A stretch of DNA of 64,000 bases. Origin: Bacillus sp. N1-1. GTDB lineage: Bacteria; Bacillota; Bacilli; Bacillales; Guptibacillaceae. This document shows positions 1 through 64,000 of this stretch, piece after piece; position 1 is the first letter of the stretch, and the number at the start of each line of letters is the position of its first letter. The translations under genes were made by a program, and so were the position numbers. The DNA is taken from contig NZ_CP046564.1 of assembly GCF_009818105.1 (NCBI RefSeq), positions 682,001 to 746,000 on the forward strand, read 5' to 3'. Under the pieces are notes generated by a model. That model ran no database searches. It saw nothing but the letters and a program-made list of their open reading frames with translations, and was not told where the DNA came from.

Positions 1-1031
1 TTCAAAAAAGTATCCTGGATGATATTCAAATGGTTACGATTATTGGCTATGATCTTCCTGAAAAAGAAAGCGAGGAAGGTCTTATCAAAGGGATTGCAGT
101 AGCCCCTCAATATCAAGCTGATGGAAAAATTGATAATAGTGTTTTTGTTCAAACAGCAGCACTTAGTAAAGAAATACGAAGTCAATACAACTCAGAATCC
201 CCAAAACCATTTGTTAGTGGTAAACTGGAAGTCGCGCTTTTTAGTAAAGACATTGCGGAGACAGAAGGCATAATCGAATTAGTAGATACGCTTCAAAGAG
301 ATCCTTCGATAGGATCGAGAGTTTTTTTAGGGATTTCAAGTAGTGATATGGAAACGTTACTAAGGACAAACTATGGCAATGTAGACACAGGTGCATTTAT
401 TCATGATACCCTGGCCCACAATAGCAAGCACGGAATGCTCCCAGAAACAAACCTTCATGATTTTTTATATAATTATTATTCTGAAGGATATGATCCTTTC
501 CTCCCTCTAGTTGAACTTGATGAAGATAAAGTGAAAATCATTGGGCTTGCTCTATTTCAAGGAGATCGAATGGTTGATTCAATTGATGCCAAACATCTTT
601 TTACGTTTAAAGTTCTTCATCAGAAATTTTCGAGTAATGATTCTTTTACTGTCAAAATGAATGAAGAGGAACATGCTGCTATATATAATATTGCTTCTAA
701 GCGAAACCTAAACTTAAAAAAAGTGGGGAGTAATAAAATTGAAATTCATGGGGAAGTTCTTGGAGTTATTAAAGAATATTCCGGTCAAAAGCTTACTTCT
801 GCTAAGTTAAAAGAAATTGAAGTGGCGATGGAAGAAGATATCGAAAAAAGGGGAATGGAAATGATTGAAGAATTTCAAACCCAAAATATTGATCCACTTG
901 GACTTGGTAATGCCGTAAGAAGTGTCACGAGAGGAGATTTTAATAAGGAGGATTGGAGACAGCGGTATCCTGACATGGATATTACGTTTCAAATGAACGT
1001 AACGGTTACGGAATCTGGAGTGATTGAATAA
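1..1031 (+). CDS. Ger(x)C family spore germination protein, 5' truncated by window edge
   Basis: C-terminal part of a GerC-type lipoprotein, the third subunit of nutrient germinant receptors, anchored in the inner spore membrane. The frame is open from base 3, so the gene begins left of the window; the first internal Met is at base 30. The visible start (ILDDIQMVTIIGYD) matches the region just after the lipobox of the second GerC at the right edge (IIDEVPILFIVGYD), so only about 20 residues, signal peptide and lipid-attachment Cys, should be missing. The rest shows the usual family features: alternating charged strands and a C-terminal EEDIEKRGMEMIEEFQ helix followed by a beta strand (DITFQMNVTV). 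A hairpin terminator follows at once, so it is probably the last gene of a gerABC-type operon. Family call is firm; the receptor's germinant cannot be told. Confidence 0.85.
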   Translation, partial: QKSILDDIQMVTIIGYDLPEKESEEGLIKGIAVAPQYQADGKIDNSVFVQTAALSKEIRSQYNSESPKPFVSGKLEVALFSKDIAETEGIIELVDTLQRDPSIGSRVFLGISSSDMETLLRTNYGNVDTGAFIHDTLAHNSKHGMLPETNLHDFLYNYYSEGYDPFLPLVELDEDKVKIIGLALFQGDRMVDSIDAKHLFTFKVLHQKFSSNDSFTVKMNEEEHAAIYNIASKRNLNLKKVGSNKIEIHGEVLGVIKEYSGQKLTSAKLKEIEVAMEEDIEKRGMEMIEEFQTQNIDPLGLGNAVRSVTRGDFNKEDWRQRYPDMDITFQMNVTVTESGVIE

Positions 1032-1034
1032 ATC

Positions 1035-1077
1035 AAAAACCCTGTCCGTACCATTGTTAAATACGTTACAGGGTTTT
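1035..1077. terminator. Rho-independent terminator after gerC
   Basis: Arms AAAACCCTGT and ACAGGGTTTT form a 10-bp stem. T-runs on both strands mean it could also serve the convergent flavin reductase gene. Confidence 0.7.
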
Positions 1078-1082
1078 CTGTG

Positions 1083-1631
1083 TCACTGTATTTCAATCTT
1101 TTTCTTAACTACTGACGTCAAGGAAACAAGCTCATTCACTACGATTGTAAGGCGTTCCTTTGCTTTTGTTTCAACCATATAGCCTTTCTCATCAAAGCAT
1201 GTTGGGTCTGCACAAAATTGATCTGGAAGGACGAGGGCATAAAGACCTCTCATAACGGTTCTCATATTATTAAGAGCATTAATGCCACCTTTTCCACCGC
1301 CGCCAACAGACGCTAAAGCGGTAGGCTTAGATTTGAAATGAGAACCTCCTAAGAAATCAAGGGCGTTTTTTAATGCTCCACTCATCCCGTTATGATACTC
1401 AGGTGAACAGATGACAAACGCATCTGCTTTTGTAGCATTGGTTATTAGTCGCTGGACTTCTGGATGATCCAGATCTTCTTTTCTCCCTTTAAATAACGGA
1501 AGGTCATGGAAGCCAGCATCGAATGTAAGGACCTCAATCCCTTTCTCGTCCAACTGATCAGTCACAGTGTTTGTTAAATTTCGTGTCATAGACTTGTCTC
1601 TAGGACTGCCGTTTATAACCATTACTTTCAT
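1083..1631 (-). CDS. NADPH-dependent FMN reductase / azoreductase-like flavoprotein (YhdA/Azr type)
   Basis: 182-residue flavodoxin-fold protein. The phosphate-binding loop VMVINGSPRDKS lies at the N-terminus, the flavin/active-site segment SPEYHNGMSGALKNALDF near residue 80, and the conserved GGKGGINALNNMRTVMRG stretch near residue 115. The latter two closely match B. subtilis YhdA (Azr), which reduces FMN, quinones and azo dyes with NADPH in the cytosol. A start 20 codons upstream is possible, but the Met at 1631 is preceded by AAAGGAG at 7 nt and begins directly with the flavodoxin strand, so it is preferred. It stands alone, with the redox-type two-component pair upstream on the same strand 133 nt away. 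Physiological substrate unknown. Confidence 0.85.
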   Translation of the reverse strand: MKVMVINGSPRDKSMTRNLTNTVTDQLDEKGIEVLTFDAGFHDLPLFKGRKEDLDHPEVQRLITNATKADAFVICSPEYHNGMSGALKNALDFLGGSHFKSKPTALASVGGGGKGGINALNNMRTVMRGLYALVLPDQFCADPTCFDEKGYMVETKAKERLTIVVNELVSLTSVVKKKIEIQ

Positions 1632-1764
1632 TGTGAAGCTCCTTTCTACTACCTCTATATTCTTTTCATACCTCAATTGTGAGTAAATCAATCTCCTATT
1701 AGTGTATTAAAAATCTGTGAAACTTGCATCCGAAATAAGGAGGGGAAATTCTCGTACTTTAGTC

Positions 1765-2421
1765 TTAGGAATCTTCAAACCAGTTGAATTTTGTTGCATA
1801 GAGAGCAGCTTGAGTTCGGTCGTGGAAATTGAGTTTTGATAGTATGCTACTCACATGTGTTTTAACGGTTTTTTCTGTGATATATAAAGCTGATGCGATT
1901 TCTTTATTGCTTTTTCCTAACGTGATTTCTCTTAATACATCTCTTTCCCTCGGGGTAAGCATGGAGAGTTTTCGCTCTTCTTCGGCCGGGTTTTTCTCAG
2001 TCAGGTGTGACATAAGCTGATTTGTAGCAAGAGGGTGGAGGTGGCGATTACCGCGATTGGCTTCACGAATCGTGTGAATTAATTCATCAGGATCAATATC
2101 TTTTAATTGATAGCCTTCTGCGCCAGCCCTTATTGCTGGAAGAACATGATCTTGATCTGAAAAGCTCGTTAAGATAATGATTTTAATATGAGGAAGACTT
2201 TTTTTTAATTGTTTTGTTGCTTCGATGCCATCCATTTCTGGCATAACTAAATCCATTAAAATGACATCAGGATTTAATTCTTTCGCTAGTCTGACTGCGT
2301 CCTTTCCGTTTGCTGCTTCACCGATAATCTCAATATCCTGCTGTGTTTCAAGAAAAAAGCGCAATCCTTTTCTTACCATAAGGTGATCATCAGCTAGTAG
2401 TAGTTTTATTTTTCTCTCCAT
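1765..2421 (-). CDS. NarL/LuxR-family response regulator (YhcZ/AirR-like)
   Basis: 218-residue two-domain regulator. The receiver domain begins KLLLADDHLMVRKG, with the phospho-acceptor Asp in NPDVILMDLVMPEMDG and the switch residues ILTS and QLKD. The C-terminal LuxR-type helix-turn-helix runs from LTPRERDVLREI through KSNKEIASALYITEKTVKTH. A longer frame of 28 extra codons exists, but the Met at 2421 has AAGAGGG just upstream and is where the receiver domain starts. It begins 13 nt after the stop of the histidine kinase gene and is surely co-transcribed with it. It is expected to bind DNA after phosphorylation by that kinase; its targets are not visible here, although the adjacent flavin reductase is a candidate. 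Confidence 0.9.
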   Translation of the reverse strand: MERKIKLLLADDHLMVRKGLRFFLETQQDIEIIGEAANGKDAVRLAKELNPDVILMDLVMPEMDGIEATKQLKKSLPHIKIIILTSFSDQDHVLPAIRAGAEGYQLKDIDPDELIHTIREANRGNRHLHPLATNQLMSHLTEKNPAEEERKLSMLTPRERDVLREITLGKSNKEIASALYITEKTVKTHVSSILSKLNFHDRTQAALYATKFNWFEDS

Positions 2422-2434
2422 ATTAATCCCTCTT

Positions 2435-4018
2435 TCATATTGGCAGTCTAACTTGAACTTTTGTTCCATTCTTTCGTTTACTAACAATCGAAAGGGTACC
2501 TCCAAGTAGTGAGGCCCTCTCCTTCATTCCTCTAAGCCCAAGTGTGAAATCTCCAACCGCTTCTTGATTAAAACCGCTACCATTATCAAGAATCGTAAGA
2601 CAGGCCTCTTGTTCAGTAATTTGAAGGTGGAGGGTAACCTCACTTACTCCTGCATGCTTATGTATGTTGTTAAGTGATTCTTGTCCGATTCGAAAAAGCG
2701 CTTCTTCAATTGGTCGAGGAAGAAGTTTAAAGCCCGAAACGTCACAAGTGGGGTATAGACCTAATCCAATCGCGTATGTTTTAAGTGATGTCATGAGGCC
2801 GGCTTCAATCCCTACAGGTCGAAGTTGCCAAATTAATGTTCTCATTTCTTGCATGGCTTCTTGAGAAAGCTGTTGAATATCTTGTAATGCATCACTTAGT
2901 ACATTAGGAACGTTAGGAATATTTCGTGCACCACGTGCTGTCATAGATAATGAAAAAAGTTTTTGGCTGACTGAATCATGTAAATCTCTTGCAAGTCTAT
3001 TTCGTTCTTCCGAGAGGATAAGCTCCTGTCTTTTCTCATTAACACGTGATTGCTCAATGGCCAGAGCCATATGGTCGGCAACTGCTCGTAAGATTTCCCT
3101 ATCACTTTTAGAGAAGGATTCCTGAAGCGCAAATAATATACCAATATGCTCGTCTCGAACCTTCACTTCTCTTGCATGAATGATAGAAGGTTTTGGGTGA
3201 AGGGGAAAAGCGTTATTTTTGAGCGCAACTGGTTTTCCGTTTTGAACAGCCTCGTTTATTTCGTGCATCGCTTCTGCTGGATAAGCTTCGTTCACAACCC
3301 TTAGTTCTCCATCTTTATAGATCGAATGGAGAACATCATTCGGTGTGCTTTTCAAAAAGTAGCCGACTAGAGACCAGTTGAATGACTCTCCTGTTCGGTG
3401 CACAATGGCACTGATGAGATCATCAGCACATTCGTGGCGCCACAATTCTCTCGTTAATGATTCCAATCTTAAATAGTTTTCCGCTCGCTTCTGTTCATCT
3501 TGATAGAGTTGAATTCGTTTAATGGCAGTACCAATTTGAAAAGCAACGGACTCAAGAAGCGTCAATTCATCGTTAGAAAACGACTCTTTACCTGGTGAAC
3601 CAACATTTAATATTCCAAATGATTCTCCGGCAGCTGTTAATGGGACGGTCGCATGGTGCGTCAGTCCTTCCGTATCACCCATTTTATAATGCATCGCATC
3701 TTCTAGACGCTTACATTCTATAATATTAACGGCCTGGTTTAATCGTCTGTCCCAATATTTCTTTAAGCACCAACATGTACCTTTGCACATCGGTTCTTTA
3801 TCCTTTTGAGCAAGAGCAGCGGGTAGTCTGACATCAGCTTCACACGTAAATTTGTTTTTACCAGTTGATAAGAAGATCCAACCGGTGTTTAATCCGGTAA
3901 CACTCAATAAATCTTCAAGAACAGCTTGAAGCATAGGCTTCAAATCTGTTGAACGATTTAATGTTTCTGCGATCGTTTTTAACGTGTGTAATTCTCGTTC
4001 ATGGCGTTGATCACCCAT
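2435..4018 (-). CDS. GAF-domain sensor histidine kinase with Cys cluster (YhcY/AirS-like)
   Basis: 527-residue soluble kinase without membrane segments. There are two GAF-like domains (about residues 20-170 and 185-325), a HisKA_3 dimerisation box with the phosphorylated His in RLARDLHDSVSQ (His347), and a HATPase_c domain (N box ESLNNIHKHA, G box LTILDNGSGF, GLRGMKERA). The first GAF contains Cys59, Cys78, Cys82, Cys84 and Cys102; the last four give C-x3-C-x-C-x17-C. The staphylococcal relative AirS holds a redox-sensitive Fe-S cluster on a similar Cys set in its GAF domain, so an oxygen/redox sensor is a reasonable inference. YhcY of B. subtilis is shorter (about 380 residues), so the second GAF is extra. 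The response regulator gene follows 13 nt downstream. Confidence 0.88.
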   Translation of the reverse strand: MGDQRHERELHTLKTIAETLNRSTDLKPMLQAVLEDLLSVTGLNTGWIFLSTGKNKFTCEADVRLPAALAQKDKEPMCKGTCWCLKKYWDRRLNQAVNIIECKRLEDAMHYKMGDTEGLTHHATVPLTAAGESFGILNVGSPGKESFSNDELTLLESVAFQIGTAIKRIQLYQDEQKRAENYLRLESLTRELWRHECADDLISAIVHRTGESFNWSLVGYFLKSTPNDVLHSIYKDGELRVVNEAYPAEAMHEINEAVQNGKPVALKNNAFPLHPKPSIIHAREVKVRDEHIGILFALQESFSKSDREILRAVADHMALAIEQSRVNEKRQELILSEERNRLARDLHDSVSQKLFSLSMTARGARNIPNVPNVLSDALQDIQQLSQEAMQEMRTLIWQLRPVGIEAGLMTSLKTYAIGLGLYPTCDVSGFKLLPRPIEEALFRIGQESLNNIHKHAGVSEVTLHLQITEQEACLTILDNGSGFNQEAVGDFTLGLRGMKERASLLGGTLSIVSKRKNGTKVQVRLPI

Positions 4019-4152
4019 CGCTATTCCCCCAATATTCGAACAATTGACAACGTTTATTATACTATAGACGAGGTTATTCTCTAAAGAGTGGTATTTACAA
4101 AATAGCCTGTTAGCGTCATGATCATGCTAGAGAATGGGAGGAGGAAAAGAGT

Positions 4153-5502
4153 ATGAAAATTAAAGAAAAAGCTACAGAACTTTCTTCAGTTCAACTGATT
4201 GTTCTTTTCTATTTATTGGCTGTTGTACTGTCGACAGTTCTCTTAAGTCTCCCAATTGCCCACCAAGCAAATGTTGATTGGAGCTTTATCGATGCCTTGT
4301 TTACAGCGGTAAGTGCCATTAGCGTGACGGGACTGACGGTTGTTTCAACCGCTGATACGTTCAGTACGACAGGAACTTACATACTTGCGTTTGTTCTTCA
4401 ATTCGGTGGAATTGGCATTATGACTCTTGGAACTTTTGTTTGGTTGTTAATGGGTAAAAAAATTGGAATGAAAGAACGCCAGTTGATTAGTACAGACCAG
4501 AATCGTGGCACATTAGCTGGACTAGTAAAATTAATGAGACAAATCCTTGGACTCATTCTCTTATTTGAAGCGATTGGAACAATAATTCTTGGCATCTACT
4601 TATTAAAGTATTATGATTCGTGGCAAGATTCATTTCTGCAAGGTTTTTTTGCTGCAGTAAGTGCTACCACTAATGCAGGATTTGATATTACGGGAAGTTC
4701 ACTTGTGCCATATGCAAATGATTATTTTGTTCAAACAATCAACATGATCTTACTTATTTTAGGCGCGATCGGATTCCCAGTTCTAATTGAATTGAAAGAT
4801 TACTTATTTCAAAAGAGAGAAACAGTAGCTTATCGATTTACTTTGTTTACCAAGGTTACAACCGTGACATTCTTTGCACTTATTATTATAGGAACTGTAC
4901 TCATATGGATTTTAGAAGCCGGAAATTTTATGGCGGATAAATCATGGGATCAAGCACTATTCTATTCCCTGTTTCAATCCGTTACAACGAGAAATGGCGG
5001 GCTTGCTACGATGGATGTAAGTGAATTTACTCTCTCAACTCAGATGGTATTAAGTTTGCTCATGTTTATCGGAGCATCTCCTAGTAGTGTTGGAGGAGGA
5101 ATTCGAACAACTACGTTTGCTGTTGCTGTTTTAACAGTCATTCATTTTGCAAGAGGCAGGAAGAGTGTCAAAGTTTTTGGAAGAGAGCTTCTTCATGATG
5201 ATATTATTAAATCGTTTATCGTGATTTTTACGGCCACAGGTCTTTGTGGTCTAGCAGTCGTTATTCTTTCAGCAACAGAACCATTTTCGTTGGCTGAGAT
5301 TGTGTTTGAAGTAACCTCGGCTTTTGGAACGACTGGTTTATCACTTGGCATTACTTCTGAGCTCAGCACTGCTGGAAAATGTGTGATTATCTTTCTAATG
5401 TTTGTAGGAAGAATCGGCATTATTTCCTTTTTGCTAATGATGCGTGGGAAGGCTTCTCTTGAACATTATCACTATCCGAAAGAACCAATTATTACCGGAT
5501 AA
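4153..5502 (+). CDS. ktrD: KtrD-type potassium uptake channel subunit
   Basis: 449-residue TrkH/KtrB-family membrane protein with four pore repeats. Each repeat carries the selectivity-filter glycine: SVTGLTVV, ATTNAGFD, TTRNGGLA and FGTTGLSLG. Length and local sequence (IDALFTAVSAISVTGLTVV, the Ser-Pro-Ser-Ser-Val-Gly-Gly-Gly loop, terminal HYHYPKE) fit KtrD of B. subtilis better than KtrB. KtrD moves K+ with Na+ coupling and is gated by the cytosolic RCK ring of KtrC, which is not encoded here. A GGAGGAGG box precedes the ATG. It is divergent from the kinase gene with 134 nt between. A KtrB-type paralogue lies at 52.5 kb. Confidence 0.9.
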   Translation: MKIKEKATELSSVQLIVLFYLLAVVLSTVLLSLPIAHQANVDWSFIDALFTAVSAISVTGLTVVSTADTFSTTGTYILAFVLQFGGIGIMTLGTFVWLLMGKKIGMKERQLISTDQNRGTLAGLVKLMRQILGLILLFEAIGTIILGIYLLKYYDSWQDSFLQGFFAAVSATTNAGFDITGSSLVPYANDYFVQTINMILLILGAIGFPVLIELKDYLFQKRETVAYRFTLFTKVTTVTFFALIIIGTVLIWILEAGNFMADKSWDQALFYSLFQSVTTRNGGLATMDVSEFTLSTQMVLSLLMFIGASPSSVGGGIRTTTFAVAVLTVIHFARGRKSVKVFGRELLHDDIIKSFIVIFTATGLCGLAVVILSATEPFSLAEIVFEVTSAFGTTGLSLGITSELSTAGKCVIIFLMFVGRIGIISFLLMMRGKASLEHYHYPKEPIITG

Positions 5503-5552
5503 TAAGACTTGTGTTACAAATGTATCGTTAGAAATACGTTTTCATTAGAGCT

Positions 5553-5577
5553 GTTATTTTCTTCTAGGCAGGGGTAT
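5553..5577 (+). promoter_or_regulatory. Possible sigma-B promoter of the universal stress protein gene
   Basis: GTTATT (-35, only 3 of 6 against GTTTAA), 13-nt spacer, GGGTAT (-10, perfect) 38 nt before the usp start. Stress-protein genes of this family are often sigma-B dependent; the weak -35 keeps this tentative. Confidence 0.4.
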
Positions 5578-5614
5578 ATGTATACTACTTCTAATTCCTA
5601 AGGAGGAAGGTATC

Positions 5615-6106
5615 ATGTATTCAAAAATAGTAGTCGCTTATGATCGTTCTGAAGATAGTGAAAAAGCTTTACATCAAGCGGTTAAATTAGCAGAGCTAAG
5701 CAAAGCTTCTATTCATTTAGTGCATGTAGCAAAAGAATCAAATAAACTCTCGGCTCAACCAGCGACAAGAATACCCTATGGGACAGGTAGTATTGGCAAT
5801 GAAGGACATGCTGGTGTTCCATCTCCGGTTCCTGAGGAGCAGAACGGCGTGATGATTGAAAGAAGCGAAGGAGAGGCCATACTTCGTGAAGTAAAGGAAA
5901 CGCTTCACCATATGGGAGTGAATGTTCACTCTGAGGTAAGAGGTGGTGATCCCGCAAAAGAGATTGTGGACCTAGCTGTAATGATAGAGGCAGATTTAAT
6001 TGTAATAGGGAGTAGAGGATTAAGCGGGATAAAAAAATGGATGCTTGGAAGTGTTAGTGAAAAAGTTGCCCAACAGTCCCCCTGTCCAGTATTAATCGTA
6101 AAATAG
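5615..6106 (+). CDS. Universal stress protein, UspA family
   Basis: 163-residue single-domain Usp. It starts SKIVVAYDRSEDSEKAL and ends with the ATP-binding signature G-x2-G-x9-G-S/T, seen as GSRGLSGIKKWMLGSVSEKV, then CPVLIVK. A family insertion of about 35 polar residues (about 50-85, rich in Gly/Pro/Glu) sits between strand 2 and helix 2. Such proteins bind ATP or other nucleotides in the cytosol and support survival in stationary phase or stress. The ATG has AAGGAGGA in front. It lies 112 nt after ktrD with a possible sigma-B promoter between, and is followed by a terminator, so it is likely monocistronic. Linkage of Usp and K+ transport genes is common in bacteria, but a functional link here is only inference. 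Confidence 0.9.
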   Translation: MYSKIVVAYDRSEDSEKALHQAVKLAELSKASIHLVHVAKESNKLSAQPATRIPYGTGSIGNEGHAGVPSPVPEEQNGVMIERSEGEAILREVKETLHHMGVNVHSEVRGGDPAKEIVDLAVMIEADLIVIGSRGLSGIKKWMLGSVSEKVAQQSPCPVLIVK

Positions 6107-6115
6107 GAATTTCTG

Positions 6116-6139
6116 GCCTGGGAAACCGGGCTTTTTTTA
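6116..6139 (+). terminator. Terminator after universal stress protein gene
   Basis: GCCTGG, GAAA loop, CCGGGC, then a run of seven T. Confidence 0.75.
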
Positions 6140-6145
6140 TGAAAA

Positions 6146-6204
6146 AATGTTAAATATAAATAACTAAAAGTTATGTTTACTTAACATTATGTTTGGTATA
6201 GAAT
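6146..6204 (+). promoter_or_regulatory. Promoter overlapped by a 43-bp concentric palindrome (probable operator)
   Basis: TTTACT (-35, 6176-6181), 17-nt spacer, TAGAAT (-10, 6199-6204). Overlapping the -35 is a dyad centred on base 6167: outer arms AATGTTAA (6146-6153) and TTAACATT (6181-6188), inner arms ATAACT (6160-6165) and AGTTAT (6169-6174). Both pairs share the same centre, as expected for a dimeric repressor contacting two turns on each side. The downstream XRE regulator is the natural candidate to bind here. Confidence 0.6.
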
Positions 6205-6239
6205 AGATTTATAAGAGAAGAGATATGTGAGGAGTCAAG

Positions 6240-6449
6240 ATGATGTTGAACAATCGAATTAGAGAATTAAGGGCACGTTTTCGCTTCACACAACAGGAGC
6301 TGGCTTCAAAAGTTGGGGTGACAAGACAAACGATTGCAGCTGTGGAAAAGGGAGAGTATGTCCCATCTTTACTGCTAGCAATGAAGATTTGTCGTGAATT
6401 TGACATGTCTATGGAAGAAGTATTTCAATTACAGGAGGAATCAGAATGA
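6240..6449 (+). CDS. Small XRE-family transcriptional regulator
   Basis: 69-residue single-domain helix-turn-helix protein (NRIRELRARFRFTQQELASKVGVTRQTIAAVEKG), of the YozG/Cro-like type that pairs with small membrane proteins. It starts at 6240 or at the adjacent ATG at 6243; GAGGAG ends 5 or 8 nt upstream. Its last codons overlap the next gene by 4 bp (ATGA), so the two are translationally coupled. Regulators of this size commonly repress their own operon; the concentric palindrome over the promoter is the likely site. The ligand or trigger is unknown. Confidence 0.85.
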   Translation: MMLNNRIRELRARFRFTQQELASKVGVTRQTIAAVEKGEYVPSLLLAMKICREFDMSMEEVFQLQEESE

Positions 6450-6913
6450 AGTTATCTGTGATTTACATGATGAATGTCATTGTGCTTGGACTTTTTGGAT
6501 GGGCAATGGTTACGTACTTCGATGCAGCGTCTCAATTCCAACGTTTAATGAGTGGAAGTGGAGATGATGTCATCATTAATATTACGCCGATTTTCATTAC
6601 TCTCCTGATTGTTAGCATCATCGGATTCATGATTACTCGTAATAAGAGAAGAAATAACAAAGGATGGAAAGAAGCCCTTCTGCTTCCTTCCGAACTGTGT
6701 GAAGATGATGAACGGGAAAAAACATTAACAGCTCACGCTTGTCGAAATGCATATATTGCTATGATGTTTACTTCACCACTTTTAATTGCAGCCATGACCT
6801 TGCAACCTGTAGTGTCAAAGCAATTCCCGGCTTATCCCATTCTTGTCTTACTATTCTTACCATTTGTTCAAATTAGCGTGTTCTATTTTTCTCTTCGTAG
6901 AAAGTTGAGATGA
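6446..6913 (+). CDS. Membrane protein coupled to the XRE regulator, function unknown
   Basis: 155 residues with about four hydrophobic segments: residues 5-23, 48-64, and two in the C-terminal half (MMFTSPLLIAAMTL, YPILVLLFLPFVQISVFYF). The charged loop LLPSELCEDDEREKTLTAHACR sits between. It overlaps the regulator stop by 4 bp. The layout (short XRE protein plus a 3-4 TM protein of the DUF2178/DUF3796 kind) is common in Firmicutes, and the membrane partner may antagonise or be controlled by the regulator; that role is inference. No catalytic motif is visible. Confidence 0.75.
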   Translation: MKLSVIYMMNVIVLGLFGWAMVTYFDAASQFQRLMSGSGDDVIINITPIFITLLIVSIIGFMITRNKRRNNKGWKEALLLPSELCEDDEREKTLTAHACRNAYIAMMFTSPLLIAAMTLQPVVSKQFPAYPILVLLFLPFVQISVFYFSLRRKLR

Positions 6914-6917
6914 TCGG

Positions 6918-7274
6918 TTACCAGCAAAGCTTCACAGTTAGCTCACTACAACTATCTTCGTTTCCGGTGTTAAGATCGACACGAATGGCATCTGGCGTAT
7001 AGGCAATGTGGAAGGGAGAAGTGACACCGGCACGCTGAATCAAGGAATGAACATGAGACTGATCATTTTTTTGGGCGGCATCTTTTAATTCATGAGCAAA
7101 TTGAGCATCCTGATTCACTTTATCTAGAAGTTTTTGTCCTTCCTTCATAAGTTTCGTACACGCTACAGCTGAATGCTGGAAACGGGTAACTTCAATAGGA
7201 GGAAAGTTGCGGTAATAAGGATAAGTATAGCGAGAATAAGGCCAACTGCTATATCCATCGTTTTTAAATGCCAT
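6918..7274 (-). CDS. Conserved-looking hypothetical protein
   Basis: 118 residues. The N-terminus is rich in Tyr/Ser/Pro (SSWPYSRYTYPYYRNFPP). A helical middle (VACTKLMKEGQKLLDKVNQDAQFAHELKDAAQKND) follows, then a beta-like end with two Cys and a terminal Trp (SCSELTVKLCW). There is no signal peptide or membrane segment. GCAGGAGG lies 8 nt before the ATG. It is convergent with the XRE/membrane pair, only 4 nt away. I do not recognise the family with certainty; the aromatic N-terminus would fit a spore-surface or sporulation protein, but this is a guess. Confidence 0.65.
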   Translation of the reverse strand: MAFKNDGYSSWPYSRYTYPYYRNFPPIEVTRFQHSAVACTKLMKEGQKLLDKVNQDAQFAHELKDAAQKNDQSHVHSLIQRAGVTSPFHIAYTPDAIRVDLNTGNEDSCSELTVKLCW

Positions 7275-7410
7275 TATCGTCCTCCTGCATACGTCATACT
7301 GTTACTTTATGGCGTTCCTTAAAAAGGTGTGCGTCTACTCTGAATTTGTGAAATCTGTTTCGAACAGGTTACAATAATTCAGAAGACGTTTTGAGAAGGA
7401 GCATGATGTT

Positions 7411-7650
7411 TTGAAGAAATATATTATTTTTACGATTAGCCTTGTTTGTCTTTATTTCATCTTAAACTTAATTATTGGTTCGATTGTGAATGCAGTCTTT
7501 CAACCAGAGTGGTTAACTGCTTGGAGTAAGGGGCAGGAATTAACTCGTACAGTGACATTCGGTCTTTTATATAATCCTATTGATCTTATAAGTTTGGTGT
7601 TATCATTTGTCATCAGTGCGGTCATCACATCAAAAATCAAGTACACCTAA
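7411..7650 (+). CDS. Small membrane protein, function unknown
   Basis: 79 residues beginning at a TTG codon, with AGAAGGAG 9 nt upstream; the two nearby ATG codons (7403, 7406) are out of frame. Two hydrophobic segments (about residues 4-27 and 54-72) flank a polar stretch with two Trp. A strong terminator follows immediately, so the gene is probably monocistronic. No family recognised. Confidence 0.6.
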   Translation: MKKYIIFTISLVCLYFILNLIIGSIVNAVFQPEWLTAWSKGQELTRTVTFGLLYNPIDLISLVLSFVISAVITSKIKYT

Positions 7651-7676
7651 ATCGTGCCAAGGCACGATTTTTTGTT
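7650..7676 (+). terminator. Terminator after small membrane protein gene
   Basis: ATCGTGCC, AA, GGCACGAT followed by a T-rich run. Confidence 0.8.
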
Positions 7677-7731
7677 TTTATAAAGGTAGAATATATGATA
7701 AGCCATAATTGTAAACTAGCAAGGAGAATCC

Positions 7732-8181
7732 ATGATGATAATAAAGCAAATAACGAAGGCATTTCCTTATGCACTTCTACTTGAAGCTGATCCATTTCTC
7801 GCTCATATCGAACATTATTTGAAAGAAGGATACTGTTACGTTGCAGTGGAAGAGAAGGAAGTGATTGGCGTCTATGTTTTAGTAATAAAAGAGGAGAAAA
7901 AAGTTGAGATTATGAATATTGCTGTGAGGGAAGATAGAAGGGGAGAGGGGATAGGAAAGGTCCTCATTCATGATGCAATTCATAGGTCTGCGGATCATGG
8001 AGCAAGGCAGGTTTTGATCGGGACTGGGAATTCGAGTCTCGATCAATTAGCGCTCTACCAAAAATGTCAATTTCGTATAACAGAAATTATTGAAGGATTT
8101 TTTGATCACTACCCTGAACCGATTATTGAAAACGGAATTCCTTGTCGGGATATGATTCGACTATGTTACGAAATAGAGTAA
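7732..8181 (+). CDS. GNAT family N-acetyltransferase
   Basis: 149 residues. Motif A of the GNAT fold (acetyl-CoA pyrophosphate loop) is RRGEGIGKVLIHDAI at about residue 66. It is preceded by strand 4 (KVEIMNIAV) and followed by QVLIGTGNSSLDQLALYQKCQF, the motif B region that holds the general acid/base region in relatives. Ends of the YvbK-like type (FFDHYPEPIIENGIPCRDMIRL) suggest the subgroup acting on small molecules. ATG at 7732 or 7735 after AAGGAG. Substrate unknown. It is flanked by terminators on both sides and so is monocistronic. Confidence 0.85.
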   Translation: MMIIKQITKAFPYALLLEADPFLAHIEHYLKEGYCYVAVEEKEVIGVYVLVIKEEKKVEIMNIAVREDRRGEGIGKVLIHDAIHRSADHGARQVLIGTGNSSLDQLALYQKCQFRITEIIEGFFDHYPEPIIENGIPCRDMIRLCYEIE

Positions 8182-8236
8182 GCAAGATCCATCTTCTGAT
8201 ATGAGGAAATAGAACTTTTGATAAGATCGCTAGTGG

Positions 8237-8266
8237 AAGACCGTCTGAGAAGATGGTCTTTTTTTG
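8237..8266 (+). terminator. Terminator after GNAT gene
   Basis: AAGACCGTCT and AGATGGTCTT pair with one G-T wobble, then seven or more T. Confidence 0.75.
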
Positions 8267-8365
8267 CTGAAACTAAGATGAATGCAGATAAATGATAGCC
8301 TGTTAAAAGAACAGTGTGCTTTCAATGTTACAATGGTTAATAGAAGAGATAAAGGAGTGGCTAAC

Positions 8366-9730
8366 GTGAAACCCGGTGAGCTTACTAAGAAGTGCAGTAT
8401 GTTAGAGACAATAATTGATAACGCTTACGAATGGCTTGTCGTTGTAGATAAGGAAGGCATTATTGATTTCATGAACAAAACATATTGTGAATTTCTAGAC
8501 GTAGATAGCTCTTGTGTCATTGGCATGCACGTAACGGATGTAATTGAAAATACACGCATGCACATCGTTGCAAAGAGCGGAAAGATTGAACTGGCAGATT
8601 TGCAGTATATTCGTGGGAATTATATGATTGCAAACCGCGTTCCCCTTTATTATCAAAACGAATTAATCGGGGCAGTAGGTACAGTTATTTTTCGAGATAC
8701 TGAGCAATGGAAGCAAATGAATACACATATCAAGGTGTTGCTTTCTGAACTCGAATATTACCGAAGTGGTTCTTCCAAGGAGAATGGTGCTAGTTATTCT
8801 TTAAATGATATTGTTGGAGTTTCAGATTCAATTCAAAGATTAAAAGAAAAGGTGAAGCAGGTTGCAAGTGGAAATGTATCTGTTCTAATACGTGGTGAAA
8901 GTGGCACTGGAAAGGAATTATTTGCTCATAGCATTCATCAATTAAGTGAGCGAAGTAATCGTCCATTTATTAAAGTGAATTGTGGTGCAATACCCGACCA
9001 ACTACTTGAGTCAGAACTTTTTGGCTATGAAGAAGGTGCTTTTACTGGAGCAAAAAAAGGTGGGAAACCAGGTAAATTTGAGCTTGCAAATACTGGGACG
9101 ATCTTTCTTGACGAAATCGGGGACATGCCCGCTAACATGCAGGTAAAGCTATTACGTGTCCTTCAGGATCGAGAGGTAGAACGAGTAGGTGGAGTATCAT
9201 CGAAGAAGGTGGATGTACGAGTCATAGCAGCTACAAATCGACCTTTAGAAGCCATGGTGGAAGAACGGCGTTTTCGTGAAGATTTGTTTTATCGTATTAA
9301 TGTCATGCAATTGTACATTCCTCCGTTAAGAGAACGAATTCAAGATGTAAAACCTCTAGCAGATTCGTTTGTTAAAAAAATCTCTATAAAAGCGGGGAAG
9401 CGTGTTGATCATATCGAGGAGGCAGCGGTTCAATTACTATGGGAACATAATTGGCCAGGAAATGCGCGTGAGCTAGAAAATGCAATTGAAGCAGCTGTTC
9501 ATTTAACGCGTAAAGAAACGATAGATCCTCTATCCCTGCCAGATTACTTGAAAGATAATGAGGGAATTAAAGCGGGGAATCGTAACTTAAAAGACATACT
9601 AGAAGAAGCAGAGTCAGAAGCGATCCGTAAAACCCTCATTCAATGCGAGAATGATAAAATCACTGCGGCTGAAATACTTGGTATAGGGAAAACAAGCTTA
9701 TATGACAAGATAAAGAAGTATAATCTTTAA
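8366..9730 (+). CDS. Sigma-54-dependent activator (PAS, AAA+, Fis HTH) of the ketone-body operon
   Basis: 454 residues from GTG 8366, chosen because AAAGGAG lies 8 nt upstream; an ATG 28 codons earlier (8282) lacks such a site. Order of domains: PAS sensor (about 12-110), AAA+ ATPase with Walker A GESGTGKE (177-184), sigma-54 contact loop GAFTGA (224-229), Walker B GTIFLDEIGD (244-253), and a C-terminal Fis-type helix-turn-helix (DKITAAEILGIGKTSLYDKI). All elements needed to remodel sigma-54 polymerase are intact. A sigma-54 promoter lies 187 nt past its stop, in front of scoA, so it is almost certainly the activator of that operon, probably sensing a ketone-body metabolite through PAS. The effector is unknown. 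Confidence 0.9.
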   Translation: MKPGELTKKCSMLETIIDNAYEWLVVVDKEGIIDFMNKTYCEFLDVDSSCVIGMHVTDVIENTRMHIVAKSGKIELADLQYIRGNYMIANRVPLYYQNELIGAVGTVIFRDTEQWKQMNTHIKVLLSELEYYRSGSSKENGASYSLNDIVGVSDSIQRLKEKVKQVASGNVSVLIRGESGTGKELFAHSIHQLSERSNRPFIKVNCGAIPDQLLESELFGYEEGAFTGAKKGGKPGKFELANTGTIFLDEIGDMPANMQVKLLRVLQDREVERVGGVSSKKVDVRVIAATNRPLEAMVEERRFREDLFYRINVMQLYIPPLRERIQDVKPLADSFVKKISIKAGKRVDHIEEAAVQLLWEHNWPGNARELENAIEAAVHLTRKETIDPLSLPDYLKDNEGIKAGNRNLKDILEEAESEAIRKTLIQCENDKITAAEILGIGKTSLYDKIKKYNL

Positions 9731-9733
9731 ATG

Positions 9734-9779
9734 AATTCCAGAAAGTCGGAATCTGTTCCGGATTTCTGGAATTTCTTTT
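9734..9779 (+). terminator. Long hairpin terminator after activator gene, with CGGAA/TTCCG core
   Basis: Arms AATTCCAGAAA (9734-9744) and TTTCTGGAATT (9763-9773), continued after two mismatches by CGGAA and TTCCG (9747-9751, 9756-9760), then a T-rich tail. The core CGGAA-N4-TTCCG resembles the dyad at 9835-9850, so it might double as a DNA site. Confidence 0.6.
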
Positions 9780-9825
9780 ATTTCTAGAAATTGATGATGT
9801 TTTGCCGATTAAATAAAGGCTAATA

Positions 9826-9850
9826 TTCCGCTTTTTCCGCAAAAACGGAA
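9826..9850 (+). promoter_or_regulatory. Probable upstream activating sequence for the sigma-54 activator
   Basis: TTCCG at 9826-9830 and 9835-9839, and the inverted copy CGGAA at 9846-9850, about 70-90 bp upstream of the sigma-54 promoter. This is a usual distance for an enhancer of a PAS/AAA+/Fis activator. The same pentamers occur inverted inside the terminator at 9747-9760. Confidence 0.5.
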
Positions 9851-9881
9851 TGTAGGAAAAGGGAATAAATCACACAACTAT

Positions 9882-9895
9882 TGAATACGCTTACA
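9882..9895 (+). promoter_or_regulatory. cre box (CcpA site) before the scoA promoter
   Basis: TGAATACGCTTACA fits the cre consensus TGWAANCGNTNWCA at 13 of 14 positions. It lies between the upstream activating site and the sigma-54 promoter, so CcpA bound here could block DNA looping and give glucose repression. Confidence 0.6.
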
Positions 9896-9916
9896 ATTTT
9901 GTGAACAATCAAACTA

Positions 9917-9932
9917 TGGCATGATTCTTGCA
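9917..9932 (+). promoter_or_regulatory. Sigma-54 (-24/-12) promoter of the scoAB operon
   Basis: TGGCATGATTCTTGCA matches TGGCAC-N5-TTGCW; the invariant GG and GC are present with correct spacing. It lies 33 nt upstream of the scoA start. Confidence 0.85.
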
Positions 9933-9964
9933 ATTAGTTATGAAGAAGACAAAAAGGAGTTGTG

Positions 9965-10660
9965 ATGATGAAGAAACATTATATGAGTGGTTATGATGCA
10001 GTAAGCGATATTGCTGATGGGTCAACTTTAATGGTTGGAGGCTTTGGGTTAGTAGGGATTCCTGAGCAAATGATTTTAGGGTTAGTAGAATCAGAAGTTA
10101 AAAACCTGACGATTATCTCAAACAACTGTGGTGTAGATGATTGGGGGCTTGGTCTTCTACTAAAAAACCACCAAATTAAAAAGATGATTGGATCCTACGT
10201 GGGAGAAAACAAAGAGTTTGAAAGGCAGGTGCTGTCGGGTGAACTTGAAGTTGAGTTAATTCCACAGGGAACACTCGCTGAAAGAATTCGAGCTGGCGGT
10301 GCTGGTATTCCCGCTTTTTATACACCAGCAGGGGTTGGTACTAAGGTAGCTGAAGGGAAAGAAACACGAGTGTTTCACGGAAAAGAATACGTTTTAGAGC
10401 ATGCCTTATATGCAGACTACAGTCTGATTAGAGCTTATCAGGCGGATGAGGCAGGGAATCTTGTTTATAACAAGACAGCGCGTAATTTTAATCCAATGAT
10501 CGCAGCTGCAGGAAAAATCACTTTAGCTGAAGTTGAGAACATAGTAGCTACAGGTGAACTGAATGCAGATCAGGTTCATACGCCAGGAATTTATGTTCAT
10601 GGCCTTCTTGAAGCAAAGCAGGAGAAACGAGTCGAACGAAAAACCATTCGTAACGGATAG
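9965..10660 (+). CDS. scoA: 3-oxoacid CoA-transferase subunit A
   Basis: About 231 residues; class I CoA-transferase alpha subunit. It starts with a short helix and the glycine-rich loop TLMVGGFGLVGIPEQMI; the coenzyme A-binding segment (SNNCGVDDWGLGLLL) and AGGAGIPAFYTPAGVGTKVAEGKE are typical of SCOT/ScoA. With ScoB it moves CoA from succinyl-CoA to acetoacetate, feeding acetoacetyl-CoA to thiolase. Start: GTG 9962 and ATGs 9965 and 9968 are adjacent, with AAGGAG ending at 9959; 9965 or 9968 is most likely. It is first gene of the sigma-54 operon and 11 nt upstream of scoB. B. subtilis has the same pair as yxjD-yxjE. Confidence 0.92.
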   Translation: MMKKHYMSGYDAVSDIADGSTLMVGGFGLVGIPEQMILGLVESEVKNLTIISNNCGVDDWGLGLLLKNHQIKKMIGSYVGENKEFERQVLSGELEVELIPQGTLAERIRAGGAGIPAFYTPAGVGTKVAEGKETRVFHGKEYVLEHALYADYSLIRAYQADEAGNLVYNKTARNFNPMIAAAGKITLAEVENIVATGELNADQVHTPGIYVHGLLEAKQEKRVERKTIRNG

Positions 10661-10671
10661 GAGAGATAAGG

Positions 10672-11340
10672 ATGAAGTCAACAAAAAGTAATGTACGAGA
10701 ACGAATTGCTAGAAGAGCGGAAAAAGAAATTAAAAACGGTTATTATGTGAATCTTGGCATCGGGATACCCACACTTGTGGCTAACTACATATCAGATGAT
10801 AAAGTGATTGTGCTTCAATCTGAAAACGGTCTTCTTGGTATTGGGGCATATCCACAAGAGAATGAAGTGGACCCGGATCTTATTAATGCTGGAAAAGAGA
10901 CCGTAACAGAAATGCTTGGCGCTTCTTATTTTGATAGTGCAGAATCGTTCGGGATGATTCGAGGCGGTCACATTGATCTCGCGATACTCGGAGGAATGGA
11001 AGTATCTGAAGAAGGTGATCTTGCAAATTGGATGATACCGGGAAAAATGATTAAAGGGATGGGCGGGGCGATGGATCTTGTTCATGGAGCAAAAAAAATC
11101 ACGGTCATCATGGACCATGTAAACAAAGACGGTGCTCCTAAAATCGTGAAGAACTGTGCGCTTCCATTGACAGGGAAAAGCGTCGTCAATCGCATTATTA
11201 CAGATCGTGCGGTACTAGATGTAACAGTTAATGGGTTAGTGGTGCAAGAAATTGCATCGGGCTACACCCTGGAAGATATTAAACAATCGACAGAGCCTGT
11301 CATCAAAGTATCACCAACAATGAAATATGATGCGTATTAA
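10672..11340 (+). CDS. scoB: 3-oxoacid CoA-transferase subunit B
   Basis: 222 residues; beta subunit. The catalytic glutamate that forms the CoA thioester is in the motif QSENGLLGIGAYP (family signature ENG). GGMEVSEEGDLANWMIPGKMIKGMGGAMDLV is also standard. It forms the heterodimer with ScoA. The operon continues into the permease gene 15 nt later. ATG has GGAGAG upstream. Complete and without oddities. Confidence 0.92.
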   Translation: MKSTKSNVRERIARRAEKEIKNGYYVNLGIGIPTLVANYISDDKVIVLQSENGLLGIGAYPQENEVDPDLINAGKETVTEMLGASYFDSAESFGMIRGGHIDLAILGGMEVSEEGDLANWMIPGKMIKGMGGAMDLVHGAKKITVIMDHVNKDGAPKIVKNCALPLTGKSVVNRIITDRAVLDVTVNGLVVQEIASGYTLEDIKQSTEPVIKVSPTMKYDAY

Positions 11341-11355
11341 TAAGGAGGGCTAACG

Positions 11356-12675
11356 ATGTTAAGTATGATCGGTTTAATTGGTGGGTTACTACTTCTCATT
11401 TACCTTACGATGAAAGGAATGAATCTGCTAGTTGCGGGACCTCTCTGTGCGATCGTTGTTGCAGTTCTGAGTGGCTTGCCGCTTTTCCCGCAGCTTGTGG
11501 AAGAAGGAGCTCCAAATTTTGTTGGAAATTACATGGGTGGATTCTCAGGGTTCGTTGCTTCGTGGTTTCCTATGTTTTTACTTGGAGCAATCTTTGGAAA
11601 AGTCATGGAAGATAGCGGTGCGGCGGATAGCGTCTCTAAGTGGGTGGTATCAAAGCTTGGATTAAAACAGGCTGTGCTCGCCATTGTCCTTGCTTGTGCG
11701 ATCTTAACATATGGTGGTGTTAGTCTATTCGTCGTTGCGTTCTCTGTTTATCCAATGGCAGTTAGTTTATTTAAACAGGCAGATTTACCACGTCGGTTTA
11801 TACCGGCGACACTTGCATTTGGTTCAGTTACCTTCACAATGACATCTGCAGGATCACCAGAAATTCAAAACTGGATTCCGATCGAGTATTTAAATACGAG
11901 TCCTTATGCAGGGTGGGAAGTTAGTTTAGTAGTTGCATTATTTATGGCGCTTTTTGGATACTGGTGGCTAAAACGTATGATTTCAAAAGCCGTGGCCAAA
12001 GGAGAACGATTTGAAGCGAGGAAGGAAGATCCTGAAGTAGAGAATCGTCCACTTCCGAATCCATTACTTGGACTTGTACCACTTGTTATCGTATTAATAA
12101 TCTCCTTCATTTTCCACGATAGTTTGAAGCAGTCAGCGCTAATCATTGCTTTACTCGGTGGAATTGTAGCTACATTCTTATTAAATCGCAAGTACTTTGA
12201 AAACTTTGGACGTGCCGTTTCTGATGGTACGCTTGGAGCATTAATTGCAATCGGAAATACAGCGGCTGTAGTTGGTTTTGGTGGTGTAGCAAAGGCTGTT
12301 CCGGCATTTGAAACGGCAGTGGATTTCATGACGGGTATTCCAGGAAGTCCTCTTATTGGGGGAGCTATTGCAGTTAGTGTGATTGCTGGATTAACAGGAT
12401 CAGCATCTGGTGGTCAAGTTATCGCTCTACCAATCCTTGCTCCTCACTATATTGATGCTGGTGTAAATCCAGAAGCGCTTCATCGTACAATTGCGATCTC
12501 TTCTGGTGCACTTGATTCATTGCCTCATAATGGCTATGTTGTGACAACGATTCGGGCAATATGTGGTGAATCCCACCAGGATGCATACGGTGCAGTAGGA
12601 GCGCTTACGGTCATCGTCCCACTTATAGGACTTGCCCTTGCTATTCTATTATTCAGTCTCGGACTTGGAATTTAG
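11356..12675 (+). CDS. GntP-family permease (YxjC-like), probable hydroxybutyrate/acetoacetate importer
   Basis: 439 residues with 12 or more hydrophobic segments, starting MLSMIGLIGGLLLLIYLTMK and ending in a hydrophobic helix. It belongs to the gluconate:H+ symporter (GntP) superfamily: the APILAPHYIDAGVNPEALHRTIAISSGALDSLPHNG region is characteristic of the branch linked with short-chain hydroxy acids. Placed between CoA transferase and 3-hydroxybutyrate dehydrogenase, it most likely imports 3-hydroxybutyrate or acetoacetate rather than gluconate. B. subtilis yxjC occupies the same kind of operon. AAGGAGG precedes the ATG. Substrate is inferred from context. Confidence 0.87.
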   Translation: MLSMIGLIGGLLLLIYLTMKGMNLLVAGPLCAIVVAVLSGLPLFPQLVEEGAPNFVGNYMGGFSGFVASWFPMFLLGAIFGKVMEDSGAADSVSKWVVSKLGLKQAVLAIVLACAILTYGGVSLFVVAFSVYPMAVSLFKQADLPRRFIPATLAFGSVTFTMTSAGSPEIQNWIPIEYLNTSPYAGWEVSLVVALFMALFGYWWLKRMISKAVAKGERFEARKEDPEVENRPLPNPLLGLVPLVIVLIISFIFHDSLKQSALIIALLGGIVATFLLNRKYFENFGRAVSDGTLGALIAIGNTAAVVGFGGVAKAVPAFETAVDFMTGIPGSPLIGGAIAVSVIAGLTGSASGGQVIALPILAPHYIDAGVNPEALHRTIAISSGALDSLPHNGYVVTTIRAICGESHQDAYGAVGALTVIVPLIGLALAILLFSLGLGI

Positions 12676-12696
12676 TATTATAAAGGAGGGAGTTTT

Positions 12697-13476
12697 TTGT
12701 TAGTAAATAAGAAGGTAGTCGTAATTACTGGGGCAGCGAGCGGGATCGGCAAGGAACTAGCACGAGTGTTTGCAGAGAACGGTGCAAAGGTTATCCTTAG
12801 TGATTTGGATGAGGATAAGGTAAAAAGGGCGGCAGCTGAATTAAAAGAAAACGGTATGGATACGATTGGAATTCGCTGTGATGTAACGAAAGAAAACGAA
12901 GTAGAGGCATTATTTTATCAAACGCTAAAAAAGTTTGATCGGATGGATGTTTTGATTAATAATGCAGGTCTTCAACATGTTTCAACTATTGAAACATTCC
13001 CAACGGAGAAGTTTGAACTATTAACGAAAGTAATGCTTGTTGCTCCGTTTATTGCAACTAAACTAGCCTTTCCCATTATGAAGAAACAGAAGTGTGGCCG
13101 AATTATTAACATGTCTTCTATTAATGGACTTGTGGGCTTCTCAGGAAAAGCCGCTTACAATAGTGCAAAGCATGGTGTGATTGGTCTTACAAAAGTAGCT
13201 GCGCTTGAAGGAGCTGAAGATGGTATCACAGTAAATGCTGTTTGCCCAGGGTATGTCGATACTCCGTTAGTAAGGGGTCAGCTTGAGGACTTAGCTAAAA
13301 GTCGAGAAGTAGCATTAGAGAGAGTACTTGAAGAAGTGATCTATCCGCTCGTTCCACAAAAGCGTTTGCTAACAGTGCAGGAAATTGCAGATTACACGAT
13401 GTTTCTAGCAAGCGATAAGGCAAAAGGAATTACAGGTCAGGCTGTTGTCATTGATGGAGGATACACGGCACAGTAA
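12697..13476 (+). CDS. 3-hydroxybutyrate dehydrogenase (SDR family, YxjF-like)
   Basis: 259-residue short-chain dehydrogenase. NAD-binding TGAASGIG at residue 11, NNAG near residue 87, catalytic Ser in NMSSINGLVG, and YNSAKHG giving the Tyr-x3-Lys pair near residue 152. The C-terminal loop with PLVPQKRLLTVQEIA and EVIYPLV is typical of bacterial D-3-hydroxybutyrate dehydrogenase, which oxidises 3-hydroxybutyrate to acetoacetate with NAD. It begins at a TTG codon with AAAGGAGGG 7-8 nt ahead; no ATG or GTG fits. It is last gene of the sigma-54 transcript. Together with scoAB and the following thiolase it completes conversion of 3-hydroxybutyrate to two acetyl-CoA. Confidence 0.88.
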   Translation: MLVNKKVVVITGAASGIGKELARVFAENGAKVILSDLDEDKVKRAAAELKENGMDTIGIRCDVTKENEVEALFYQTLKKFDRMDVLINNAGLQHVSTIETFPTEKFELLTKVMLVAPFIATKLAFPIMKKQKCGRIINMSSINGLVGFSGKAAYNSAKHGVIGLTKVAALEGAEDGITVNAVCPGYVDTPLVRGQLEDLAKSREVALERVLEEVIYPLVPQKRLLTVQEIADYTMFLASDKAKGITGQAVVIDGGYTAQ

Positions 13477-13487
13477 TTGACTTTTTC

Positions 13488-13517
13488 AGTGAAGAAAAGC
13501 TAAATTTCCTCACTTTA
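13488..13517 (+). terminator. Weak possible terminator after 3-hydroxybutyrate dehydrogenase
   Basis: AGTGAAGAAA and TTTCCTCACT pair with one mismatch around a short loop; the T-run is short. It may only attenuate, letting part of the transcript enter the thiolase gene. Confidence 0.35.
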
Positions 13518-13523
13518 AAATAC

Positions 13524-13553
13524 TTGTAAACGCTTTCCTTTTGTTTGTAAAAT
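13524..13553 (+). promoter_or_regulatory. Sigma-A promoter of the thiolase gene with overlapping cre box
   Basis: TTGTAA (13524-13529), 18-nt spacer, TAAAAT (13548-13553). The cre-like TGTAAACGCTTTCC (13525-13538) differs from TGWAANCGNTNWCA only at the last base and covers the -35 region, a position from which CcpA represses. Confidence 0.65.
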
Positions 13554-13575
13554 AGAGAAGAATGGAGGGGAAAAC

Positions 13576-14754
13576 ATGAAAGACGTTTTTATATTGGAAG
13601 GTGCAAGAACGCCATTTGGATCATTTGGTGGTTCACTCAAGGATATTAGTCCAACAGCCTTAGGGATTTCAGCAAGTAAAGAGGCTCTAAGAAAAAGTGG
13701 GATAGAGGCTAGAGAAATTGATCTTTCTGTTATTGGGAATGTGATTCATTCTACATCCAATGCTTCTTATTTAGCTCGTCACATTGCTCTTGGGGCTGGA
13801 ATACCTATTGAAAGTCCGGCACTAACAGTGAATCGACTTTGTGGCTCTGGCATGCAAGCTGTCATATCAGCAGTGCAATCCATTATGATGGGAGACGGTC
13901 ACACAGCCCTTGCCGGCGGAGCGGAGAATATGAGCTTATCTCCTTATACGTTAAGAGGAAGTCGTTTTGGAGCAAAAATGGGTGCTCCGAAAATGGATGA
14001 TATGCTTTTGGCTACGTTAACTGATGAGTATACAGGAACTGGAATGGGGATAACGGGAGAGAATCTTGCAGTAAAGTATGGGATTTCTAGAGAAGATCAG
14101 GATGAGTATGCAACCCAAAGTCAGCAAAAAGCTGCTGATGCAAGAGAGAAAGGTATTTTCATAGAAGAAATTGTACCTGTTGAAGTAAAGGGGAGAAAGG
14201 GGATTGAAACCTTTTCAACTGACGAACATATTCGAGAAGGTACAACAGCAGAAAAGCTAGCCGGGCTTAAACCTGCTTTCAAAAAAGATGGAACTGTCAC
14301 TGGTGGGAATGCAAGTGGCATAAATGATGGAGCCGCTTCTGTCGTATTAGGAGGAGCAGATTATGTCTCTTCAAAGAATCTTAAGCCACTTGCTCGAATT
14401 GTCTCCTGGGGAATAGCGGGAGTAGATCCTTCGATTATGGGAATTGGACCAGTGCCTGCTATACGGCAAGCATTAGATAAAGCAGGTATGACACTTCAGC
14501 AGATGGACTTGATTGAAGTGAATGAAGCCTTTGCTGCTCAATATCTAGCCGTTGAAAAAGAATTAGAGCTTGATCGCTCACGAGTGAATGTGAACGGCGG
14601 TGCAATTGCTTTAGGGCATCCAGTAGGTGCGAGTGGCACGCGCATTCTTTATACACTTATAAAAGAATTAAAGCGTAGAAATGGAAAGTATGGTGTTGCC
14701 TCACTCTGCATTGGTGGCGGACAAGGAATTGCTATGGTGGTTGAAATCAATTAA
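13576..14754 (+). CDS. Acetyl-CoA C-acetyltransferase (thiolase)
   Basis: 392 residues, full length for biosynthetic/degradative thiolase II. The acyl-accepting Cys is in [11 protein letters not shown] (about residue 88), the active-site His in [14 protein letters not shown] (about 347), and the second Cys in SLCIGGGQG (about 377). It cleaves acetoacetyl-CoA with CoA to two acetyl-CoA, the last step of ketone-body use, or runs in reverse. It follows the 3-hydroxybutyrate operon but has its own promoter with a cre box, so it can be made without the sigma-54 inducer. GGAGGGG precedes the ATG. Confidence 0.92.
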
Positions 14755-14768
14755 TTTGTCAGAAAAGA

Positions 14769-14797
14769 TTGCCAATTAAATAAATATTGCGTATACT
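14769..14797 (+). promoter_or_regulatory. Sigma-A promoter of the leader peptide / rsgA transcript
   Basis: TTGCCA (14769-14774), 17-nt spacer, TATACT (14792-14797). It starts a roughly 270-nt leader before rsgA. Confidence 0.75.
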
Positions 14798-14828
14798 AAT
14801 GGTACTAACATACGGAAAGGGGTTGTGC

Positions 14829-14891
14829 ATGATGGTAAATAACAAAAAGAATTCATTGTTAATTGCATATTGTGCACAGTCCAATTGGTAA
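14829..14891 (+). CDS. Putative 20-residue leader peptide controlling rsgA
   Basis: Short ORF encoding MMVNNKKNSLLIAYCAQSNW, with AAAGGGG ending 6 nt before the first ATG (9 nt before the second at 14832) and a good promoter 32 nt upstream. Its last codons (GCACAGTCC, 14874-14882) are complementary to the 5' arm of the terminator at 14928-14973. Translation state could therefore decide between terminator and antiterminator, as in antibiotic-responsive leader peptides such as those of erm genes. The hydrophobic SLLIAY stretch resembles nascent-chain stalling segments. Peptide role is inferred; it matches no leader I know. Confidence 0.6.
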   Translation: MMVNNKKNSLLIAYCAQSNW

Positions 14892-14973
14892 GGTAGGAGC
14901 CTTTTCTTACTTCTGATTAATAAGATCAAAACCATGGGCTGTGCGACTGTGTCGCTATGTCTATGGTTTTTTT
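14874..14973 (+). promoter_or_regulatory. Transcription attenuator (alternative terminator/antiterminator) in the rsgA leader
   Basis: Terminator: AAAACCAT (14928-14935) pairs with ATGGTTTT (14963-14970), extended by inner GCGAC/GTCGC (14943-14947, 14951-14955), and the T-run follows. Competing pairing: GCACAGTCC (14874-14882, inside the leader ORF) with GGGCTGTGC (14936-14944), 9 bp with one wobble; also CACAGTC with GACTGTG (14945-14951). A third hairpin GTAAG/CTTAC (14888-14892, 14906-14910) could free or mask the first segment. A ribosome finishing the ORF would cover the antiterminator strand. Confidence 0.65.
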
Positions 14974-15011
14974 ATGCTCGATCAGCTAATCACATACGCT
15001 GATTGTATGAT

Positions 15012-15040
15012 AAAAGCCGACATCACTGTACGGCTTTTTG
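15012..15040 (+). terminator. Second tandem terminator before rsgA
   Basis: AAAAGCCG and CGGCTTTT around an 11-nt loop with a T-run, only 35 nt before the rsgA start. Upstream small stems (ATCAGC/GCTGAT, CATAC/GTATG at 14981-15009) may compete. Confidence 0.7.
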
Positions 15041-15074
15041 TCATATTTACACTTATTAATCAGGAGGCTTTTAA

Positions 15075-16124
15075 GTGAATCGAATAAAATTAGGATGGAA
15101 TTCATACTTTGAAGAAAATTATCAAGCTATAGCAAATGGACTTATACCAGCTCGAGTTATAGTGGAACATCGTGGAGGTTATAACGTCTCTACAGGAGAA
15201 AGTTCTTATGCAGCAGAACTTTCAGGTAAGTTCCGATTTGAAGTAACACAGCGTGATGCTTTGCCAGCGGTCGGAGACTGGGTACTTATTGCTCCTAAAA
15301 CGGATAACAAAGCGATTATTCACCATTTGCTACCTAGGAAAAGTAAGTTCTCAAGAAAAATTGCAGGGACGACAACTGAGGAACAAATTATTGTAGCTAA
15401 TGTTGATACGGTTTTTCTTGTCAATGCATTAAATCAGGACTTTAACCCAAGTCGTATTGAAAGATACCTTGTCATGTCGTGGGAAAGCGGTGCAAATCCG
15501 GTTATTGTACTCAGTAAAGCCGATCTTTGTACTGATGTTGAAGAGAAAGTAAGTGCTCTTTCTAGTATTGCTGTAGGAGTACCGATCCACGTAGTGAGTT
15601 CAGCGACAGATAAAGGGATTGATAAATTAACAGCGTATTTAACAGAGGGAACAACAACAGCATTGTTAGGCTCATCAGGTGCTGGTAAGTCTACGCTCAT
15701 AAACAAGTTATACGGCCAAGAAATTCAGGGTGTACAAAATATTCGCGAAGATGACGGTAAAGGAAAGCACACCACAACTAGTCGAGAACTGATTACGCTT
15801 CACACAGGTGGCGTACTAATTGATACACCTGGTATGAGAGAACTTCAGCTCTGGGAAACAGATCAACTTTCTCAAGGCTTCCCTGATATTGATGCATTTG
15901 CACAGCAATGTCACTTTAGAGATTGCCAACATGATGGTGAACCAAAATGTGCTGTAAGAAATGCTATAGAGGAAGGGTTGTTGGAAGAAAGAAGGTTTGA
16001 GAACTATAAAAAGTTCCACCGTGAGCTAGCTTTTCTTGAGCGACAAACGAACAAAAAAGCTCAGCTGGATGAAAAGAAGAAATGGAAAAAGTTAGCAGGA
16101 GATCGTACAAGAAAGCATCGCTAA
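15075..16124 (+). CDS. rsgA: RsgA-type ribosome small-subunit-dependent GTPase (extended paralogue)
   Basis: 349 residues, about 50 longer than B. subtilis RsgA (YloQ). N-terminal OB-fold (about 20-95), circularly permuted GTPase with G4 SKAD (147-150), G1 GSSGAGKST (199-207), switch KHTTTSR (231-237), G3 DTPG (250-253), and a zinc site Cys279, Cys284, His286, Cys292, followed by a basic Lys/Arg tail. RsgA checks the 30S decoding site during maturation. GTG start with AGGAGG 7 nt upstream. The usual rsgA sits between prkC and rpe; here it is isolated, longer and preceded by an attenuator, so it is probably a second, inducible copy. That would suit a role in rescuing or reshaping 30S under ribosome stress, which is inference. 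Confidence 0.85.
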   Translation: MNRIKLGWNSYFEENYQAIANGLIPARVIVEHRGGYNVSTGESSYAAELSGKFRFEVTQRDALPAVGDWVLIAPKTDNKAIIHHLLPRKSKFSRKIAGTTTEEQIIVANVDTVFLVNALNQDFNPSRIERYLVMSWESGANPVIVLSKADLCTDVEEKVSALSSIAVGVPIHVVSSATDKGIDKLTAYLTEGTTTALLGSSGAGKSTLINKLYGQEIQGVQNIREDDGKGKHTTTSRELITLHTGGVLIDTPGMRELQLWETDQLSQGFPDIDAFAQQCHFRDCQHDGEPKCAVRNAIEEGLLEERRFENYKKFHRELAFLERQTNKKAQLDEKKKWKKLAGDRTRKHR

Positions 16125-16152
16125 GCTCTTTAATTTGGAAGGAGACGATCAG

Positions 16153-16650
16153 ATGACGGATAAGCGCTCTGTGTTAAACGATTATGCATCGCTAATTAAT
16201 TGGTTAGAATCGATTGCTATGGAGATGACCGAAACCATCTTTTTTCAGCCTATTAAACAAGACAAGTGGTCTCCGGCTGAAATCCTTTCACATATCATGG
16301 TGTGGGACAATTACCTTCTTAAAGAAAGAATTCCCTTTATTGAAAATGGAGTCAATTTACCTAGACTTGATAATGTTGAAGAAGTTAATCAGCGTGCAGC
16401 AGAGTATGCGAGATCTGGTCTATCAAAAGAAAAATTAATTGCTGAAACCGTACAAGCGAGAAGACAAGTAGTGGAGCATCTTCAGTTAGTTGAGCCGATT
16501 GAGTGGATGAGCACATTTTATATCGATAGGTATCCAATCTGTCTTACAAGTTATATTAAAGGTCTTATTGAGCACGATGATCACCATAAGTTGCAAGTAG
16601 AAGTTTTTATGAACGAGCAAGGATTTTCCCTGTCCCACTTTACTTTATAG
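16153..16650 (+). CDS. DinB-like family protein
   Basis: 165 residues with the DinB/YfiT four-helix pattern. The metal-binding His positions fit SPAEILSHIMVWDNYLL (about residue 47) and LIEHDDHHKLQVEVF (about 145-150). Proteins of this fold include bacillithiol-dependent transferases and many unassigned members. The ATG at 16153 has GGAAGGAG 8 nt upstream and is preferred over the TTG at 16135. It follows rsgA by 28 nt without a terminator, so it is probably in the same attenuated transcript. Function and substrate unknown. Confidence 0.78.
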   Translation: MTDKRSVLNDYASLINWLESIAMEMTETIFFQPIKQDKWSPAEILSHIMVWDNYLLKERIPFIENGVNLPRLDNVEEVNQRAAEYARSGLSKEKLIAETVQARRQVVEHLQLVEPIEWMSTFYIDRYPICLTSYIKGLIEHDDHHKLQVEVFMNEQGFSLSHFTL

Positions 16651-16734
16651 CTAAACTTTCTCACCTCTCCGACTTCTAAATCAGCGGATAAGAAAGAGAG
16701 GCTGGGGTTAGGCTATAAGGTGGAGGTGAGAAGA

Positions 16735-16857
16735 ATGGCAAAACATAAAGCGAACCCTACAACCAATGGCCTGGCTTCATCCCAACCAGAAGGACAGGGA
16801 ACAGGAGTAGAAGTAGGAATAACGTACGACTCTAAACGAAAAAAGAAAAAGAAATAA
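16735..16857 (+). CDS. Small basic-tailed protein, unknown
   Basis: 40-codon ORF (MAKHKANPTTNGLASSQPEG ... ending in KRKKKKK) with GGAGG 8 nt before the ATG and a strong terminator 6 nt after the stop. It is soluble, low in hydrophobics and strongly basic at both ends, which would suit a small spore-core or nucleic-acid-associated protein. No family recognised with certainty. The good ribosome binding site and terminator argue for a real gene. Confidence 0.6.
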   Translation: MAKHKANPTTNGLASSQPEGQGTGVEVGITYDSKRKKKKK

Positions 16858-16862
16858 CAATG

Positions 16863-16888
16863 AAGCGCTGCTATGAGCAGCGCTTTTT
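16863..16888 (+). terminator. Strong terminator after small basic protein gene
   Basis: AAGCGCTGCT, ATG loop, AGCAGCGCTT, then T-run; a perfect 10-bp stem. Confidence 0.85.
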
Positions 16889-16941
16889 AGATTGTTTTAG
16901 CTGTTTTTGTTCCATTTTAGATCGTTCATTATTACCATTCA

Positions 16942-18360
16942 TTAGTACATTTCTGCAAACTGCCTGATGTGTAAAGTGTTTAGTACACTAACGAGACGGC
17001 TTGTGGCTTCAAAGAGGCTGTCCTTTGATACAGTTGTAAGAGGTAATTTGATCCTTACAGCATCTTCATAAAGTGAAGGAGACAGCAATACATGAGCTTC
17101 TAGAAGCGTATCACTCAATTCCTGAAGGTTTAATGCTGGTTTAAAATCAAACCAGATTGAAGTAGAGTCCGCTATTTCTAAAATTGTTATTTGGTCTTTT
17201 AATGCATCTAATTTATTAAGTACTTGTTTTTTCCTTGCACGTAATTCCTCTTTCACCTCTTCAATATGCTCATGAATTTCAACTGAATATAAAATGTTAT
17301 GAACAATTTCAAGAAAAACGGGTGGAGGTGTCATGCTAAGTTGAATTTGAACCTCCGATAAACGCTTTATGACATGCTCCGGTCCTAAAATCCACCCCAT
17401 ACTTAAACCGGGGGAAATACCAGTAATGTGTCCAACTTGTACAACCAGTTTTTGAACGGTACCAAGTTCATAATATGAACAGGCATCATTATCATAAGAC
17501 CCTGTAAGCAAAGACGTTTCCACTATTTCAAGTATAGGAATACCGATTTTTTCACACTGTGTTAATAATTTTTTTCTTTGTTGGATTGTTGATGATTGTC
17601 TTAAGGGAAAATTATGCTCCATCATTGAATTTGCAATGATTAGTTTGATTCCTTCTCTTTGGAAATGATGGTTTGTTAAAGGACGATCAGTTGAATAGCG
17701 AATGACGTGAATGCCAGAAGCTAGAAAAAGATTTAATTTGGAAGAGTTTATTGGTTCTTCGACTGCAATCACGTCTCCAGGATTTAGAAAGCATTTCACT
17801 GATAAAAGTATCGCTTGTTCAAGACTAGATGTCAGAATGATGTTTTCAGTAGATACTGATTGATTAATAAAGCGGTTGATCATATGTTTCGTTTGAAACA
17901 TAGTTGGAGAAAAATGTTCTTTACTAGTTGTATAGGCAGTTAAATCATAGGCATTTTGCGCAAGGCATAAATCTGGTGCAATCTCTCCTGCGTTCAGGTT
18001 AATGAACGAGGAATCATTCATATAGTTAGAAGAATGGTTAAATAGTGACGTATCTTCGGATAAATGCTGATTTCGAAGTTTATTCCACGTTGTAGAATGA
18101 CTGGGAATGAAATCTGCTGCATCTGCACTGACTCGTGTCCCGCTTCCTTGCCTTGACGTAATGAGTCCGCTAGCTCTCAATTCAGCGTAAGCAGTTGTAA
18201 CAGTGCTTCGATTGACACCTAGTTGGACGGCTAGATCGCGTTCAGCAGGAAGAGGATTCCCCGTTTGGAGAGAGCCATTTATAATGGAATCCTCATAGTA
18301 ATCAACGATTTGTTTGTACAACGGTTTGCTGCTCTCTGGATTGAGTATAAATCTCGCCAT
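16942..18360 (-). CDS. MocR/GabR-like regulator with degenerate aminotransferase domain
   Basis: 472 residues. An N-terminal GntR winged helix (PLYKQIVDYYEDSIINGSL, PAERDLAVQLGVNRSTVTTA, SGLITSRQGSGTRV, about 8-75) is fused to a fold-type-I aminotransferase domain. Where relatives carry the PLP-lysine motif (G-T-F-S-K-x-L-x-P-G) this protein has GHITGISPG, with no lysine, and the Asp-Asp-Tyr motif is replaced by IVETS. PLP is therefore probably not bound as an internal aldimine, and it may sense another ligand or none. Start at 18360 is backed by GAGGTGGTG; five more codons exist upstream. It is divergent from the oligopeptide-binding gene, with direct repeats between them. Confidence 0.82.
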   Translation of the reverse strand: MARFILNPESSKPLYKQIVDYYEDSIINGSLQTGNPLPAERDLAVQLGVNRSTVTTAYAELRASGLITSRQGSGTRVSADAADFIPSHSTTWNKLRNQHLSEDTSLFNHSSNYMNDSSFINLNAGEIAPDLCLAQNAYDLTAYTTSKEHFSPTMFQTKHMINRFINQSVSTENIILTSSLEQAILLSVKCFLNPGDVIAVEEPINSSKLNLFLASGIHVIRYSTDRPLTNHHFQREGIKLIIANSMMEHNFPLRQSSTIQQRKKLLTQCEKIGIPILEIVETSLLTGSYDNDACSYYELGTVQKLVVQVGHITGISPGLSMGWILGPEHVIKRLSEVQIQLSMTPPPVFLEIVHNILYSVEIHEHIEEVKEELRARKKQVLNKLDALKDQITILEIADSTSIWFDFKPALNLQELSDTLLEAHVLLSPSLYEDAVRIKLPLTTVSKDSLFEATSRLVSVLNTLHIRQFAEMY

Positions 18361-18751
18361 TGTCCACCACCTCACTACTATTATAGAGAAAAATAGAGGT
18401 AATTGTATAAAATTTTCAAAAAAATTAGAGGGAGAAATTCTCGATAAACACAGGTTTTAAGCCATTTGACGGATATTTTTGTAGAAAAAGACAAATTGGA
18501 TGGTATACTTTTGGCTAAATTGGATGGTTACAGAAAGTTTTTTGAAATTTAAAATAAGTTTAATCATTCAGTTAATTGTTAATATTCAAACGATGATCGA
18601 TAATGGTTTACATAAGTTGAGTGATATGACCTCCCTGTTATAGATCTCGCAATGGTTTCCCAATCGAATAACTTCGTTTGAATTTATAACACGAAGGTCT
18701 ACGTAAAGCTAGACCTTAACTGAATGGTACAAACAAATAGGGGGTAACACA
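18361..18751 (+). promoter_or_regulatory. MocR / OppA intergenic region with direct repeats and a 5' UTR stem-loop
   Basis: Two perfect copies of AAATTGGATGGT at 18493-18504 and 18517-18528, 24 bp apart on the same face. MocR-type regulators typically bind such direct repeats. A TATACT element (18504-18509) abuts the first copy. Nearer the lipoprotein gene lies a stem AAGGTCTA/TAGACCTT (18694-18717) without a T-run, perhaps an mRNA 5' stabiliser. No gene is seen in this interval. Confidence 0.5.
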
Positions 18752-20452
18752 ATGAAGAAAAAGTTTTCGCTTTTGCTTTCGGTCATCTTGTTGTTAAGCC
18801 TTTTCCTTGCAGCGTGTTCCGGTAATTCGAACACTTCAAGCAACACAAACAGTGAAGGAGAAGCGACAAGCGGAGATAGCGATAGCTCAGAAGGATCAGC
18901 GGAACAGGTTCTAAACTTAACAGATACACAGGATATCCCGACTATGGACTCAACACAGGCAACAGATACTGTTGCATTTAATGCAATGAACCAGGTATTT
19001 GAAGGTCTTTATCGTCTTGATAAAGATAACAAGCCTGTTCTAGGTATGGCAGCAGAAGAGCCAGAAGTTGAAGAAAAAGACGGCGAAACTGTTTATACAT
19101 TTAAAATTCGTGAAGATGCGAATTGGTCTGATGGCACACCAGTGAAAGCAGACGATTTCGTATATGCATGGCACAAAATTATTCACCCAGATACAATGGG
19201 CGGATATGCATCAATGATGGGTGCTGCAGGTATTAAAAATGGTAATGAAATTATTACTGAAGGCGACCCACTATACGGTAAAGTAGAAGAACTTGGTGTG
19301 AAAGCAGTAGATGAGAAAACACTTGAAGTTGTGGTTACACAACAAGTTCCTTATTTCTTTGACCTACTAACATTCGCATCATTCTATCCACAACCTTCGG
19401 AATTTGCTGAAGAGCAAGGGGAGAACTATTCACTTGAAGCAGATACAATGCTTTATAACGGTCCATTTACGCTAGCTGAATGGAATCACGGTGAAGGTTG
19501 GAAGCTTGCTAAAAATGATGGTTACTGGGATGCAGATACAGTACAATTGCAAGAAGCAAATTACAAAATTGTAAAAGACGAAGCAACTCGTGTTAATCTT
19601 TATGAGACTGGAAGCATTGATCGTGCTGGTCTTAGTGCAGATTTCGTTGATCAGTTTAAAGATCGCGAAGACTTTACGACAATCCTTGATACAACAATTT
19701 ATTTCCTTCGTTTGAATCAGAAGAACGAAGCACTTGCGAACAATGATATCCGTAAAGCTCTATTCTTATCCTATGACCGCGATGGTCTAGTAAATGTACT
19801 ACTAAACAACGGTTCAGTAGCAGCTCGTTACCTTGTTCCAAAAGAGTTCCTATATCTTAACGACGAAGATTTCCGTGCTCCGGCTCCAGACGGCTATCTT
19901 GCAGATCAAACTGCAGATGATGCTGCTGAATACTGGAAGAAGGGTCTAGAAGCTCTTGGTACAGATACTGTTGAGCTGGAATTCCTTACAACAGATAGTG
20001 ACCTTGCTTCTAAAATCGCAGAGTACGCGAAAGATCAGTTTGAATCTAAGTTAGACGGACTTACAATTACAATTAACAAACAGCCTTGGAAGCAGTTCCT
20101 AGATCTTGAGGACGCTGGGGACTTTGATATCTCAACTGGTGGTTGGGGACCAGACTATCCAGATCCAATGACTTACGTGTACATGTTTGAAACAGATGGC
20201 GCATACAACCGTATGGATTACTCTAACGAAGAGTATGACAAGCTTGTTACAGATGCAAAAACTGAAACTGACGAGCAGAAACGCTGGGAAATGATGCAAG
20301 AAGCAGAGCGTATTCTAATCGAAGAAGATACTGCGATCCTACCTACTTATCAGGGTGGCGGAGCGATTATCATGAAAGATTACGTGAAGAACTACCATAT
20401 CCACAAGTTTGGTGCCGATTCTTCTCTTAAATGGGTAACAATCGAAAAGTAA
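18752..20452 (+). CDS. Oligopeptide ABC transporter substrate-binding lipoprotein (OppA/DppE-like)
   Basis: 566 residues; type II signal peptide MKKKFSLLLSVILLLSLFLA then lipobox AACSGN, a Ser/Asn/Glu-rich linker, and a solute-binding family 5 domain (IPTMDSTQATDTVAFNAMNQ, FEGLYRLD, FKIREDANWSDGTPVKADDF). It captures peptides at the membrane face for an Opp/Dpp permease. No permease or ATPase genes adjoin it, so it must work with a transporter encoded elsewhere or act as a receptor. AGGGGG before the ATG. Closed by a strong terminator. Control by the divergent MocR-type regulator is likely but inferred. Confidence 0.9.
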   Translation: MKKKFSLLLSVILLLSLFLAACSGNSNTSSNTNSEGEATSGDSDSSEGSAEQVLNLTDTQDIPTMDSTQATDTVAFNAMNQVFEGLYRLDKDNKPVLGMAAEEPEVEEKDGETVYTFKIREDANWSDGTPVKADDFVYAWHKIIHPDTMGGYASMMGAAGIKNGNEIITEGDPLYGKVEELGVKAVDEKTLEVVVTQQVPYFFDLLTFASFYPQPSEFAEEQGENYSLEADTMLYNGPFTLAEWNHGEGWKLAKNDGYWDADTVQLQEANYKIVKDEATRVNLYETGSIDRAGLSADFVDQFKDREDFTTILDTTIYFLRLNQKNEALANNDIRKALFLSYDRDGLVNVLLNNGSVAARYLVPKEFLYLNDEDFRAPAPDGYLADQTADDAAEYWKKGLEALGTDTVELEFLTTDSDLASKIAEYAKDQFESKLDGLTITINKQPWKQFLDLEDAGDFDISTGGWGPDYPDPMTYVYMFETDGAYNRMDYSNEEYDKLVTDAKTETDEQKRWEMMQEAERILIEEDTAILPTYQGGGAIIMKDYVKNYHIHKFGADSSLKWVTIEK

Positions 20453-20462
20453 AAGCTTCACT

Positions 20463-20497
20463 AGAAAAGCGCGAGCCATTAGGCTTGCGCTTTTCTT
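20463..20497. terminator. Bidirectional terminator between OppA and amidase genes
   Basis: AGAAAAGCGCGAGCC and GGCTTGCGCTTTTCT form a long stem, one wobble. It overlaps the amidase stop codon (20479-20481). Confidence 0.8.
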
Positions 20498-21951
20498 AAG
20501 GTTGTTGTGCTGTCTAACCAATCTGGAAGCTTTCGTTGATGAGCGAGCTGTTCATAGGCATATGCGAGCTTAATTAGTTGCGGTTCGCTGAACGGCTTAC
20601 CAGTGAACGTAATCCCAAGAGGTTTTTTATTTGAAGTAAAGCCAGCAGGGACGGTTATAGACGGATAGCCTGCTTTTGCAGGAAGTGTTGAGCCGTAAGC
20701 TCCTACAAATAGCAACGCATCTAGTTTCTCGGTTTGCATGAGTTTGTCTAAACCATTTTCTTTTGCGTTAGATAAATCCTGGAGGCGACTTTGCAAATAT
20801 TGTGCTTCGGTTAAAGATCCGCTCGTTTCGTTTGCTTCAATTAAAAGGGATTGTCCGTACGGAAGAGCTAATGGGTTTTGATGATAGTAATTAATAATCG
20901 ATTGAAGGTCACTTAAAGAAGAAGTTGTGTTTTTTGCTAGATAGCTATTAACGCCAGATTTAAATTCATATCGTAAGACCTGGTAGTCTTGCTCAAGCAT
21001 TTCTTGATCAGAGCATATTTGCTCAACCTTTAAGATTGAGCAACCAATCTTCTTTAGGTCTTCGGTTGCTCTATTTAATATCTCTTGTTCTTCAGCATGC
21101 ATGGAATCGTAATAGCCGTTCTGGACAACTCCAACTTTCAATTCTTCATATAAAACAGGGAGTAGATAAAGCGTATAATCTTGATGACTAGGTATGGTAT
21201 TTGTTGCATGATCCAAAGGGTCTTCCCCTGATAAATGACTGAGTAGAATGGCTGCATCGGTAACATTTCGGGTCATTGGGCCAGCTGTATCTTGTGAAAA
21301 AGAGATTGGAATAATTCCTGAACGACTAATTGTGCCAACAGTGGGCTTAAGGCCAACTCCAGCATTCGAACTCGATGGGCTTAGAATGGATCCGTTTGTT
21401 TCTGTTCCAATCGCAGCTGTGGCAAAATGACAAGCTACTGCAACAGCGGACCCAGAACTGGATCCTCCAACATCAATAGTGCCTGGTCCATAAGGATTAA
21501 GTACTTGGCCACCTCTCGAACTGTATCCATTCGGCATTTTATCACTCATAAAGTTGGCCCATTCAGTCATATTGGTTTTGCCTAAAATAACCGCTCCAGC
21601 GCGCCTCAGTTTCGTCACCAAAAAGGCGTCATCTTTCCCGTAGGAAGTAGCTAGAGCTTGTGAGCCAGCGCTTGTATGCATATGATCACCTGTATTGATA
21701 TTATCTTTAAGTAGAATTGGAATTCCGTGTAGTGAGCTTCTTGCTCCTTTCATTTTGCGCTCTCGATCAAGTGAGTCTGCAATCATTAATGCATCAGGGT
21801 TAATTTCTAGAATAGCGTTAACTCTGTGATTATGGTTTGCGATTTGATTAAGGTAAAATTGAACAAGCTGCTTTGAAGTAAACTTATTAGCAAGCATAGC
21901 CTGTTGGATATCGAGGATTGTGGACTTTTCCAACCAATCGATAGATAGCAT
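20479..21951 (-). CDS. Amidase signature family hydrolase
   Basis: 490 residues. The Ser-cisSer-Lys catalytic set is visible: Lys in GIPILLKDNINTGD (about 80), the Gly/Ser-rich signature VGGSSSGSAVAVA (about 158), and the nucleophile region IGTETNGSILSPSS (about 180). It matches the GatA-like standalone amidases of Bacillus (YerM-type) that hydrolyse unknown amides; the absence of gatC/gatB nearby excludes the tRNA amidotransferase. It ends within the shared terminator. ATG has AGGAGG just upstream. Specific substrate unknown; being next to a peptide-binding gene is suggestive only. Confidence 0.88.
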   Translation of the reverse strand: MLSIDWLEKSTILDIQQAMLANKFTSKQLVQFYLNQIANHNHRVNAILEINPDALMIADSLDRERKMKGARSSLHGIPILLKDNINTGDHMHTSAGSQALATSYGKDDAFLVTKLRRAGAVILGKTNMTEWANFMSDKMPNGYSSRGGQVLNPYGPGTIDVGGSSSGSAVAVACHFATAAIGTETNGSILSPSSSNAGVGLKPTVGTISRSGIIPISFSQDTAGPMTRNVTDAAILLSHLSGEDPLDHATNTIPSHQDYTLYLLPVLYEELKVGVVQNGYYDSMHAEEQEILNRATEDLKKIGCSILKVEQICSDQEMLEQDYQVLRYEFKSGVNSYLAKNTTSSLSDLQSIINYYHQNPLALPYGQSLLIEANETSGSLTEAQYLQSRLQDLSNAKENGLDKLMQTEKLDALLFVGAYGSTLPAKAGYPSITVPAGFTSNKKPLGITFTGKPFSEPQLIKLAYAYEQLAHQRKLPDWLDSTTTLRKAQA

Positions 21952-22053
21952 TTTTAATTCCTCCTAACGCTTTTTAAATCTAATTCGACAATAAATGGAA
22001 AAATACCTTTTAGACATCCTATTCTTTAGTGCTAATGATGGCTGAAAAAACAA

Positions 22054-22084
22054 AAAAACCGAACCAAGATAAGGTTCGGTTTTT
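22054..22084 (-). terminator. Terminator after ribU
   Basis: On the minus strand CCGAACC and GGTTCGG with T-runs on both sides. Confidence 0.75.
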
Positions 22085-22089
22085 GATCG

Positions 22090-22671
22090 TTAAGCAACTC
22101 TCGTTTGACGAGCAAACCAGGGTTTTAATTTTATGAAAAAGGCAACAAAAATACTAGCTACGATTGCACCTTTTAGTAGATTAAATGGTGTAATACCGGT
22201 TAATACAAGTGCCTGACGGGCTGAAGCAGACATTTCTTCAAAGCCCATAAACCATGTGTAAGCCGGAAGAATAATTAAATAGTTCAACAATCCCATCATT
22301 GCTGACATTAGAATCGTTCCGAGCGTCAATCCCAGTGCTAATCCTTTCTGGGTTTGATTAAATTTACGGAAGATTAAAGAAGTTGGTACGATCAAGAAAA
22401 CTCCTGCAATGAAGTTTGATATTTGGCCAATTGGTACACCGGTGAAGCTTCCCTGAATTCCAAAGTGAATGAAATTCTTAATCGCTTCTACAAGTATCCC
22501 TGCTACTGGACCGTACAGAATGGCAACGAATAGCGCTGGAATTTCACTGAAATCGATTTGAAGAAAAACAGGAAATCCAGGAAGTGGGAAATCTAACAGC
22601 ATTAATAAATACGAGATACTGCTGAACATCGCAACTACAATCATGCGTTGCGTTTTTGAAACACTTTTCAT
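22090..22671 (-). CDS. ribU: Riboflavin ECF transporter S component RibU
   Basis: 193 residues, six hydrophobic helices. The start is at 22671 (AAGGGAG upstream), not 20 codons earlier. Typical RibU features: DFPLPGFPVFLQIDFSEIPALFVAILYGP in helix 2-3, and VEAIKNFIHF. S components bind vitamin with high affinity and work with the shared EcfA-EcfA'-EcfT module encoded elsewhere. The FMN riboswitch and its terminator directly upstream confirm the riboflavin assignment: high FMN stops transcription before the gene. Confidence 0.93.
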   Translation of the reverse strand: MKSVSKTQRMIVVAMFSSISYLLMLLDFPLPGFPVFLQIDFSEIPALFVAILYGPVAGILVEAIKNFIHFGIQGSFTGVPIGQISNFIAGVFLIVPTSLIFRKFNQTQKGLALGLTLGTILMSAMMGLLNYLIILPAYTWFMGFEEMSASARQALVLTGITPFNLLKGAIVASIFVAFFIKLKPWFARQTRVA

Positions 22672-22730
22672 TTTGACATTGCTCCCTTTTTTTCGAACCA
22701 CCGAAAAAGGAGATGTGGTCCCGATGCACA

Positions 22731-22760
22731 CAAAAAACCATGAGTATGGGGCTCATGGTT
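22731..22760 (-). terminator. Riboswitch-controlled terminator before ribU
   Basis: On the minus strand AACCATGAG and CTCATGGTT pair and a T-run follows, between the FMN aptamer and ribU. It is expected to form when FMN is bound. Confidence 0.8.
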
Positions 22761-22821
22761 ACGGCATGGGGAAATAAGCAAGCTTCTATAAAATTTCAAA
22801 GAAAGCTTACTACTCCACCAT

Positions 22822-22947
22822 CTTCTCCCATCCAGACTATACTGTCGGCTCTGGAATCACACCAGATCCTGCCCAAAAAACAGGCTCGCGGGCTTGAGGA
22901 ATTACTTATCCTTCACCGCCGGTCGGGAATTACACCCTGCCCCGAAG
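22822..22947 (-). promoter_or_regulatory. FMN riboswitch (RFN element)
   Basis: Read on the minus strand the conserved RFN blocks occur in order: CTTCGGGGCAGGGTG, ATTCCCGACCGGCGGT, AGCCCGCGAGC, GGCAGGATCTGGTG, ATTCCAGAGCCGACAGT, and the closing GGATGGGAGAAG. All five peripheral stems can be paired. It lies upstream of ribU with a terminator in between. Confidence 0.95.
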
Positions 22948-23055
22948 ATAGTTCGTTATAATGTTTACAGCTTTATTATACAGTGGAATGAAGGATATCT
23001 CAATCATAACATCTTGAAACTAAGCTATTTTATGATAACGCTTTCGATAGATGCT

Positions 23056-23091
23056 ATAAAAAAACTCTCTACCTTTTTGGATAGAGAGTTT
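23056..23091 (-). terminator. Terminator after cytochrome c gene
   Basis: On the minus strand AAACTCTCTA and TAGAGAGTTT with a following T-run. Confidence 0.8.
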
Positions 23092-23104
23092 CAAGAAAGC
23101 GTTC

Positions 23105-23494
23105 TTATTTTTTCTCAGCAAGCCATGCAGCGACCATTTCAGCTTCTTCACCTTGAATCAAACCAGCGGGCATGCCGCCACCTTTACCATTCTTGATAAT
23201 ATCGAGAATTTCATCTTTCGAATATTTACCACCAACGGCTTCTAGTGCTGGTCCAGCACCGCCTCCCAGGTTTTCACCGTGGCAAGAAGCGCAGTTTTGT
23301 GCAAATACCTTTTCGGCTTCTCCACCTCCAGCGGAATCGCCGCCTTCTTCACCGCCGCCTTCTTCGGCCTGTTCACCATGGCTGGCTTCATTTCCACCAG
23401 CGTGTTCTTCGGTTGTGGAAAGCCAGTATGTAAAGCCTACAACCATAACTAGGAACAAAATTATTGCAGTAATATAAGCGGATGATTTACCCAT
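23105..23494 (-). CDS. cccA: Membrane-anchored cytochrome c-550 (CccA-like)
   Basis: 129 residues. One N-terminal membrane anchor ([20 protein letters not shown]), then a 40-residue Gly/Glu-rich acidic linker, then a small class I cytochrome c with heme motif CASCH (about residue 74), GAGPAL, and the methionine ligand in GGMPAGLI. Closest in plan to B. subtilis CccA, which passes electrons between the bc complex and cytochrome c oxidase on the outer face of the membrane. Start moved to 23494 because AGGAGGTGA precedes it; 11 codons upstream are open. The unusually acidic Gly-rich linker is compatible with an alkaliphilic or marine relative. Monocistronic. Confidence 0.85.
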
Positions 23495-23669
23495 TCTGTT
23501 CACCTCCTGTATCCTCATCTTTATCATACTTTTCTAACATTCAATTATCAAATATATTTTGCTTATTTCTTCCTGAATTATGTATCTATGAGAACTAGTA
23601 AAAAAATCTTCTATTTTAATGTGCGAATTCATAGACATAGAGTGTGAAGAATGAAAGGGAGGAGATAAA

Positions 23670-24842
23670 ATGAAAAGCAGCTCTCCAAGGCTGTTTGGTG
23701 ATACAAGCAGTAAACAAATTCGTTTAATTTCTTTTTTTACAGTATCAGGACTTATTTTTTTGTTTATTGTAGCAGGTGTGATTTCATCATCGGAAACGAA
23801 ATACCAGCTCTCCTCTTCTATGCTACATGATTGGATCACAAGCTTTTCAACAGAAGCGATGGTATATGGAATGGGAACTGAGAATCATTATTTAACTCAG
23901 GTATTGCCTGAAGAGAGTGAGCCGCCAGCATTTTCTCTCGTAATGTTTCAATTTATTACGAGTGTAAAGCCAGGCGATATCAGGAGTCTTCTAGGAGGGG
24001 AGCTCCCGGGTTTTGCGTTATATGATGCTAAAATCCACGTTGCTGGTGAGGGAACTAATTTCACCAATCTTCCTGTCGAATCCGCTCCGCCTTTGGATGA
24101 TTTACTTAAAGAAAGAGAGGTACCTACGGAGAAATTAGAAATTCAAGACTCAAAAGATCAGGTTACACCGCCACTTCAAACAACAAATGGTAAGAAAGTG
24201 GCCTTTATTTATCATTCACATAGCTATGAGTCTTACTTGCCGTTATTAGGTCTTGAAGGTGAAAAAAATGCTGATCTAGCGAATGATGGGAAAACCAACA
24301 TTACGCTAGTTGGAAAATTGTTAGGTGAAGAACTAGAGGATCGGGGGATAGGCACACAAGTTGACGATTCAAACATTGGAGCCCTTTTAAATGAAAAGGG
24401 ACTTGAGCATGGAAGTGCTTATGATGTATCAAGAACGATCGTGAAGTCTGCGGTAGCGAGCAATGATGACTTTAACTTATTCATTGATATTCATCGTGAT
24501 TCATTAAGAGCGAAGGATACAACGGTTACCATTAACAATGAGGAATACGCTCGAACGGTTTTTGTCATTGGAGAAGAAAACCCGAATTATGAGAAGAATC
24601 TCGCGCTTGCAAAAGAATTACATGCTGCGCTAAAAGCAGAATTTCCAGGGCTAAGCAGGGGAGTAATAAGTAAAAAAGGAAAAGGCGTAGATGGCATTTA
24701 TAATCAAGACTTATCCCCCAATGCTATGTTGATTGAAATGGGTGGGGTGGACAATAATCTTGAGCAACTTAGTCGAACTGTTAAAGCCATTGCAGATGTC
24801 ATTAGCGAACATTATTGGGGAACGGAGAAAGTAAATAAGTAA
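23670..24842 (+). CDS. spoIIP: SpoIIP-family stage II sporulation protein
   Basis: 390 residues: a cytosolic N-terminus, one membrane anchor (about 22-42, LISFFTVSGLIFLFIVAGVI), then an extracellular domain. The SpoIIP zinc/catalytic signatures are FIYHSHSYESYLP (about 185) and LFIDIHRDS (about 270), followed by PGLSRGVISKKGKGVDGIYNQDLSPN and LIEMGGVDN. SpoIIP cleaves peptidoglycan stems and glycans with SpoIID during engulfment of the forespore. The usual neighbour gpr is absent; the gene sits between cccA and a yitT gene, so it could be the main copy relocated or a paralogue. GGGAGGAG before the ATG. Confidence 0.82.
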   Translation: MKSSSPRLFGDTSSKQIRLISFFTVSGLIFLFIVAGVISSSETKYQLSSSMLHDWITSFSTEAMVYGMGTENHYLTQVLPEESEPPAFSLVMFQFITSVKPGDIRSLLGGELPGFALYDAKIHVAGEGTNFTNLPVESAPPLDDLLKEREVPTEKLEIQDSKDQVTPPLQTTNGKKVAFIYHSHSYESYLPLLGLEGEKNADLANDGKTNITLVGKLLGEELEDRGIGTQVDDSNIGALLNEKGLEHGSAYDVSRTIVKSAVASNDDFNLFIDIHRDSLRAKDTTVTINNEEYARTVFVIGEENPNYEKNLALAKELHAALKAEFPGLSRGVISKKGKGVDGIYNQDLSPNAMLIEMGGVDNNLEQLSRTVKAIADVISEHYWGTEKVNK

Positions 24843-24876
24843 AAAAGTGAAGCGCTGTGTCAGTTCACAGCGCTTC
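24843..24876 (-). terminator. Terminator after yitT-like gene
   Basis: GAAGCGCTGTG and CACAGCGCTTC, perfect 11-bp stem; the T-run is on the minus-strand side. It also lies just past the SpoIIP stop and could stall plus-strand transcription. Confidence 0.75.
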
Positions 24877-25448
24877 TACAAGGCTTCTTTCTTAATAGTT
24901 AATAAGCTAGTAGCAATACCAACTGCAAAAATAGTAACAGCAGAATAGAGCGAAGCATTTAATCCAATGGTTTTGGATCCGATAAGTATAACAAGGCCAT
25001 CTATTATAAAGATGATGATTCCAACATTTAACGTAACGATGCGGGAGATAAATTGAGCGAGCAAATCTGTTCCACCTGTACTTGTCTCGTATTTCAACAT
25101 AATTCCAATCCCTGTACCTACGAAAAAGCCTCCTAATATTGAACTGATGAGAATAGGAAAAGAAAAGGCGTATCGAAGTGGAGAAAGAAGATCAATAAAA
25201 AAAGAAGAAAGTAATAACCCATGTAGACTATTATAAAAGTAAGGGCGAAAGTAGAGGAACGCAATAATATAAAGAGGAATACTTAAACAGATGATGGTAA
25301 GACCGGTTTGATATCCCCATATGTATTTCACAATTAAGCCAATTCCGATCATTCCACCATCAATAAGATGATTGGGGACAAGAAAGGCATTGATACCTGA
25401 GCCAACTAAGATACTTCCTGTAACAACTGCAGCTATTTTTTTATACAT
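24876..25448 (-). CDS. YitT-family membrane protein
   Basis: 190 residues, five to six membrane helices of the DUF161 type, with family motifs PNHLIDGGMIGIGLI (N-terminus) and GIMLKYETSTGGTDLLA. The C-terminal cytosolic DUF2179 domain found in most YitT proteins (about 280 residues) is missing; the protein ends two residues after the last helix (SLLTIKKEAL). Short versions of this kind exist in Bacillus. Biochemical function of the family is not established. The gene is followed by a strong terminator. Confidence 0.8.
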   Translation of the reverse strand: MYKKIAAVVTGSILVGSGINAFLVPNHLIDGGMIGIGLIVKYIWGYQTGLTIICLSIPLYIIAFLYFRPYFYNSLHGLLLSSFFIDLLSPLRYAFSFPILISSILGGFFVGTGIGIMLKYETSTGGTDLLAQFISRIVTLNVGIIIFIIDGLVILIGSKTIGLNASLYSAVTIFAVGIATSLLTIKKEAL

Positions 25449-26069
25449 ATGATGTTCACCTGCTTGTTCATGGTTGTATCATGTTTATGTAAGAGGATTT
25501 GATTTCATTACGATGATATGCGATAACGATTGTTATATTTAATTGACAACGAAGAGGGTTGATAAATTACATGGAGGCAGTCATTTCCTTATATCACATT
25601 GAATATACGTTTGTTCTATTAGGGTTTATTAATTCATTTTAACTTTTATAAAGGAACTTAAGTAATTTATCATTTTTAGTAAAGCGAGTAAGGTCAGAAG
25701 AAGTTGAGGGCTGTATAAGGTGCTTATTTTATTGAAAAAACAAAGGGAGAAAAGCTTACACGTTAAAAATACGCAGCGTACGAAACGTAGTACGTTAGAA
25801 TGAGAGCGTTTTATGATTCGTTTAGAGGGCAGGCCATTAGCCTGTCTTATTTGCATTTCACCACCTTTAAAAGTAATATTTTACCAATATCATTCTTTCA
25901 AAAAGATTATACCATGACGCTTCTTTAGATGTTATTGGGAAATTGAATCACAAAAAACAGCGAATAAACTCATGTTTTCCTCCATATTTCCCAATACAAA
26001 TCCTTAAAATACTGTGATATTCTACAAATGTACCAAAAATTCTAATTATTCCGAAATGGGGGAAATGAA
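25449..26069. other. 620-bp intergenic stretch without a convincing gene
   Basis: AT-rich. The only frames are short, lack ribosome binding sites and have poor composition. It holds a small stem GGCAGGC/GCCTGTC near 25828-25847, a CGTAC/GTACG pair near 25775-25795, and the long inverted repeat described separately. The interval could hide a small RNA, but nothing identifies one. Confidence 0.5.
25933..25996 (+). repeat. Inverted repeat with 11-bp perfect arms upstream of the M4 protease
   Basis: TATTGGGAAAT (25933-25943) and ATTTCCCAATA (25986-25996), separated by 42 nt that contain a further AAAACA/TGTTTT pair near the same centre. It ends 73 nt before the protease start. It may be an operator or a long 5' stem. 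Confidence 0.6.
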
Positions 26070-27704
26070 ATGAAAAAAGGAATTGCTGTTGTTCTTGCAA
26101 CGGGGTTAGCGTTTGGATCTGCCCTTCCTTCTGCTTCAGCCGCCTCTTCAAAAGATTTAAATGTGGAGCAGAAACAAGCTCTTGAAAAGATGGAGATCGT
26201 GAAACAAGATTGGGAAAAAGAACGTAAGGTACCATCATTTTTATCTGGTAAACTATCCGAAAAAAGCGTCAAAACAGAAAAGGCAGTTAAATCATACCTT
26301 AAGTCAAATGAATCTCTTTTTAAAGTAAAGACACAAGATTTAAAGCTAGTAAACGAAACGACCGATGAATTAGGGATGACACACTATGAGTACGTTCAAA
26401 CAGTTAAGGGTGTTGAAATCGACAGCGCAAAATTCATCGTACATACGGATGAAAACGGCGAAGTAACAGCGGTGAATGGTAACCTTCATCCAGAAGCTGC
26501 TCAAAATTATAAAGGAAGTTCAGAAGCAAAGCTTTCAGAGAAAGATGCAGTTAAAAAAGCATGGGATCATATTGATGTGTTGCCCCAGAACGTCGTTACT
26601 GATGAGCCGAGCTTTGCTCGAAAGTCCGATGTTTCTGATATGGTAGAGAAAAGTGATCAGGTCGTTTATGAGAAAGATAACGAATATTATCTTACTTATA
26701 AAGTGCAGCTTCAGTTTATTGATCCGTATCCAGCAAATTGGCAGGTGTATATTGATGCTCGGGATGGCTCGGTTGTAGATGCTTATAATGCAGTTGCTGA
26801 CGGAGCGGAAACAGGATATGGCTATGGCATCCTTGGTAACTATAAATCTCTCAATACTTACTACTCAAATGGCACGTATTATCTTTATGACACAACGAAG
26901 CCAATGAACGGAGTAATTGAAACGCGAACGGCTAATAATGGCACATCCCTTCCAGGGTACTATGCGGTTGATAGTAATAACGCGTTTACATCTAGCTCTC
27001 AAGGTGCTGAAGTTGATGCTCACTATAATGCTGGAGTCGTATATGACTATTATAAGAACACACATAATCGCAATAGCTTTAATAATAATGGAGCAACGAT
27101 TCGATCAACTGTACATTATGGATCGAATTATAACAACGCCTTCTGGAATGGCTCACAAATGGTATATGGCGATGGGGATGGTTCAGTTTTCGCACCACTT
27201 TCAGGAGCACTTGATGTTGTCGCACACGAAATTACTCATGCGGTGACTGAAAGAACAGCAGGTCTTCAATACCAAAATCAATCTGGGGCACTTAATGAAT
27301 CAATGTCTGATGTGTTTGGTTATTTCGTTGAACCTGGAGATTTCCTTATGGGAGAAGATGTATACACACCTAACAAGTCAGGCGATGCACTAAGAAGCTT
27401 ATCGAATCCTGAAGCATATGGTCAGCCTTCACATATGGATGACTATTATTATACTTCCTCGGATAATGGGGGCGTGCATACAAATAGCGGGATTCCTAAC
27501 AAAGCTGCTTATTTAACCATACAAAGTATCGGGAAAACAAAAGCAGAGAAAATTTATTACCGCGCACTAAGTCTTTATATGACACCTACAACGAACTTTA
27601 GTGTAGCTCGTTCGGCGCTACTTCAGGCGACAACTGATCTTTATGGAACAGGTTCCACATATAATTCGGTAGCAAACGCCTGGAATCAAGTTGGCGTTAA
27701 TTAG
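26070..27704 (+). CDS. Secreted M4 (thermolysin-like) neutral metalloprotease
   Basis: 544-residue preproenzyme. Signal peptide MKKGIAVVLATGLAFGSALP ending SASA, an FTP/PepSY propeptide (to about 240), then the mature thermolysin domain. Zinc motif VVAHEITHAVTE (about 384) with the third ligand Glu in LNESMSDVFGYF (about 408), and the catalytic-pocket His in GGVHTNSGIPNKAAYL (about 471). It matches bacillolysin/NprE-type exoenzymes made in stationary phase. GGGGGA before the ATG. Preceded by a long intergenic region with an inverted repeat and followed by a strong terminator. All catalytic residues are present. Confidence 0.93.
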   Translation: MKKGIAVVLATGLAFGSALPSASAASSKDLNVEQKQALEKMEIVKQDWEKERKVPSFLSGKLSEKSVKTEKAVKSYLKSNESLFKVKTQDLKLVNETTDELGMTHYEYVQTVKGVEIDSAKFIVHTDENGEVTAVNGNLHPEAAQNYKGSSEAKLSEKDAVKKAWDHIDVLPQNVVTDEPSFARKSDVSDMVEKSDQVVYEKDNEYYLTYKVQLQFIDPYPANWQVYIDARDGSVVDAYNAVADGAETGYGYGILGNYKSLNTYYSNGTYYLYDTTKPMNGVIETRTANNGTSLPGYYAVDSNNAFTSSSQGAEVDAHYNAGVVYDYYKNTHNRNSFNNNGATIRSTVHYGSNYNNAFWNGSQMVYGDGDGSVFAPLSGALDVVAHEITHAVTERTAGLQYQNQSGALNESMSDVFGYFVEPGDFLMGEDVYTPNKSGDALRSLSNPEAYGQPSHMDDYYYTSSDNGGVHTNSGIPNKAAYLTIQSIGKTKAEKIYYRALSLYMTPTTNFSVARSALLQATTDLYGTGSTYNSVANAWNQVGVN

Positions 27705-27712
27705 ATGGATGA

Positions 27713-27745
27713 AAGAAGAGTTCAAGCTGAACTCTTCTTTTTTTT
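27713..27745 (+). terminator. Terminator after M4 protease
   Basis: AAGAAGAGTTCA, AGC, TGAACTCTTCTT, then T-run. Confidence 0.88.
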
Positions 27746-27927
27746 GCTTTGTTCTAAAGAAAAGAGGGTAGGAAAAGTAGGATGAACGATAGAATGGTGG
27801 AAATAGTAAGGAAGGAAAAGAAGAGTGTTGAAGGGGAAGATACTATTGATGTAATTGATTGAGTTATTTTTCCAATTTTGTTTGAAAATAGTTATAATGA
27901 AGAAAGATTACGGATCGGAGGCGCAAA

Positions 27928-29532
27928 ATGGAACATTTAGATATGCATCACATATTTGAACTTGGACTTATTCTTACGATGATTGCGGCTGGTATTACGG
28001 CTATTGCGAAAAAACTGAAGCAACCATATCCCATCGCGCTCGTCATCATTGGAACGTTAATTGGATTATTTAACATTCCGGTCCTTGAACCGCTTAAAAT
28101 GTTTATTACTGAGGGAGACGTTTTTAATTTCGTTATTTTAACGATTTTCCTTCCAGCGCTTCTAGGCGAGGCCGCTTTGAAATTGCCTTTTGAACATTTA
28201 AATCAAAACAAAAAGCCGATCCTCGCTCTGGCTTTCGGAGGAACCTTTCTTTCTTTTTTAGTGATTGGATTTTCTACCCATTTTCTACTAGGATTATCAA
28301 TTCCCGTAGCATTCGTATTTGCAGCATTAATGAGTGCGACTGATCCTGTTAGTGTGTTATCCATTTTTAAAAGTATGGGAGTAAATCACAAACTTTCAAC
28401 AGTTATAGAAGGAGAAAGTTTGTTTAATGATGGGCTTGCGGTTGTACTGTTTAAAATATCTGCATTTTCTCTTCTAGCCTATCTCGATATGGGCTGGGGT
28501 GGACTAACGAGCGGTGCTTTTGAATTTGTAAAAGTTGTAGCGGGTGGATTACTGGTCGGTGGTGGTTTAGGCTACGCTATTTCCATCCTCACGAAGTACT
28601 TTGATGACTATCCACTTGAAATTATTTTTAGTATCCTTCTTTTCTACGGTTCTTATTTAATTGCAGAAAGCATTCATGTTTCTGGTGTTATTGCCATCGT
28701 TGTAGCGGCATTAACGTTTGGTAACTTTGGCTCAAGAGTAGGCATGAGTCCAACTACCCGATTAAATATTAATAACTTCTGGGACGTAGCTGCATTGCTA
28801 GCGAATTCAATTGTGTTTCTGATGGTTGGTCTCGAGATTACACGTATCAACTTTTCTGATCAGTGGGGAACGATTGGTCTTGCGCTCTTAATCGTGCTTA
28901 TTGGAAGAAGTATTGCGGTTTACGGTAGTACGCTATTCGTCAAAGGCCTTCCATGGTCATGGAGACACGTTCTTAACTGGGGAGGTTTAAAAGGTTCTTT
29001 ATCGATAGCTCTTGTTCTTAGCTTACCAGGCGATTTTGACGGGCGAGATACGGTGTTAATTCTCACCTTCAGCATTGTTTTATTCTCTTTAGTTATACAA
29101 GGATTAACGATTAAGCCGCTCATTAGCTATTTTGGTCTAAGAGCAAAGCACAGCGGATCAAAAGAGTATGAAGATATCGTTGCTAATTTGCATCGTTATG
29201 AAGCGGGTGTAGCAGAGATTAAGAAAGTAAAGACGCAGCTCTTCGTACCTGAACCTGTTTATTCGGAATTGCTAAATCGTTACCAGGATGAAATTGATAA
29301 AAGTCATCGAGAACTTGATGCCTTATTAAAAGAGTATCCGGAGCTTAAGAAAAGTCAGCTCATAACGTTAAGAAAGCATTCACTATACGCTCAGTATGAT
29401 AAAATCAACCAACTCGAACAAGAAGAAATCATTTCAGGAGAAATAGCTGGAAAGTATAAAGAGCTATTGAATAATGGCCTTGCTGAATTTGAAGAAGAGG
29501 AAGTTGTGAAAGATTCCAAAAGAACACATTAA
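27928..29532 (+). CDS. CPA1-family Na+(K+)/H+ antiporter
   Basis: 534 residues: about 12 membrane helices (to about 395), then a 140-residue charged cytosolic tail. The ion-binding helix signatures ALMSATDPVSVLSIF (TM5) and VIEGESLFNDGLAVVLF (TM6, conserved ND pair) and LNWGGLKGSLSIALVLSLP are diagnostic of the NhaP/YvgP branch. It expels Na+ or K+ for protons, aiding pH and salt homeostasis, consistent with a marine or alkali-tolerant organism and with the Ktr uptake genes of this window. GGAGGCG before ATG. Exact ion preference unknown. Confidence 0.9.
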   Translation: MEHLDMHHIFELGLILTMIAAGITAIAKKLKQPYPIALVIIGTLIGLFNIPVLEPLKMFITEGDVFNFVILTIFLPALLGEAALKLPFEHLNQNKKPILALAFGGTFLSFLVIGFSTHFLLGLSIPVAFVFAALMSATDPVSVLSIFKSMGVNHKLSTVIEGESLFNDGLAVVLFKISAFSLLAYLDMGWGGLTSGAFEFVKVVAGGLLVGGGLGYAISILTKYFDDYPLEIIFSILLFYGSYLIAESIHVSGVIAIVVAALTFGNFGSRVGMSPTTRLNINNFWDVAALLANSIVFLMVGLEITRINFSDQWGTIGLALLIVLIGRSIAVYGSTLFVKGLPWSWRHVLNWGGLKGSLSIALVLSLPGDFDGRDTVLILTFSIVLFSLVIQGLTIKPLISYFGLRAKHSGSKEYEDIVANLHRYEAGVAEIKKVKTQLFVPEPVYSELLNRYQDEIDKSHRELDALLKEYPELKKSQLITLRKHSLYAQYDKINQLEQEEIISGEIAGKYKELLNNGLAEFEEEEVVKDSKRTH

Positions 29533-29557
29533 GCTGTTACATTTGTAGCAGCTTTTT
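29531..29557 (+). terminator. Terminator after antiporter gene
   Basis: AAGCTGTTACA and TGTAGCAGCTT with one mismatch, then T-run; overlaps the stop codon. Confidence 0.75.
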
Positions 29558-29734
29558 CTAATGAAGTGCATATCCTATTATTAAGCTGGACAAAGCAAGT
29601 GTAGTAATGAGAAGATTTCGTTTATTATCGATTGTACGGGGTATGGTTTACAGTAAGTAAAGCAATAAGGTATAGTGTAAAAAGTCATTTTCAACCACAT
29701 GAAATAAACTCACAAGGAGGACTTTTGAGAGAAA

Positions 29735-30232
29735 ATGCCTTATCTTCAGACCGATCGTCTGACCATCATTCCTTTCTCCTTTGATTTGATCAAAGCAATG
29801 ACAAATAAGAAGGAACTAGAAAAGCTTTTGCATGTAGAAGTACCGGAAGAATTCAATAACGTACAATTTGAACAGTTTTTACCTTTTCATCTAACTGATG
29901 CCGCTATTTCAAGCCATAGATGGGAAGGAATATTAATTCATACTTCTGATGAAAAAGTCATTGGCACGATGGGATATAACAATTTAGAAGCGACAAACAA
30001 TCTTGAAGTTGGGTATCAATTAATTCCTGACTATCGTAATAAAGGGTACGCCATTGAAATGGCTAGTGCTCTCGTTAGCTGGGCTTTTCCGGATAAGGAA
30101 AGTAATGAGGATAAAGAAGAGATGAATAACGTGATGGACCGCATTGGTTTATCTAAATTAACAGTGGAATCGCATCTCCTAAAAAACAAAATTGATAAAG
30201 AAAAGTTTATAAAAGAAAATGAATATATGTAA
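29735..30232 (+). CDS. GNAT acetyltransferase (RimJ/RimL-like), unusual C-terminus
   Basis: 165 residues. It opens YLQTDRLTIIPFSFDLIKAM as in RimJ/RimL-type enzymes, with VIGTMGYNN (strand 4 region) and a motif A variant YRNKGYAIEMASALVSWAF that replaces the usual Q/R-x-x-G-x-G/A by RNKGYA. The expected end (a xNxxSxxVxxKxGF strand) is missing; instead there is a charged segment KESNEDKEEMNNVMDRIGLSK and a Lys-rich tail. The acetyl-CoA fold may still form, but the C-terminal half looks divergent or decayed. AAGGAGGA upstream; terminator overlaps the end. Confidence 0.75.
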   Translation: MPYLQTDRLTIIPFSFDLIKAMTNKKELEKLLHVEVPEEFNNVQFEQFLPFHLTDAAISSHRWEGILIHTSDEKVIGTMGYNNLEATNNLEVGYQLIPDYRNKGYAIEMASALVSWAFPDKESNEDKEEMNNVMDRIGLSKLTVESHLLKNKIDKEKFIKENEYM

Positions 30233-30257
30233 AACCCTGCCGATGCAGGGTTTTTTT
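30231..30257 (+). terminator. Terminator after GNAT gene
   Basis: AAACCCTGC, CGAT, GCAGGGTTT and T-run. Confidence 0.88.
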
Positions 30258-30471
30258 GTAGGTGATTAAAAATCTGCTCACCATATTCTGAAATTTCCTC
30301 TTCATTCAGCAGACTCCGGTGTTAATGGCTCAACTAATCAGGGTAATTACTTAATGAAATGACGTGAAATATCAAACAATATCAAAACTATCACATATTT
30401 AGGAAATCACCGTCACCTCTCGTTAAAATAAGACTATAAACAAATCAAAGGGGAGAAAGGGTGACCGATAC

Positions 30472-31683
30472 ATGGGTTACTATGATAATAATGAAACAAG
30501 AATGAAACAAACGAAAAGTGGAAGGAACTGGTTTATTCCGAGTACGTTCGGTGCCATTGTAGGAGCATCCATCATGCTTGTTGCTGCGCCTTATGTGTCT
30601 AACACGGATCAGTCATCAACGAATCAAGCCGCGGTTACAACAGCTAGTGGTAATGTAGAAACCTCAAATGTGGCTTATAACGTTTCCTCTGATATTACCT
30701 CAGCTGTACAAAAAGCACAGGATGCAGTAGTGAGTATCACAAGCTATCAAAGCCAAAATAGTGGGTTTTCTTTAGAAGATCCTTCGGGTCAATCAGGGCA
30801 AGCAGCATCGTCAGGGTCTGGAGTGATTTATAAGAATGAAGGTGGTAAGGCTTATGTTGTGACAAATAATCACGTAGTGGAAGGCGCCTCTTCGGTAGAA
30901 GTTACGTTAAGTAATGAAAAAAAGGCTGAAGCAAAGGTACTTGGAACAGATGCCCTAATGGATTTAGCTGTTTTAGAAATTGATGCAAAAGATGTTGAGG
31001 CCGTTGCAGAAATCGGTTCCTCATCCAAATTACAAACTGGGGAACCTGCCATTGCAGTCGGTAATCCATTAGGATTCCTCGAAGGGTCTGTTACTCAGGG
31101 AATTATTAGTAATCCGAGCCGTACAATTCCGGTCGATCTTGACCAGAACGGTCAACCTGATTACGAAGCAGATGTGATTCAAACGGATGCATCAATTAAT
31201 CCAGGCAACAGCGGTGGTGCATTGATAAATATTAAAGGGCAACTAATTGGTATTAACTCGTCAAAAATTGCAGAGGAAACAGTAGAAGGAATAGGATTTG
31301 CAATCCCGATTGATGATGCACAGCCGATCATTGAGGAGCTTGAAATGACTGGGGAAGTGAAACGTCCTGTAATGGGTGTAACACCTGCTTCATTAGCAGA
31401 AGTACCAACGCAATATTGGACTGGCACGCTTAACCTTCCGGAAGATGTAGAAAGTGGAGTCGTATTAATGGGAATTGCGCCTAACTCACCTGCTTCAGAA
31501 GCAGGTTTAAAAGAAGGGGACGTAGTAGTGAAGCTGGATGATACAGAAGTAAAAGACTCAGCAGCGCTACGGAAGTATTTATATTCGAATAAAGAAGTTG
31601 GGGACAAAATGGAAGTAACGTTCTATCGTGATGGCCAACAGAAAACCGTAACAATGACATTAGCGAATCAAAATGGATTGTAA
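30472..31683 (+). CDS. HtrA-like membrane-anchored serine protease (DegP family)
   Basis: 403 residues: short basic cytosolic start, one membrane anchor (WFIPSTFGAIVGASIMLVAA), trypsin-like domain with catalytic His in VVTNNHVVEGA, Asp in DALMDLAVLEID, and Ser in INPGNSGGALIN, then one PDZ domain (MGIAPNSPASEAGLKEGDVVVKLD). It degrades or refolds misfolded exported proteins at the outer membrane face. B. subtilis has three such proteins (HtrA, HtrB, YyxA); the copy here is not next to walK-walR-walH-walI, so it is more like HtrA/HtrB, which answer to CssRS secretion stress. No clear CssR site was identified. Follows a high-level secreted protease region by 2.8 kb. Confidence 0.88.
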   Translation: MGYYDNNETRMKQTKSGRNWFIPSTFGAIVGASIMLVAAPYVSNTDQSSTNQAAVTTASGNVETSNVAYNVSSDITSAVQKAQDAVVSITSYQSQNSGFSLEDPSGQSGQAASSGSGVIYKNEGGKAYVVTNNHVVEGASSVEVTLSNEKKAEAKVLGTDALMDLAVLEIDAKDVEAVAEIGSSSKLQTGEPAIAVGNPLGFLEGSVTQGIISNPSRTIPVDLDQNGQPDYEADVIQTDASINPGNSGGALINIKGQLIGINSSKIAEETVEGIGFAIPIDDAQPIIEELEMTGEVKRPVMGVTPASLAEVPTQYWTGTLNLPEDVESGVVLMGIAPNSPASEAGLKEGDVVVKLDDTEVKDSAALRKYLYSNKEVGDKMEVTFYRDGQQKTVTMTLANQNGL

Positions 31684-31686
31684 ACG

Positions 31687-31720
31687 AAAAACCCTCTGGA
31701 TTATGCATCCAGGGGGTTTT
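31687..31720. terminator. Terminator between htrA-like gene and queuosine transporter
   Basis: AAAACCCTCTGGAT and ATCCAGGGGGTTTT with one bulge; serves both convergent genes. Confidence 0.75.
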
Positions 31721-32354
31721 GGTTGTTTACTTGCTGTTTTGTATCAGTCAATCTTGTAAGAAAATAAAAAACTGGCGTGTCTAAAAGAGCCAGAGCCATT
31801 TTAATGACAAATTGAGAGAGGACCATCACCCATAGGTTAGGAACAGTCCCTGCAAAGGCAATCGTAATAAAAATAGTTGTATCTAAAAGCTGTGAAGTAA
31901 ATGTACTTACATTATTACGTAGCCATTTATGCTTGTCGGAAGTTCGCTTCTTTAACAGAGAGAAGACATAGACATCAACGTGTTGAGACACGAGGTACGC
32001 TGCAAGACTTGCTAGAACAAACCTGTAGTTTTGACCTAGTAAAATTTCATAAGCAGCCTGGGTATCGGCTGCGAATGGCGCTACTGGAAGAAGCATACCA
32101 AGATAGATCATGATACTTGCGAAAATCTGAGCGATAAAGCCGTACTGAACCGTTCGTTTTGCTTCTTCTTTACCGTATTTTTCGTGAATGATATCTGTGA
32201 AAAGAAACGAAAAGGCATACATCACAACGGCCGCTGGGATGACGAAGCTTCCGATCATCACCACTTTTCCTGCTAGGACGTTTGCGATCACAATCGAGGT
32301 CGCAAACAGAACATTAAACAGGACAAGATTTCGGTCGATGAATTGATTTTTCAT
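31701..32354 (-). CDS. Queuosine precursor transporter (YhhQ/VUT family)
   Basis: 217 residues, six membrane helices. Motifs: VLFATSIVIANVLAGKVV, SFLFTDIIHEKYGKEEA, SLAAYLVSQHVDVYVF and SQLLDTTIFITIAFAG are those of the VUT_1 family that imports preQ0/preQ1 in many bacteria. Start at 32354 lies one base after the queF stop (TAAGATG), so translation is coupled; a longer frame reaching into queF is rejected. Together with queF and a preQ1 riboswitch upstream this forms a preQ1 uptake/synthesis unit that is switched off by preQ1. Confidence 0.88.
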   Translation of the reverse strand: MKNQFIDRNLVLFNVLFATSIVIANVLAGKVVMIGSFVIPAAVVMYAFSFLFTDIIHEKYGKEEAKRTVQYGFIAQIFASIMIYLGMLLPVAPFAADTQAAYEILLGQNYRFVLASLAAYLVSQHVDVYVFSLLKKRTSDKHKWLRNNVSTFTSQLLDTTIFITIAFAGTVPNLWVMVLSQFVIKMALALLDTPVFYFLTRLTDTKQQVNNQNPLDA

Positions 32355-32355
32355 C

Positions 32356-32772
32356 TTATTGCGTTGCTTTCTCACGAATGGCTGTCGTTTTAAGTTCGAT
32401 ACCGCCACGAGCTGATTGATAAACCGTAATGGTTACTTTTAAAGGGTCAATTGCGTATACGATATCGTCTGCAATGCGTGCAGCGAGCGTCTCGCAGAAG
32501 CTTCCTTCGTCACGATAAGACCAGAGATAAAATTTCAGAGATTTAGACTCGATGCATTTCTCATCAGGTACGTAAGAAATCTCAACTCGACCAAAGTCAG
32601 GTTGTCCTGTTTTAGGGCATACCGCTGTAAATTCAAGTGCATTAAACGTAATTTCTTGAACGTTCGGTGCATCGAATGATTCGTTTTTTATCACTTCTCT
32701 TGCTTGTTCCACACTCTCTGGGCGAGGCATCGGACCAGAAGAGGGTAGCCAAGCTTTATCCATATTATTCAT
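32356..32772 (-). CDS. queF: NADPH-dependent 7-cyano-7-deazaguanine reductase QueF (type I)
   Basis: 138 residues, unimodular QueF of tunnel-fold type. Nucleophilic Cys in FTAVCPKTGQPDFG (about 55), the QueF motif ESKSLKFYLWSYRDEGSFCE (about 75-95) with the substrate-binding Glu and NADPH contacts. It reduces preQ0 to preQ1 for queuosine modification of GUN tRNAs. ATG 32772 has AGGAGG 7 nt upstream; that Shine-Dalgarno lies in the tail of a preQ1-I riboswitch, so translation is sensed. First gene of a two-gene operon. The queCDE genes are elsewhere. Confidence 0.95.
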   Translation of the reverse strand: MNNMDKAWLPSSGPMPRPESVEQAREVIKNESFDAPNVQEITFNALEFTAVCPKTGQPDFGRVEISYVPDEKCIESKSLKFYLWSYRDEGSFCETLAARIADDIVYAIDPLKVTITVYQSARGGIELKTTAIREKATQ

Positions 32773-32779
32773 TAATAAT

Positions 32780-32820
32780 CCTCCTTTAGTTTTGATGAAG
32801 CAGGAAGGTTACGAACTGCT
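32780..32820 (-). promoter_or_regulatory. preQ1-I riboswitch overlapping the queF ribosome binding site
   Basis: On the minus strand: P1 strand AGCAG, loop TTCGTAACCTTC, P1 strand CTGCT, A-rich tail TCATCAAAACTAA running into AGGAGG. This is the H-type pseudoknot layout of preQ1 class I, with the tail pairing into the loop. Ligand binding would hide the Shine-Dalgarno. Confidence 0.85.
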
Positions 32821-32892
32821 GTCATTCAACGTTGTCTATTATAACAGAGGAACTTTCCAATGCGAAGTTGGAAGTTCAGGCCAAATTTATTA

Positions 32893-32917
32893 GTTTAGCT
32901 TTTAACATAAAGGGAAA
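32893..32917 (+). promoter_or_regulatory. Possible sigma-B promoter of the YtxH-type gene
   Basis: GTTTAG, 13-nt spacer, GGGAAA versus the sigma-B consensus GTTTAA-N12-15-GGGTAT; 48 nt before the start. Confidence 0.55.
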
Positions 32918-32965
32918 GTAAAAAAATAGCTAAGTAAACTAAGAAAGATAATAGGAGGAATCATC

Positions 32966-33490
32966 ATGCAAACAACGACTACGACAGTGAATAAGGAAAA
33001 GAATGGTAAGCTTGTAAAAGGGATTTTGGTAGGTGCTATTGTAGGTGGCGCGGTAGCGATGCTTGACTCAACAACGAGAAATAAAGTGAGATCATCAGCG
33101 GGCACGTTCAAGGACTCTTCCAAAGGATTTTATACTCGTGTGAAAGAAAACCCAGGCGAAGTGAAAGACGACTGGATGGATCGCATTCAATCAGCTTCTT
33201 CTGTTCTTAAAGAAGCTATGAATGATGCTCAGTCCCTTTATGAAAAGGTGAATGATGATGTGGTAGATCAGGTGAACCAAGTGAAAGAAGATTCAACTGA
33301 AGTTCTTTCTTCAGCAAAAGAAGCGAGTGAAGATTTAAAGGACATCGGAAGTAAAGTGAAGGATGCTGGACAGGAAGTAACAGATTCAAATGAGAGTGAA
33401 TATGAACCAACAAACATTCCTGGCAGTGAAACACGCACACCTGGTAGCACGTCAGTGAACCCGAAGACTTCTCCAAATACAAAGCTTTAA
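32966..33490 (+). CDS. YtxH-domain general stress protein
   Basis: 174 residues. A single glycine-rich hydrophobic segment near the N-terminus (KLVKGILVGAIVGGAVAMLD) is followed by a long amphipathic, coiled-coil-prone helix region rich in Asp/Glu/Lys/Ser (about 45-145), and a Pro/Thr/Ser-rich tail. This is the plan of YtxH/YhaH-type membrane-associated stress proteins. A sigma-B-like promoter supports stress induction. AGGAGGA upstream. Molecular role of the family unknown. Confidence 0.8.
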   Translation: MQTTTTTVNKEKNGKLVKGILVGAIVGGAVAMLDSTTRNKVRSSAGTFKDSSKGFYTRVKENPGEVKDDWMDRIQSASSVLKEAMNDAQSLYEKVNDDVVDQVNQVKEDSTEVLSSAKEASEDLKDIGSKVKDAGQEVTDSNESEYEPTNIPGSETRTPGSTSVNPKTSPNTKL

Positions 33491-33522
33491 TTTAGAGAGC
33501 CCGTTAAATTCAGCTTATCATG

Positions 33523-33559
33523 AAAAAGACTTCCGCAAATTGCGGAAGTCTTTTTTTTT
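33523..33559. terminator. Bidirectional terminator between YtxH and YjcZ genes
   Basis: AAAAAGACTTCCGCA and TGCGGAAGTCTTTTT, near-perfect stem with T-runs on both strands. Confidence 0.88.
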
Positions 33560-33647
33560 ACGAAATGTAAGACGCACCAATGATAATTAAAAGAATAAAT
33601 AAAACTACGATTAACGCGAAACCTTGACCGTATCCATATCCACTCAT
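33558..33647 (-). CDS. YjcZ-family small sporulation membrane peptide
   Basis: 29 residues: a Gly/Tyr-rich start ([15 protein letters not shown]) followed by one membrane helix ending GASYIS. The start pattern and length are typical of the YjcZ/YhbW-like tiny proteins abundant in Bacillus spores. GGGAGG sits 8 nt before the ATG. Its stop overlaps the shared terminator. Too short for most gene finders. Function unknown; sporulation link is by family. Confidence 0.8.
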
Positions 33648-33744
33648 CGTTGTTCCTCCCGTCAATATGTGTCGCTTCTTTACTAACGTATGTAGGAGGT
33701 AAGACATCGGGACTTAGGCGAATGCCCTTTTTTGGGTGTGAAGG

Positions 33745-34467
33745 CTAAATGGTACGCATCGCTACTGCAGGATAATCAGTAAATATTGCCGAACATCCTG
33801 CTTTTTTGAGCGCAGCTATTTGATGAGGATCATTGACAGTAAAAGCACGAACAGGGATACCACGCTTATGTGTATTTGTTATAAAATACTCATCAATCGC
33901 ACCCCACTCAATGTGGATACTGTTGGCACCAACTCGTTGAAGATAATCCCACGGCTCAACTAACTTTTCCATGAGTAGAATGGCGGTTTCAACTTTGCTG
34001 GTTTTTTGAGCGAGACGCTGAATACTATAGTGATTAAAGGAAGAGATAATGGTTCGATCACAAAGCTGATAATGTGTAAGCAAATCAAGTACCTTTTTTT
34101 CTAGATGTTCATAAGGAAAGAGACCATTTTTAAGCTCAATATTTAAAATGAGGGAGGTGGAAGTGATCCATTCTAGAACGCTTTTTAATGAAGGGATAGA
34201 AGTGCCCTGGAATCGATTTGAGAAAGCTTGACCGGCGTCTAGTCGAACTAAATCTTCGTATAGGAAGTCTTTTACAAAACCAATACCATTTGTCGTTCGC
34301 TCTAGTTGTTCATCATGAATCACAACAGGTACAAGGTCTTTTGTTAATTGAACATCGAGCTCGATTCCTTGAGCACCAGCTTTATGAGCCGCCTGAAAGG
34401 ATAGAAGTGTATTTTCAGGATGTGTTCCTGACGAACCTCTATGTCCATAAATGTGGAAAAAAGACAT
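33745..34467 (-). CDS. Glycerophosphodiester phosphodiesterase (GlpQ/UgpQ-like)
   Basis: 240-residue TIM-barrel enzyme, no signal peptide, hence cytosolic. Active-site motifs: IYGHRGSSGTHPENTLLSF (His-Arg and Glu-Asn), GIELDVQLTKD (Glu, Asp metal ligands), VIHDEQLERTTNG (catalytic His). It hydrolyses glycerophosphodiesters to glycerol-3-phosphate and an alcohol. Length matches the short cytosolic group (YqiK/UgpQ-like) rather than exported GlpQ. Monocistronic by position; the ATG is preceded by GAGAGG. Confidence 0.9.
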   Translation of the reverse strand: MSFFHIYGHRGSSGTHPENTLLSFQAAHKAGAQGIELDVQLTKDLVPVVIHDEQLERTTNGIGFVKDFLYEDLVRLDAGQAFSNRFQGTSIPSLKSVLEWITSTSLILNIELKNGLFPYEHLEKKVLDLLTHYQLCDRTIISSFNHYSIQRLAQKTSKVETAILLMEKLVEPWDYLQRVGANSIHIEWGAIDEYFITNTHKRGIPVRAFTVNDPHQIAALKKAGCSAIFTDYPAVAMRTI

Positions 34468-34633
34468 AAGTCACCTCTCTTTAGCTAAGGTTGAATGATC
34501 TATGTATGGTATTCGCGCTTTAGTAGGGATTTCCTTTGTGGTTTCTGCTTCTAAGCTTCTCCCCCTATTCGAATAAAAAAGTCATGCGCTAGGGTTGCAT
34601 ACATGTTAGTGAAAAGAAAGGAGGAGGAATTTT

Positions 34634-34969
34634 TTGTTTAAGGGATTTGAATTACCAGAAGCACACGCTCATTATTTTAGAGGGAATTTGGAAGAGCGGT
34701 TTAATCATCATCATTTTCAGATTTTAGGATTCAGTTTTCCTATAAACGGCAGCTCTTTTGATCAGCATGTTCATCGAATTGAAGGGTTAACGATAGAGGA
34801 GGAGGGCCATCAACATCGCTATAATGTCGAATCTGGACCACCCATTTTATTAGCAAAGGGTGGTCATTATCATAAGTTTAGCGGAGAAACGGTGTCAAAA
34901 GAAAACCATGAACATTATTTTTCGGGAGAAACGAGTCTTCCTTTAGGGAATTATCCCTTAAATTGGTGA
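34634..34969 (+). CDS. YmaF-family His-rich protein
   Basis: 111 residues with TTG start; GGAGGAGG 6-7 nt upstream. It contains spaced His pairs (EAHAHYF, NHHHFQ, DQHVHRIEG, EGHQHRYN, GGHYHKFSG, ENHEHYFSG), a repeat of the form x-H-x-H-x2-x-G about every 20-25 residues. This is the YmaF pattern (HxHxFxGxT repeats) known from Bacillus, where function is not established; the His ladder would suit metal binding in a beta-repeat. No signal peptide or membrane helix. Confidence 0.72.
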   Translation: MFKGFELPEAHAHYFRGNLEERFNHHHFQILGFSFPINGSSFDQHVHRIEGLTIEEEGHQHRYNVESGPPILLAKGGHYHKFSGETVSKENHEHYFSGETSLPLGNYPLNW

Positions 34970-34997
34970 GAGGCGATGCAGCTGCATCGCCTCTTTT
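34969..34997 (+). terminator. Terminator after ymaF-like gene
   Basis: Perfect palindrome AGAGGCGATGCA/TGCATCGCCTCT with TTTT on the plus side. Confidence 0.8.
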
Positions 34998-36042
34998 ACA
35001 TTTTAATTTCGCGCTTGTTTTGGTAAAACGTAAATGCAAGTGCGCCTATTAATATTGTCCCTTTAATTATATCCTGAGCATAGTAAGGAACATTTAACAT
35101 TGTTAATCCATTTAGTAGAATGCCGATCAATACCGCCCCTACAAATGTACCGAGTGCGTTTGGCTTACCAGCGCCGAGTACAGAGTAGCCAATTAATGCT
35201 GCAGCCACACCATCCATTAGCAGTGGGGCGCCGGCAGAAACCTGCCCTGTACCTATACGAGATGCTAGTACAATGCCAGCAATACTAGCAAACAAGCCAC
35301 TTAATACATATGCGAGTGTACGGTATCGCTGCACAGCAACTCCTGAAAGCCTTGCTGCTTCGCGATTACTTCCTGTCATATAAAGCAATCGACCAGCACG
35401 CGTATACGTAAGAAAAAGGTGAACCAATATTACACAACAAATCATAAAAATAGCGGGGAACGGGACGCCTGCTATTTCCCCTTGTCCAATAAAAAGAAAA
35501 GAGGGGATAAACTTGCCTGGTGCCGTTGTACCGTCATCCATTGGCATATTATTGTAGATTGAAAAGCCTTTTGTGTAAGTTAATTGAATTCCGTTTACAA
35601 TATACATAACAGCAAGTGTTGCAAGAAGATCAGGGATTCTGATTTTGATTGTAATGAATGCGTTGATTAAACCAATGACTATTCCTAATATGATAGGAAT
35701 AAGAAGGGCGACAAGAAGCTCCTGTCTATACCAGACGAGGGAGGCAGCACTTGCAATGGTTGCTAAACTAACCGTCGATCCAACTGAAAGGTCAAATCCT
35801 CCTACAATAAGTGTAAATGTTACCCCGAGTGCAACAAGCGTAACAATCGAGATGGACCGAAGAATATCAGCGAAATTACTATAAGTAAGAAACCGATCGT
35901 TCAGAATGGTGAAACTTACTATAAGAGCTAATATCACGAGCAGGGTGCCGTATTTAACAAAAAAATGAACTATTTTATTTTTAAAAGGTGTGACGAGAGC
36001 ATTTTGTTTCTGTGTATGTGCTAATTCAGCTGCTGATTTCAA
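34996..36042 (-). CDS. Ribose-type ABC transporter permease, probable methylthioribose uptake
   Basis: 348 residues, eight to ten membrane helices, BPD_transp_2 family (RbsC-like): FILIVGGFDLSVGSTVSLA is the family motif. It overlaps the ATPase gene by 17 bp and closes an operon mtnK-mtnA-binding protein-ATPase-permease controlled by a SAM riboswitch. Since MtnK acts on methylthioribose, the transporter very likely imports methylthioribose, a sugar analogue excreted by other cells and plants. The family normally carries ribose, xylose or nucleosides; the substrate here is a context inference. Confidence 0.85.
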   Translation of the reverse strand: MKSAAELAHTQKQNALVTPFKNKIVHFFVKYGTLLVILALIVSFTILNDRFLTYSNFADILRSISIVTLVALGVTFTLIVGGFDLSVGSTVSLATIASAASLVWYRQELLVALLIPIILGIVIGLINAFITIKIRIPDLLATLAVMYIVNGIQLTYTKGFSIYNNMPMDDGTTAPGKFIPSFLFIGQGEIAGVPFPAIFMICCVILVHLFLTYTRAGRLLYMTGSNREAARLSGVAVQRYRTLAYVLSGLFASIAGIVLASRIGTGQVSAGAPLLMDGVAAALIGYSVLGAGKPNALGTFVGAVLIGILLNGLTMLNVPYYAQDIIKGTILIGALAFTFYQNKREIKM

Positions 36043-37534
36043 TAGTTGTACCTCCTGTTGCTGCTTGCATAATGGCTGATTGATTCATGTTATCACCAGT
36101 TAAGGTCGCTGTGATTTCTCCGTCATACATGACAAGGATTTTATCGGATATCTCGAGAAGCTCATCGATTTCACTGGAAAAATAGAGGATTCCTTTTCCT
36201 TCATCAGCGAGTTGCTTTATGAGAGCCAATACCTCAGTTTTAGCTTTAACGTCGATGCCTTTGGTAGGTTCATCAAATAGGAATACGTTTCGGTCTTCAT
36301 CTAACCACTTTCCGATTGAAGCTTTTTGTTGATTTCCTCCACTCAGATGATGAATCGGTTGTTGAGTAGAAGCAGCTTTTATACCAAGCTTATTAATTTG
36401 GTCGGACGAATAATTTTCTTCTTTCTTTCGATTAAGTAAGCCATTTTTTGAGTGACGGCGTAATGAAGGGAGGGTTAAATTCTCTGATAACGAAAAATCC
36501 AGTAAAATCCCTGTTTTTCTTCTTTCTTCAGGTATTAGGCAAACACCCGCATTAATGGCGTCACTAGGAGAGCGAAAACGATACGTGCGATTATGAAGGT
36601 GAATCTTCCCTTTTTGAGGCTTTGAGGCGCCAAATAAGGCTAAGGCGGTTTCGGATTTACCAGCACCTACAAGTCCTGCGACGCCTATGATTTCTCCATG
36701 ATTTAATTCCAAATTGATGTTTTTTCCAGTCTCAGGAACATGCACATTCTCAGCTCGAAATAACGTGTGGTTTAATACTTGTCTTTTTCGTTCTTTCTTC
36801 TTTCCAATCGCTGAACCAAGCATATTGGTAATAATCTCATCGGCTGATACCGCTTTTGTCTCAGCTGTGAGGTGAACTTTACCATCACGTAAAATCGTAA
36901 ATCGGTCGCTAATTTCTTCTATTTCAGGCATACGGTGAGAAATATAGATAATACCGACACCTTTCTTTTTTAACTTGTTAATCAGGTAAAATAAGAGTTG
37001 TGTTTCTTCTATGCTAAGTGGCGCGGTAGGTTCATCAAGGATTAAGTATTGAACATCATGAGCCATTGCCCGAGCAATCAGTATCAGTTGTTTTTCCGAG
37101 AGTGTGCAATCGGAAGCAAGCTTATCTGGATTCAAAGGGATCCCGAGTGTCGCTAGTAATTGCTTTGTTTTTTTGCGCTCTTTTTTAGAAGAGTAAAGTT
37201 TAAAGGGAGATTGATTTAAGGAATCAGCCCAAATATTTTCTGCTACCGAAAGGGCAGGAAAAAGAGCCGTATCGACTTCTTGTACAACAATGCCAATGCC
37301 TGCTTTTTTTGCATCAGAAGGGGTTCGAATTGATAAGGGTTGCCCGTTATATGAAATTGAACCACTGTCCCGTTCATAGTCCCCACAGACAATTTTCATA
37401 AGCGTACTTTTGCCTGCTCCGTTTGTACCTAGTAAGGCGTGCACCTCACCGGCATGAATCGTGAGTGATACGTTTTTTAATACAGTCGTACTGCCAAATG
37501 ATTTAGAAATATTTTTAATCGTTAATTGATTCAT
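36026..37534 (-). CDS. Ribose-type ABC transporter ATPase (two nucleotide-binding domains)
   Basis: 502 residues, RbsA/MglA type. Domain 1: Walker A GTNGAGKST (about 37), signature-like TLSEKQLILIARA, Walker B YLILDEPTAPL. Domain 2: GLVGAGKSE (about 287), LSGGNQQKASIGKWL, VFLFDEPTKGID. As usual for this type the second Walker A is degenerate (GAGKSETAL). It powers the permease encoded just downstream. It starts 4 bp inside the binding-protein gene. Substrate is inferred as methylthioribose from the operon. Confidence 0.88.
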   Translation of the reverse strand: MNQLTIKNISKSFGSTTVLKNVSLTIHAGEVHALLGTNGAGKSTLMKIVCGDYERDSGSISYNGQPLSIRTPSDAKKAGIGIVVQEVDTALFPALSVAENIWADSLNQSPFKLYSSKKERKKTKQLLATLGIPLNPDKLASDCTLSEKQLILIARAMAHDVQYLILDEPTAPLSIEETQLLFYLINKLKKKGVGIIYISHRMPEIEEISDRFTILRDGKVHLTAETKAVSADEIITNMLGSAIGKKKERKRQVLNHTLFRAENVHVPETGKNINLELNHGEIIGVAGLVGAGKSETALALFGASKPQKGKIHLHNRTYRFRSPSDAINAGVCLIPEERRKTGILLDFSLSENLTLPSLRRHSKNGLLNRKKEENYSSDQINKLGIKAASTQQPIHHLSGGNQQKASIGKWLDEDRNVFLFDEPTKGIDVKAKTEVLALIKQLADEGKGILYFSSEIDELLEISDKILVMYDGEITATLTGDNMNQSAIMQAATGGTTIEISS

Positions 37535-38664
37535 TTAGCGTCTGCCTCTTCAACGAGCTTTTCCATCCAAGGTGATGTGGCAGCGTCAGATGATCCCCAT
37601 CCCTCAACGTATTCCCCAAGCTCATCCATGGAGATCGTTTCTTCAGGTAAATCAGACTGCTTTACAAGATGAGGATCAAGTGAAAAGATTTCAGGTGTAT
37701 CTTCTTCAGCGATTTTTTGATAAGCAAACCGAACTTGAACACGTCCAACTTCAGCTGGATCAGTTGCAGCAGAAGATAGCCACGGACTATTTTCCTTCTG
37801 CATCATTTGGAGGTCTTCATCACTCATATCAATGCCATAAACCTTGATTTCGTCTCTGCCTGCTTGCTCAATCGCTCTAGTCGCGCCTTTAGCAAATTCA
37901 TCCCATGGAGCAAATACAGCGTCAATGTCTCCTTTGTTTGGGTATTGCTTTAGAATCGTTTCCATTTGTGTTTGGGTATCAAGAGCTGTATTAGCGCTTG
38001 CTGTGCCGAACTTCGCGATTTCTTTTATTCCTGGATATCGCTCCTGGAATGCCTCGTAAATGGCATTTCGGCGTTCCATCGGTGCAAATCCGCCTACCCA
38101 AACGTACACAATATTGCCTTCCCCATTTAAATCTTGAGCAAGTGTTTTTAACGTATCCCAGGCGAGACTGTAGTCATCCTGGTCGATGACGGTTACGCCA
38201 GGTACGTTAATATCACTGTCAAAGACAACAACAGGAATTCCTTGCCCCACTGCTTTTTTTACTCCTGCTTCAAGAGCATCTGCTCGGCCGTGATCGATTA
38301 AAATGGCATCGACATCCTGATTGATCGCTGTATCAAGGTGTGTCGCCATTTTCGAAAGGTCATTATCGGCATTATATACCTGGACACTTCCTCCAAACTT
38401 TTCAACCTGATCTTCAACCCCTTTGACATATTGGGAAGAGAATGTTCCAAGAGAAGCTTGCATAATCGCAGCAATTTTTATCGGTTTTTGCACCTCTTCT
38501 GGAATGTCAGATGAAGTTTGCGATGTTTCTTCTTGAGTTTTTGAGGCAGTCTCACTTGTTTCATTATTGCTTGCTTCAGTTTCACTTACAGCATCTTGCT
38601 CACTTGTGCATGCTGCAAGAACGAAGAGAAGAAGGATGGATAAAATAAGTCCTAAACGTTTCAT
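37531..38664 (-). CDS. Ribose-type ABC transporter substrate-binding lipoprotein
   Basis: 377 residues. Signal peptide MKRLGLILSILLLFVLA with lipobox AACTSE, a Ser/Thr/Glu linker, then a periplasmic-binding-protein type I (Peripla_BP_4) domain (IKIAAIMQASLGTFSSQYVKG, DAILIDHGRADALE, VVVFDSDINVPGV, YGIDMSDEDLQMMQ). Overlaps mtnA by 4 bp, so is coupled. Likely binds methylthioribose on the outer face. The C-terminus (WGSSDAATSPWMEKLVEEA) is longer than in ribose-binding proteins. Confidence 0.87.
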   Translation of the reverse strand: MKRLGLILSILLLFVLAACTSEQDAVSETEASNNETSETASKTQEETSQTSSDIPEEVQKPIKIAAIMQASLGTFSSQYVKGVEDQVEKFGGSVQVYNADNDLSKMATHLDTAINQDVDAILIDHGRADALEAGVKKAVGQGIPVVVFDSDINVPGVTVIDQDDYSLAWDTLKTLAQDLNGEGNIVYVWVGGFAPMERRNAIYEAFQERYPGIKEIAKFGTASANTALDTQTQMETILKQYPNKGDIDAVFAPWDEFAKGATRAIEQAGRDEIKVYGIDMSDEDLQMMQKENSPWLSSAATDPAEVGRVQVRFAYQKIAEEDTPEIFSLDPHLVKQSDLPEETISMDELGEYVEGWGSSDAATSPWMEKLVEEADAK

Positions 38665-39725
38665 GAATGTACCTCCGTAATTTCATTGTCTGGTAAACCA
38701 AGATGAGCAAGGTTTTCCTCGTAGGGTGTTCGAATGATGCCGTGTTCGGTAATGATTCCTTTGATTAAGTGATGTGGTGTTACGTCAAATGCAGGATTGA
38801 AAATTTCAATGTTTTCAGCAGCGACGCGCTCTCCCTGATAGTGTGTGATTTCTTTTGAATCACGCTCCTCAATCGGAATGGCATCTCCATTAGGAATCGA
38901 ATAGTCAATCGTTGAGATAGGTGCTGCAATATAAAAGGGAACATTGTAAGCCTGAGCGATATGAGCAAGACCGAGCGTACCGATTTTGTTAGCAGTGTCT
39001 CCATTTGCGGCGATTCGATCCGCACCGACTATAACCGCAGCGATTTTCTTTGTTTTTAAGACGTGCGCTGCCATGCTATCCGTAATAAGCGTTACGTCGA
39101 TACCGGCACGTTCAAGTTCCCATGCGGTTAGTCGAGCACCCTGGAGAACGGGTCTCGTTTCCGTTGCAATCGCGGAAATCGTTAGACCGTTTTGCTTAGC
39201 CAAGTGGAGCGGAGCAAGGGCCGTTCCATATTTTGCTGTTGCAATTCCTCCTGCGTTGCAGTGGGTGAGAATGGTATCTCCGTCCTTCAATAGTTTAAGA
39301 CCGTGTTCTCCGATGCGTTGACAGACAAGTTCATCTTCTTTATGGATAAGTAACGCTTCATGAAGAATCGCGTCTTTCATTTTTTCGACAGTTGATAAAG
39401 GAAGAGTAACTCGAACAATGCGATCAATCGCCCACGAGAGATTCACGGCAGTTGGGCGAGAAGATGAGAGGTATTCTCCTTGTTTAAGTAACTCTGCTTT
39501 AAAAGTTGATGGTTCGTTTGTTTCTGCGTGTTGACTCCAGAGGACAAGACCATACGCAGCCGCAATTCCAATCGCTGGTGCACCGCGGACGACGAGAGCA
39601 GATATGCTATTCCAAACATCTTCGATCGCCGTCTGTTTGAGATAGCTTTCTTGATGTGGTAACTTGCGCTGATCAAGCAGTAAGAGATGATCCCCTTTCC
39701 ACTGAAGAGATGAGATGACAGTCAT
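38661..39725 (-). CDS. mtnA: S-methyl-5-thioribose-1-phosphate isomerase
   Basis: 354 residues, eIF2B-related fold. Phosphate/substrate motifs VVRGAPAIGIAAAYGL (about 52) and THCNAGGIATAKYGTALAPL (about 160, catalytic Cys), NGDTANKIGT with acid IVGADRIAANGDT (about 240), and GVELTWE-like YLKQTAIEDVW at the N-terminus. It converts methylthioribose-1-phosphate to methylthioribulose-1-phosphate. Starts immediately after the mtnK stop (TAAATG). Operon under a SAM-I riboswitch. Confidence 0.95.
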   Translation of the reverse strand: MTVISSLQWKGDHLLLLDQRKLPHQESYLKQTAIEDVWNSISALVVRGAPAIGIAAAYGLVLWSQHAETNEPSTFKAELLKQGEYLSSSRPTAVNLSWAIDRIVRVTLPLSTVEKMKDAILHEALLIHKEDELVCQRIGEHGLKLLKDGDTILTHCNAGGIATAKYGTALAPLHLAKQNGLTISAIATETRPVLQGARLTAWELERAGIDVTLITDSMAAHVLKTKKIAAVIVGADRIAANGDTANKIGTLGLAHIAQAYNVPFYIAAPISTIDYSIPNGDAIPIEERDSKEITHYQGERVAAENIEIFNPAFDVTPHHLIKGIITEHGIIRTPYEENLAHLGLPDNEITEVHS

Positions 39726-40937
39726 TTAAACGACCTCCTTAATCGTTTCAATGTAATCTTTAATCGAATTGATGTTTTTTCGATTTAAAATGAGTTTTTT
39801 TCCAAGTGTTAAAGCTCTTCTTTCTACAGCCAGTTTTACTTCTGGATCAGTAATCGTCTCAATTTCTTCTACATGAGCAAGTCCAATCGTTCTTCGGATA
39901 ATTTTACAACCAGCAAAACCAATACTATCGACAAAAATAGACTGAAGATGAGTATTGAGATAACCTCTGGAATAGCGGTTATCTTCTGAAAGGTGGGTGT
40001 CCCAGAGGGAACGGAACGTAGAGTCAAATACGGTCCAAACTTCAGTGATAACACCAAAGAGATATGCCAGATATCCGTCTTTTTCTTTCTCGGTTCGATG
40101 AGCTTCCTGGGAGAGAATGCTAAGCGTAATATTGGCAATAAAAGCCCCAACATCAAATCCCGCTGGGCCATAGAAAGCAAATTCAGGATCGATTACTTTT
40201 GTTGAACCCTCCGTTACGAATAGGCTACCTGTATGCAAATCCCCGTGTATCAACGCCTCTCCTTTTGTTAGAAAGGAATGTTTAAGCGAAGCAACTTCAG
40301 TTAGGAAGTCTTGATCTTCCCACAAAATTTCAACATCTGGTCGAAGCTCTTCTGTAAATGCGTTACTTTCAGCATTGTAGAAGGGGTCTGAAAATACGAG
40401 ACTTTCCGTGATTGCGCATAAATCTGGATTGCTAAACCGTTTAGCAAGCTCTTTCTTTTTTGCAGAACCAAGACCGTAGTCAGAGGTGAAAAAGAGCGTG
40501 TGAGCGAGGTAAGTCCCGACATTTCTTGCAAGCTCAGGGTAGACACGTCCTTCAATAAGTCCTTTGCGCAAAATCGTATGCGATGATAAATCTTCCATCA
40601 CTGTTGCCGCTTTTTCTGAGTCGTGCAAATAAACAACTGGGGAAAATTCAGGAACAAGCGAATGAGCTTGTATGAGGGCCTCGCTTTCAATTCTCGACCG
40701 GTCAAGTGTCAGTGGCCAGGATTCACCAACAACCTTGGCATAAGGCAAAGCTTGTTTGACGATCCAGGATTCCTCTGTTGCTTTGTTTTGAACATGAAAA
40801 ACATAGTTTAAATTGCCATCCCCGATTTCTTTTACGATAAGGGGGGAAGAGGGATCGATAAAATTGTGATGCACTAAAAAGTGAACAACGCTTTCTTGTG
40901 TAAATGGTGTATATCCCGACTTAACTTGAAAAGACAT
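39726..40937 (-). CDS. mtnK: Methylthioribose kinase
   Basis: 403 residues, aminoglycoside-phosphotransferase-like kinase. ATP-binding start KEIGDGNLNYVFHV, catalytic loop ALIHGDLHTGSLF (Asp in HGDLHTGS), metal loop VIDPEFAFYGPAGFD. It phosphorylates methylthioribose at O1. Start at 40937 has AAAGGGGA upstream; 15 codons further upstream are open but would lack a site. First gene after the SAM riboswitch, hence expressed when SAM is low. Together with MtnA and the following transporter it forms an uptake-and-activation unit. Confidence 0.95.
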   Translation of the reverse strand: MSFQVKSGYTPFTQESVVHFLVHHNFIDPSSPLIVKEIGDGNLNYVFHVQNKATEESWIVKQALPYAKVVGESWPLTLDRSRIESEALIQAHSLVPEFSPVVYLHDSEKAATVMEDLSSHTILRKGLIEGRVYPELARNVGTYLAHTLFFTSDYGLGSAKKKELAKRFSNPDLCAITESLVFSDPFYNAESNAFTEELRPDVEILWEDQDFLTEVASLKHSFLTKGEALIHGDLHTGSLFVTEGSTKVIDPEFAFYGPAGFDVGAFIANITLSILSQEAHRTEKEKDGYLAYLFGVITEVWTVFDSTFRSLWDTHLSEDNRYSRGYLNTHLQSIFVDSIGFAGCKIIRRTIGLAHVEEIETITDPEVKLAVERRALTLGKKLILNRKNINSIKDYIETIKEVV

Positions 40938-41000
40938 GTGTAAGTCCCCTTTCAAAAATGAATAGATTATGTACAGAAGCATTCTTGATTAAAAGACATA

Positions 41001-41188
41001 AAAAAAGCCTCTTTCCGAAGAAAGAGGCTTGAAGAGATATCCTTCACACCTCTTATCTTCCAGGATAAATATCATCCTGTTGGAAGTAGCACCGTGCCAT
41101 CTAAGCCATCCTGTAAAGATGTACTTAAGAATAGGTCGGTTGCTGGGCGTCATAGGGCCAAATCCCTCAGCCTGCTCTTGATAAGAGA
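41001..41188 (-). promoter_or_regulatory. SAM-I (S-box) riboswitch with terminator, before mtnK
   Basis: Minus strand: P1 strands CTCTTATC (41188-41181) and GATAAGAG (41057-41050), conserved core GAGCAGGCTGAGGGA, GGCCCTATGACGCCCAGCAACC, GGTGCTA, then terminator stem AAGCCTCTTTC/GAAAGAGGCTT (41005-41030) with T-run. SAM binding favours the terminator. Confidence 0.95.
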
Positions 41189-41229
41189 AAGTTTATGAAA
41201 TTATTTTACAATTTTTTCGCTTGAAATGT

Positions 41230-41259
41230 ATGTTACAGAGAAACAGATGCATTTGTCAA
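41230..41259 (-). promoter_or_regulatory. Promoter of the mtnK operon
   Basis: Minus strand TTGACA, 18-nt spacer, TAACAT, ending about 40 nt before the SAM riboswitch. Confidence 0.65.
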
Positions 41260-41273
41260 TAATATTTTGAATT

Positions 41274-42056
41274 TTATTTATAAATATCTGGACGTCGATC
41301 TTCAAAGATTGGAATACGACTTCGGATAGATGATATTTCTTCTTCATCAATCAAGCCTGTTAATATCGTTTCCTCTTCGCCTGCTTCTGCGATAATCGTT
41401 CCCCACGGATCGATGATTAAAGAATGTCCTCCAAACGCATTATCTGGATCTGCTCCTACACGATTACAAGCAATAACGTAACATTGATTTTCAATAGCGC
41501 GGCTAATAAGTAATGCTCGCCAATGATCGGTGCGCTGTTTCGGCCATTCGGCTGGAACGAACAAAACTTGTGCGCCTTCAATGGCATGAAGGCGAAGCCA
41601 CTCTGGAAAGCGAATATCATAACAGATGAATCCGGCACTTGGGAGTTCTTCAAGTGTGAAGTGGCTTTTCTCATTCCCTGAAACAAGGTATTTCTCTTCA
41701 TTCATCAATCGAAATAGATGAGCTTTGCTATACTCATGGATAAGCTGCCCATCTCGATTGAAAACGAGCATCGTATTCGTTACGTGATCATGTTGTTGTT
41801 TTGCAATCGACCCACCTACTATACTCACCGTATTCTTTTTGGCCAGTTTTGAAAGAAAAGCGATTGATTTTTCTGCATTTGTATCTCCAATTTCATCAAG
41901 TCGCGATAAATCATAACCAGTCGACCACAATTCCGGTAAAACGATAATATCTGGTTTGTCGTGAACAGCCTTAGAAACTAGCTCTTCAACTTTAGAGAAA
42001 TTTTCTTCCGGGTTTCCAAAAGCAATATCAAACTGCAACAGAGCGATCTTTTTCAT
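41274..42056 (-). CDS. mtnU: Omega-amidase-like carbon-nitrogen hydrolase MtnU
   Basis: 260 residues, nitrilase fold. Catalytic triad: Glu in LPELWSTGYDL, Lys in YSKAHLFRL, Cys in GFICYDIRFPEW. It hydrolyses alpha-ketoglutaramate (or the related ketomethiobutyrate-derived amide) left by glutamine transamination in methionine salvage. The ATG 42056 is preceded by GGAGGAG; 17 codons upstream are open. Divergent from mtnE across 102 nt and downstream of nothing on the same strand, so it has its own promoter there. Same neighbour relation as B. subtilis ykrU. Confidence 0.92.
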   Translation of the reverse strand: MKKIALLQFDIAFGNPEENFSKVEELVSKAVHDKPDIIVLPELWSTGYDLSRLDEIGDTNAEKSIAFLSKLAKKNTVSIVGGSIAKQQHDHVTNTMLVFNRDGQLIHEYSKAHLFRLMNEEKYLVSGNEKSHFTLEELPSAGFICYDIRFPEWLRLHAIEGAQVLFVPAEWPKQRTDHWRALLISRAIENQCYVIACNRVGADPDNAFGGHSLIIDPWGTIIAEAGEEETILTGLIDEEEISSIRSRIPIFEDRRPDIYK

Positions 42057-42158
42057 TGTTTTCTCCTCCTCGCTTACAAAATAAGCTTTACATGATTGTG
42101 TATCCAAGATAACATAATTTACTAGAATTTCACGAAAATTTTAACAGGATGTGATTCT

Positions 42159-43331
42159 TTGAAACAATTTCAAACTTCTGATGCTCTTAAACGATTACCG
42201 GAACAATTTTTTGCAAAGCTTGCTGGAAAAGTGAACCGCTATGTAGATGCGGGTTATGACATTATTAATCTTGGACAGGGAAATCCTGATCAGCCAACAC
42301 CCGATCATATTATCAAGTCCTTGCAGAAGGCAGCTGAAAACCCAACCTATCACAAATATCCGCCATTTCGAGGACAGCCTTTTTTAAAGCAGGCGGCTGC
42401 TGATTTCTATCAGCGAGAATTTGGAGTGAACCTTGATCCAGAGAAGGAAATTGCCGTTCTTTTCGGTGGAAAAGCAGGCCTTGTTGAAGTCAGTCAATGC
42501 TTACTAAATAAAGGTGATGTGGCACTCGTTCCAGACCCCGGTTATCCTGATTATTGGTCAGGCGTCGCGATGGCTGAAGCGAATATGCAAATGATGCCGT
42601 TGCTTGAGAAAAATCATTTCTTACCAGACTATGAAGCGATTCCAGAGGATTCGTTAAAAAAAGCGAAAATGATGTTTTTAAATTACCCAAACAACCCAAC
42701 TGCAGCTGTTGCAACGAAGCGATTCTTTGAGGAAACGATCAATTTTGCGGAGACCAATGATATTTGTGTTGTGCATGATTTCGCTTACGGTGCTATCGGG
42801 TTTGATGGAGAGCGACCAATTAGCTTTTTGGAAACAGAGGGTGCTAAAGACAATGGAATTGAAATCTATACCCTTTCAAAAACGTATAATATGGCAGGAT
42901 GGCGTGTTGGATTCGCAGTCGGAAATCAATCTGTTGTTGAAAGCATCAATCTACTTCAGGATCATTTTTACGTCAGTCTATTTAGTGCGGTGCAAGAAGC
43001 CGCGGCTGAAGCTTTGCTTGGATCACAGCAGTGTGTAGAAGACCTTCGCGAAACGTATGAGTCGAGAAGAAATGTTCTCATTCAAGGACTCCATGACATT
43101 GGCTGGGATGTCACTTCTCCAGCGGGATCATTTTTCGCCTGGCTGAAAGTACCAGAATCATTTACTTCAGAAAGTTTTGCAGATTTCTTGCTTGAAAACG
43201 TTCAAATTGTTGTCGCACCCGGAAACGGCTTTGGAGAATATGGTGAGGGATATGTGCGAGTCGGGTTATTAACTTCTGAAGATAAGCTAAGAGAAGCGGT
43301 CGAACGGATTAAGTCTCTTAATCTCTTTTGA
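42159..43331 (+). CDS. mtnE: Methionine salvage aminotransferase (glutamine: 4-methylthio-2-oxobutyrate)
   Basis: 390 residues, fold type I aminotransferase. Substrate and PLP contacts: NLGQGNPDQPTP, PFRGQPFLKQA, NYPNNPTAAV, active Lys in YTLSKTYNMAGWRVG (about 240), and APGNGFGEYGEGYVRVG with the carboxylate-binding Arg near the C-terminus. Closest in plan to MtnE/MtnV (YkrV) of Bacillus, which makes methionine from ketomethiobutyrate with glutamine as donor. It begins at a TTG codon; AGGAT lies upstream but the site is weak. It is followed by the second SAM riboswitch and the mtnWXBD operon. Confidence 0.92.
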   Translation: MKQFQTSDALKRLPEQFFAKLAGKVNRYVDAGYDIINLGQGNPDQPTPDHIIKSLQKAAENPTYHKYPPFRGQPFLKQAAADFYQREFGVNLDPEKEIAVLFGGKAGLVEVSQCLLNKGDVALVPDPGYPDYWSGVAMAEANMQMMPLLEKNHFLPDYEAIPEDSLKKAKMMFLNYPNNPTAAVATKRFFEETINFAETNDICVVHDFAYGAIGFDGERPISFLETEGAKDNGIEIYTLSKTYNMAGWRVGFAVGNQSVVESINLLQDHFYVSLFSAVQEAAAEALLGSQQCVEDLRETYESRRNVLIQGLHDIGWDVTSPAGSFFAWLKVPESFTSESFADFLLENVQIVVAPGNGFGEYGEGYVRVGLLTSEDKLREAVERIKSLNLF

Positions 43332-43353
43332 TTCAGAAAAATTAAAAAACAGT

Positions 43354-43382
43354 TTGACAGAATTTGCTGCGTCTGGCATAAT
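43354..43382 (+). promoter_or_regulatory. Promoter of the mtnWXBD operon
   Basis: TTGACA (43354-43359), 17-nt spacer, CATAAT (43377-43382). Precedes the SAM riboswitch by about 33 nt. Confidence 0.8.
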
Positions 43383-43414
43383 TCAAATCAATTACTAAAA
43401 CGAATAATTGCATA

Positions 43415-43571
43415 CTCTTATCCAGAGAGGTGGAGGGACGAGCCCTTTGAAGCCCGGCAACCGATTTTTAAGTTTTCTTAAAGACACGGTGCTAATTCTC
43501 GCAGCAAAAGCTGGAAGATAAGAGGAAGAGCATGGTGATAAAGACCTCTTCCTCGTGAAGGGGTCTTTTTT
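43415..43571 (+). promoter_or_regulatory. SAM-I (S-box) riboswitch with terminator, before mtnW
   Basis: P1 strands CTCTTATC (43415-43422) and GATAAGAG (43517-43524), core GAGGTGGAGGGACGAGCCC, GAAGCCCGGCAACC, GGTGCTAATTC, then terminator AAGACCTCTTC/GAAGGGGTCTT (43541-43571). Independent of the mtnK riboswitch. Confidence 0.95.
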
Positions 43572-43619
43572 GTGTGATAAGCGAAGAGTGAAAGGTAAAG
43601 ACTGAAAGGAATGAACGTG

Positions 43620-44819
43620 ATGAGCCGTCTTATAGCTACCTATCTTGTAAATAATGATCATCAATTAGCCCAGCGTGCCGAATCGATCGCTCTCGGATTA
43701 ACCGTTGGCACATGGACGAATCTACCGTTATTAGAAAAAGAACAGTTACAAAAACATAAAGGAGAAGTCGTTCGGGTTGAGGAGAGAGAAGGTAAGGGGA
43801 TCATCGTTATCTCATATCCAGCTATTAATTTTAGTGCTGACATTCCGGCGATTTTAACAACCGTCTTCGGCAAACTTTCTCTTGATGGAGAAATTAAACT
43901 CATTGATTTAGAGTTTTCGAATGAGTTGGTTCAAGCATTTCCAGGGCCAGCGTATGGTATTGAAGGCATACGCGAGCTTGCAAGTGGATATGATCGACCA
44001 CTTGTCATGAGTATTTTTAAAGGGGTGATTGGAAAGCCATTGCATGAGTTAGAAAAACAAATGCAGGCACAAGCCCTTGGTAAAGTTGATTTCGTAAAGG
44101 ATGATGAAATTCTTTTCGAAAACGAGTTATCACCTCTTGAAAAGCGTGTCCCCGCTTTAAAAAAAGTGCTGGATCAGACGTCAGAAGTGACAGGGAAACG
44201 CACACGATATGCGGTTAACTTAACCGGAAGAACGGACATTCTGAAAGATCGAGCTAAACGCGCTATTGAATTAGGTGCCGACGCCCTTTTGTTTAATGTT
44301 TTTACATATGGTTTAGATGTCCTTCAGTCTCTTGCTGAGGATAAGGATATCTCGGTTCCGATCATGGCTCATCCTTCTTTTTCAGGGGCTATGGCTGCAT
44401 CGGGCACTCATGGCATAAGTTATTCCCTGTTACTTGGAAAATTACTTCGAACAGCTGGTGCTGATTTTTCCCTTTTCCCTTCCCCTTACGGAAGTGTGGC
44501 GTTAGATCGAAACGAAGCGCTCGCAACAGCCCTAGCTCTGACGGAAGAGAATCAACTGAACAAGACATTTCCGGTTCCTTCAGCGGGCATCCATCCAGGA
44601 TTGGTCCCTCTTTTAATTCAGGACTTTGGAAGGGATAGTGTCATTAATGCAGGAGGAGGCGTGCACGGGCATCCAGGAGGAGCCGCTTCTGGAGGAAAAG
44701 CATTCCGAGATGCGATTGAAGCCGTTCTAACAAATCAATCTCTTGAAGATGCATCACGTAATAGTGAAGAACTCCAACAGGCTCTTACAAAGTGGGGCAG
44801 CACGGAGGTGATTCGATGA
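43620..44819 (+). CDS. mtnW: 2,3-diketo-5-methylthiopentyl-1-phosphate enolase (RuBisCO-like protein)
   Basis: 399 residues, RuBisCO large-subunit-like fold (RLP). Motifs: [14 protein letters not shown], metal cluster segment [15 protein letters not shown] with the carbamylated Lys site, [17 protein letters not shown], and a [15 protein letters not shown] phosphate loop. It enolises diketo-methylthiopentyl phosphate and has no CO2 fixation role. Start chosen at ATG 43620 (GAAAGGA 9 nt upstream) rather than ATG 43611, matching the B. subtilis N-terminus MSELLATYLL. Overlaps mtnX by 4 bp. Confidence 0.95.
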
Positions 44820-45514
44820 AAAAGCCGATAATATTTTGTGATTTTGATGGCACGATTACAAATAGTGATAATATCGTTTCCTTAATGAAACGTTTTGCTC
44901 CAAAAGAATGGGAGCAAATAAAAGATAATGTTTTAGCCCAGAACCTATCCATTCGGGAAGGGGTGGGGCAGATGTTTCATTTAATTCCTTCCAGCAGAAA
45001 GAAGGATTTGCTTGATTATTTATTAGCCACAACCGAGATTAGACAGGGATTTTTAGACTTTGTTAATTATACGAGGCGAGAAGGGATCCAGCTTTATATT
45101 GTAAGCGGAGGCATTGATTTCTTTGTCTATCCGCTTCTCCAACCATTTAAAATACCAGAAGAAAATATTTTCTGCAATGGGAGCGATTTTACAAACGAAA
45201 CGATCACGATTACTTGGCCATACCCTTGTGGTGATGATTGTACAAATGATTGCGGATGCTGCAAGCCAGGCATCTTAAAAAAGTTTGATGGAGATACATA
45301 CAGAAAAATTGTGATCGGTGACTCTATAACGGATCTAGAGGCAGCTAAACAGGCAGATCAAGTCTTTGCTAGAGATTACTTAGCAAAGAAGTGTAAAGAA
45401 CTGTCCATTCCTGCAGTTCCGTTTGAGTCGTTCGATGATATCGTTCGAAAATTGGCGGAAGAAAAGGAGGGGTATGATGAGCATCTTACAGAAACGTTGG
45501 AACGAACTTGCTGA
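44816..45514 (+). CDS. mtnX: 2-hydroxy-3-keto-5-methylthiopentenyl-1-phosphate phosphatase
   Basis: 232 residues, HAD superfamily. The nucleophile motif [13 protein letters not shown] begins at residue 7; a Cys-rich insertion [12 protein letters not shown] (about 140) is typical of MtnX; motif [12 protein letters not shown] binds Mg. It removes phosphate to give dihydroxyketo-methylthiopentene. The ATG overlaps the mtnW stop (ATGA). Replaces the fused enolase-phosphatase MtnC of other organisms. A longer frame from 44792 is rejected. Confidence 0.94.
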
Positions 45515-46100
45515 TATCAAAGATGAATTGGCTGCTCGTGATTGGTTTCCAGGAACAAGCGGCAATCTCTCAATCAAAGTAAGTGATGAGCCGCTACAGT
45601 TTCTTGTCACCGCAAGTGGGAAAGATAAAAGAAAACGAACGGAAGAAGATTTCATATTGGTCGATCGTGATGGACGGGCGATCGAAAGAACTTCTTTAAA
45701 ACCATCTGCGGAAACAATTGTTCACCAGGCCATCTATTCAAAAACAAATGCTGGATGTTGCTTGCACGTTCACACAGTAGATAACAATGTGATTTCTGAA
45801 CTTTTTAGTACAGAGGGTGAAATTACTTTTCATGGTGTTGAATTAATAAAAGCGTTTGGGCTTTGGGGACAAAATGATTCAATAACCGTTCCAATCATTG
45901 ATAACTCCAGTGACCTTTCTCTACTTGCTCAGGATGTAGTTCGTGTCATCACAAAAGAAACGAAAGCTGTATTAATGAAAAATCATGGTATTACAGTATG
46001 GGGCCGCGATGGTTTTGAAGCCAAAAAGTATCTCGAAGCATTTGAATTTTTATTTAGTTACCAACTTAAATTAAGAACCTTTCAATCAGTAGTAAGCTAA
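45477..46100 (+). CDS. mtnB: Methylthioribulose-1-phosphate dehydratase
   Basis: 207 residues, class II aldolase/adducin fold. Start at ATG 45477 with AGGAGG 6 nt upstream; the ATG one codon earlier is also possible, and the frame opens further into mtnX. Zinc ligands in LHVHTVDNN (about 88-90) and KNHGITVWG (about 165), GNLSIK near residue 30. It dehydrates methylthioribulose phosphate to the diketo compound used by MtnW. Overlaps the 3' end of mtnX by 38 bp. Confidence 0.93.
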
Positions 46101-46118
46101 GCGAAGGAGGAAGAAAAA

Positions 46119-46652
46119 ATGGCGGTTATTAAAGTGAGAAATACAGGTGAAGTGATTGATGGATGGGATGCTGTAAGTGCATTTCTACAACAGGAAGGTG
46201 TACTTTATGAACAGTGGCAGGTAGAAAAACTCCCTGAACAATTAAGAGGTAATTGCACTGTAACGGAAGAACAAAAAAATGAAATTTTAACTGTATTTAA
46301 TGAAGAAATTCGTTCGCTAGCTGAACGCAATGGGTATGGAAACTGGGACGTGGTGGCTCTTTCAGAAGAGACGCCAGACCTAGATGCCATTCTGAAGAAA
46401 TTTGAACAAGTGCACGTCCATACGGAGGATGAAGTAAGAGCGATTACCGCTGGGCATGGGATTTTTGTGATCAAAGGAAGCGTCGGATATTTTGATGTTG
46501 AATTAGATCCAGGCGATGTGATTTCTGTTCCGGTGGATACACCGCACTTCTTTACATTAATGGATGATCGTCAGGTTGTAGCTGTTCGCCTATTTATTGA
46601 TCCATCAGGCTGGGTTGCCCATCCTTATGAAGAAAAAGAAAGTGTAAATTAA
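46119..46652 (+). CDS. mtnD: Acireductone dioxygenase
   Basis: 177 residues, cupin. Metal ligands in VHVHTEDEVRAITAGHG (His-x-His-x4-Glu) and VDTPHFF (His). With Fe it oxidises the acireductone to ketomethiobutyrate and formate, the last step before MtnE; with Ni the off-pathway reaction gives CO. 18 nt after mtnB, GAAGGAGG upstream. Last gene of the SAM-controlled operon, closed by a strong terminator. Confidence 0.95.
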   Translation: MAVIKVRNTGEVIDGWDAVSAFLQQEGVLYEQWQVEKLPEQLRGNCTVTEEQKNEILTVFNEEIRSLAERNGYGNWDVVALSEETPDLDAILKKFEQVHVHTEDEVRAITAGHGIFVIKGSVGYFDVELDPGDVISVPVDTPHFFTLMDDRQVVAVRLFIDPSGWVAHPYEEKESVN

Positions 46653-46655
46653 ACG

Positions 46656-46685
46656 AAACGGCCGTGAATGTGCGGCCGTTTTTTT
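46656..46685 (+). terminator. Terminator of the mtnWXBD operon
   Basis: AAACGGCCG and CGGCCGTTT around TGAATGTG, then T-run. Confidence 0.9.
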
Positions 46686-46693
46686 ATCCGTAT

Positions 46694-47212
46694 TTAGGTG
46701 CAAATCTTAATCAAAGCATTAAGATCTGGCCAACCAAAACCCGTTTCTAGAAGCTTTTCACCTGCAATTTCAGTCTCTTTCTCAGCAACTTCAAGTGGAT
46801 AAAAGCTTTGATAAAAATGAGCAGCTGGATTTCCGTTTAGAACCCACACAAGCATCGATTGGTACGATTCGTTTCTTAGCTCCTTCGCAACAGAACATAA
46901 GAGCTTTTTTCCAGCCCCTTTTTGCTGTGCTTCTTCAAGAAGATAAATCGCGTACAGCTCTCCATCATAGTGATAAGATGTTGATCTATTTTCCCCACCG
47001 TTTGCAAACCCGATAATTTCTCCTTGATCGACGGCTACAAAAATAGTGCTGCCAGCTTGAATAAGCTTTTTCCAACGGGCTTCCCGTATTTGAATATCAA
47101 GTGCATTAAGATAATCTTCTGGAATGAGCTGCTGATATGTCGATTTCCAGCTATTCACATGAACAGTTGCTATCGCTAGAGCATCATCTACTGTCGCATT
47201 TCTAATTTTCAT
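46694..47212 (-). CDS. GNAT family N-acetyltransferase
   Basis: 172 residues, start chosen at 47212 (GGAGAG just upstream; five further codons are open). GNAT elements: IRNATVDDALAIATVHVNSWKSTY, EIIGFANGGEN, strand 4 GELYAIYLL, and motif A EEAQQKGAGKKLLCSVAKEL, with QSMLVWVLNGNPAAHFYQSF (motif B, N-x2-A-x2-F-Y). Typical of broad-range acetyltransferases near ycgC/YitH type. Convergent with mtnD. Substrate unknown. Confidence 0.86.
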   Translation of the reverse strand: MKIRNATVDDALAIATVHVNSWKSTYQQLIPEDYLNALDIQIREARWKKLIQAGSTIFVAVDQGEIIGFANGGENRSTSYHYDGELYAIYLLEEAQQKGAGKKLLCSVAKELRNESYQSMLVWVLNGNPAAHFYQSFYPLEVAEKETEIAGEKLLETGFGWPDLNALIKICT

Positions 47213-47327
47213 GGGAGCTCTCCTCATTACCTATGATTTCTTACTCCACTCACTTCTAGAAAAAGGGAATGAATCCTGCTAGTCGAATAAATGAAGTAAG
47301 CCATACATAATGGAAGGATTGAGTGCT

Positions 47328-48209
47328 ATGAAAAAAATGAAGGTGAAAATAGAAGGTCTCGACGTCTGCATTTATGAATGGGGAAGTCAGCGTAACCCCA
47401 CCGTTCTCTTACTTCATGGTTTGACGAACAATGCGCTTGGGTTTAACGAGATCGCTGATAGTTTGCAAGATCATTTTCATTTGTTTGCGATTGATTTACC
47501 TGGCCACGGTGAGACTCAGACATTTAATGAAGAAAAAAATTTTTCTTTTCAATTTCTAACCGAATGGCTCGAAAAGGTACGTTTTGAAATAAGCGATCAG
47601 CCCGTTTATTTGATTGGCCATTCTTGGGGAGCGGCTCTAGCTCTCCACTTTAGTAGTCGGTTTTCTGAAATGGTGAATGGCGTTGTGATGATTGATGGAG
47701 GTTATCTCCATTTTGAAGATGATCCTTCTGTAACGTTAGGTGAACTCCTCAAGCAAATGTCAAAGTGGGTAACAGAAAGTTATTATTCAAGTATAGAAGA
47801 ATATGAGAAAAAGAAGAAAGAGGAAATTGGTAGATGGAGCCATGAATTGGAGCAAATGGTACACAGGGATATGAAGGAAGTGGTGGGCGGCGTAGCAATG
47901 AAGGTAAGCGAAAATACGGTAAGAGCGATTGTAAAGTCACTCTATCTTGAGTCATGCCGCGATATTTTCCATCAGATACATGCTCCAATCTTTCTTATAA
48001 GAGCAACGCTTCCTGAGGATGGAGAAAAGATAAGGCGTCAGGCAGCAACTAGAATGCAGAAGGAATTGGGAACTCAGTGTAAGGTAAGTGCTATTCCGGA
48101 AACGGGTCATGTCCTACACTGGCAAAGACCTGAAGAAACGATAAAAAAGATTAAACAGTGGTTAGAAGAAAAGGGTAACGAAAAGATCTATACACAAGCC
48201 TCTGAATAA
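47328..48209 (+). CDS. Alpha/beta hydrolase
   Basis: 293 residues. Oxyanion-hole motif LLLHGLTNNALGF, nucleophile elbow VYLIGHSWGAALAL (Ser), and His in PETGHVLHWQRPEE near the end; an acidic residue lies between. A helical cap of about 60 residues (EEYEKKKKEEIGRW) covers the site. Belongs to the broad lysophospholipase/esterase group. Start at ATG 47328 with GGAAGG upstream is preferred over 47310. Cytosolic; substrate unknown. Confidence 0.85.
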   Translation: MKKMKVKIEGLDVCIYEWGSQRNPTVLLLHGLTNNALGFNEIADSLQDHFHLFAIDLPGHGETQTFNEEKNFSFQFLTEWLEKVRFEISDQPVYLIGHSWGAALALHFSSRFSEMVNGVVMIDGGYLHFEDDPSVTLGELLKQMSKWVTESYYSSIEEYEKKKKEEIGRWSHELEQMVHRDMKEVVGGVAMKVSENTVRAIVKSLYLESCRDIFHQIHAPIFLIRATLPEDGEKIRRQAATRMQKELGTQCKVSAIPETGHVLHWQRPEETIKKIKQWLEEKGNEKIYTQASE

Positions 48210-48215
48210 AAGGGG

Positions 48216-49289
48216 TTATGTGCGATAGATCTTTGGGAAGTTCAATGTAATAATCGTTCCTTTGCTCTCGTTGCTTTCAATGGTAAAAGTGCCTTTATGT
48301 TTTTTGACAATTCTCTTGCAAATCGTAAGTCCAAGTCCTGTTCCGTTCTTTTTCGTTGTGAAAAAAGGAGAGCCAATTTTTTTAAGTTCTTCATCAGCGA
48401 TGCCACTACCATTATCAATCACCTGAATCTGTATGTGTTCCTTTAGTTCCTTAGCTTTGATAATAATTTCTCCTTCTTCACCAATTGCTTCCATCGCATT
48501 TTTAAGCAGGTTAATAAAAACCTGTTTTAGTTGGTTACTTTCACTATAAATAGGAGGGAGAGTAGAAGCATATTCCTTTTGTAAAATAATACTTTTCATG
48601 TTAGCCTGACCGCTTAGTAATTCAATAACTTCATCTAATATAAGATCAATGCGGTTGTTTTGAAAATTGGTTTTTGTTGGTTTTGCGAGAATCAGAAATT
48701 CATCAATGATTTGCTCAATACGATGAAATTCTGAATCCATCACTTGTACGTAGCGTTCAATGTCTTTATCCGTATTTCTGAATTGAATTAATTTCAAAAA
48801 ACCTTTCAATGAAGTGAGTGGATTTCGTAACTCATGTGCAATTCCTGCCGCAAGTTGACCAACAATGGATAGCTTTTCTGATTGAGCAAGGTGTTCTTCA
48901 TTCATTCGTTTTTCTGTAATATCTTTTGCTACTCCGATTAATCTTCCAACTGAACCTTCTTCTACAAGGGGAACAAGTGTAATATCGAATAATTTGTAAC
49001 CCTGCTTCGGAAAAGAGTACCCTTCTTCAAATTGAATCGTTTTCTTTCGAATAATAGCTTCTTGAAATCTTTTAATGGCTTGTATCCCCTGATCAACACC
49101 GAGGAAATCTTCTATTCTTCGGCCGGATATGGCTTCTTTGGAAGTTTCATAGTTGGATAGATAAGCTTCATTTACAGCTTCAATTTCATAATGATGCACA
49201 TCAATGACCCGAATTTGGAAGATCAGATCTGAAATATGATGAAAGATGATATCTAAATTTACATCTTTTAGCTCGCTTCCCTTTTCCAT
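48216..49289 (-). CDS. PAS-domain sensor histidine kinase, KinE-like (sporulation phosphorelay type)
   Basis: 357 residues, soluble. One PAS domain (about 15-125, with a PAC end GRLIGVAKDITEKR) feeds a HisKA box VGQLAAGIAHELRNPLTSLKGFLKLIQ; catalytic domain N box QVFINLLKNAMEAIG, G1 VIDNGSGIADEEL, G2 TTKKNGTGLGLTICKRIV. The AHELRNPLTSLKGF box is characteristic of Spo0F-phosphorylating kinases of Bacillus; kinE and kinD lie beside the mtn genes in B. subtilis. No partner regulator is encoded, as expected for a phosphorelay kinase. Signal unknown. Confidence 0.85.
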   Translation of the reverse strand: MEKGSELKDVNLDIIFHHISDLIFQIRVIDVHHYEIEAVNEAYLSNYETSKEAISGRRIEDFLGVDQGIQAIKRFQEAIIRKKTIQFEEGYSFPKQGYKLFDITLVPLVEEGSVGRLIGVAKDITEKRMNEEHLAQSEKLSIVGQLAAGIAHELRNPLTSLKGFLKLIQFRNTDKDIERYVQVMDSEFHRIEQIIDEFLILAKPTKTNFQNNRIDLILDEVIELLSGQANMKSIILQKEYASTLPPIYSESNQLKQVFINLLKNAMEAIGEEGEIIIKAKELKEHIQIQVIDNGSGIADEELKKIGSPFFTTKKNGTGLGLTICKRIVKKHKGTFTIESNESKGTIITLNFPKIYRT

Positions 49290-49553
49290 AGAAATCCCCC
49301 ATAATCAGCTTTTTGACATCGCATTAATTGGATATTTCTACAAGATATGCGAATTCCCTTCTAATTATGATCGATATTCGTAAAGGATTGACGTTTTGTA
49401 GCGATTGAACAGAGAGGTTGAATTCTAAATCCCTGTTAGAAAGGTTGCTATCCATTGGAAGAAGATTGCAATTCAAATGGTCATGCTATAGAGTAAGAAG
49501 AAGTATTTTTGGTGCAATCATTCATCTTGTGAAAGGAAGGGTTTCTAAAGAAC

Positions 49554-50726
49554 ATGGCTAAAAGGGATACAGTCTTTTTTCTAAGTTTATTTTTATTCTT
49601 TTTTCATGGTGCAAATACAATCATTATTAGCTATATGCCAGTTTATTTCCAACATAGCGGTATGTCGGAAAGTAAAATAGGAGCTATTCTTGCAATTGGA
49701 CCACTAGCGGCAATTCTAGCTCAACCCTTTTGGGGATACCTAAGTGATAAATTTGGTACGATAAAAAAGGTTTTGCTTGTGACGCTAGTTGGAGTAGCTG
49801 TTGTTAGCGTTTTTCTTTTAACGAACAGTAATTATGTGTTTATTTTAATCTCAGCAGCGATTTTCTATGTGTTTATGTCTCCTACCGGAGCACTTGGCGA
49901 TAGCCTGGCTGTTAAAACCGCTGCTAGCGTGAATAAAAACTTTGGAAGTATTCGAACATGGGGATCGATTGGTTTTGCTGTATCAACGCTAATCGTTGGT
50001 CAGTTTTTCTCTTTCTTTGGTATTAGTACGATTCTAATTCCATTTATGTTTATGATTGTGATCGCCTTTCTTACAGCGATGAGAGTGTCAGATGTAAAAA
50101 CGCGTAACAAGCCTGTGACAGTGTTTGATGCGATGAGGATTGGGGAGAATAGTAAGTTTTTACTGTTCTTAGGCACAATCTTGTTTTTAACGATCCCACA
50201 TCGGGCAAATGATAGTTTCGTTGGACTATATCTTACAGAACTTGGTGGGAATGAGTCTCAAATTGGACTTGCCTGGTTTGTTGCTGTAGCTAGTGAAGCT
50301 ATTATATTCGCTACAAGCCATTACTGGTTCAGAAGATTTAATGAAATTGTCTTTATCATGATTGCGGGTGTGATCTATGCAGTTAGGTGGTTTGGGTTAG
50401 CGTACATAGGGGGTCCGGTAGCCGTTATCCTTCTTCAAATTTTTCACGGTGTAACGTTTGGTGTTTTTTACGTTGCTGCGTTTCAATATGTGACAAAGTT
50501 AGTGCCCGAGCACTTGCAAGCCACGGGACATCTTCTATTTATCTCTGTTTTCTTTGGACTATCAGGGATTCTTGGTTCATTGTTCGGAGGGCTGATCTTT
50601 GAAAGATCTTCTGGAGCAACTTTGTATGCTGTGATGGGATGTTTAACCCTAGTTGGGTGTGTTGCGTTACTTTTCTATCGCATCGTTGAAAAAAGAAAAA
50701 CGAAAACAGATGAAAGTTACGCTTAG
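49554..50726 (+). CDS. MFS transporter (MFS_1_like family)
   Basis: 390 residues with 12 hydrophobic segments. Loop 2-3 motif WGYLSDKFGTIKK (G-x3-D-x-G-x-R/K-R/K type) is standard for the major facilitator superfamily; the QPFWGYLSD and NFGSIRTWGSIGF parts match the PF12832 group (YwbF-like) seen in Bacillus, often annotated as nucleoside or sugar permeases. AAGGAAGGG before the ATG. 264-nt upstream gap without other genes. Substrate unknown. Confidence 0.85.
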   Translation: MAKRDTVFFLSLFLFFFHGANTIIISYMPVYFQHSGMSESKIGAILAIGPLAAILAQPFWGYLSDKFGTIKKVLLVTLVGVAVVSVFLLTNSNYVFILISAAIFYVFMSPTGALGDSLAVKTAASVNKNFGSIRTWGSIGFAVSTLIVGQFFSFFGISTILIPFMFMIVIAFLTAMRVSDVKTRNKPVTVFDAMRIGENSKFLLFLGTILFLTIPHRANDSFVGLYLTELGGNESQIGLAWFVAVASEAIIFATSHYWFRRFNEIVFIMIAGVIYAVRWFGLAYIGGPVAVILLQIFHGVTFGVFYVAAFQYVTKLVPEHLQATGHLLFISVFFGLSGILGSLFGGLIFERSSGATLYAVMGCLTLVGCVALLFYRIVEKRKTKTDESYA

Positions 50727-50752
50727 GGCAGATGAGATTCTGTCCTTTTTTA
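50726..50752 (+). terminator. Terminator after MFS gene
   Basis: GGGCAGA and TCTGTCC (one wobble), then T-run. Confidence 0.7.
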
Positions 50753-50888
50753 TTATCCAATTATTTCATACCCGAATTATGCTGAAATAAACCAGATAGG
50801 CATATTGGTGATGGTTGTCACAGACCGGTGAAAGAAACGTGACTACAATGAAGGTGTGATAAAAATAAAGTTGTGGAGCGTGAGGAGT

Positions 50889-51392
50889 ATGTTTGTTCAT
50901 TTTTTGAGAGAGAACAAGGGAACTTCTGGCATTCTTTTCCTTATTCGATTGTTTCTAGGCTATCAATGGATCGCGGCTGGATGGACAAAAATAACGAATG
51001 GTTTTGACGCAAATGGTTTTTTGCAGGGAGCGGTTGCGAGTGCGAGTGGAGAACATCCGGCTGTTCAAGGTTGGTGGGCTACTTTTTTAGAAGGCGTAGC
51101 CATTCCAAATGTCGATTTCTTTAATGTCTTAATACCATGGGGAGAGTTTCTAGTTGGACTTGGCTTAATACTTGGTACTTTCACAACTCTTGCGGCATTC
51201 ATGGGAGTAGTAATGAACTTTGCTTTCCTCTTTAGTGGGACAACTAGCACGAATCCAATGATGGTTATTCTCGGAATGCTCTTATTAATTGCGGGTTATA
51301 ATGCCGCTAAAATTGGGATTGATCGATGGCTTATCCCAATTGTTAAGAAAAGCATTCATATGCGACAGGTGAAGCCAGTACTTCATCACTAA
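50889..51392 (+). CDS. DoxX-family membrane protein
   Basis: 167 residues with four hydrophobic helices. LIRLFLGYQWIAAGWTKITNGF is the DoxX entry motif, followed by FNVLIPWGEFLVGLGLILG and FLFSGTTSTNPMMVILGMLLLIAG, as in Bacillus YfiD/CatD-like proteins associated with thiol/quinone redox balance. The start is uncertain: ATG 50889 (GGAG 10 nt upstream) is chosen, GTG 50856 is the alternative. Monocistronic with terminator. Electron partner unknown. Confidence 0.8.
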   Translation: MFVHFLRENKGTSGILFLIRLFLGYQWIAAGWTKITNGFDANGFLQGAVASASGEHPAVQGWWATFLEGVAIPNVDFFNVLIPWGEFLVGLGLILGTFTTLAAFMGVVMNFAFLFSGTTSTNPMMVILGMLLLIAGYNAAKIGIDRWLIPIVKKSIHMRQVKPVLHH

Positions 51393-51396
51393 GAGA

Positions 51397-51422
51397 GGTT
51401 CCGTGAAAACGGAGCCTTTTTT
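51397..51422 (+). terminator. Terminator after DoxX gene
   Basis: GGTTCCGT, GAAA, ACGGAGCC and T-run. Confidence 0.85.
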
Positions 51423-51564
51423 GTTTTGATAATTAGAAAGGTTGGTGCAAGCGAAACATTACAGTTAAATAAAAAAAGAGGAGGAACTGTAATAAAAAGT
51501 AAAGAGGCAGATTGAAAGGAACAGCGAATTTGGTTTAGTGATTATTAATTTGGGAGGCTAGACC

Positions 51565-51882
51565 GTGATTGGGATATTTAAAGAAAATGAAGAACGCTAT
51601 TTGAGGTGGCACAGTTCTAATCAAAATGGGTATGTTTTTAATCATTTCAAAGGAAAAGATGCGGCATATAATAAAATTCATGCAGCTACTTGTAGGACAC
51701 TGTGGCGAGAAAAAGATGAGGGAGCAAGAACGAAAGTGGAAAAAATTTGTTCTGATAACCTTGATGAGCTTCTTAAGATAACAGAAGAGATGAGGCAGAC
51801 AAAAGGTTATTCTTATTGCAAAATCTGTATGCCTGAATACATAGTGAAAGGTGAAAAGTTAGCCAAATATTCCTGGCGTTAA
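51565..51882 (+). CDS. Small Cys/His protein, unknown
   Basis: 105 residues from GTG 51565 (GGGAGG 7 nt upstream). It has a basic, aromatic N-terminus (ENEERYLRWHSSNQNGYVFN), a KIHAATCRTL motif near residue 40, and a Cys-rich YSYCKICMPEY near the end; His39, Cys43, Cys85 and Cys88 could form one zinc site. In larger proteins a similar H-x3-C ... C-x2-C unit follows a nuclease or DNA-binding part. I do not recognise a named family. It is followed by a CHY zinc-finger gene 54 nt on. Confidence 0.6.
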   Translation: MIGIFKENEERYLRWHSSNQNGYVFNHFKGKDAAYNKIHAATCRTLWREKDEGARTKVEKICSDNLDELLKITEEMRQTKGYSYCKICMPEYIVKGEKLAKYSWR

Positions 51883-51936
51883 GTTATAAGGAAAATGGTA
51901 TGATAACTTTACTTCTAGTGTTAGGAGAGGATAGAA

Positions 51937-52281
51937 ATGCATCAAAATCAAGTTTTAGTAAAAGGAAAAACCGTAGATAACGAAACGCGATGCGAACATT
52001 ATCACAGTGAACGAGATATTATTGCGATTAAATTCTATTGTTGTGATACTTACTATCCGTGTTTTTTATGCCATCAAGAAACAGCTGATCATCCCGTCCA
52101 AGTATGGCCAAAGGAAAAATATAACCAAAAAGCTATTTTATGTGGAAGGTGCTATTCTGAACTAACGATTCAGGAGTACTTAACAGCACACTCTCTGTGC
52201 CCTTACTGCCACGCTTCATATAATGAAGGTTGCAAAATTCATTACCATCTTTATTTTGACGAAAATAAAACCGTGAAATAA
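51937..52281 (+). CDS. CHY zinc-finger domain protein
   Basis: 114 residues with many paired Cys/His: RCEHYHSERDIIAIKFYCC, YPCFLCHQET, ILCGRC, CPYCH and GCKIHYH. This spacing is the zf-CHY domain (three zinc ions in plant/animal relatives fused to RING), while short free versions occur in Bacillus. Probably cytosolic metal-binding protein; role unknown. TTAGGAGAGG ahead of the ATG. Confidence 0.85.
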   Translation: MHQNQVLVKGKTVDNETRCEHYHSERDIIAIKFYCCDTYYPCFLCHQETADHPVQVWPKEKYNQKAILCGRCYSELTIQEYLTAHSLCPYCHASYNEGCKIHYHLYFDENKTVK

Positions 52282-52390
52282 TAGCTTTACTTCGGATGAA
52301 GATGCAGGTATTATAATTTCAATCTTTAATTGAAATTCTTTTACGGTGCATTAAGCTAACTCTAACGATAATAGACTACTCTTGCTTAAG

Positions 52391-52414
52391 ACACAGAAGT
52401 TCTGTGTTTTTTCT
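52391..52414 (+). terminator. Terminator after CHY protein gene
   Basis: ACACAGAA and TTCTGTGT with T-run; 110 nt after the gene. Confidence 0.6.
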
Positions 52415-52516
52415 TTTGTTATCTCACCTCCAAGTATTGTATAGATGTATTTTGGCAGAAGTCTTAGTTTGACTCGTTTAGTTTAATAGCACCATTAAGA
52501 AAGAAGGAAACTAATC

Positions 52517-53836
52517 ATGAAGCTGAAAGAACTATTTCTTCATCCGCCAAGAGCTTTACTGCTTCTATTTCTCATAGTAAGTACGATTGGAACTGTTTTA
52601 TTGAAATTACCACATGCAACAACTACACCTGTGAGCTGGTTAGATGCCTGGTTTACAGCTATATCAGCCATCACAGTTACAGGGCTCGTCGTTGTAGACA
52701 CGGGTTCGGTTTATACCGTTTTTGGTCAGGTCGTTATTATGCTATTAATTCAAGTTGGTGGACTTGGTATTATGTCATTTGCTGTTGTTATCTTTCTTCT
52801 AATTGGAAAGAAAATCGGGATTTCACAGCGTCTTTTAATCACTCAAGCATTAAATCAAAAAGGGATGGGAGGTATTATTAAGCTTGTAAGAAGTCTATTT
52901 ATTTTTTCAATAGTAATTGAAATTATTGGAGCCATTCTCCTATCTGCAAGATGGATTCCGGAATATGGTGTAGGGACCGGCATTTATGTAGCCATCTTTC
53001 ACGCCATTTCAGCTTACAATAATGCTGGATTTTCAATTTGGTCTGATAGTCTTTCCTCCTATGCAGGAGATCCGATTATAAACCTTGTGATCGTAATGCT
53101 CTTTATTTTAGGAGGAATCGGCTTCACGGTTTTGATTGATTTAAAGGAGAAGAAGCATTTTAGAGAGTGGACGCTTCACACGAAGTTAATGGTGATAGGA
53201 AGTCTCTTTATTAATGCACTTGCTTTTCTCGTCATTATTACTCTTGAGTGGAATAACACTTCTACTCTTGGTCAGTTAAATGGACCTGGGAAGGGATGGG
53301 CGGCCTTTTTTCAAGCGTTAACTCCACGAACAGCAGGCTTTAATACGATTGATATCGGTAGTATGGAAGAAGCCTCCCTCTTCTTTACAATATGTCTCAT
53401 GTTTATTGGTGCAGGAAGTGCCTCTACGGGTGGAGGCATTAAGCTTACGACGTTTATCGCCATGCTTCTTTCTGTTAACACCTTCTTAAAAGGAAAAAAT
53501 GAAGTAACGATCTTTCATAAGACGCTAGCCTTTTCAGTTATTATCAAAGCACTTGCCATTACGGTTATCTCGACAGGCGTTGTTCTAGTAGGGGTTTTCA
53601 TTCTTGAACTTACGCAAGGCTCTCCTTTTCTAGCGAATTTGTTTGAAGTTGTATCTGCATTTGGTACCGTAGGACTATCAATGGGGATAACGGGTAGTTT
53701 AGATGGTATTGGGAAGCTCACGATTATTGTGATTATGATGGTAGGGAAACTAGGGCCCCTTACACTAGCCTTTATCTTCGCTTCTAAGAAAACACCAAAA
53801 ATCAGATATCCTGAAGAAGAAGTACTGACAGGTTAA
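52517..53836 (+). CDS. ktrB: KtrB-type potassium uptake channel subunit
   Basis: 439 residues, TrkH/KtrB fold with four filter glycines: TVTGLVVVDTG, YNNAGFS, TPRTAGFN and FGTVGLSMG. Start PPRALLLLFLIVSTIGTVLLKLP and end IRYPEEEVLTG match B. subtilis KtrB closely, unlike the KtrD-type gene at 4 kb. KtrB associates with KtrA (c-di-AMP and ATP sensing), not encoded here; in B. subtilis ktrA-ktrB is one operon, so the absence is notable. AAGAAAGGAA before ATG. Confidence 0.9.
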   Translation: MKLKELFLHPPRALLLLFLIVSTIGTVLLKLPHATTTPVSWLDAWFTAISAITVTGLVVVDTGSVYTVFGQVVIMLLIQVGGLGIMSFAVVIFLLIGKKIGISQRLLITQALNQKGMGGIIKLVRSLFIFSIVIEIIGAILLSARWIPEYGVGTGIYVAIFHAISAYNNAGFSIWSDSLSSYAGDPIINLVIVMLFILGGIGFTVLIDLKEKKHFREWTLHTKLMVIGSLFINALAFLVIITLEWNNTSTLGQLNGPGKGWAAFFQALTPRTAGFNTIDIGSMEEASLFFTICLMFIGAGSASTGGGIKLTTFIAMLLSVNTFLKGKNEVTIFHKTLAFSVIIKALAITVISTGVVLVGVFILELTQGSPFLANLFEVVSAFGTVGLSMGITGSLDGIGKLTIIVIMMVGKLGPLTLAFIFASKKTPKIRYPEEEVLTG

Positions 53837-54215
53837 AATGGTTTCTGGTTAGCTTTTTATAAATGGGCCTTAGAAGATAAAGACAATAGAGTTAGCGAGA
53901 TGAACGGTTTACGTAAATACGTAAACCCGTTCATTTTAAAAGATAGGAAAATAATTCTCGAAAACTGTTGACGACATTATATCCACATGGTAAGATGTAT
54001 CTTGTCACTTCGAAACATCACCAACAACTTACATGCGAAAATGTTTTAAAAAAAGACATTGACGCAATGAGAGATTGCTGGTAAGATAGAAGTTGTCACT
54101 CGGGAGAAACGAACCGAGATTAATAGAATTAAATCGATCTTTGAAAACTGAACGAAACGCCATGTAAGTAGTTGTTTCTACGGAAACAAATTGTTTTAAA
54201 AGCTAGATTAAGCTT
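53837..54215 (+). promoter_or_regulatory. ktrB terminator and rRNA operon leader with two promoters
   Basis: Terminator hairpin ATGAACGG/CCGTTCAT with inner TTTACGTA/TACGTAAA at 53900-53938. rrn P1: TTGACG (53968-53973), 17 nt, TAAGAT (53991-53996). rrn P2: TTGACG (54059-54064), 17 nt, TAAGAT (54082-54087). A 16S-flanking strand that pairs with bases 55806-55836 lies at 54139-54168 (RNase III stem). Confidence 0.8.
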
Positions 54216-58935
<4,720 letters not shown>

Positions 58936-59113
58936 AAAACGAAAAGCGAAGTAAGCCGTTTAAATCCGACAAGCGTTGGAAGCTTTTGAATCAGACGCGC
59001 TTTTTGCGTCAGAATCAAAAGGTGAAACGATCGAGGATTTGGCTTACGTAGCTGGACATATTATTGGAATACGTTGTGCGTGCTATCTAGTTTTCAGGGA
59101 ACACCCTGTAAAG
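58936..59113 (+). other. 23S-5S spacer
   Basis: Contains the 3' half of the 23S processing stem (59081-59102) and a long GACGCGCTTTTTGCGTC-type hairpin near 58994-59010. No tRNA. Confidence 0.75.
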
Positions 59114-59230
<117 letters not shown>

Positions 59231-59241
59231 AATTGAAGAAA

Positions 59242-59273
59242 GGCGAGAGACCTTGAGGGTTTCTCGCTTTTTT
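59242..59273 (+). terminator. Terminator of the rrn operon
   Basis: GCGAGAGACC, TTGA, GGGTTTCTCGC (one wobble) and six T. Confidence 0.85.
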
Positions 59274-59325
59274 GTATGGTTTTATAGATGAGTTTTCACT
59301 AGCTCCAAGCCCTCATTCATTACGT

Positions 59326-59414
59326 TCGCGGAATTAATCTCAAATTCGCGGAAATATCATATAAAATCGCGGAATAAATTCAACTATCGCGGAATTATCT
59401 GGAATATCGCGGAA
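59326..59414 (+). repeat. Five tandem TCGCGGAA units, about 20 bp apart
   Basis: Perfect TCGCGGAA at 59326, 59346, 59367, 59387 and 59407 (start-to-start 20, 21, 20, 20 bp), each followed by an A/T stretch (TTAATC, ATATCA, TAAATT, TTATCT, TTATTA). The spacing is two helical turns, so all units face the same side of the DNA. Lies 52 nt after the rrn terminator and 137 nt before the photolyase. See findings. Confidence 0.8.
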
Positions 59415-59550
59415 TTATTAACGACTTTCCACTTATTGCCCTCATATATCACGCTCAAAGAATTAACCTTAACCCTAATCATCCTTTTAACACATTAAAA
59501 CTATCAACAACTCTTCACTCGACTTAAAATAATAGAAGAGGTGAAGGAAT

Positions 59551-60963
59551 ATGAGTAAAACGGTTATCGTCTGGTTTCGGCGGGACTTTCGTTTAAATGA
59601 TCATACTGCCCTTGAAAAGGCAATTGCTTATTGTGAAGAAAACGATGCTACCTGGGTGGGCCTTTTTCAATTAGATCCCCATTTTACAGAAAACATTGAT
59701 CTTCATCATGATTATTTTTTTCAAACGGTCGCGCAATTTCAAGAGCGATGTATAGAGGGAAATTTACCTTTCCAAATTGTATATGGAGATCCCATTCACG
59801 TATTTGAAAAAGTAACGGATACTTTAAATGTGAAAGCTGTATTCTTTAATGAAGATGAGGCAGGTTACGGTGCAAGGAGAGATAAAGAAGTATGTAATTG
59901 GTTAACAGAAAAAGAAATCGAATCATATAGTTATCAAGATTATTACCTACATGGTTCCCAAGCAGTTAGGAAACAGGATGATATGATGTATAAAGTATTT
60001 ACGCCATATTATAAGCAGTGGCGAACTTTGAAGAAACCGCAAGTGCTTCATATTGATCAAAAGAGAGCTAAAAAGTATGCCCGTGAATTTAATGATTATC
60101 TAGATGACAGAACAGAATTCACAAGCGTTTTAAAACGGTGTGGGCGTCATTGGAAAGCAATAGGGGAAAAGAGTGCACAGCAGCGTGCAAGGCGTTTTGC
60201 GATAGAAAGATTAAAGGACTATGATGATCATCGTGATGTGCCTTCACTCATTGGGACAAGCAAATTATCTCCCTATTTAAAAACAGGCACACTTTCGATT
60301 CGAACTCTTTTTCATATGGTAGCAGAAAATGACAATAAGGGTGCAGAAACATTCATACAGGAGCTTGCCTGGCGAGATTTTTATGGAATGGTTCATGCAG
60401 AGTTTCCTGAATTCAGGAATAGTGAGTTTCAAACGAAATACCGAGGAATTCCTTGGAATGATGATAATGAAAAATTGAACAAGTGGAAAAAAGGTGAAAC
60501 AGGTTTTCCGATTGTTGATGCGGGGATGAGACAACTAAATCAAGAAGGGTGGATGCATAATCGACTACGTATGATTACCGCCTCGTTTCTTACCAAAGAT
60601 TATCTTATTGATTGGAGACTTGGTGAACGTTACTTTGAAGCAAAGCTGATTGATTATGATGAGTCTTCTAATACTGGAGGCTGGCAGTGGGCATCTTCTA
60701 CCGGAACGGATGCAGTTCCTTATTTTCGAATTTTTAATCCTACGACACAAGCAGAGCGTTTTGACCCGGATGGCACTTATATTAGAAAGTACGTTCCAGA
60801 GTTAAAGAATGTCGCGAATAAGTATATTCATCAACCATCAAAAATGAGTGAGGAAGAGCAAAAGGAAAGTAGTTGTGTCATTGGACAAGATTATCCTCAT
60901 CCAACCGTCGATCATAGAGAACAGCGTCAAAAGGTACTTAGTGTTTATAAAGAAAGAACATAG
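59551..60963 (+). CDS. phr: Deoxyribodipyrimidine photolyase, class I CPD type
   Basis: 470 residues. N-terminal antenna domain starts TVIVWFRRDFRLNDHTAL; C-terminal FAD/DNA domain contains SKLSPYLKTGTLSIRTL, QELAWRDFYGMVH, WMHNRLRMITASFLTKDYLIDWR and NTGGWQWASSTGTDAVPYFRIFNP with the Trp relay and DNA-lesion contacts. It splits cyclobutane pyrimidine dimers with blue light. Antenna chromophore (MTHF or other) is not decidable by eye. GAGGTGAAGG upstream. Monocistronic with terminator. Confidence 0.95.
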   Translation: MSKTVIVWFRRDFRLNDHTALEKAIAYCEENDATWVGLFQLDPHFTENIDLHHDYFFQTVAQFQERCIEGNLPFQIVYGDPIHVFEKVTDTLNVKAVFFNEDEAGYGARRDKEVCNWLTEKEIESYSYQDYYLHGSQAVRKQDDMMYKVFTPYYKQWRTLKKPQVLHIDQKRAKKYAREFNDYLDDRTEFTSVLKRCGRHWKAIGEKSAQQRARRFAIERLKDYDDHRDVPSLIGTSKLSPYLKTGTLSIRTLFHMVAENDNKGAETFIQELAWRDFYGMVHAEFPEFRNSEFQTKYRGIPWNDDNEKLNKWKKGETGFPIVDAGMRQLNQEGWMHNRLRMITASFLTKDYLIDWRLGERYFEAKLIDYDESSNTGGWQWASSTGTDAVPYFRIFNPTTQAERFDPDGTYIRKYVPELKNVANKYIHQPSKMSEEEQKESSCVIGQDYPHPTVDHREQRQKVLSVYKERT

Positions 60964-60965
60964 CG

Positions 60966-60998
60966 AGATCAGGTGCTTCTTAGCATCTGATCTTTTTT
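60966..60998 (+). terminator. Terminator after photolyase
   Basis: AGATCAGGTGC and GCATCTGATCT with one mismatch, then T-run. Confidence 0.85.
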
Positions 60999-61066
60999 GT
61001 GGGATAAGAGAATGAGAACGGTGCATGCTAATTGGAAGAGACTGTAACGTACGGAGATGATTACTT

Positions 61067-62557
61067 TTGAAATGGTTTAAGAGAGGTGCATCTGAAAAAC
61101 CGAGTACATTAGAAGAAATGGTCAAGGACCTGAAGCAATCAATCGATTTTGTTGCGTATGAGAACAAAGAAAGTGATCAGCCTTATCGTTTAATCTACTT
61201 TGCCTCTCTTATTGATCCTGAACAGTTACATCGTGATATTTTACCTGTAATAAAGGAGTGCGAATCGAAATCGCTCGAAGATTTAAAAGGCATCCTTCCA
61301 ATTGAGAATATTGAAATCTCATCAAAACTGTCACTCATCCAAGAACGTTTATTGGAAGGGCATGTCGCTGTTCAGCTTTCAAGGGGTCAAAAAGTACTGC
61401 TCGTTAACATTAGTCTACGTAAATCAAGGGATCTCTCTGCTCCAGAAATTGAATTTAGCGTAATGGGACCGAAAGAAGGTTTAGTTGAGGACCTTCATAC
61501 AAATATGAATTTACTTAGGCGCAGAATTCCCCATCCCAGGTTAAGGATGAAGGAAATTACAGTAGGAACGGTTAGTAAAACAAAGGTGGTAGTCGCTTTT
61601 ATAGAAGGTGTTGCAAGTGAGCAGAATATCAACACAGTTATGCAGCGTCTGGAAGATCTTGATTTTGATATTATCTCTGATTCTTCATTTATTGGTCAGA
61701 TGTTAGAAGATAACTCATTCTCCGTTTTTCCACAAATGATTGATACTGAAAGAACCGATCGGATTACGGGGCATATGAATTTTGGTGCTTTTGCAATCTT
61801 AACAGAAGGGTCTTCTAATGCTTTAATTGGTCCGATAAACTTTGGGCAATTGTTAGTTTCGTTTGAAGATTATTATCTAGGTTGGAATATTGCTTCTTTT
61901 TTCCGTATTGTACGAATGATTGCGATCTTGGCATCTATTATTGCAACCCCATTGTACGTTGCCGTATTAACGTATCATTATGAATTATTTCCATCTAAGC
62001 TATTAGCGACGTTAATTTCTTCAAGAAGTGACATTCCTTTTTCACCAGTCATTGAAGTGTTTTTTCTTGAAGTCACGATTGATTTATTACGTGAGGCTGG
62101 GGCAAGAATGCCGACGAAAGTTGGTCAAACACTTGGTATCGTTGGTGGTATTGTCATAGGAACGGCTGCAGTAGAAGCTTCCCTTACGAGTAATATCCTT
62201 CTAATATTAGTTGCGTTGTCAGCGCTAGCGTCTTTTACAACGCCAGTTTACCGTATGACAAACACCATTCGATTTTTGCGCTATCCTTTGATTGTGTTCG
62301 CTCAATTTCTAGGTTTGATCGGTGTAGCGCTGTTTGGCTTATTTATATTGACACATATGATTCGGTTAACCTCATTTGGAAATCCGTATCTGGCGCCATT
62401 ATATCCGCCAAGAATAAAAGATTGGTATGACTCTTTTTTTCGTTTGCCTTATGTGATGCAAAAAAACAGGTTTCAATTTTTTCGAGGAAACCAATCAACA
62501 CGCTTTGAGGATAAGAAAAAAAAGTCAAAGCATTCGTTGGACTTTGATGAGCAGTAG
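61067..62557 (+). CDS. gerA: GerA-family spore germination receptor subunit A
   Basis: 496 residues from TTG 61067 (GGAG 10 nt upstream). Soluble N-terminal part (to about 280), membrane helices in the C-terminal half, and family motifs DRITGHMNFGAFAILTEGSSNALIGPINFGQLL, SSRSDIPFSPVIEVFFLEVTIDLLREAGARMP and PVYRMTNTIRFLRYPLI. Forms the germinant receptor in the inner spore membrane with the next two genes. The specific receptor (gerA, gerB, gerK or other) cannot be told, so the symbol is generic. Germinant unknown. Confidence 0.9.
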   Translation: MKWFKRGASEKPSTLEEMVKDLKQSIDFVAYENKESDQPYRLIYFASLIDPEQLHRDILPVIKECESKSLEDLKGILPIENIEISSKLSLIQERLLEGHVAVQLSRGQKVLLVNISLRKSRDLSAPEIEFSVMGPKEGLVEDLHTNMNLLRRRIPHPRLRMKEITVGTVSKTKVVVAFIEGVASEQNINTVMQRLEDLDFDIISDSSFIGQMLEDNSFSVFPQMIDTERTDRITGHMNFGAFAILTEGSSNALIGPINFGQLLVSFEDYYLGWNIASFFRIVRMIAILASIIATPLYVAVLTYHYELFPSKLLATLISSRSDIPFSPVIEVFFLEVTIDLLREAGARMPTKVGQTLGIVGGIVIGTAAVEASLTSNILLILVALSALASFTTPVYRMTNTIRFLRYPLIVFAQFLGLIGVALFGLFILTHMIRLTSFGNPYLAPLYPPRIKDWYDSFFRLPYVMQKNRFQFFRGNQSTRFEDKKKKSKHSLDFDEQ

Positions 62558-62569
62558 AGGGTGAGTTGT

Positions 62570-63658
62570 ATGGAGCAGAATCGAAAAGATCTTCTAATTT
62601 CACCATTCCTAATCATGTTTATTATTCATAGTAATCAAGTGGGAGTCGGAATATTAGGATTTCCGAGGTATATTGCGGCTTACACAGGGAATGATGCCTG
62701 GATTGTCGTGATTATAACTGGGGTAATTTTTCATGTTTTTATATGGATGATGTACCGTGTTCTTAGTGATGGCTCGTTCGATATTATCGACCTTCATAAT
62801 AAATGGTTTGGGAAATGGATTGGCTCCGTATTTAACATTGCTCTCATGATGTACTTACTATTAGGTACGATTGTCATACTACGCACGTTTATAGAAGTGA
62901 TTCAGGCTTGGATGTTTCCTGAGTTAGCGACATGGATCCCAGTGGCGATGTATCTTTTGTTAACGTATTACGTCCTAGCAGGAGGGTTTCGTACTGTCGC
63001 AGGTATTTGTTTTTTTGGAGTTTTAATTCCGATGTGGTTAGTATTTACGGCAACGGCTCCAATCAAGTTTTCGACATTTAGTAATTTACTGCCAATCATG
63101 GATCATTCGTTAAAAGAAATTGCTCTTGGAACAAGGCAAATGACGCTTAGTTTTGTAGGCATTGATATTTTATTACTCGCATACCCCTTTTTAAAAAATC
63201 CGAAAAGCTCTCGGATATGGGCTCACATGGGTGTGCTATTAACGACTTTGGTTTATACGATGGTGATGGTCATTTCGTTAGCTTTTTATAGTGAGGGTCA
63301 ACTTCAGCAGTCAATCTGGTCTACATTAATTGCGTGGAAAGTGGTAGAGCTTCCTTTCGTTGAGCGCTTTGAGTACATAGGAATTACCTTCTGGTGTTTT
63401 GTTGTTTTTCCAAACATTTGTCTCACGATGTGGGGGGCCAGTCGTGTTGGTAAAAAAGTGCTTCATATAAAGCAGAAGTACTTTATTTTTATTCTTATCA
63501 CATTTGTATTTATCGCATGTGTAATGGTTGTCAATCGCGATCAAGTTGACTATCTAAATACGCTAACCTCTATAATAGGGACTTATGTGTATTACTTTTA
63601 TATCCCATTTATTTTTCTATACAGTACGATTTGGAGAAGGGTGACAAGGCGAATATGA
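62570..63658 (+). CDS. gerB: GerB-family spore germination permease (AAT/GerAB type)
   Basis: 362 residues, about ten membrane helices, amino-acid/polyamine-permease-like spore germinant receptor subunit B. Entry motif LISPFLIMFIIHSNQVGVGILGFPRYIA is diagnostic. Start ATG 62570 has GAGGGTGA upstream; the GTG at 62561 would lengthen it by three codons. Separated from gerA by 12 nt and overlapping gerC by 4 bp (ATGA). Confidence 0.9.
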   Translation: MEQNRKDLLISPFLIMFIIHSNQVGVGILGFPRYIAAYTGNDAWIVVIITGVIFHVFIWMMYRVLSDGSFDIIDLHNKWFGKWIGSVFNIALMMYLLLGTIVILRTFIEVIQAWMFPELATWIPVAMYLLLTYYVLAGGFRTVAGICFFGVLIPMWLVFTATAPIKFSTFSNLLPIMDHSLKEIALGTRQMTLSFVGIDILLLAYPFLKNPKSSRIWAHMGVLLTTLVYTMVMVISLAFYSEGQLQQSIWSTLIAWKVVELPFVERFEYIGITFWCFVVFPNICLTMWGASRVGKKVLHIKQKYFIFILITFVFIACVMVVNRDQVDYLNTLTSIIGTYVYYFYIPFIFLYSTIWRRVTRRI

Positions 63659-64000
63659 AATATGTGTTTAGCTTACTCCTATTTTGTTTTCTACTTACAG
63701 GGTGCGTAGCGGAAGAAATTATTGATGAAGTTCCCATTCTGTTTATTGTAGGATATGACCAGGGAGAAGAAGGAAAGATAAAAGGAACGATCTCCCTACA
63801 AACGTTTGACCCCAATCAAGAGGTAGAAACGAGAGCTTTTGAAGCGGAAGCTTATACGAGTAAAGGTCTTCGGAATCAACTAAGCGGTCTACCTAAGCCC
63901 ATATCGATTGGAAAAATGGCTGTATTGCTATTTAGTGAAGACATGGCCGAAGAAGGAATTATTGATATTCTAGATAGTTTCTTGAGAGACCCTGCAGCAG
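63655..64000 (+). CDS. Ger(x)C family germination lipoprotein, 3' truncated by window edge
   Basis: First 115 codons. Signal peptide MKYVFSLLLFCFL with lipobox LTGC (Cys at residue 17), then the GerC beta domain (EEIIDEVPILFIVGYDQGEE, LKGTISLQTFDPNQ, LSGLPKPISIGKMAVLLFSEDMAEEGI). Overlaps gerB by 4 bp. Its last visible residues (ILDSFLRDPAA) match the LVDTLQRDPS segment of the GerC at the left edge; the two are paralogues. Confidence 0.88.
   Translation, partial: MKYVFSLLLFCFLLTGCVAEEIIDEVPILFIVGYDQGEEGKIKGTISLQTFDPNQEVETRAFEAEAYTSKGLRNQLSGLPKPISIGKMAVLLFSEDMAEEGIIDILDSFLRDPAA

Follow-up and report, generated by a model that had tools for sequence, protein, structure and literature searches.

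A candidate ribosome-sensing leader with dual transcriptional and translational control upstream of an rsgA paralogue in Bacillales

Why should a second copy of rsgA be placed behind a leader RNA with a small open reading frame and two terminators, and to what signal might such a leader respond? The question is raised by a locus of Bacillus sp. N1-1 which lies within the window, the 64,000-nucleotide stretch of DNA analysed here. A thiolase gene (13576–14754) is followed by a promoter, TTGCCA-N17-TATACT (14769..14797, on the forward strand like all features described below), which matches the consensus at 10 of 12 positions; then come a leader of about 270 nt and rsgA2 (15075..16124), which starts with GTG and encodes a 349-residue RsgA paralogue. 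The leader carries a Shine-Dalgarno (SD) sequence, read directly as GGAAAGGGG (14814..14822), and an ORF (14832..14891) of 19 codons, MVNNKKNSLLIAYCAQSNW, and a stop (14889–14891). Downstream of the ORF lie terminator T1 with its U tract (14928..14973; hairpin 14928–14970, −22.2 kcal/mol) and a second terminator-like hairpin, T2 (15012..15039, −11.1 kcal/mol), 36 nt upstream of the GTG at 15075. Neither is listed by a plain terminator scan, both coming from dedicated folding, and no Rfam family scores above its gathering score within 14769–15078. The RNA from 14804 to 15080 is strongly folded: its energy is −98 kcal/mol, where shuffled sequences average −60.4 (z = −8.27), and none of 200 shuffles was as stable.

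The rsgA2 product scores 190.3 bits against TIGR00157 (cut-off 100) and above the cut-off of PF03193, while RsgA_N (PF16745) falls below its cut-off. The GxxxxGKS, DTPG and CX4CXHX5C positions are invariant in nine aligned sequences, and an AlphaFold model (mean pLDDT 75, pTM 0.63) has RsgA, YjeQ or YloQ structures as its top 15 matches. The protein is thus predicted to be an RsgA-family member with a circularly permuted GTPase domain, an OB domain and a zinc knuckle. It is 33% identical to the canonical RsgA of the same genome, and its closest named relatives are from Guptibacillus/Pseudalkalibacillus. A PF03193 search of 61 Bacillales genomes found RsgA in all 61 and two or more copies in 42. 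Canonical copies from the 15 family genomes all stop 1–2 residues past the matched part, near RsgA2 residue 325; RsgA2 carries a conserved, Lys/Arg-rich C-terminal extension of about 25 extra residues, and its C-terminal helix (305–348) is modelled with moderate confidence. In the available text of one study, the C-terminal helix of E. coli YjeQ is reported to release RbfA (PMC4436671).

Several strands of the leader could exchange partners. Segment 1, GGGTTGTGC (14820..14828), overlaps the leader SD and is placed as an anti-antiterminator strand by the full-length fold and by the RNAalifold consensus. Segment 2, GCACAGTCC (14874..14882), is a candidate partner of segment 1 in the OFF state or of segment 3 in the ON state, as judged from folding and comparison. 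Segment 3, GGGCTGTGC (14936–14944), lies in the 5′ arm of T1 and segment 4 in its 3′ arm. A pairing of the ORF end with the terminator 5′ arm had been proposed in the preliminary description and is found as 9 bp, one of them G-U, between 14874–14882 and 14936–14944. An alternative 7-bp partner suggested there, GACTGTG in the loop (14946–14952), is not conserved, occurring in 4 of 15 family loci (L009, L010, L011 and L013), and is set aside. Two features go beyond that description: the pairing of segment 1, at the leader SD, with segment 2, and the pairing of a post-ORF strand, R5, with the rsgA2 SD.

All 15 family genomes examined carry rsgA2, at 60–100% identity, and all 15 loci hold the promoter, leader SD, leader ORF, segments 1–3 and T1. 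The best promoter-like pair upstream of the leader SD has a 17-nt spacing and 9–11 of 12 matches in every one, and the ribosome binding site is also constant (GAAAGGGG in 15/15). The promoter, the ORF with its own ribosome binding site, the terminator at 14928–14973 and the further terminator just before the rsgA2 GTG, all read from the single sequence at the outset, were sound. The length first given to the ORF, 20 codons, was not: the ATG at 14832 has an equivalent in 15/15 loci and that at 14829 in four only (L009, L011, L015 and L016), so that the ORF probably starts at 14832 and comprises 19 codons. The most distant family member, L023, has CACAGCCC/GGGCTGTG, most others having CACAGTCC/GGACTGTG. 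Pairing of segments 1 and 2 is found within the family in the full-length fold and the RNAalifold consensus; the two both-sided changes in the family alignment come from L023 alone, where the strand seems shifted, and are weak evidence.

Beyond the family, a search at E 1e-70 gave rsgA2 in 167 of 299 sampled Bacillales genomes, which represent 69 of 116 genera. Upstream DNA was compared at 106 loci (the order and family sets) and at 80 named loci; these sets overlap and contain near-identical sequences, and the figures given below number loci rather than independent events. A detector that required an SD and ATG, an ORF of 10–36 codons and base pairing between the ORF body and the 5′ arm of a hairpin with a T tail (score at least 18) was positive at 60 of the 106 and 21 of the 80 rsgA2 loci, against 1 of 120 shuffles. 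With true starts it found none among 15 canonical rsgA genes or 221 other genes; 124 of the latter have mostly intergenic upstream DNA, 65 of these with a T-tailed hairpin. A looser control, in which canonical stretches were taken from the matched part and 227 genes mixed intergenic with within-operon positions, likewise gave 0/15 and 0/227. The leader is thus found before other rsgA paralogues, where the preliminary description had proposed to look for it, and before none of the 15 canonical rsgA genes. When the pairing of segments 2 and 3 was sought without reference to any ORF, it was found at 79 of 176 non-identical rsgA2 loci; among other genes it occurred at 5 of 221, and among canonical copies at none of 15. 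The two segments covary, as ACAGCCC/GGGCTGT, ACAGTCC/GGACTGT, CACAACCC/GGGTTGTG, GCACGTCAAC/GTTGACGTG and others. An extra terminator-like hairpin between T1 and the SD, the counterpart of T2, is present in 37 of 60 order-set attenuator loci.

The ORF itself was assessed by a frame test in which the start was picked blind to the ORF, as an SD and ATG 30–66 nt upstream of segment 2 chosen by an SD-spacing rule. Such a start is present in 71 of the 79 loci; several of the eight that lack it resemble chance pairings. Read in the frame set by the start, 67 of 71 loci stay open as far as the end of segment 2; in the other two frames 6 and 11 do. At the four misses (L157, L202, L208 and L210) the wrong ATG had been picked, and the next ATG opens the frame when read by eye. 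This constitutes strong comparative evidence that the leader ORF is translated. Its length is 18–29 codons in 66 of the 70 loci having a stop. Segments 1 and 2 pair better than 95% of shuffles in 40 of 71 loci and better than 99% in 26; the pairing is clear in many genera, and in 31 of 71 loci, Fictibacillus included, it is not above 95% of shuffles. Lack of conservation of the ORF or the pairing in relatives had been named beforehand as one of two results that would refute the attenuator; both are kept, the pairing with covariation. The observation is real, and the layout goes beyond chance.

A further layer is suggested by the folding of the rsgA2 start region. R5 (14894..14924) follows the ORF, and its two arms, 14894–14903 and 14913–14924, pair in the full-length fold with 15052–15073, forming 22 bp over the rsgA2 SD (AGGAGG, 15062–15067). 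R5 is located between segments 2 and 3, so that the 2:3 and R5:SD helices cross and exclude one another in any nested structure; when 2:3 is imposed, the mean probability that the rsgA2 SD is unpaired goes from 0.07 to 0.75. Compared to shuffled strands, R5:SD pairing is better than 95% in 50 of 79 loci and better than 99% in 41; it does not pass 95% in the other 29. Compared to the corresponding strands from other loci, the figures are 41/79 and 20/79. Both strands vary between genera and their complementarity is kept. In folds of nascent RNA, 2:3 forms when a ribosome is assumed to mask the leader to +27 or +39 and is lost with masking to +51. Unmasked nascent RNA reaching to segment 3 also gives 2:3 under equilibrium folding, so the OFF state would require that a ribosome sits on segment 2 or that 1:2 forms early. 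Together these comparisons offer good support for the leader as a predicted dual transcription–translation attenuator, vmlR-like and widespread in Bacillales.

What the ribosome senses on the ORF may be judged from how the peptide evolves. Among 12 Guptibacillus loci the ratio of synonymous to nonsynonymous steps is 5:15 in frame and 5:13 and 3:15 out of frame, with no sign of purifying selection on the peptide; since the in-frame ratio resembles that of the other frames, peptide-specific arrest was rejected as the main reading. Across loci the ACAG(C/T)C strand is read in differing frames (42, 7 and 1 of 50). None of the amino acids occurs in every one of the 63 distinct leaders, the most frequent, I, being present in 52, and there are no repeated codons for a single amino acid of the trp type, with at most four of one residue in codons 2–13; amino-acid-specific attenuation is therefore unsupported. 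So is assignment to the macrolide RLR subclass, the R/K-x-R/K motif being absent from the window leader and present in 6 of the 63. No conserved arrest motif was found in the 12 Guptibacillus loci or the 63 distinct leaders. What persists is the RNA strand, with its spacing from the start codon, and an open frame. The preliminary description had proposed an attenuator like those of erm, bmrCD and ABC-F genes, induced by ribosome-targeting inhibitors or slow translation. Its ribosome-sensing part is upheld by a conserved and covarying layout; a drug-specific arrest peptide is not supported, as the peptide drifts and the strand is read in differing frames. A leader that responds to any slowing of early translation would fit better than one built around a single arrest peptide. 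Given the usual ribosome footprint, segment 2 would be left exposed by a ribosome within about the first nine codons and covered by one further along. The distance from the ATG to segment 2 is 40–47 nt in 56 of 71 loci, far enough for segment 2 to stay clear of a ribosome on the first codons.

We consider it probable that the leader is a ribosome-sensing dual attenuator which would answer ribosomes that dwell early on the ORF. Comparison shows the ORF and the covarying antiterminator pairing, and the SD helix in most attenuator loci; the order of events, the signal and the role of RsgA2 are what we infer from them. In the normal state, ribosomes would traverse the leader ORF and cover segment 2, leaving segment 3 to join T1. 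With no ribosome, segment 1 would capture segment 2 and T1 would form likewise. Any transcripts leaking past T1 and T2 would remain silent, with R5 bound to the rsgA2 SD. Under stress, a ribosome dwelling at the start codon or on the first nine or so codons would mask segment 1 or separate it from segment 2, which, once free, would capture segment 3 as an antiterminator, so that T1 fails; the rsgA2 SD would be freed in the same step, as R5:SD cannot persist alongside the 2:3 helix that crosses it. The likely signals would be drugs or conditions under which ribosomes linger early on the leader. RsgA2, whose housekeeping paralogue is a GTPase of 30S maturation, would in turn work on the 30S subunits or ribosomes so affected. 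Some observations count against this scheme. The unmasked nascent RNA already takes the 2:3 fold, and the peptide carries no conserved arrest motif. No antiterminator of T2 is visible, and passage of T2 in the ON state is not accounted for; R5:SD pairing is unsupported in 29 of 79 loci and 1:2 in 31 of 71; and many rsgA2 loci have no detected leader.

Some of these loci may use a different design. Among 103 non-identical rsgA2 loci missed by the detector, 44 have SD-linked pairing of an ORF with downstream RNA at a score of at least 20, against 3 of 229 other genes; the remaining 59, many from Paenibacillus, score below 20. Some of the 44 are terminator-type leaders under the first detector's threshold. 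In Oceanobacillus (L203), Lentibacillus (L207) and three further Bacillales loci (L103, L104 and L111) no more than about 120 nt separates the leader ORF from rsgA2, and in all of these except L111 an SD-like GGAGG at the ORF end pairs with a strand able to hide the real SD. By their anatomy, these four leaders appear to be translational attenuators. The same translational design is seen at a Listeria locus (L238), where the ORF has 18 codons, GGGGGTATT is paired with AATGCTCCC and CTCC stands opposite the SD. ORFs resembling a leader were also met upstream of rsgA2-like genes in Nostoc (L159), Calothrix (L166), Leptolyngbyaceae (L190 and L242) and two MAGs, one of Thermoleophilia (L198) and one of Actinomycetota (L199). 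Of 15 non-identical loci from outside Bacillota, 5 reach a score of 18 or more (L159, L166, L190, L198 and L199) and 10 do not; leaders there are a minority finding and are offered as leads only.

A covariance model built on the 15 family leaders was run over 150 genomes and gave 27 matches: 20 at rsgA2, one antisense over an rsgA2 leader and six elsewhere. Two of the six (L218 and L227) precede multidrug-type ABC exporters whose best NCBIfam match, the SmdA family, is below cut-off, these proteins being truncated where the locus ends; presumably these exporters resemble BmrC. Another (L231) precedes an ABC ATPase, of ABC-2 type by eye. L235 and L236 are a homologous Fictibacillus pair; L236 encodes an ABC-F ribosome-protection protein over cut-off, and it is for L236 alone that ABC-F is verified. 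The sixth (L234) resembles coding sequence. Matches with E near 0.01 could be chance, although a terminator like that of the leader is visible by eye at L231 and L236. Thus the closest relatives of the RNA that were found, at ABC-F and ABC exporter genes, precede genes of the drug-resistance type.

Against this background the nature of the signal may be weighed. We lean towards antibiotics as the signal of the leader. The same attenuator could instead answer slow early translation caused by starvation, cold or a scarcity of mature 30S subunits, with RsgA2 responding to ribosome supply, which we judge to be a less likely alternative. Drift of the peptide is what would be expected where dwell time alone matters, the leaders carry no drug-specific motif, and RsgA is described, in the portion of the source available, as working in late 30S maturation (PMC8579695). 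However, no single amino acid is sensed across the 63 leaders, and the leader model also finds drug-resistance-type genes. As to what RsgA2 does once made, we tentatively suggest, at somewhat less than even odds, that it protects or repairs ribosomes. That it lowers translation under stress, by inactivating or parking ribosomes, seems to us improbable: the E. coli GTPase RsgA is reported, in the part of that work consulted, to inactivate ribosomes and inhibit T4 phage (PMC10475562), but protection is described for HflXr, the inducible paralogue of a different ribosome GTPase, in the accessible text (PMC6310831), an argument from analogy.

Two further explanations were weighed. Two terminators behind an operon are not unusual, and T2 is a simple terminator-like hairpin, so that one might see here an ordinary read-out region of the thiolase gene with a chance small ORF. 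The promoter lies upstream of both terminators, however, and a promoter-like pair is present in 15/15 family loci; the ORF frame and the segments are conserved and covary, and the detector found nothing at 221 other genes. This reading is contradicted by conservation and is scarcely credible. It is also very unlikely, if less extremely so, that the R5:SD helix serves as an RNA thermometer or simply as a static brake on translation, with the attenuator merely setting a low basal level. That helix is long and A+T-rich in the window, but R5 lies between segments 2 and 3, where the 2:3 switch can control it, and a comparable SD-sequestering layer is reported for vmlR in the text available (PMC9226507).

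If the proposed ribosome-sensing attenuator is correct, RsgA would be the second duplicated ribosome GTPase, after HflX, under antibiotic-type control, and a 30S-directed stress or tolerance factor would be predicted in a large share of Bacillales (167/299 genomes), with a testable link between translation stress and 30S maturation. A spare rsgA behind a resistance-type RNA switch would suggest an emergency factor for poisoned ribosomes. A wider possibility, which we hold still more tentatively than ribosome protection itself, is that RsgA2 is a widespread, unrecognised and inducible ribosome-protection GTPase of the 30S decoding side, as HflXr is of the 50S: a duplicated maturation factor that stalled ribosomes would switch on through independently drifting attenuators, transcriptional or translational according to lineage, and possibly extending beyond Bacillota. 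Peptide-independent features, namely start-to-strand spacing and a crossing SD helix, outlast the peptide and could aid the finding of further leaders.

The preliminary description knew of no leader for rsgA, and none was found among the best matches of a literature search confined to open-access papers. The comparative evidence places the rsgA2 leader beside the ribosome-mediated attenuators of vmlR, bmrB and hflXr, as it combines a translated ORF with its SD, mutually exclusive antiterminator and terminator, and an anti-antiterminator over the leader SD and start. The closest likeness is to the vmlR leader of B. subtilis, whose published account, as far as it was available, describes a uORF in or beside an anti-antiterminator, an antiterminator, an intrinsic terminator and sequestration of the main SD that is relieved on induction (PMC9226507). 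The predicted dual control of rsgA2 is of this kind, its SD being sequestered in the OFF state and freed by the antiterminator, with the helix above 95% of shuffles in the 50 of 79 loci. In that account two of three natural uORF variants tested work like the native one. The vmlR uORF has three codons (MIN), compared to 18–29 in most rsgA2 leaders; its SD lies in a local hairpin, SL-4, whereas that of rsgA2 lies in a long-range helix enclosing T1 and T2; and it controls an ABC-F protein rather than an RsgA paralogue (PMC9226507). The NusG pause motif TTNTTT, a feature of vmlR, was not found on direct reading of 14891–14930.

Other systems share parts of the design. In B. subtilis, bmrB–bmrCD also has a translated leader with a terminator, is induced by several ribosome drugs and loses induction with its start codon; unlike the rsgA2 leader, its terminator lies inside the coding region and it controls an efflux pump, so far as the excerpted source describes (PMC4191407). 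The topAI uORF toiL of E. coli senses many ribosome drugs through stalls at various codons, which invites comparison, but in the sections seen it controls a toxin–antitoxin operon via release of the ribosome binding site and Rho (PMC12121999). There is some precedent for an RsgA/EngC paralogue linked to stress: part of a study of Streptomyces coelicolor places the pair SCO6149/SCO5211 among WblC-activated genes and their paralogues, a similar link to translation-drug stress, but under control in trans rather than through a cis leader (PMC7157823). The hflXr/rli80 locus of Listeria monocytogenes resembles rsgA2 in pairing an extra copy of a housekeeping ribosome GTPase with a leader-ORF attenuator comprising anti-antiterminator, antiterminator and terminator. 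On the available portion of its description, the hflXr leader has 14 residues and an RLR motif, HflX acts on the 70S/50S and RsgA on the 30S, and the function of HflXr is established, whereas that of RsgA2 is a proposal (PMC6310831).

The second terminator-like hairpin of the leader (window 15012–15039), which lies between the terminator at 14928–14973 and rsgA2, the RsgA paralogue gene behind the leader-ORF attenuator, has counterparts across many genera, and the core (GACCGTnnnnACGGTC) is often similar among them. In two Fictibacillus loci, L054 and L235 (the latter one of a homologous pair matched by the leader covariance model outside rsgA2), a G+C-rich, repeat-like insert separates the terminators from the gene; the two inserts are partly reverse complements of each other.

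Calothrix sp. NIES-4101 carries two copies of rsgA2 (L166 and L167), approximately 270 kb apart and in opposite orientations, and the 240 nt compared upstream of each copy are identical. rsgA2 is also present in Listeria monocytogenes NZ_CP030101, with a leader of the translational type, in which strand pairing could hide the rsgA2 SD. This 2.9 Mb record is entered as a plasmid; its size looks chromosomal. A further rsgA2 lies immediately 5′ of a fosB gene on CP031730, a plasmid record that bears the name Stenotrophomonas rhizophila. Its leader is Lysinibacillus-like, with DNA similar to that of the Lysinibacillus loci compared, and because of this resemblance the species label may reflect a mix-up or a transfer.

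In the window, rsgA2 (15075–16124, plus strand) is followed by a gene for a DinB_2-superfamily protein (PF12867; 16135–16650). Elsewhere in the window there are an FMN riboswitch on the minus strand (22816–22953) and two SAM riboswitches, one per strand (41050–41187 and 43415–43524), all scoring above their Rfam gathering scores.
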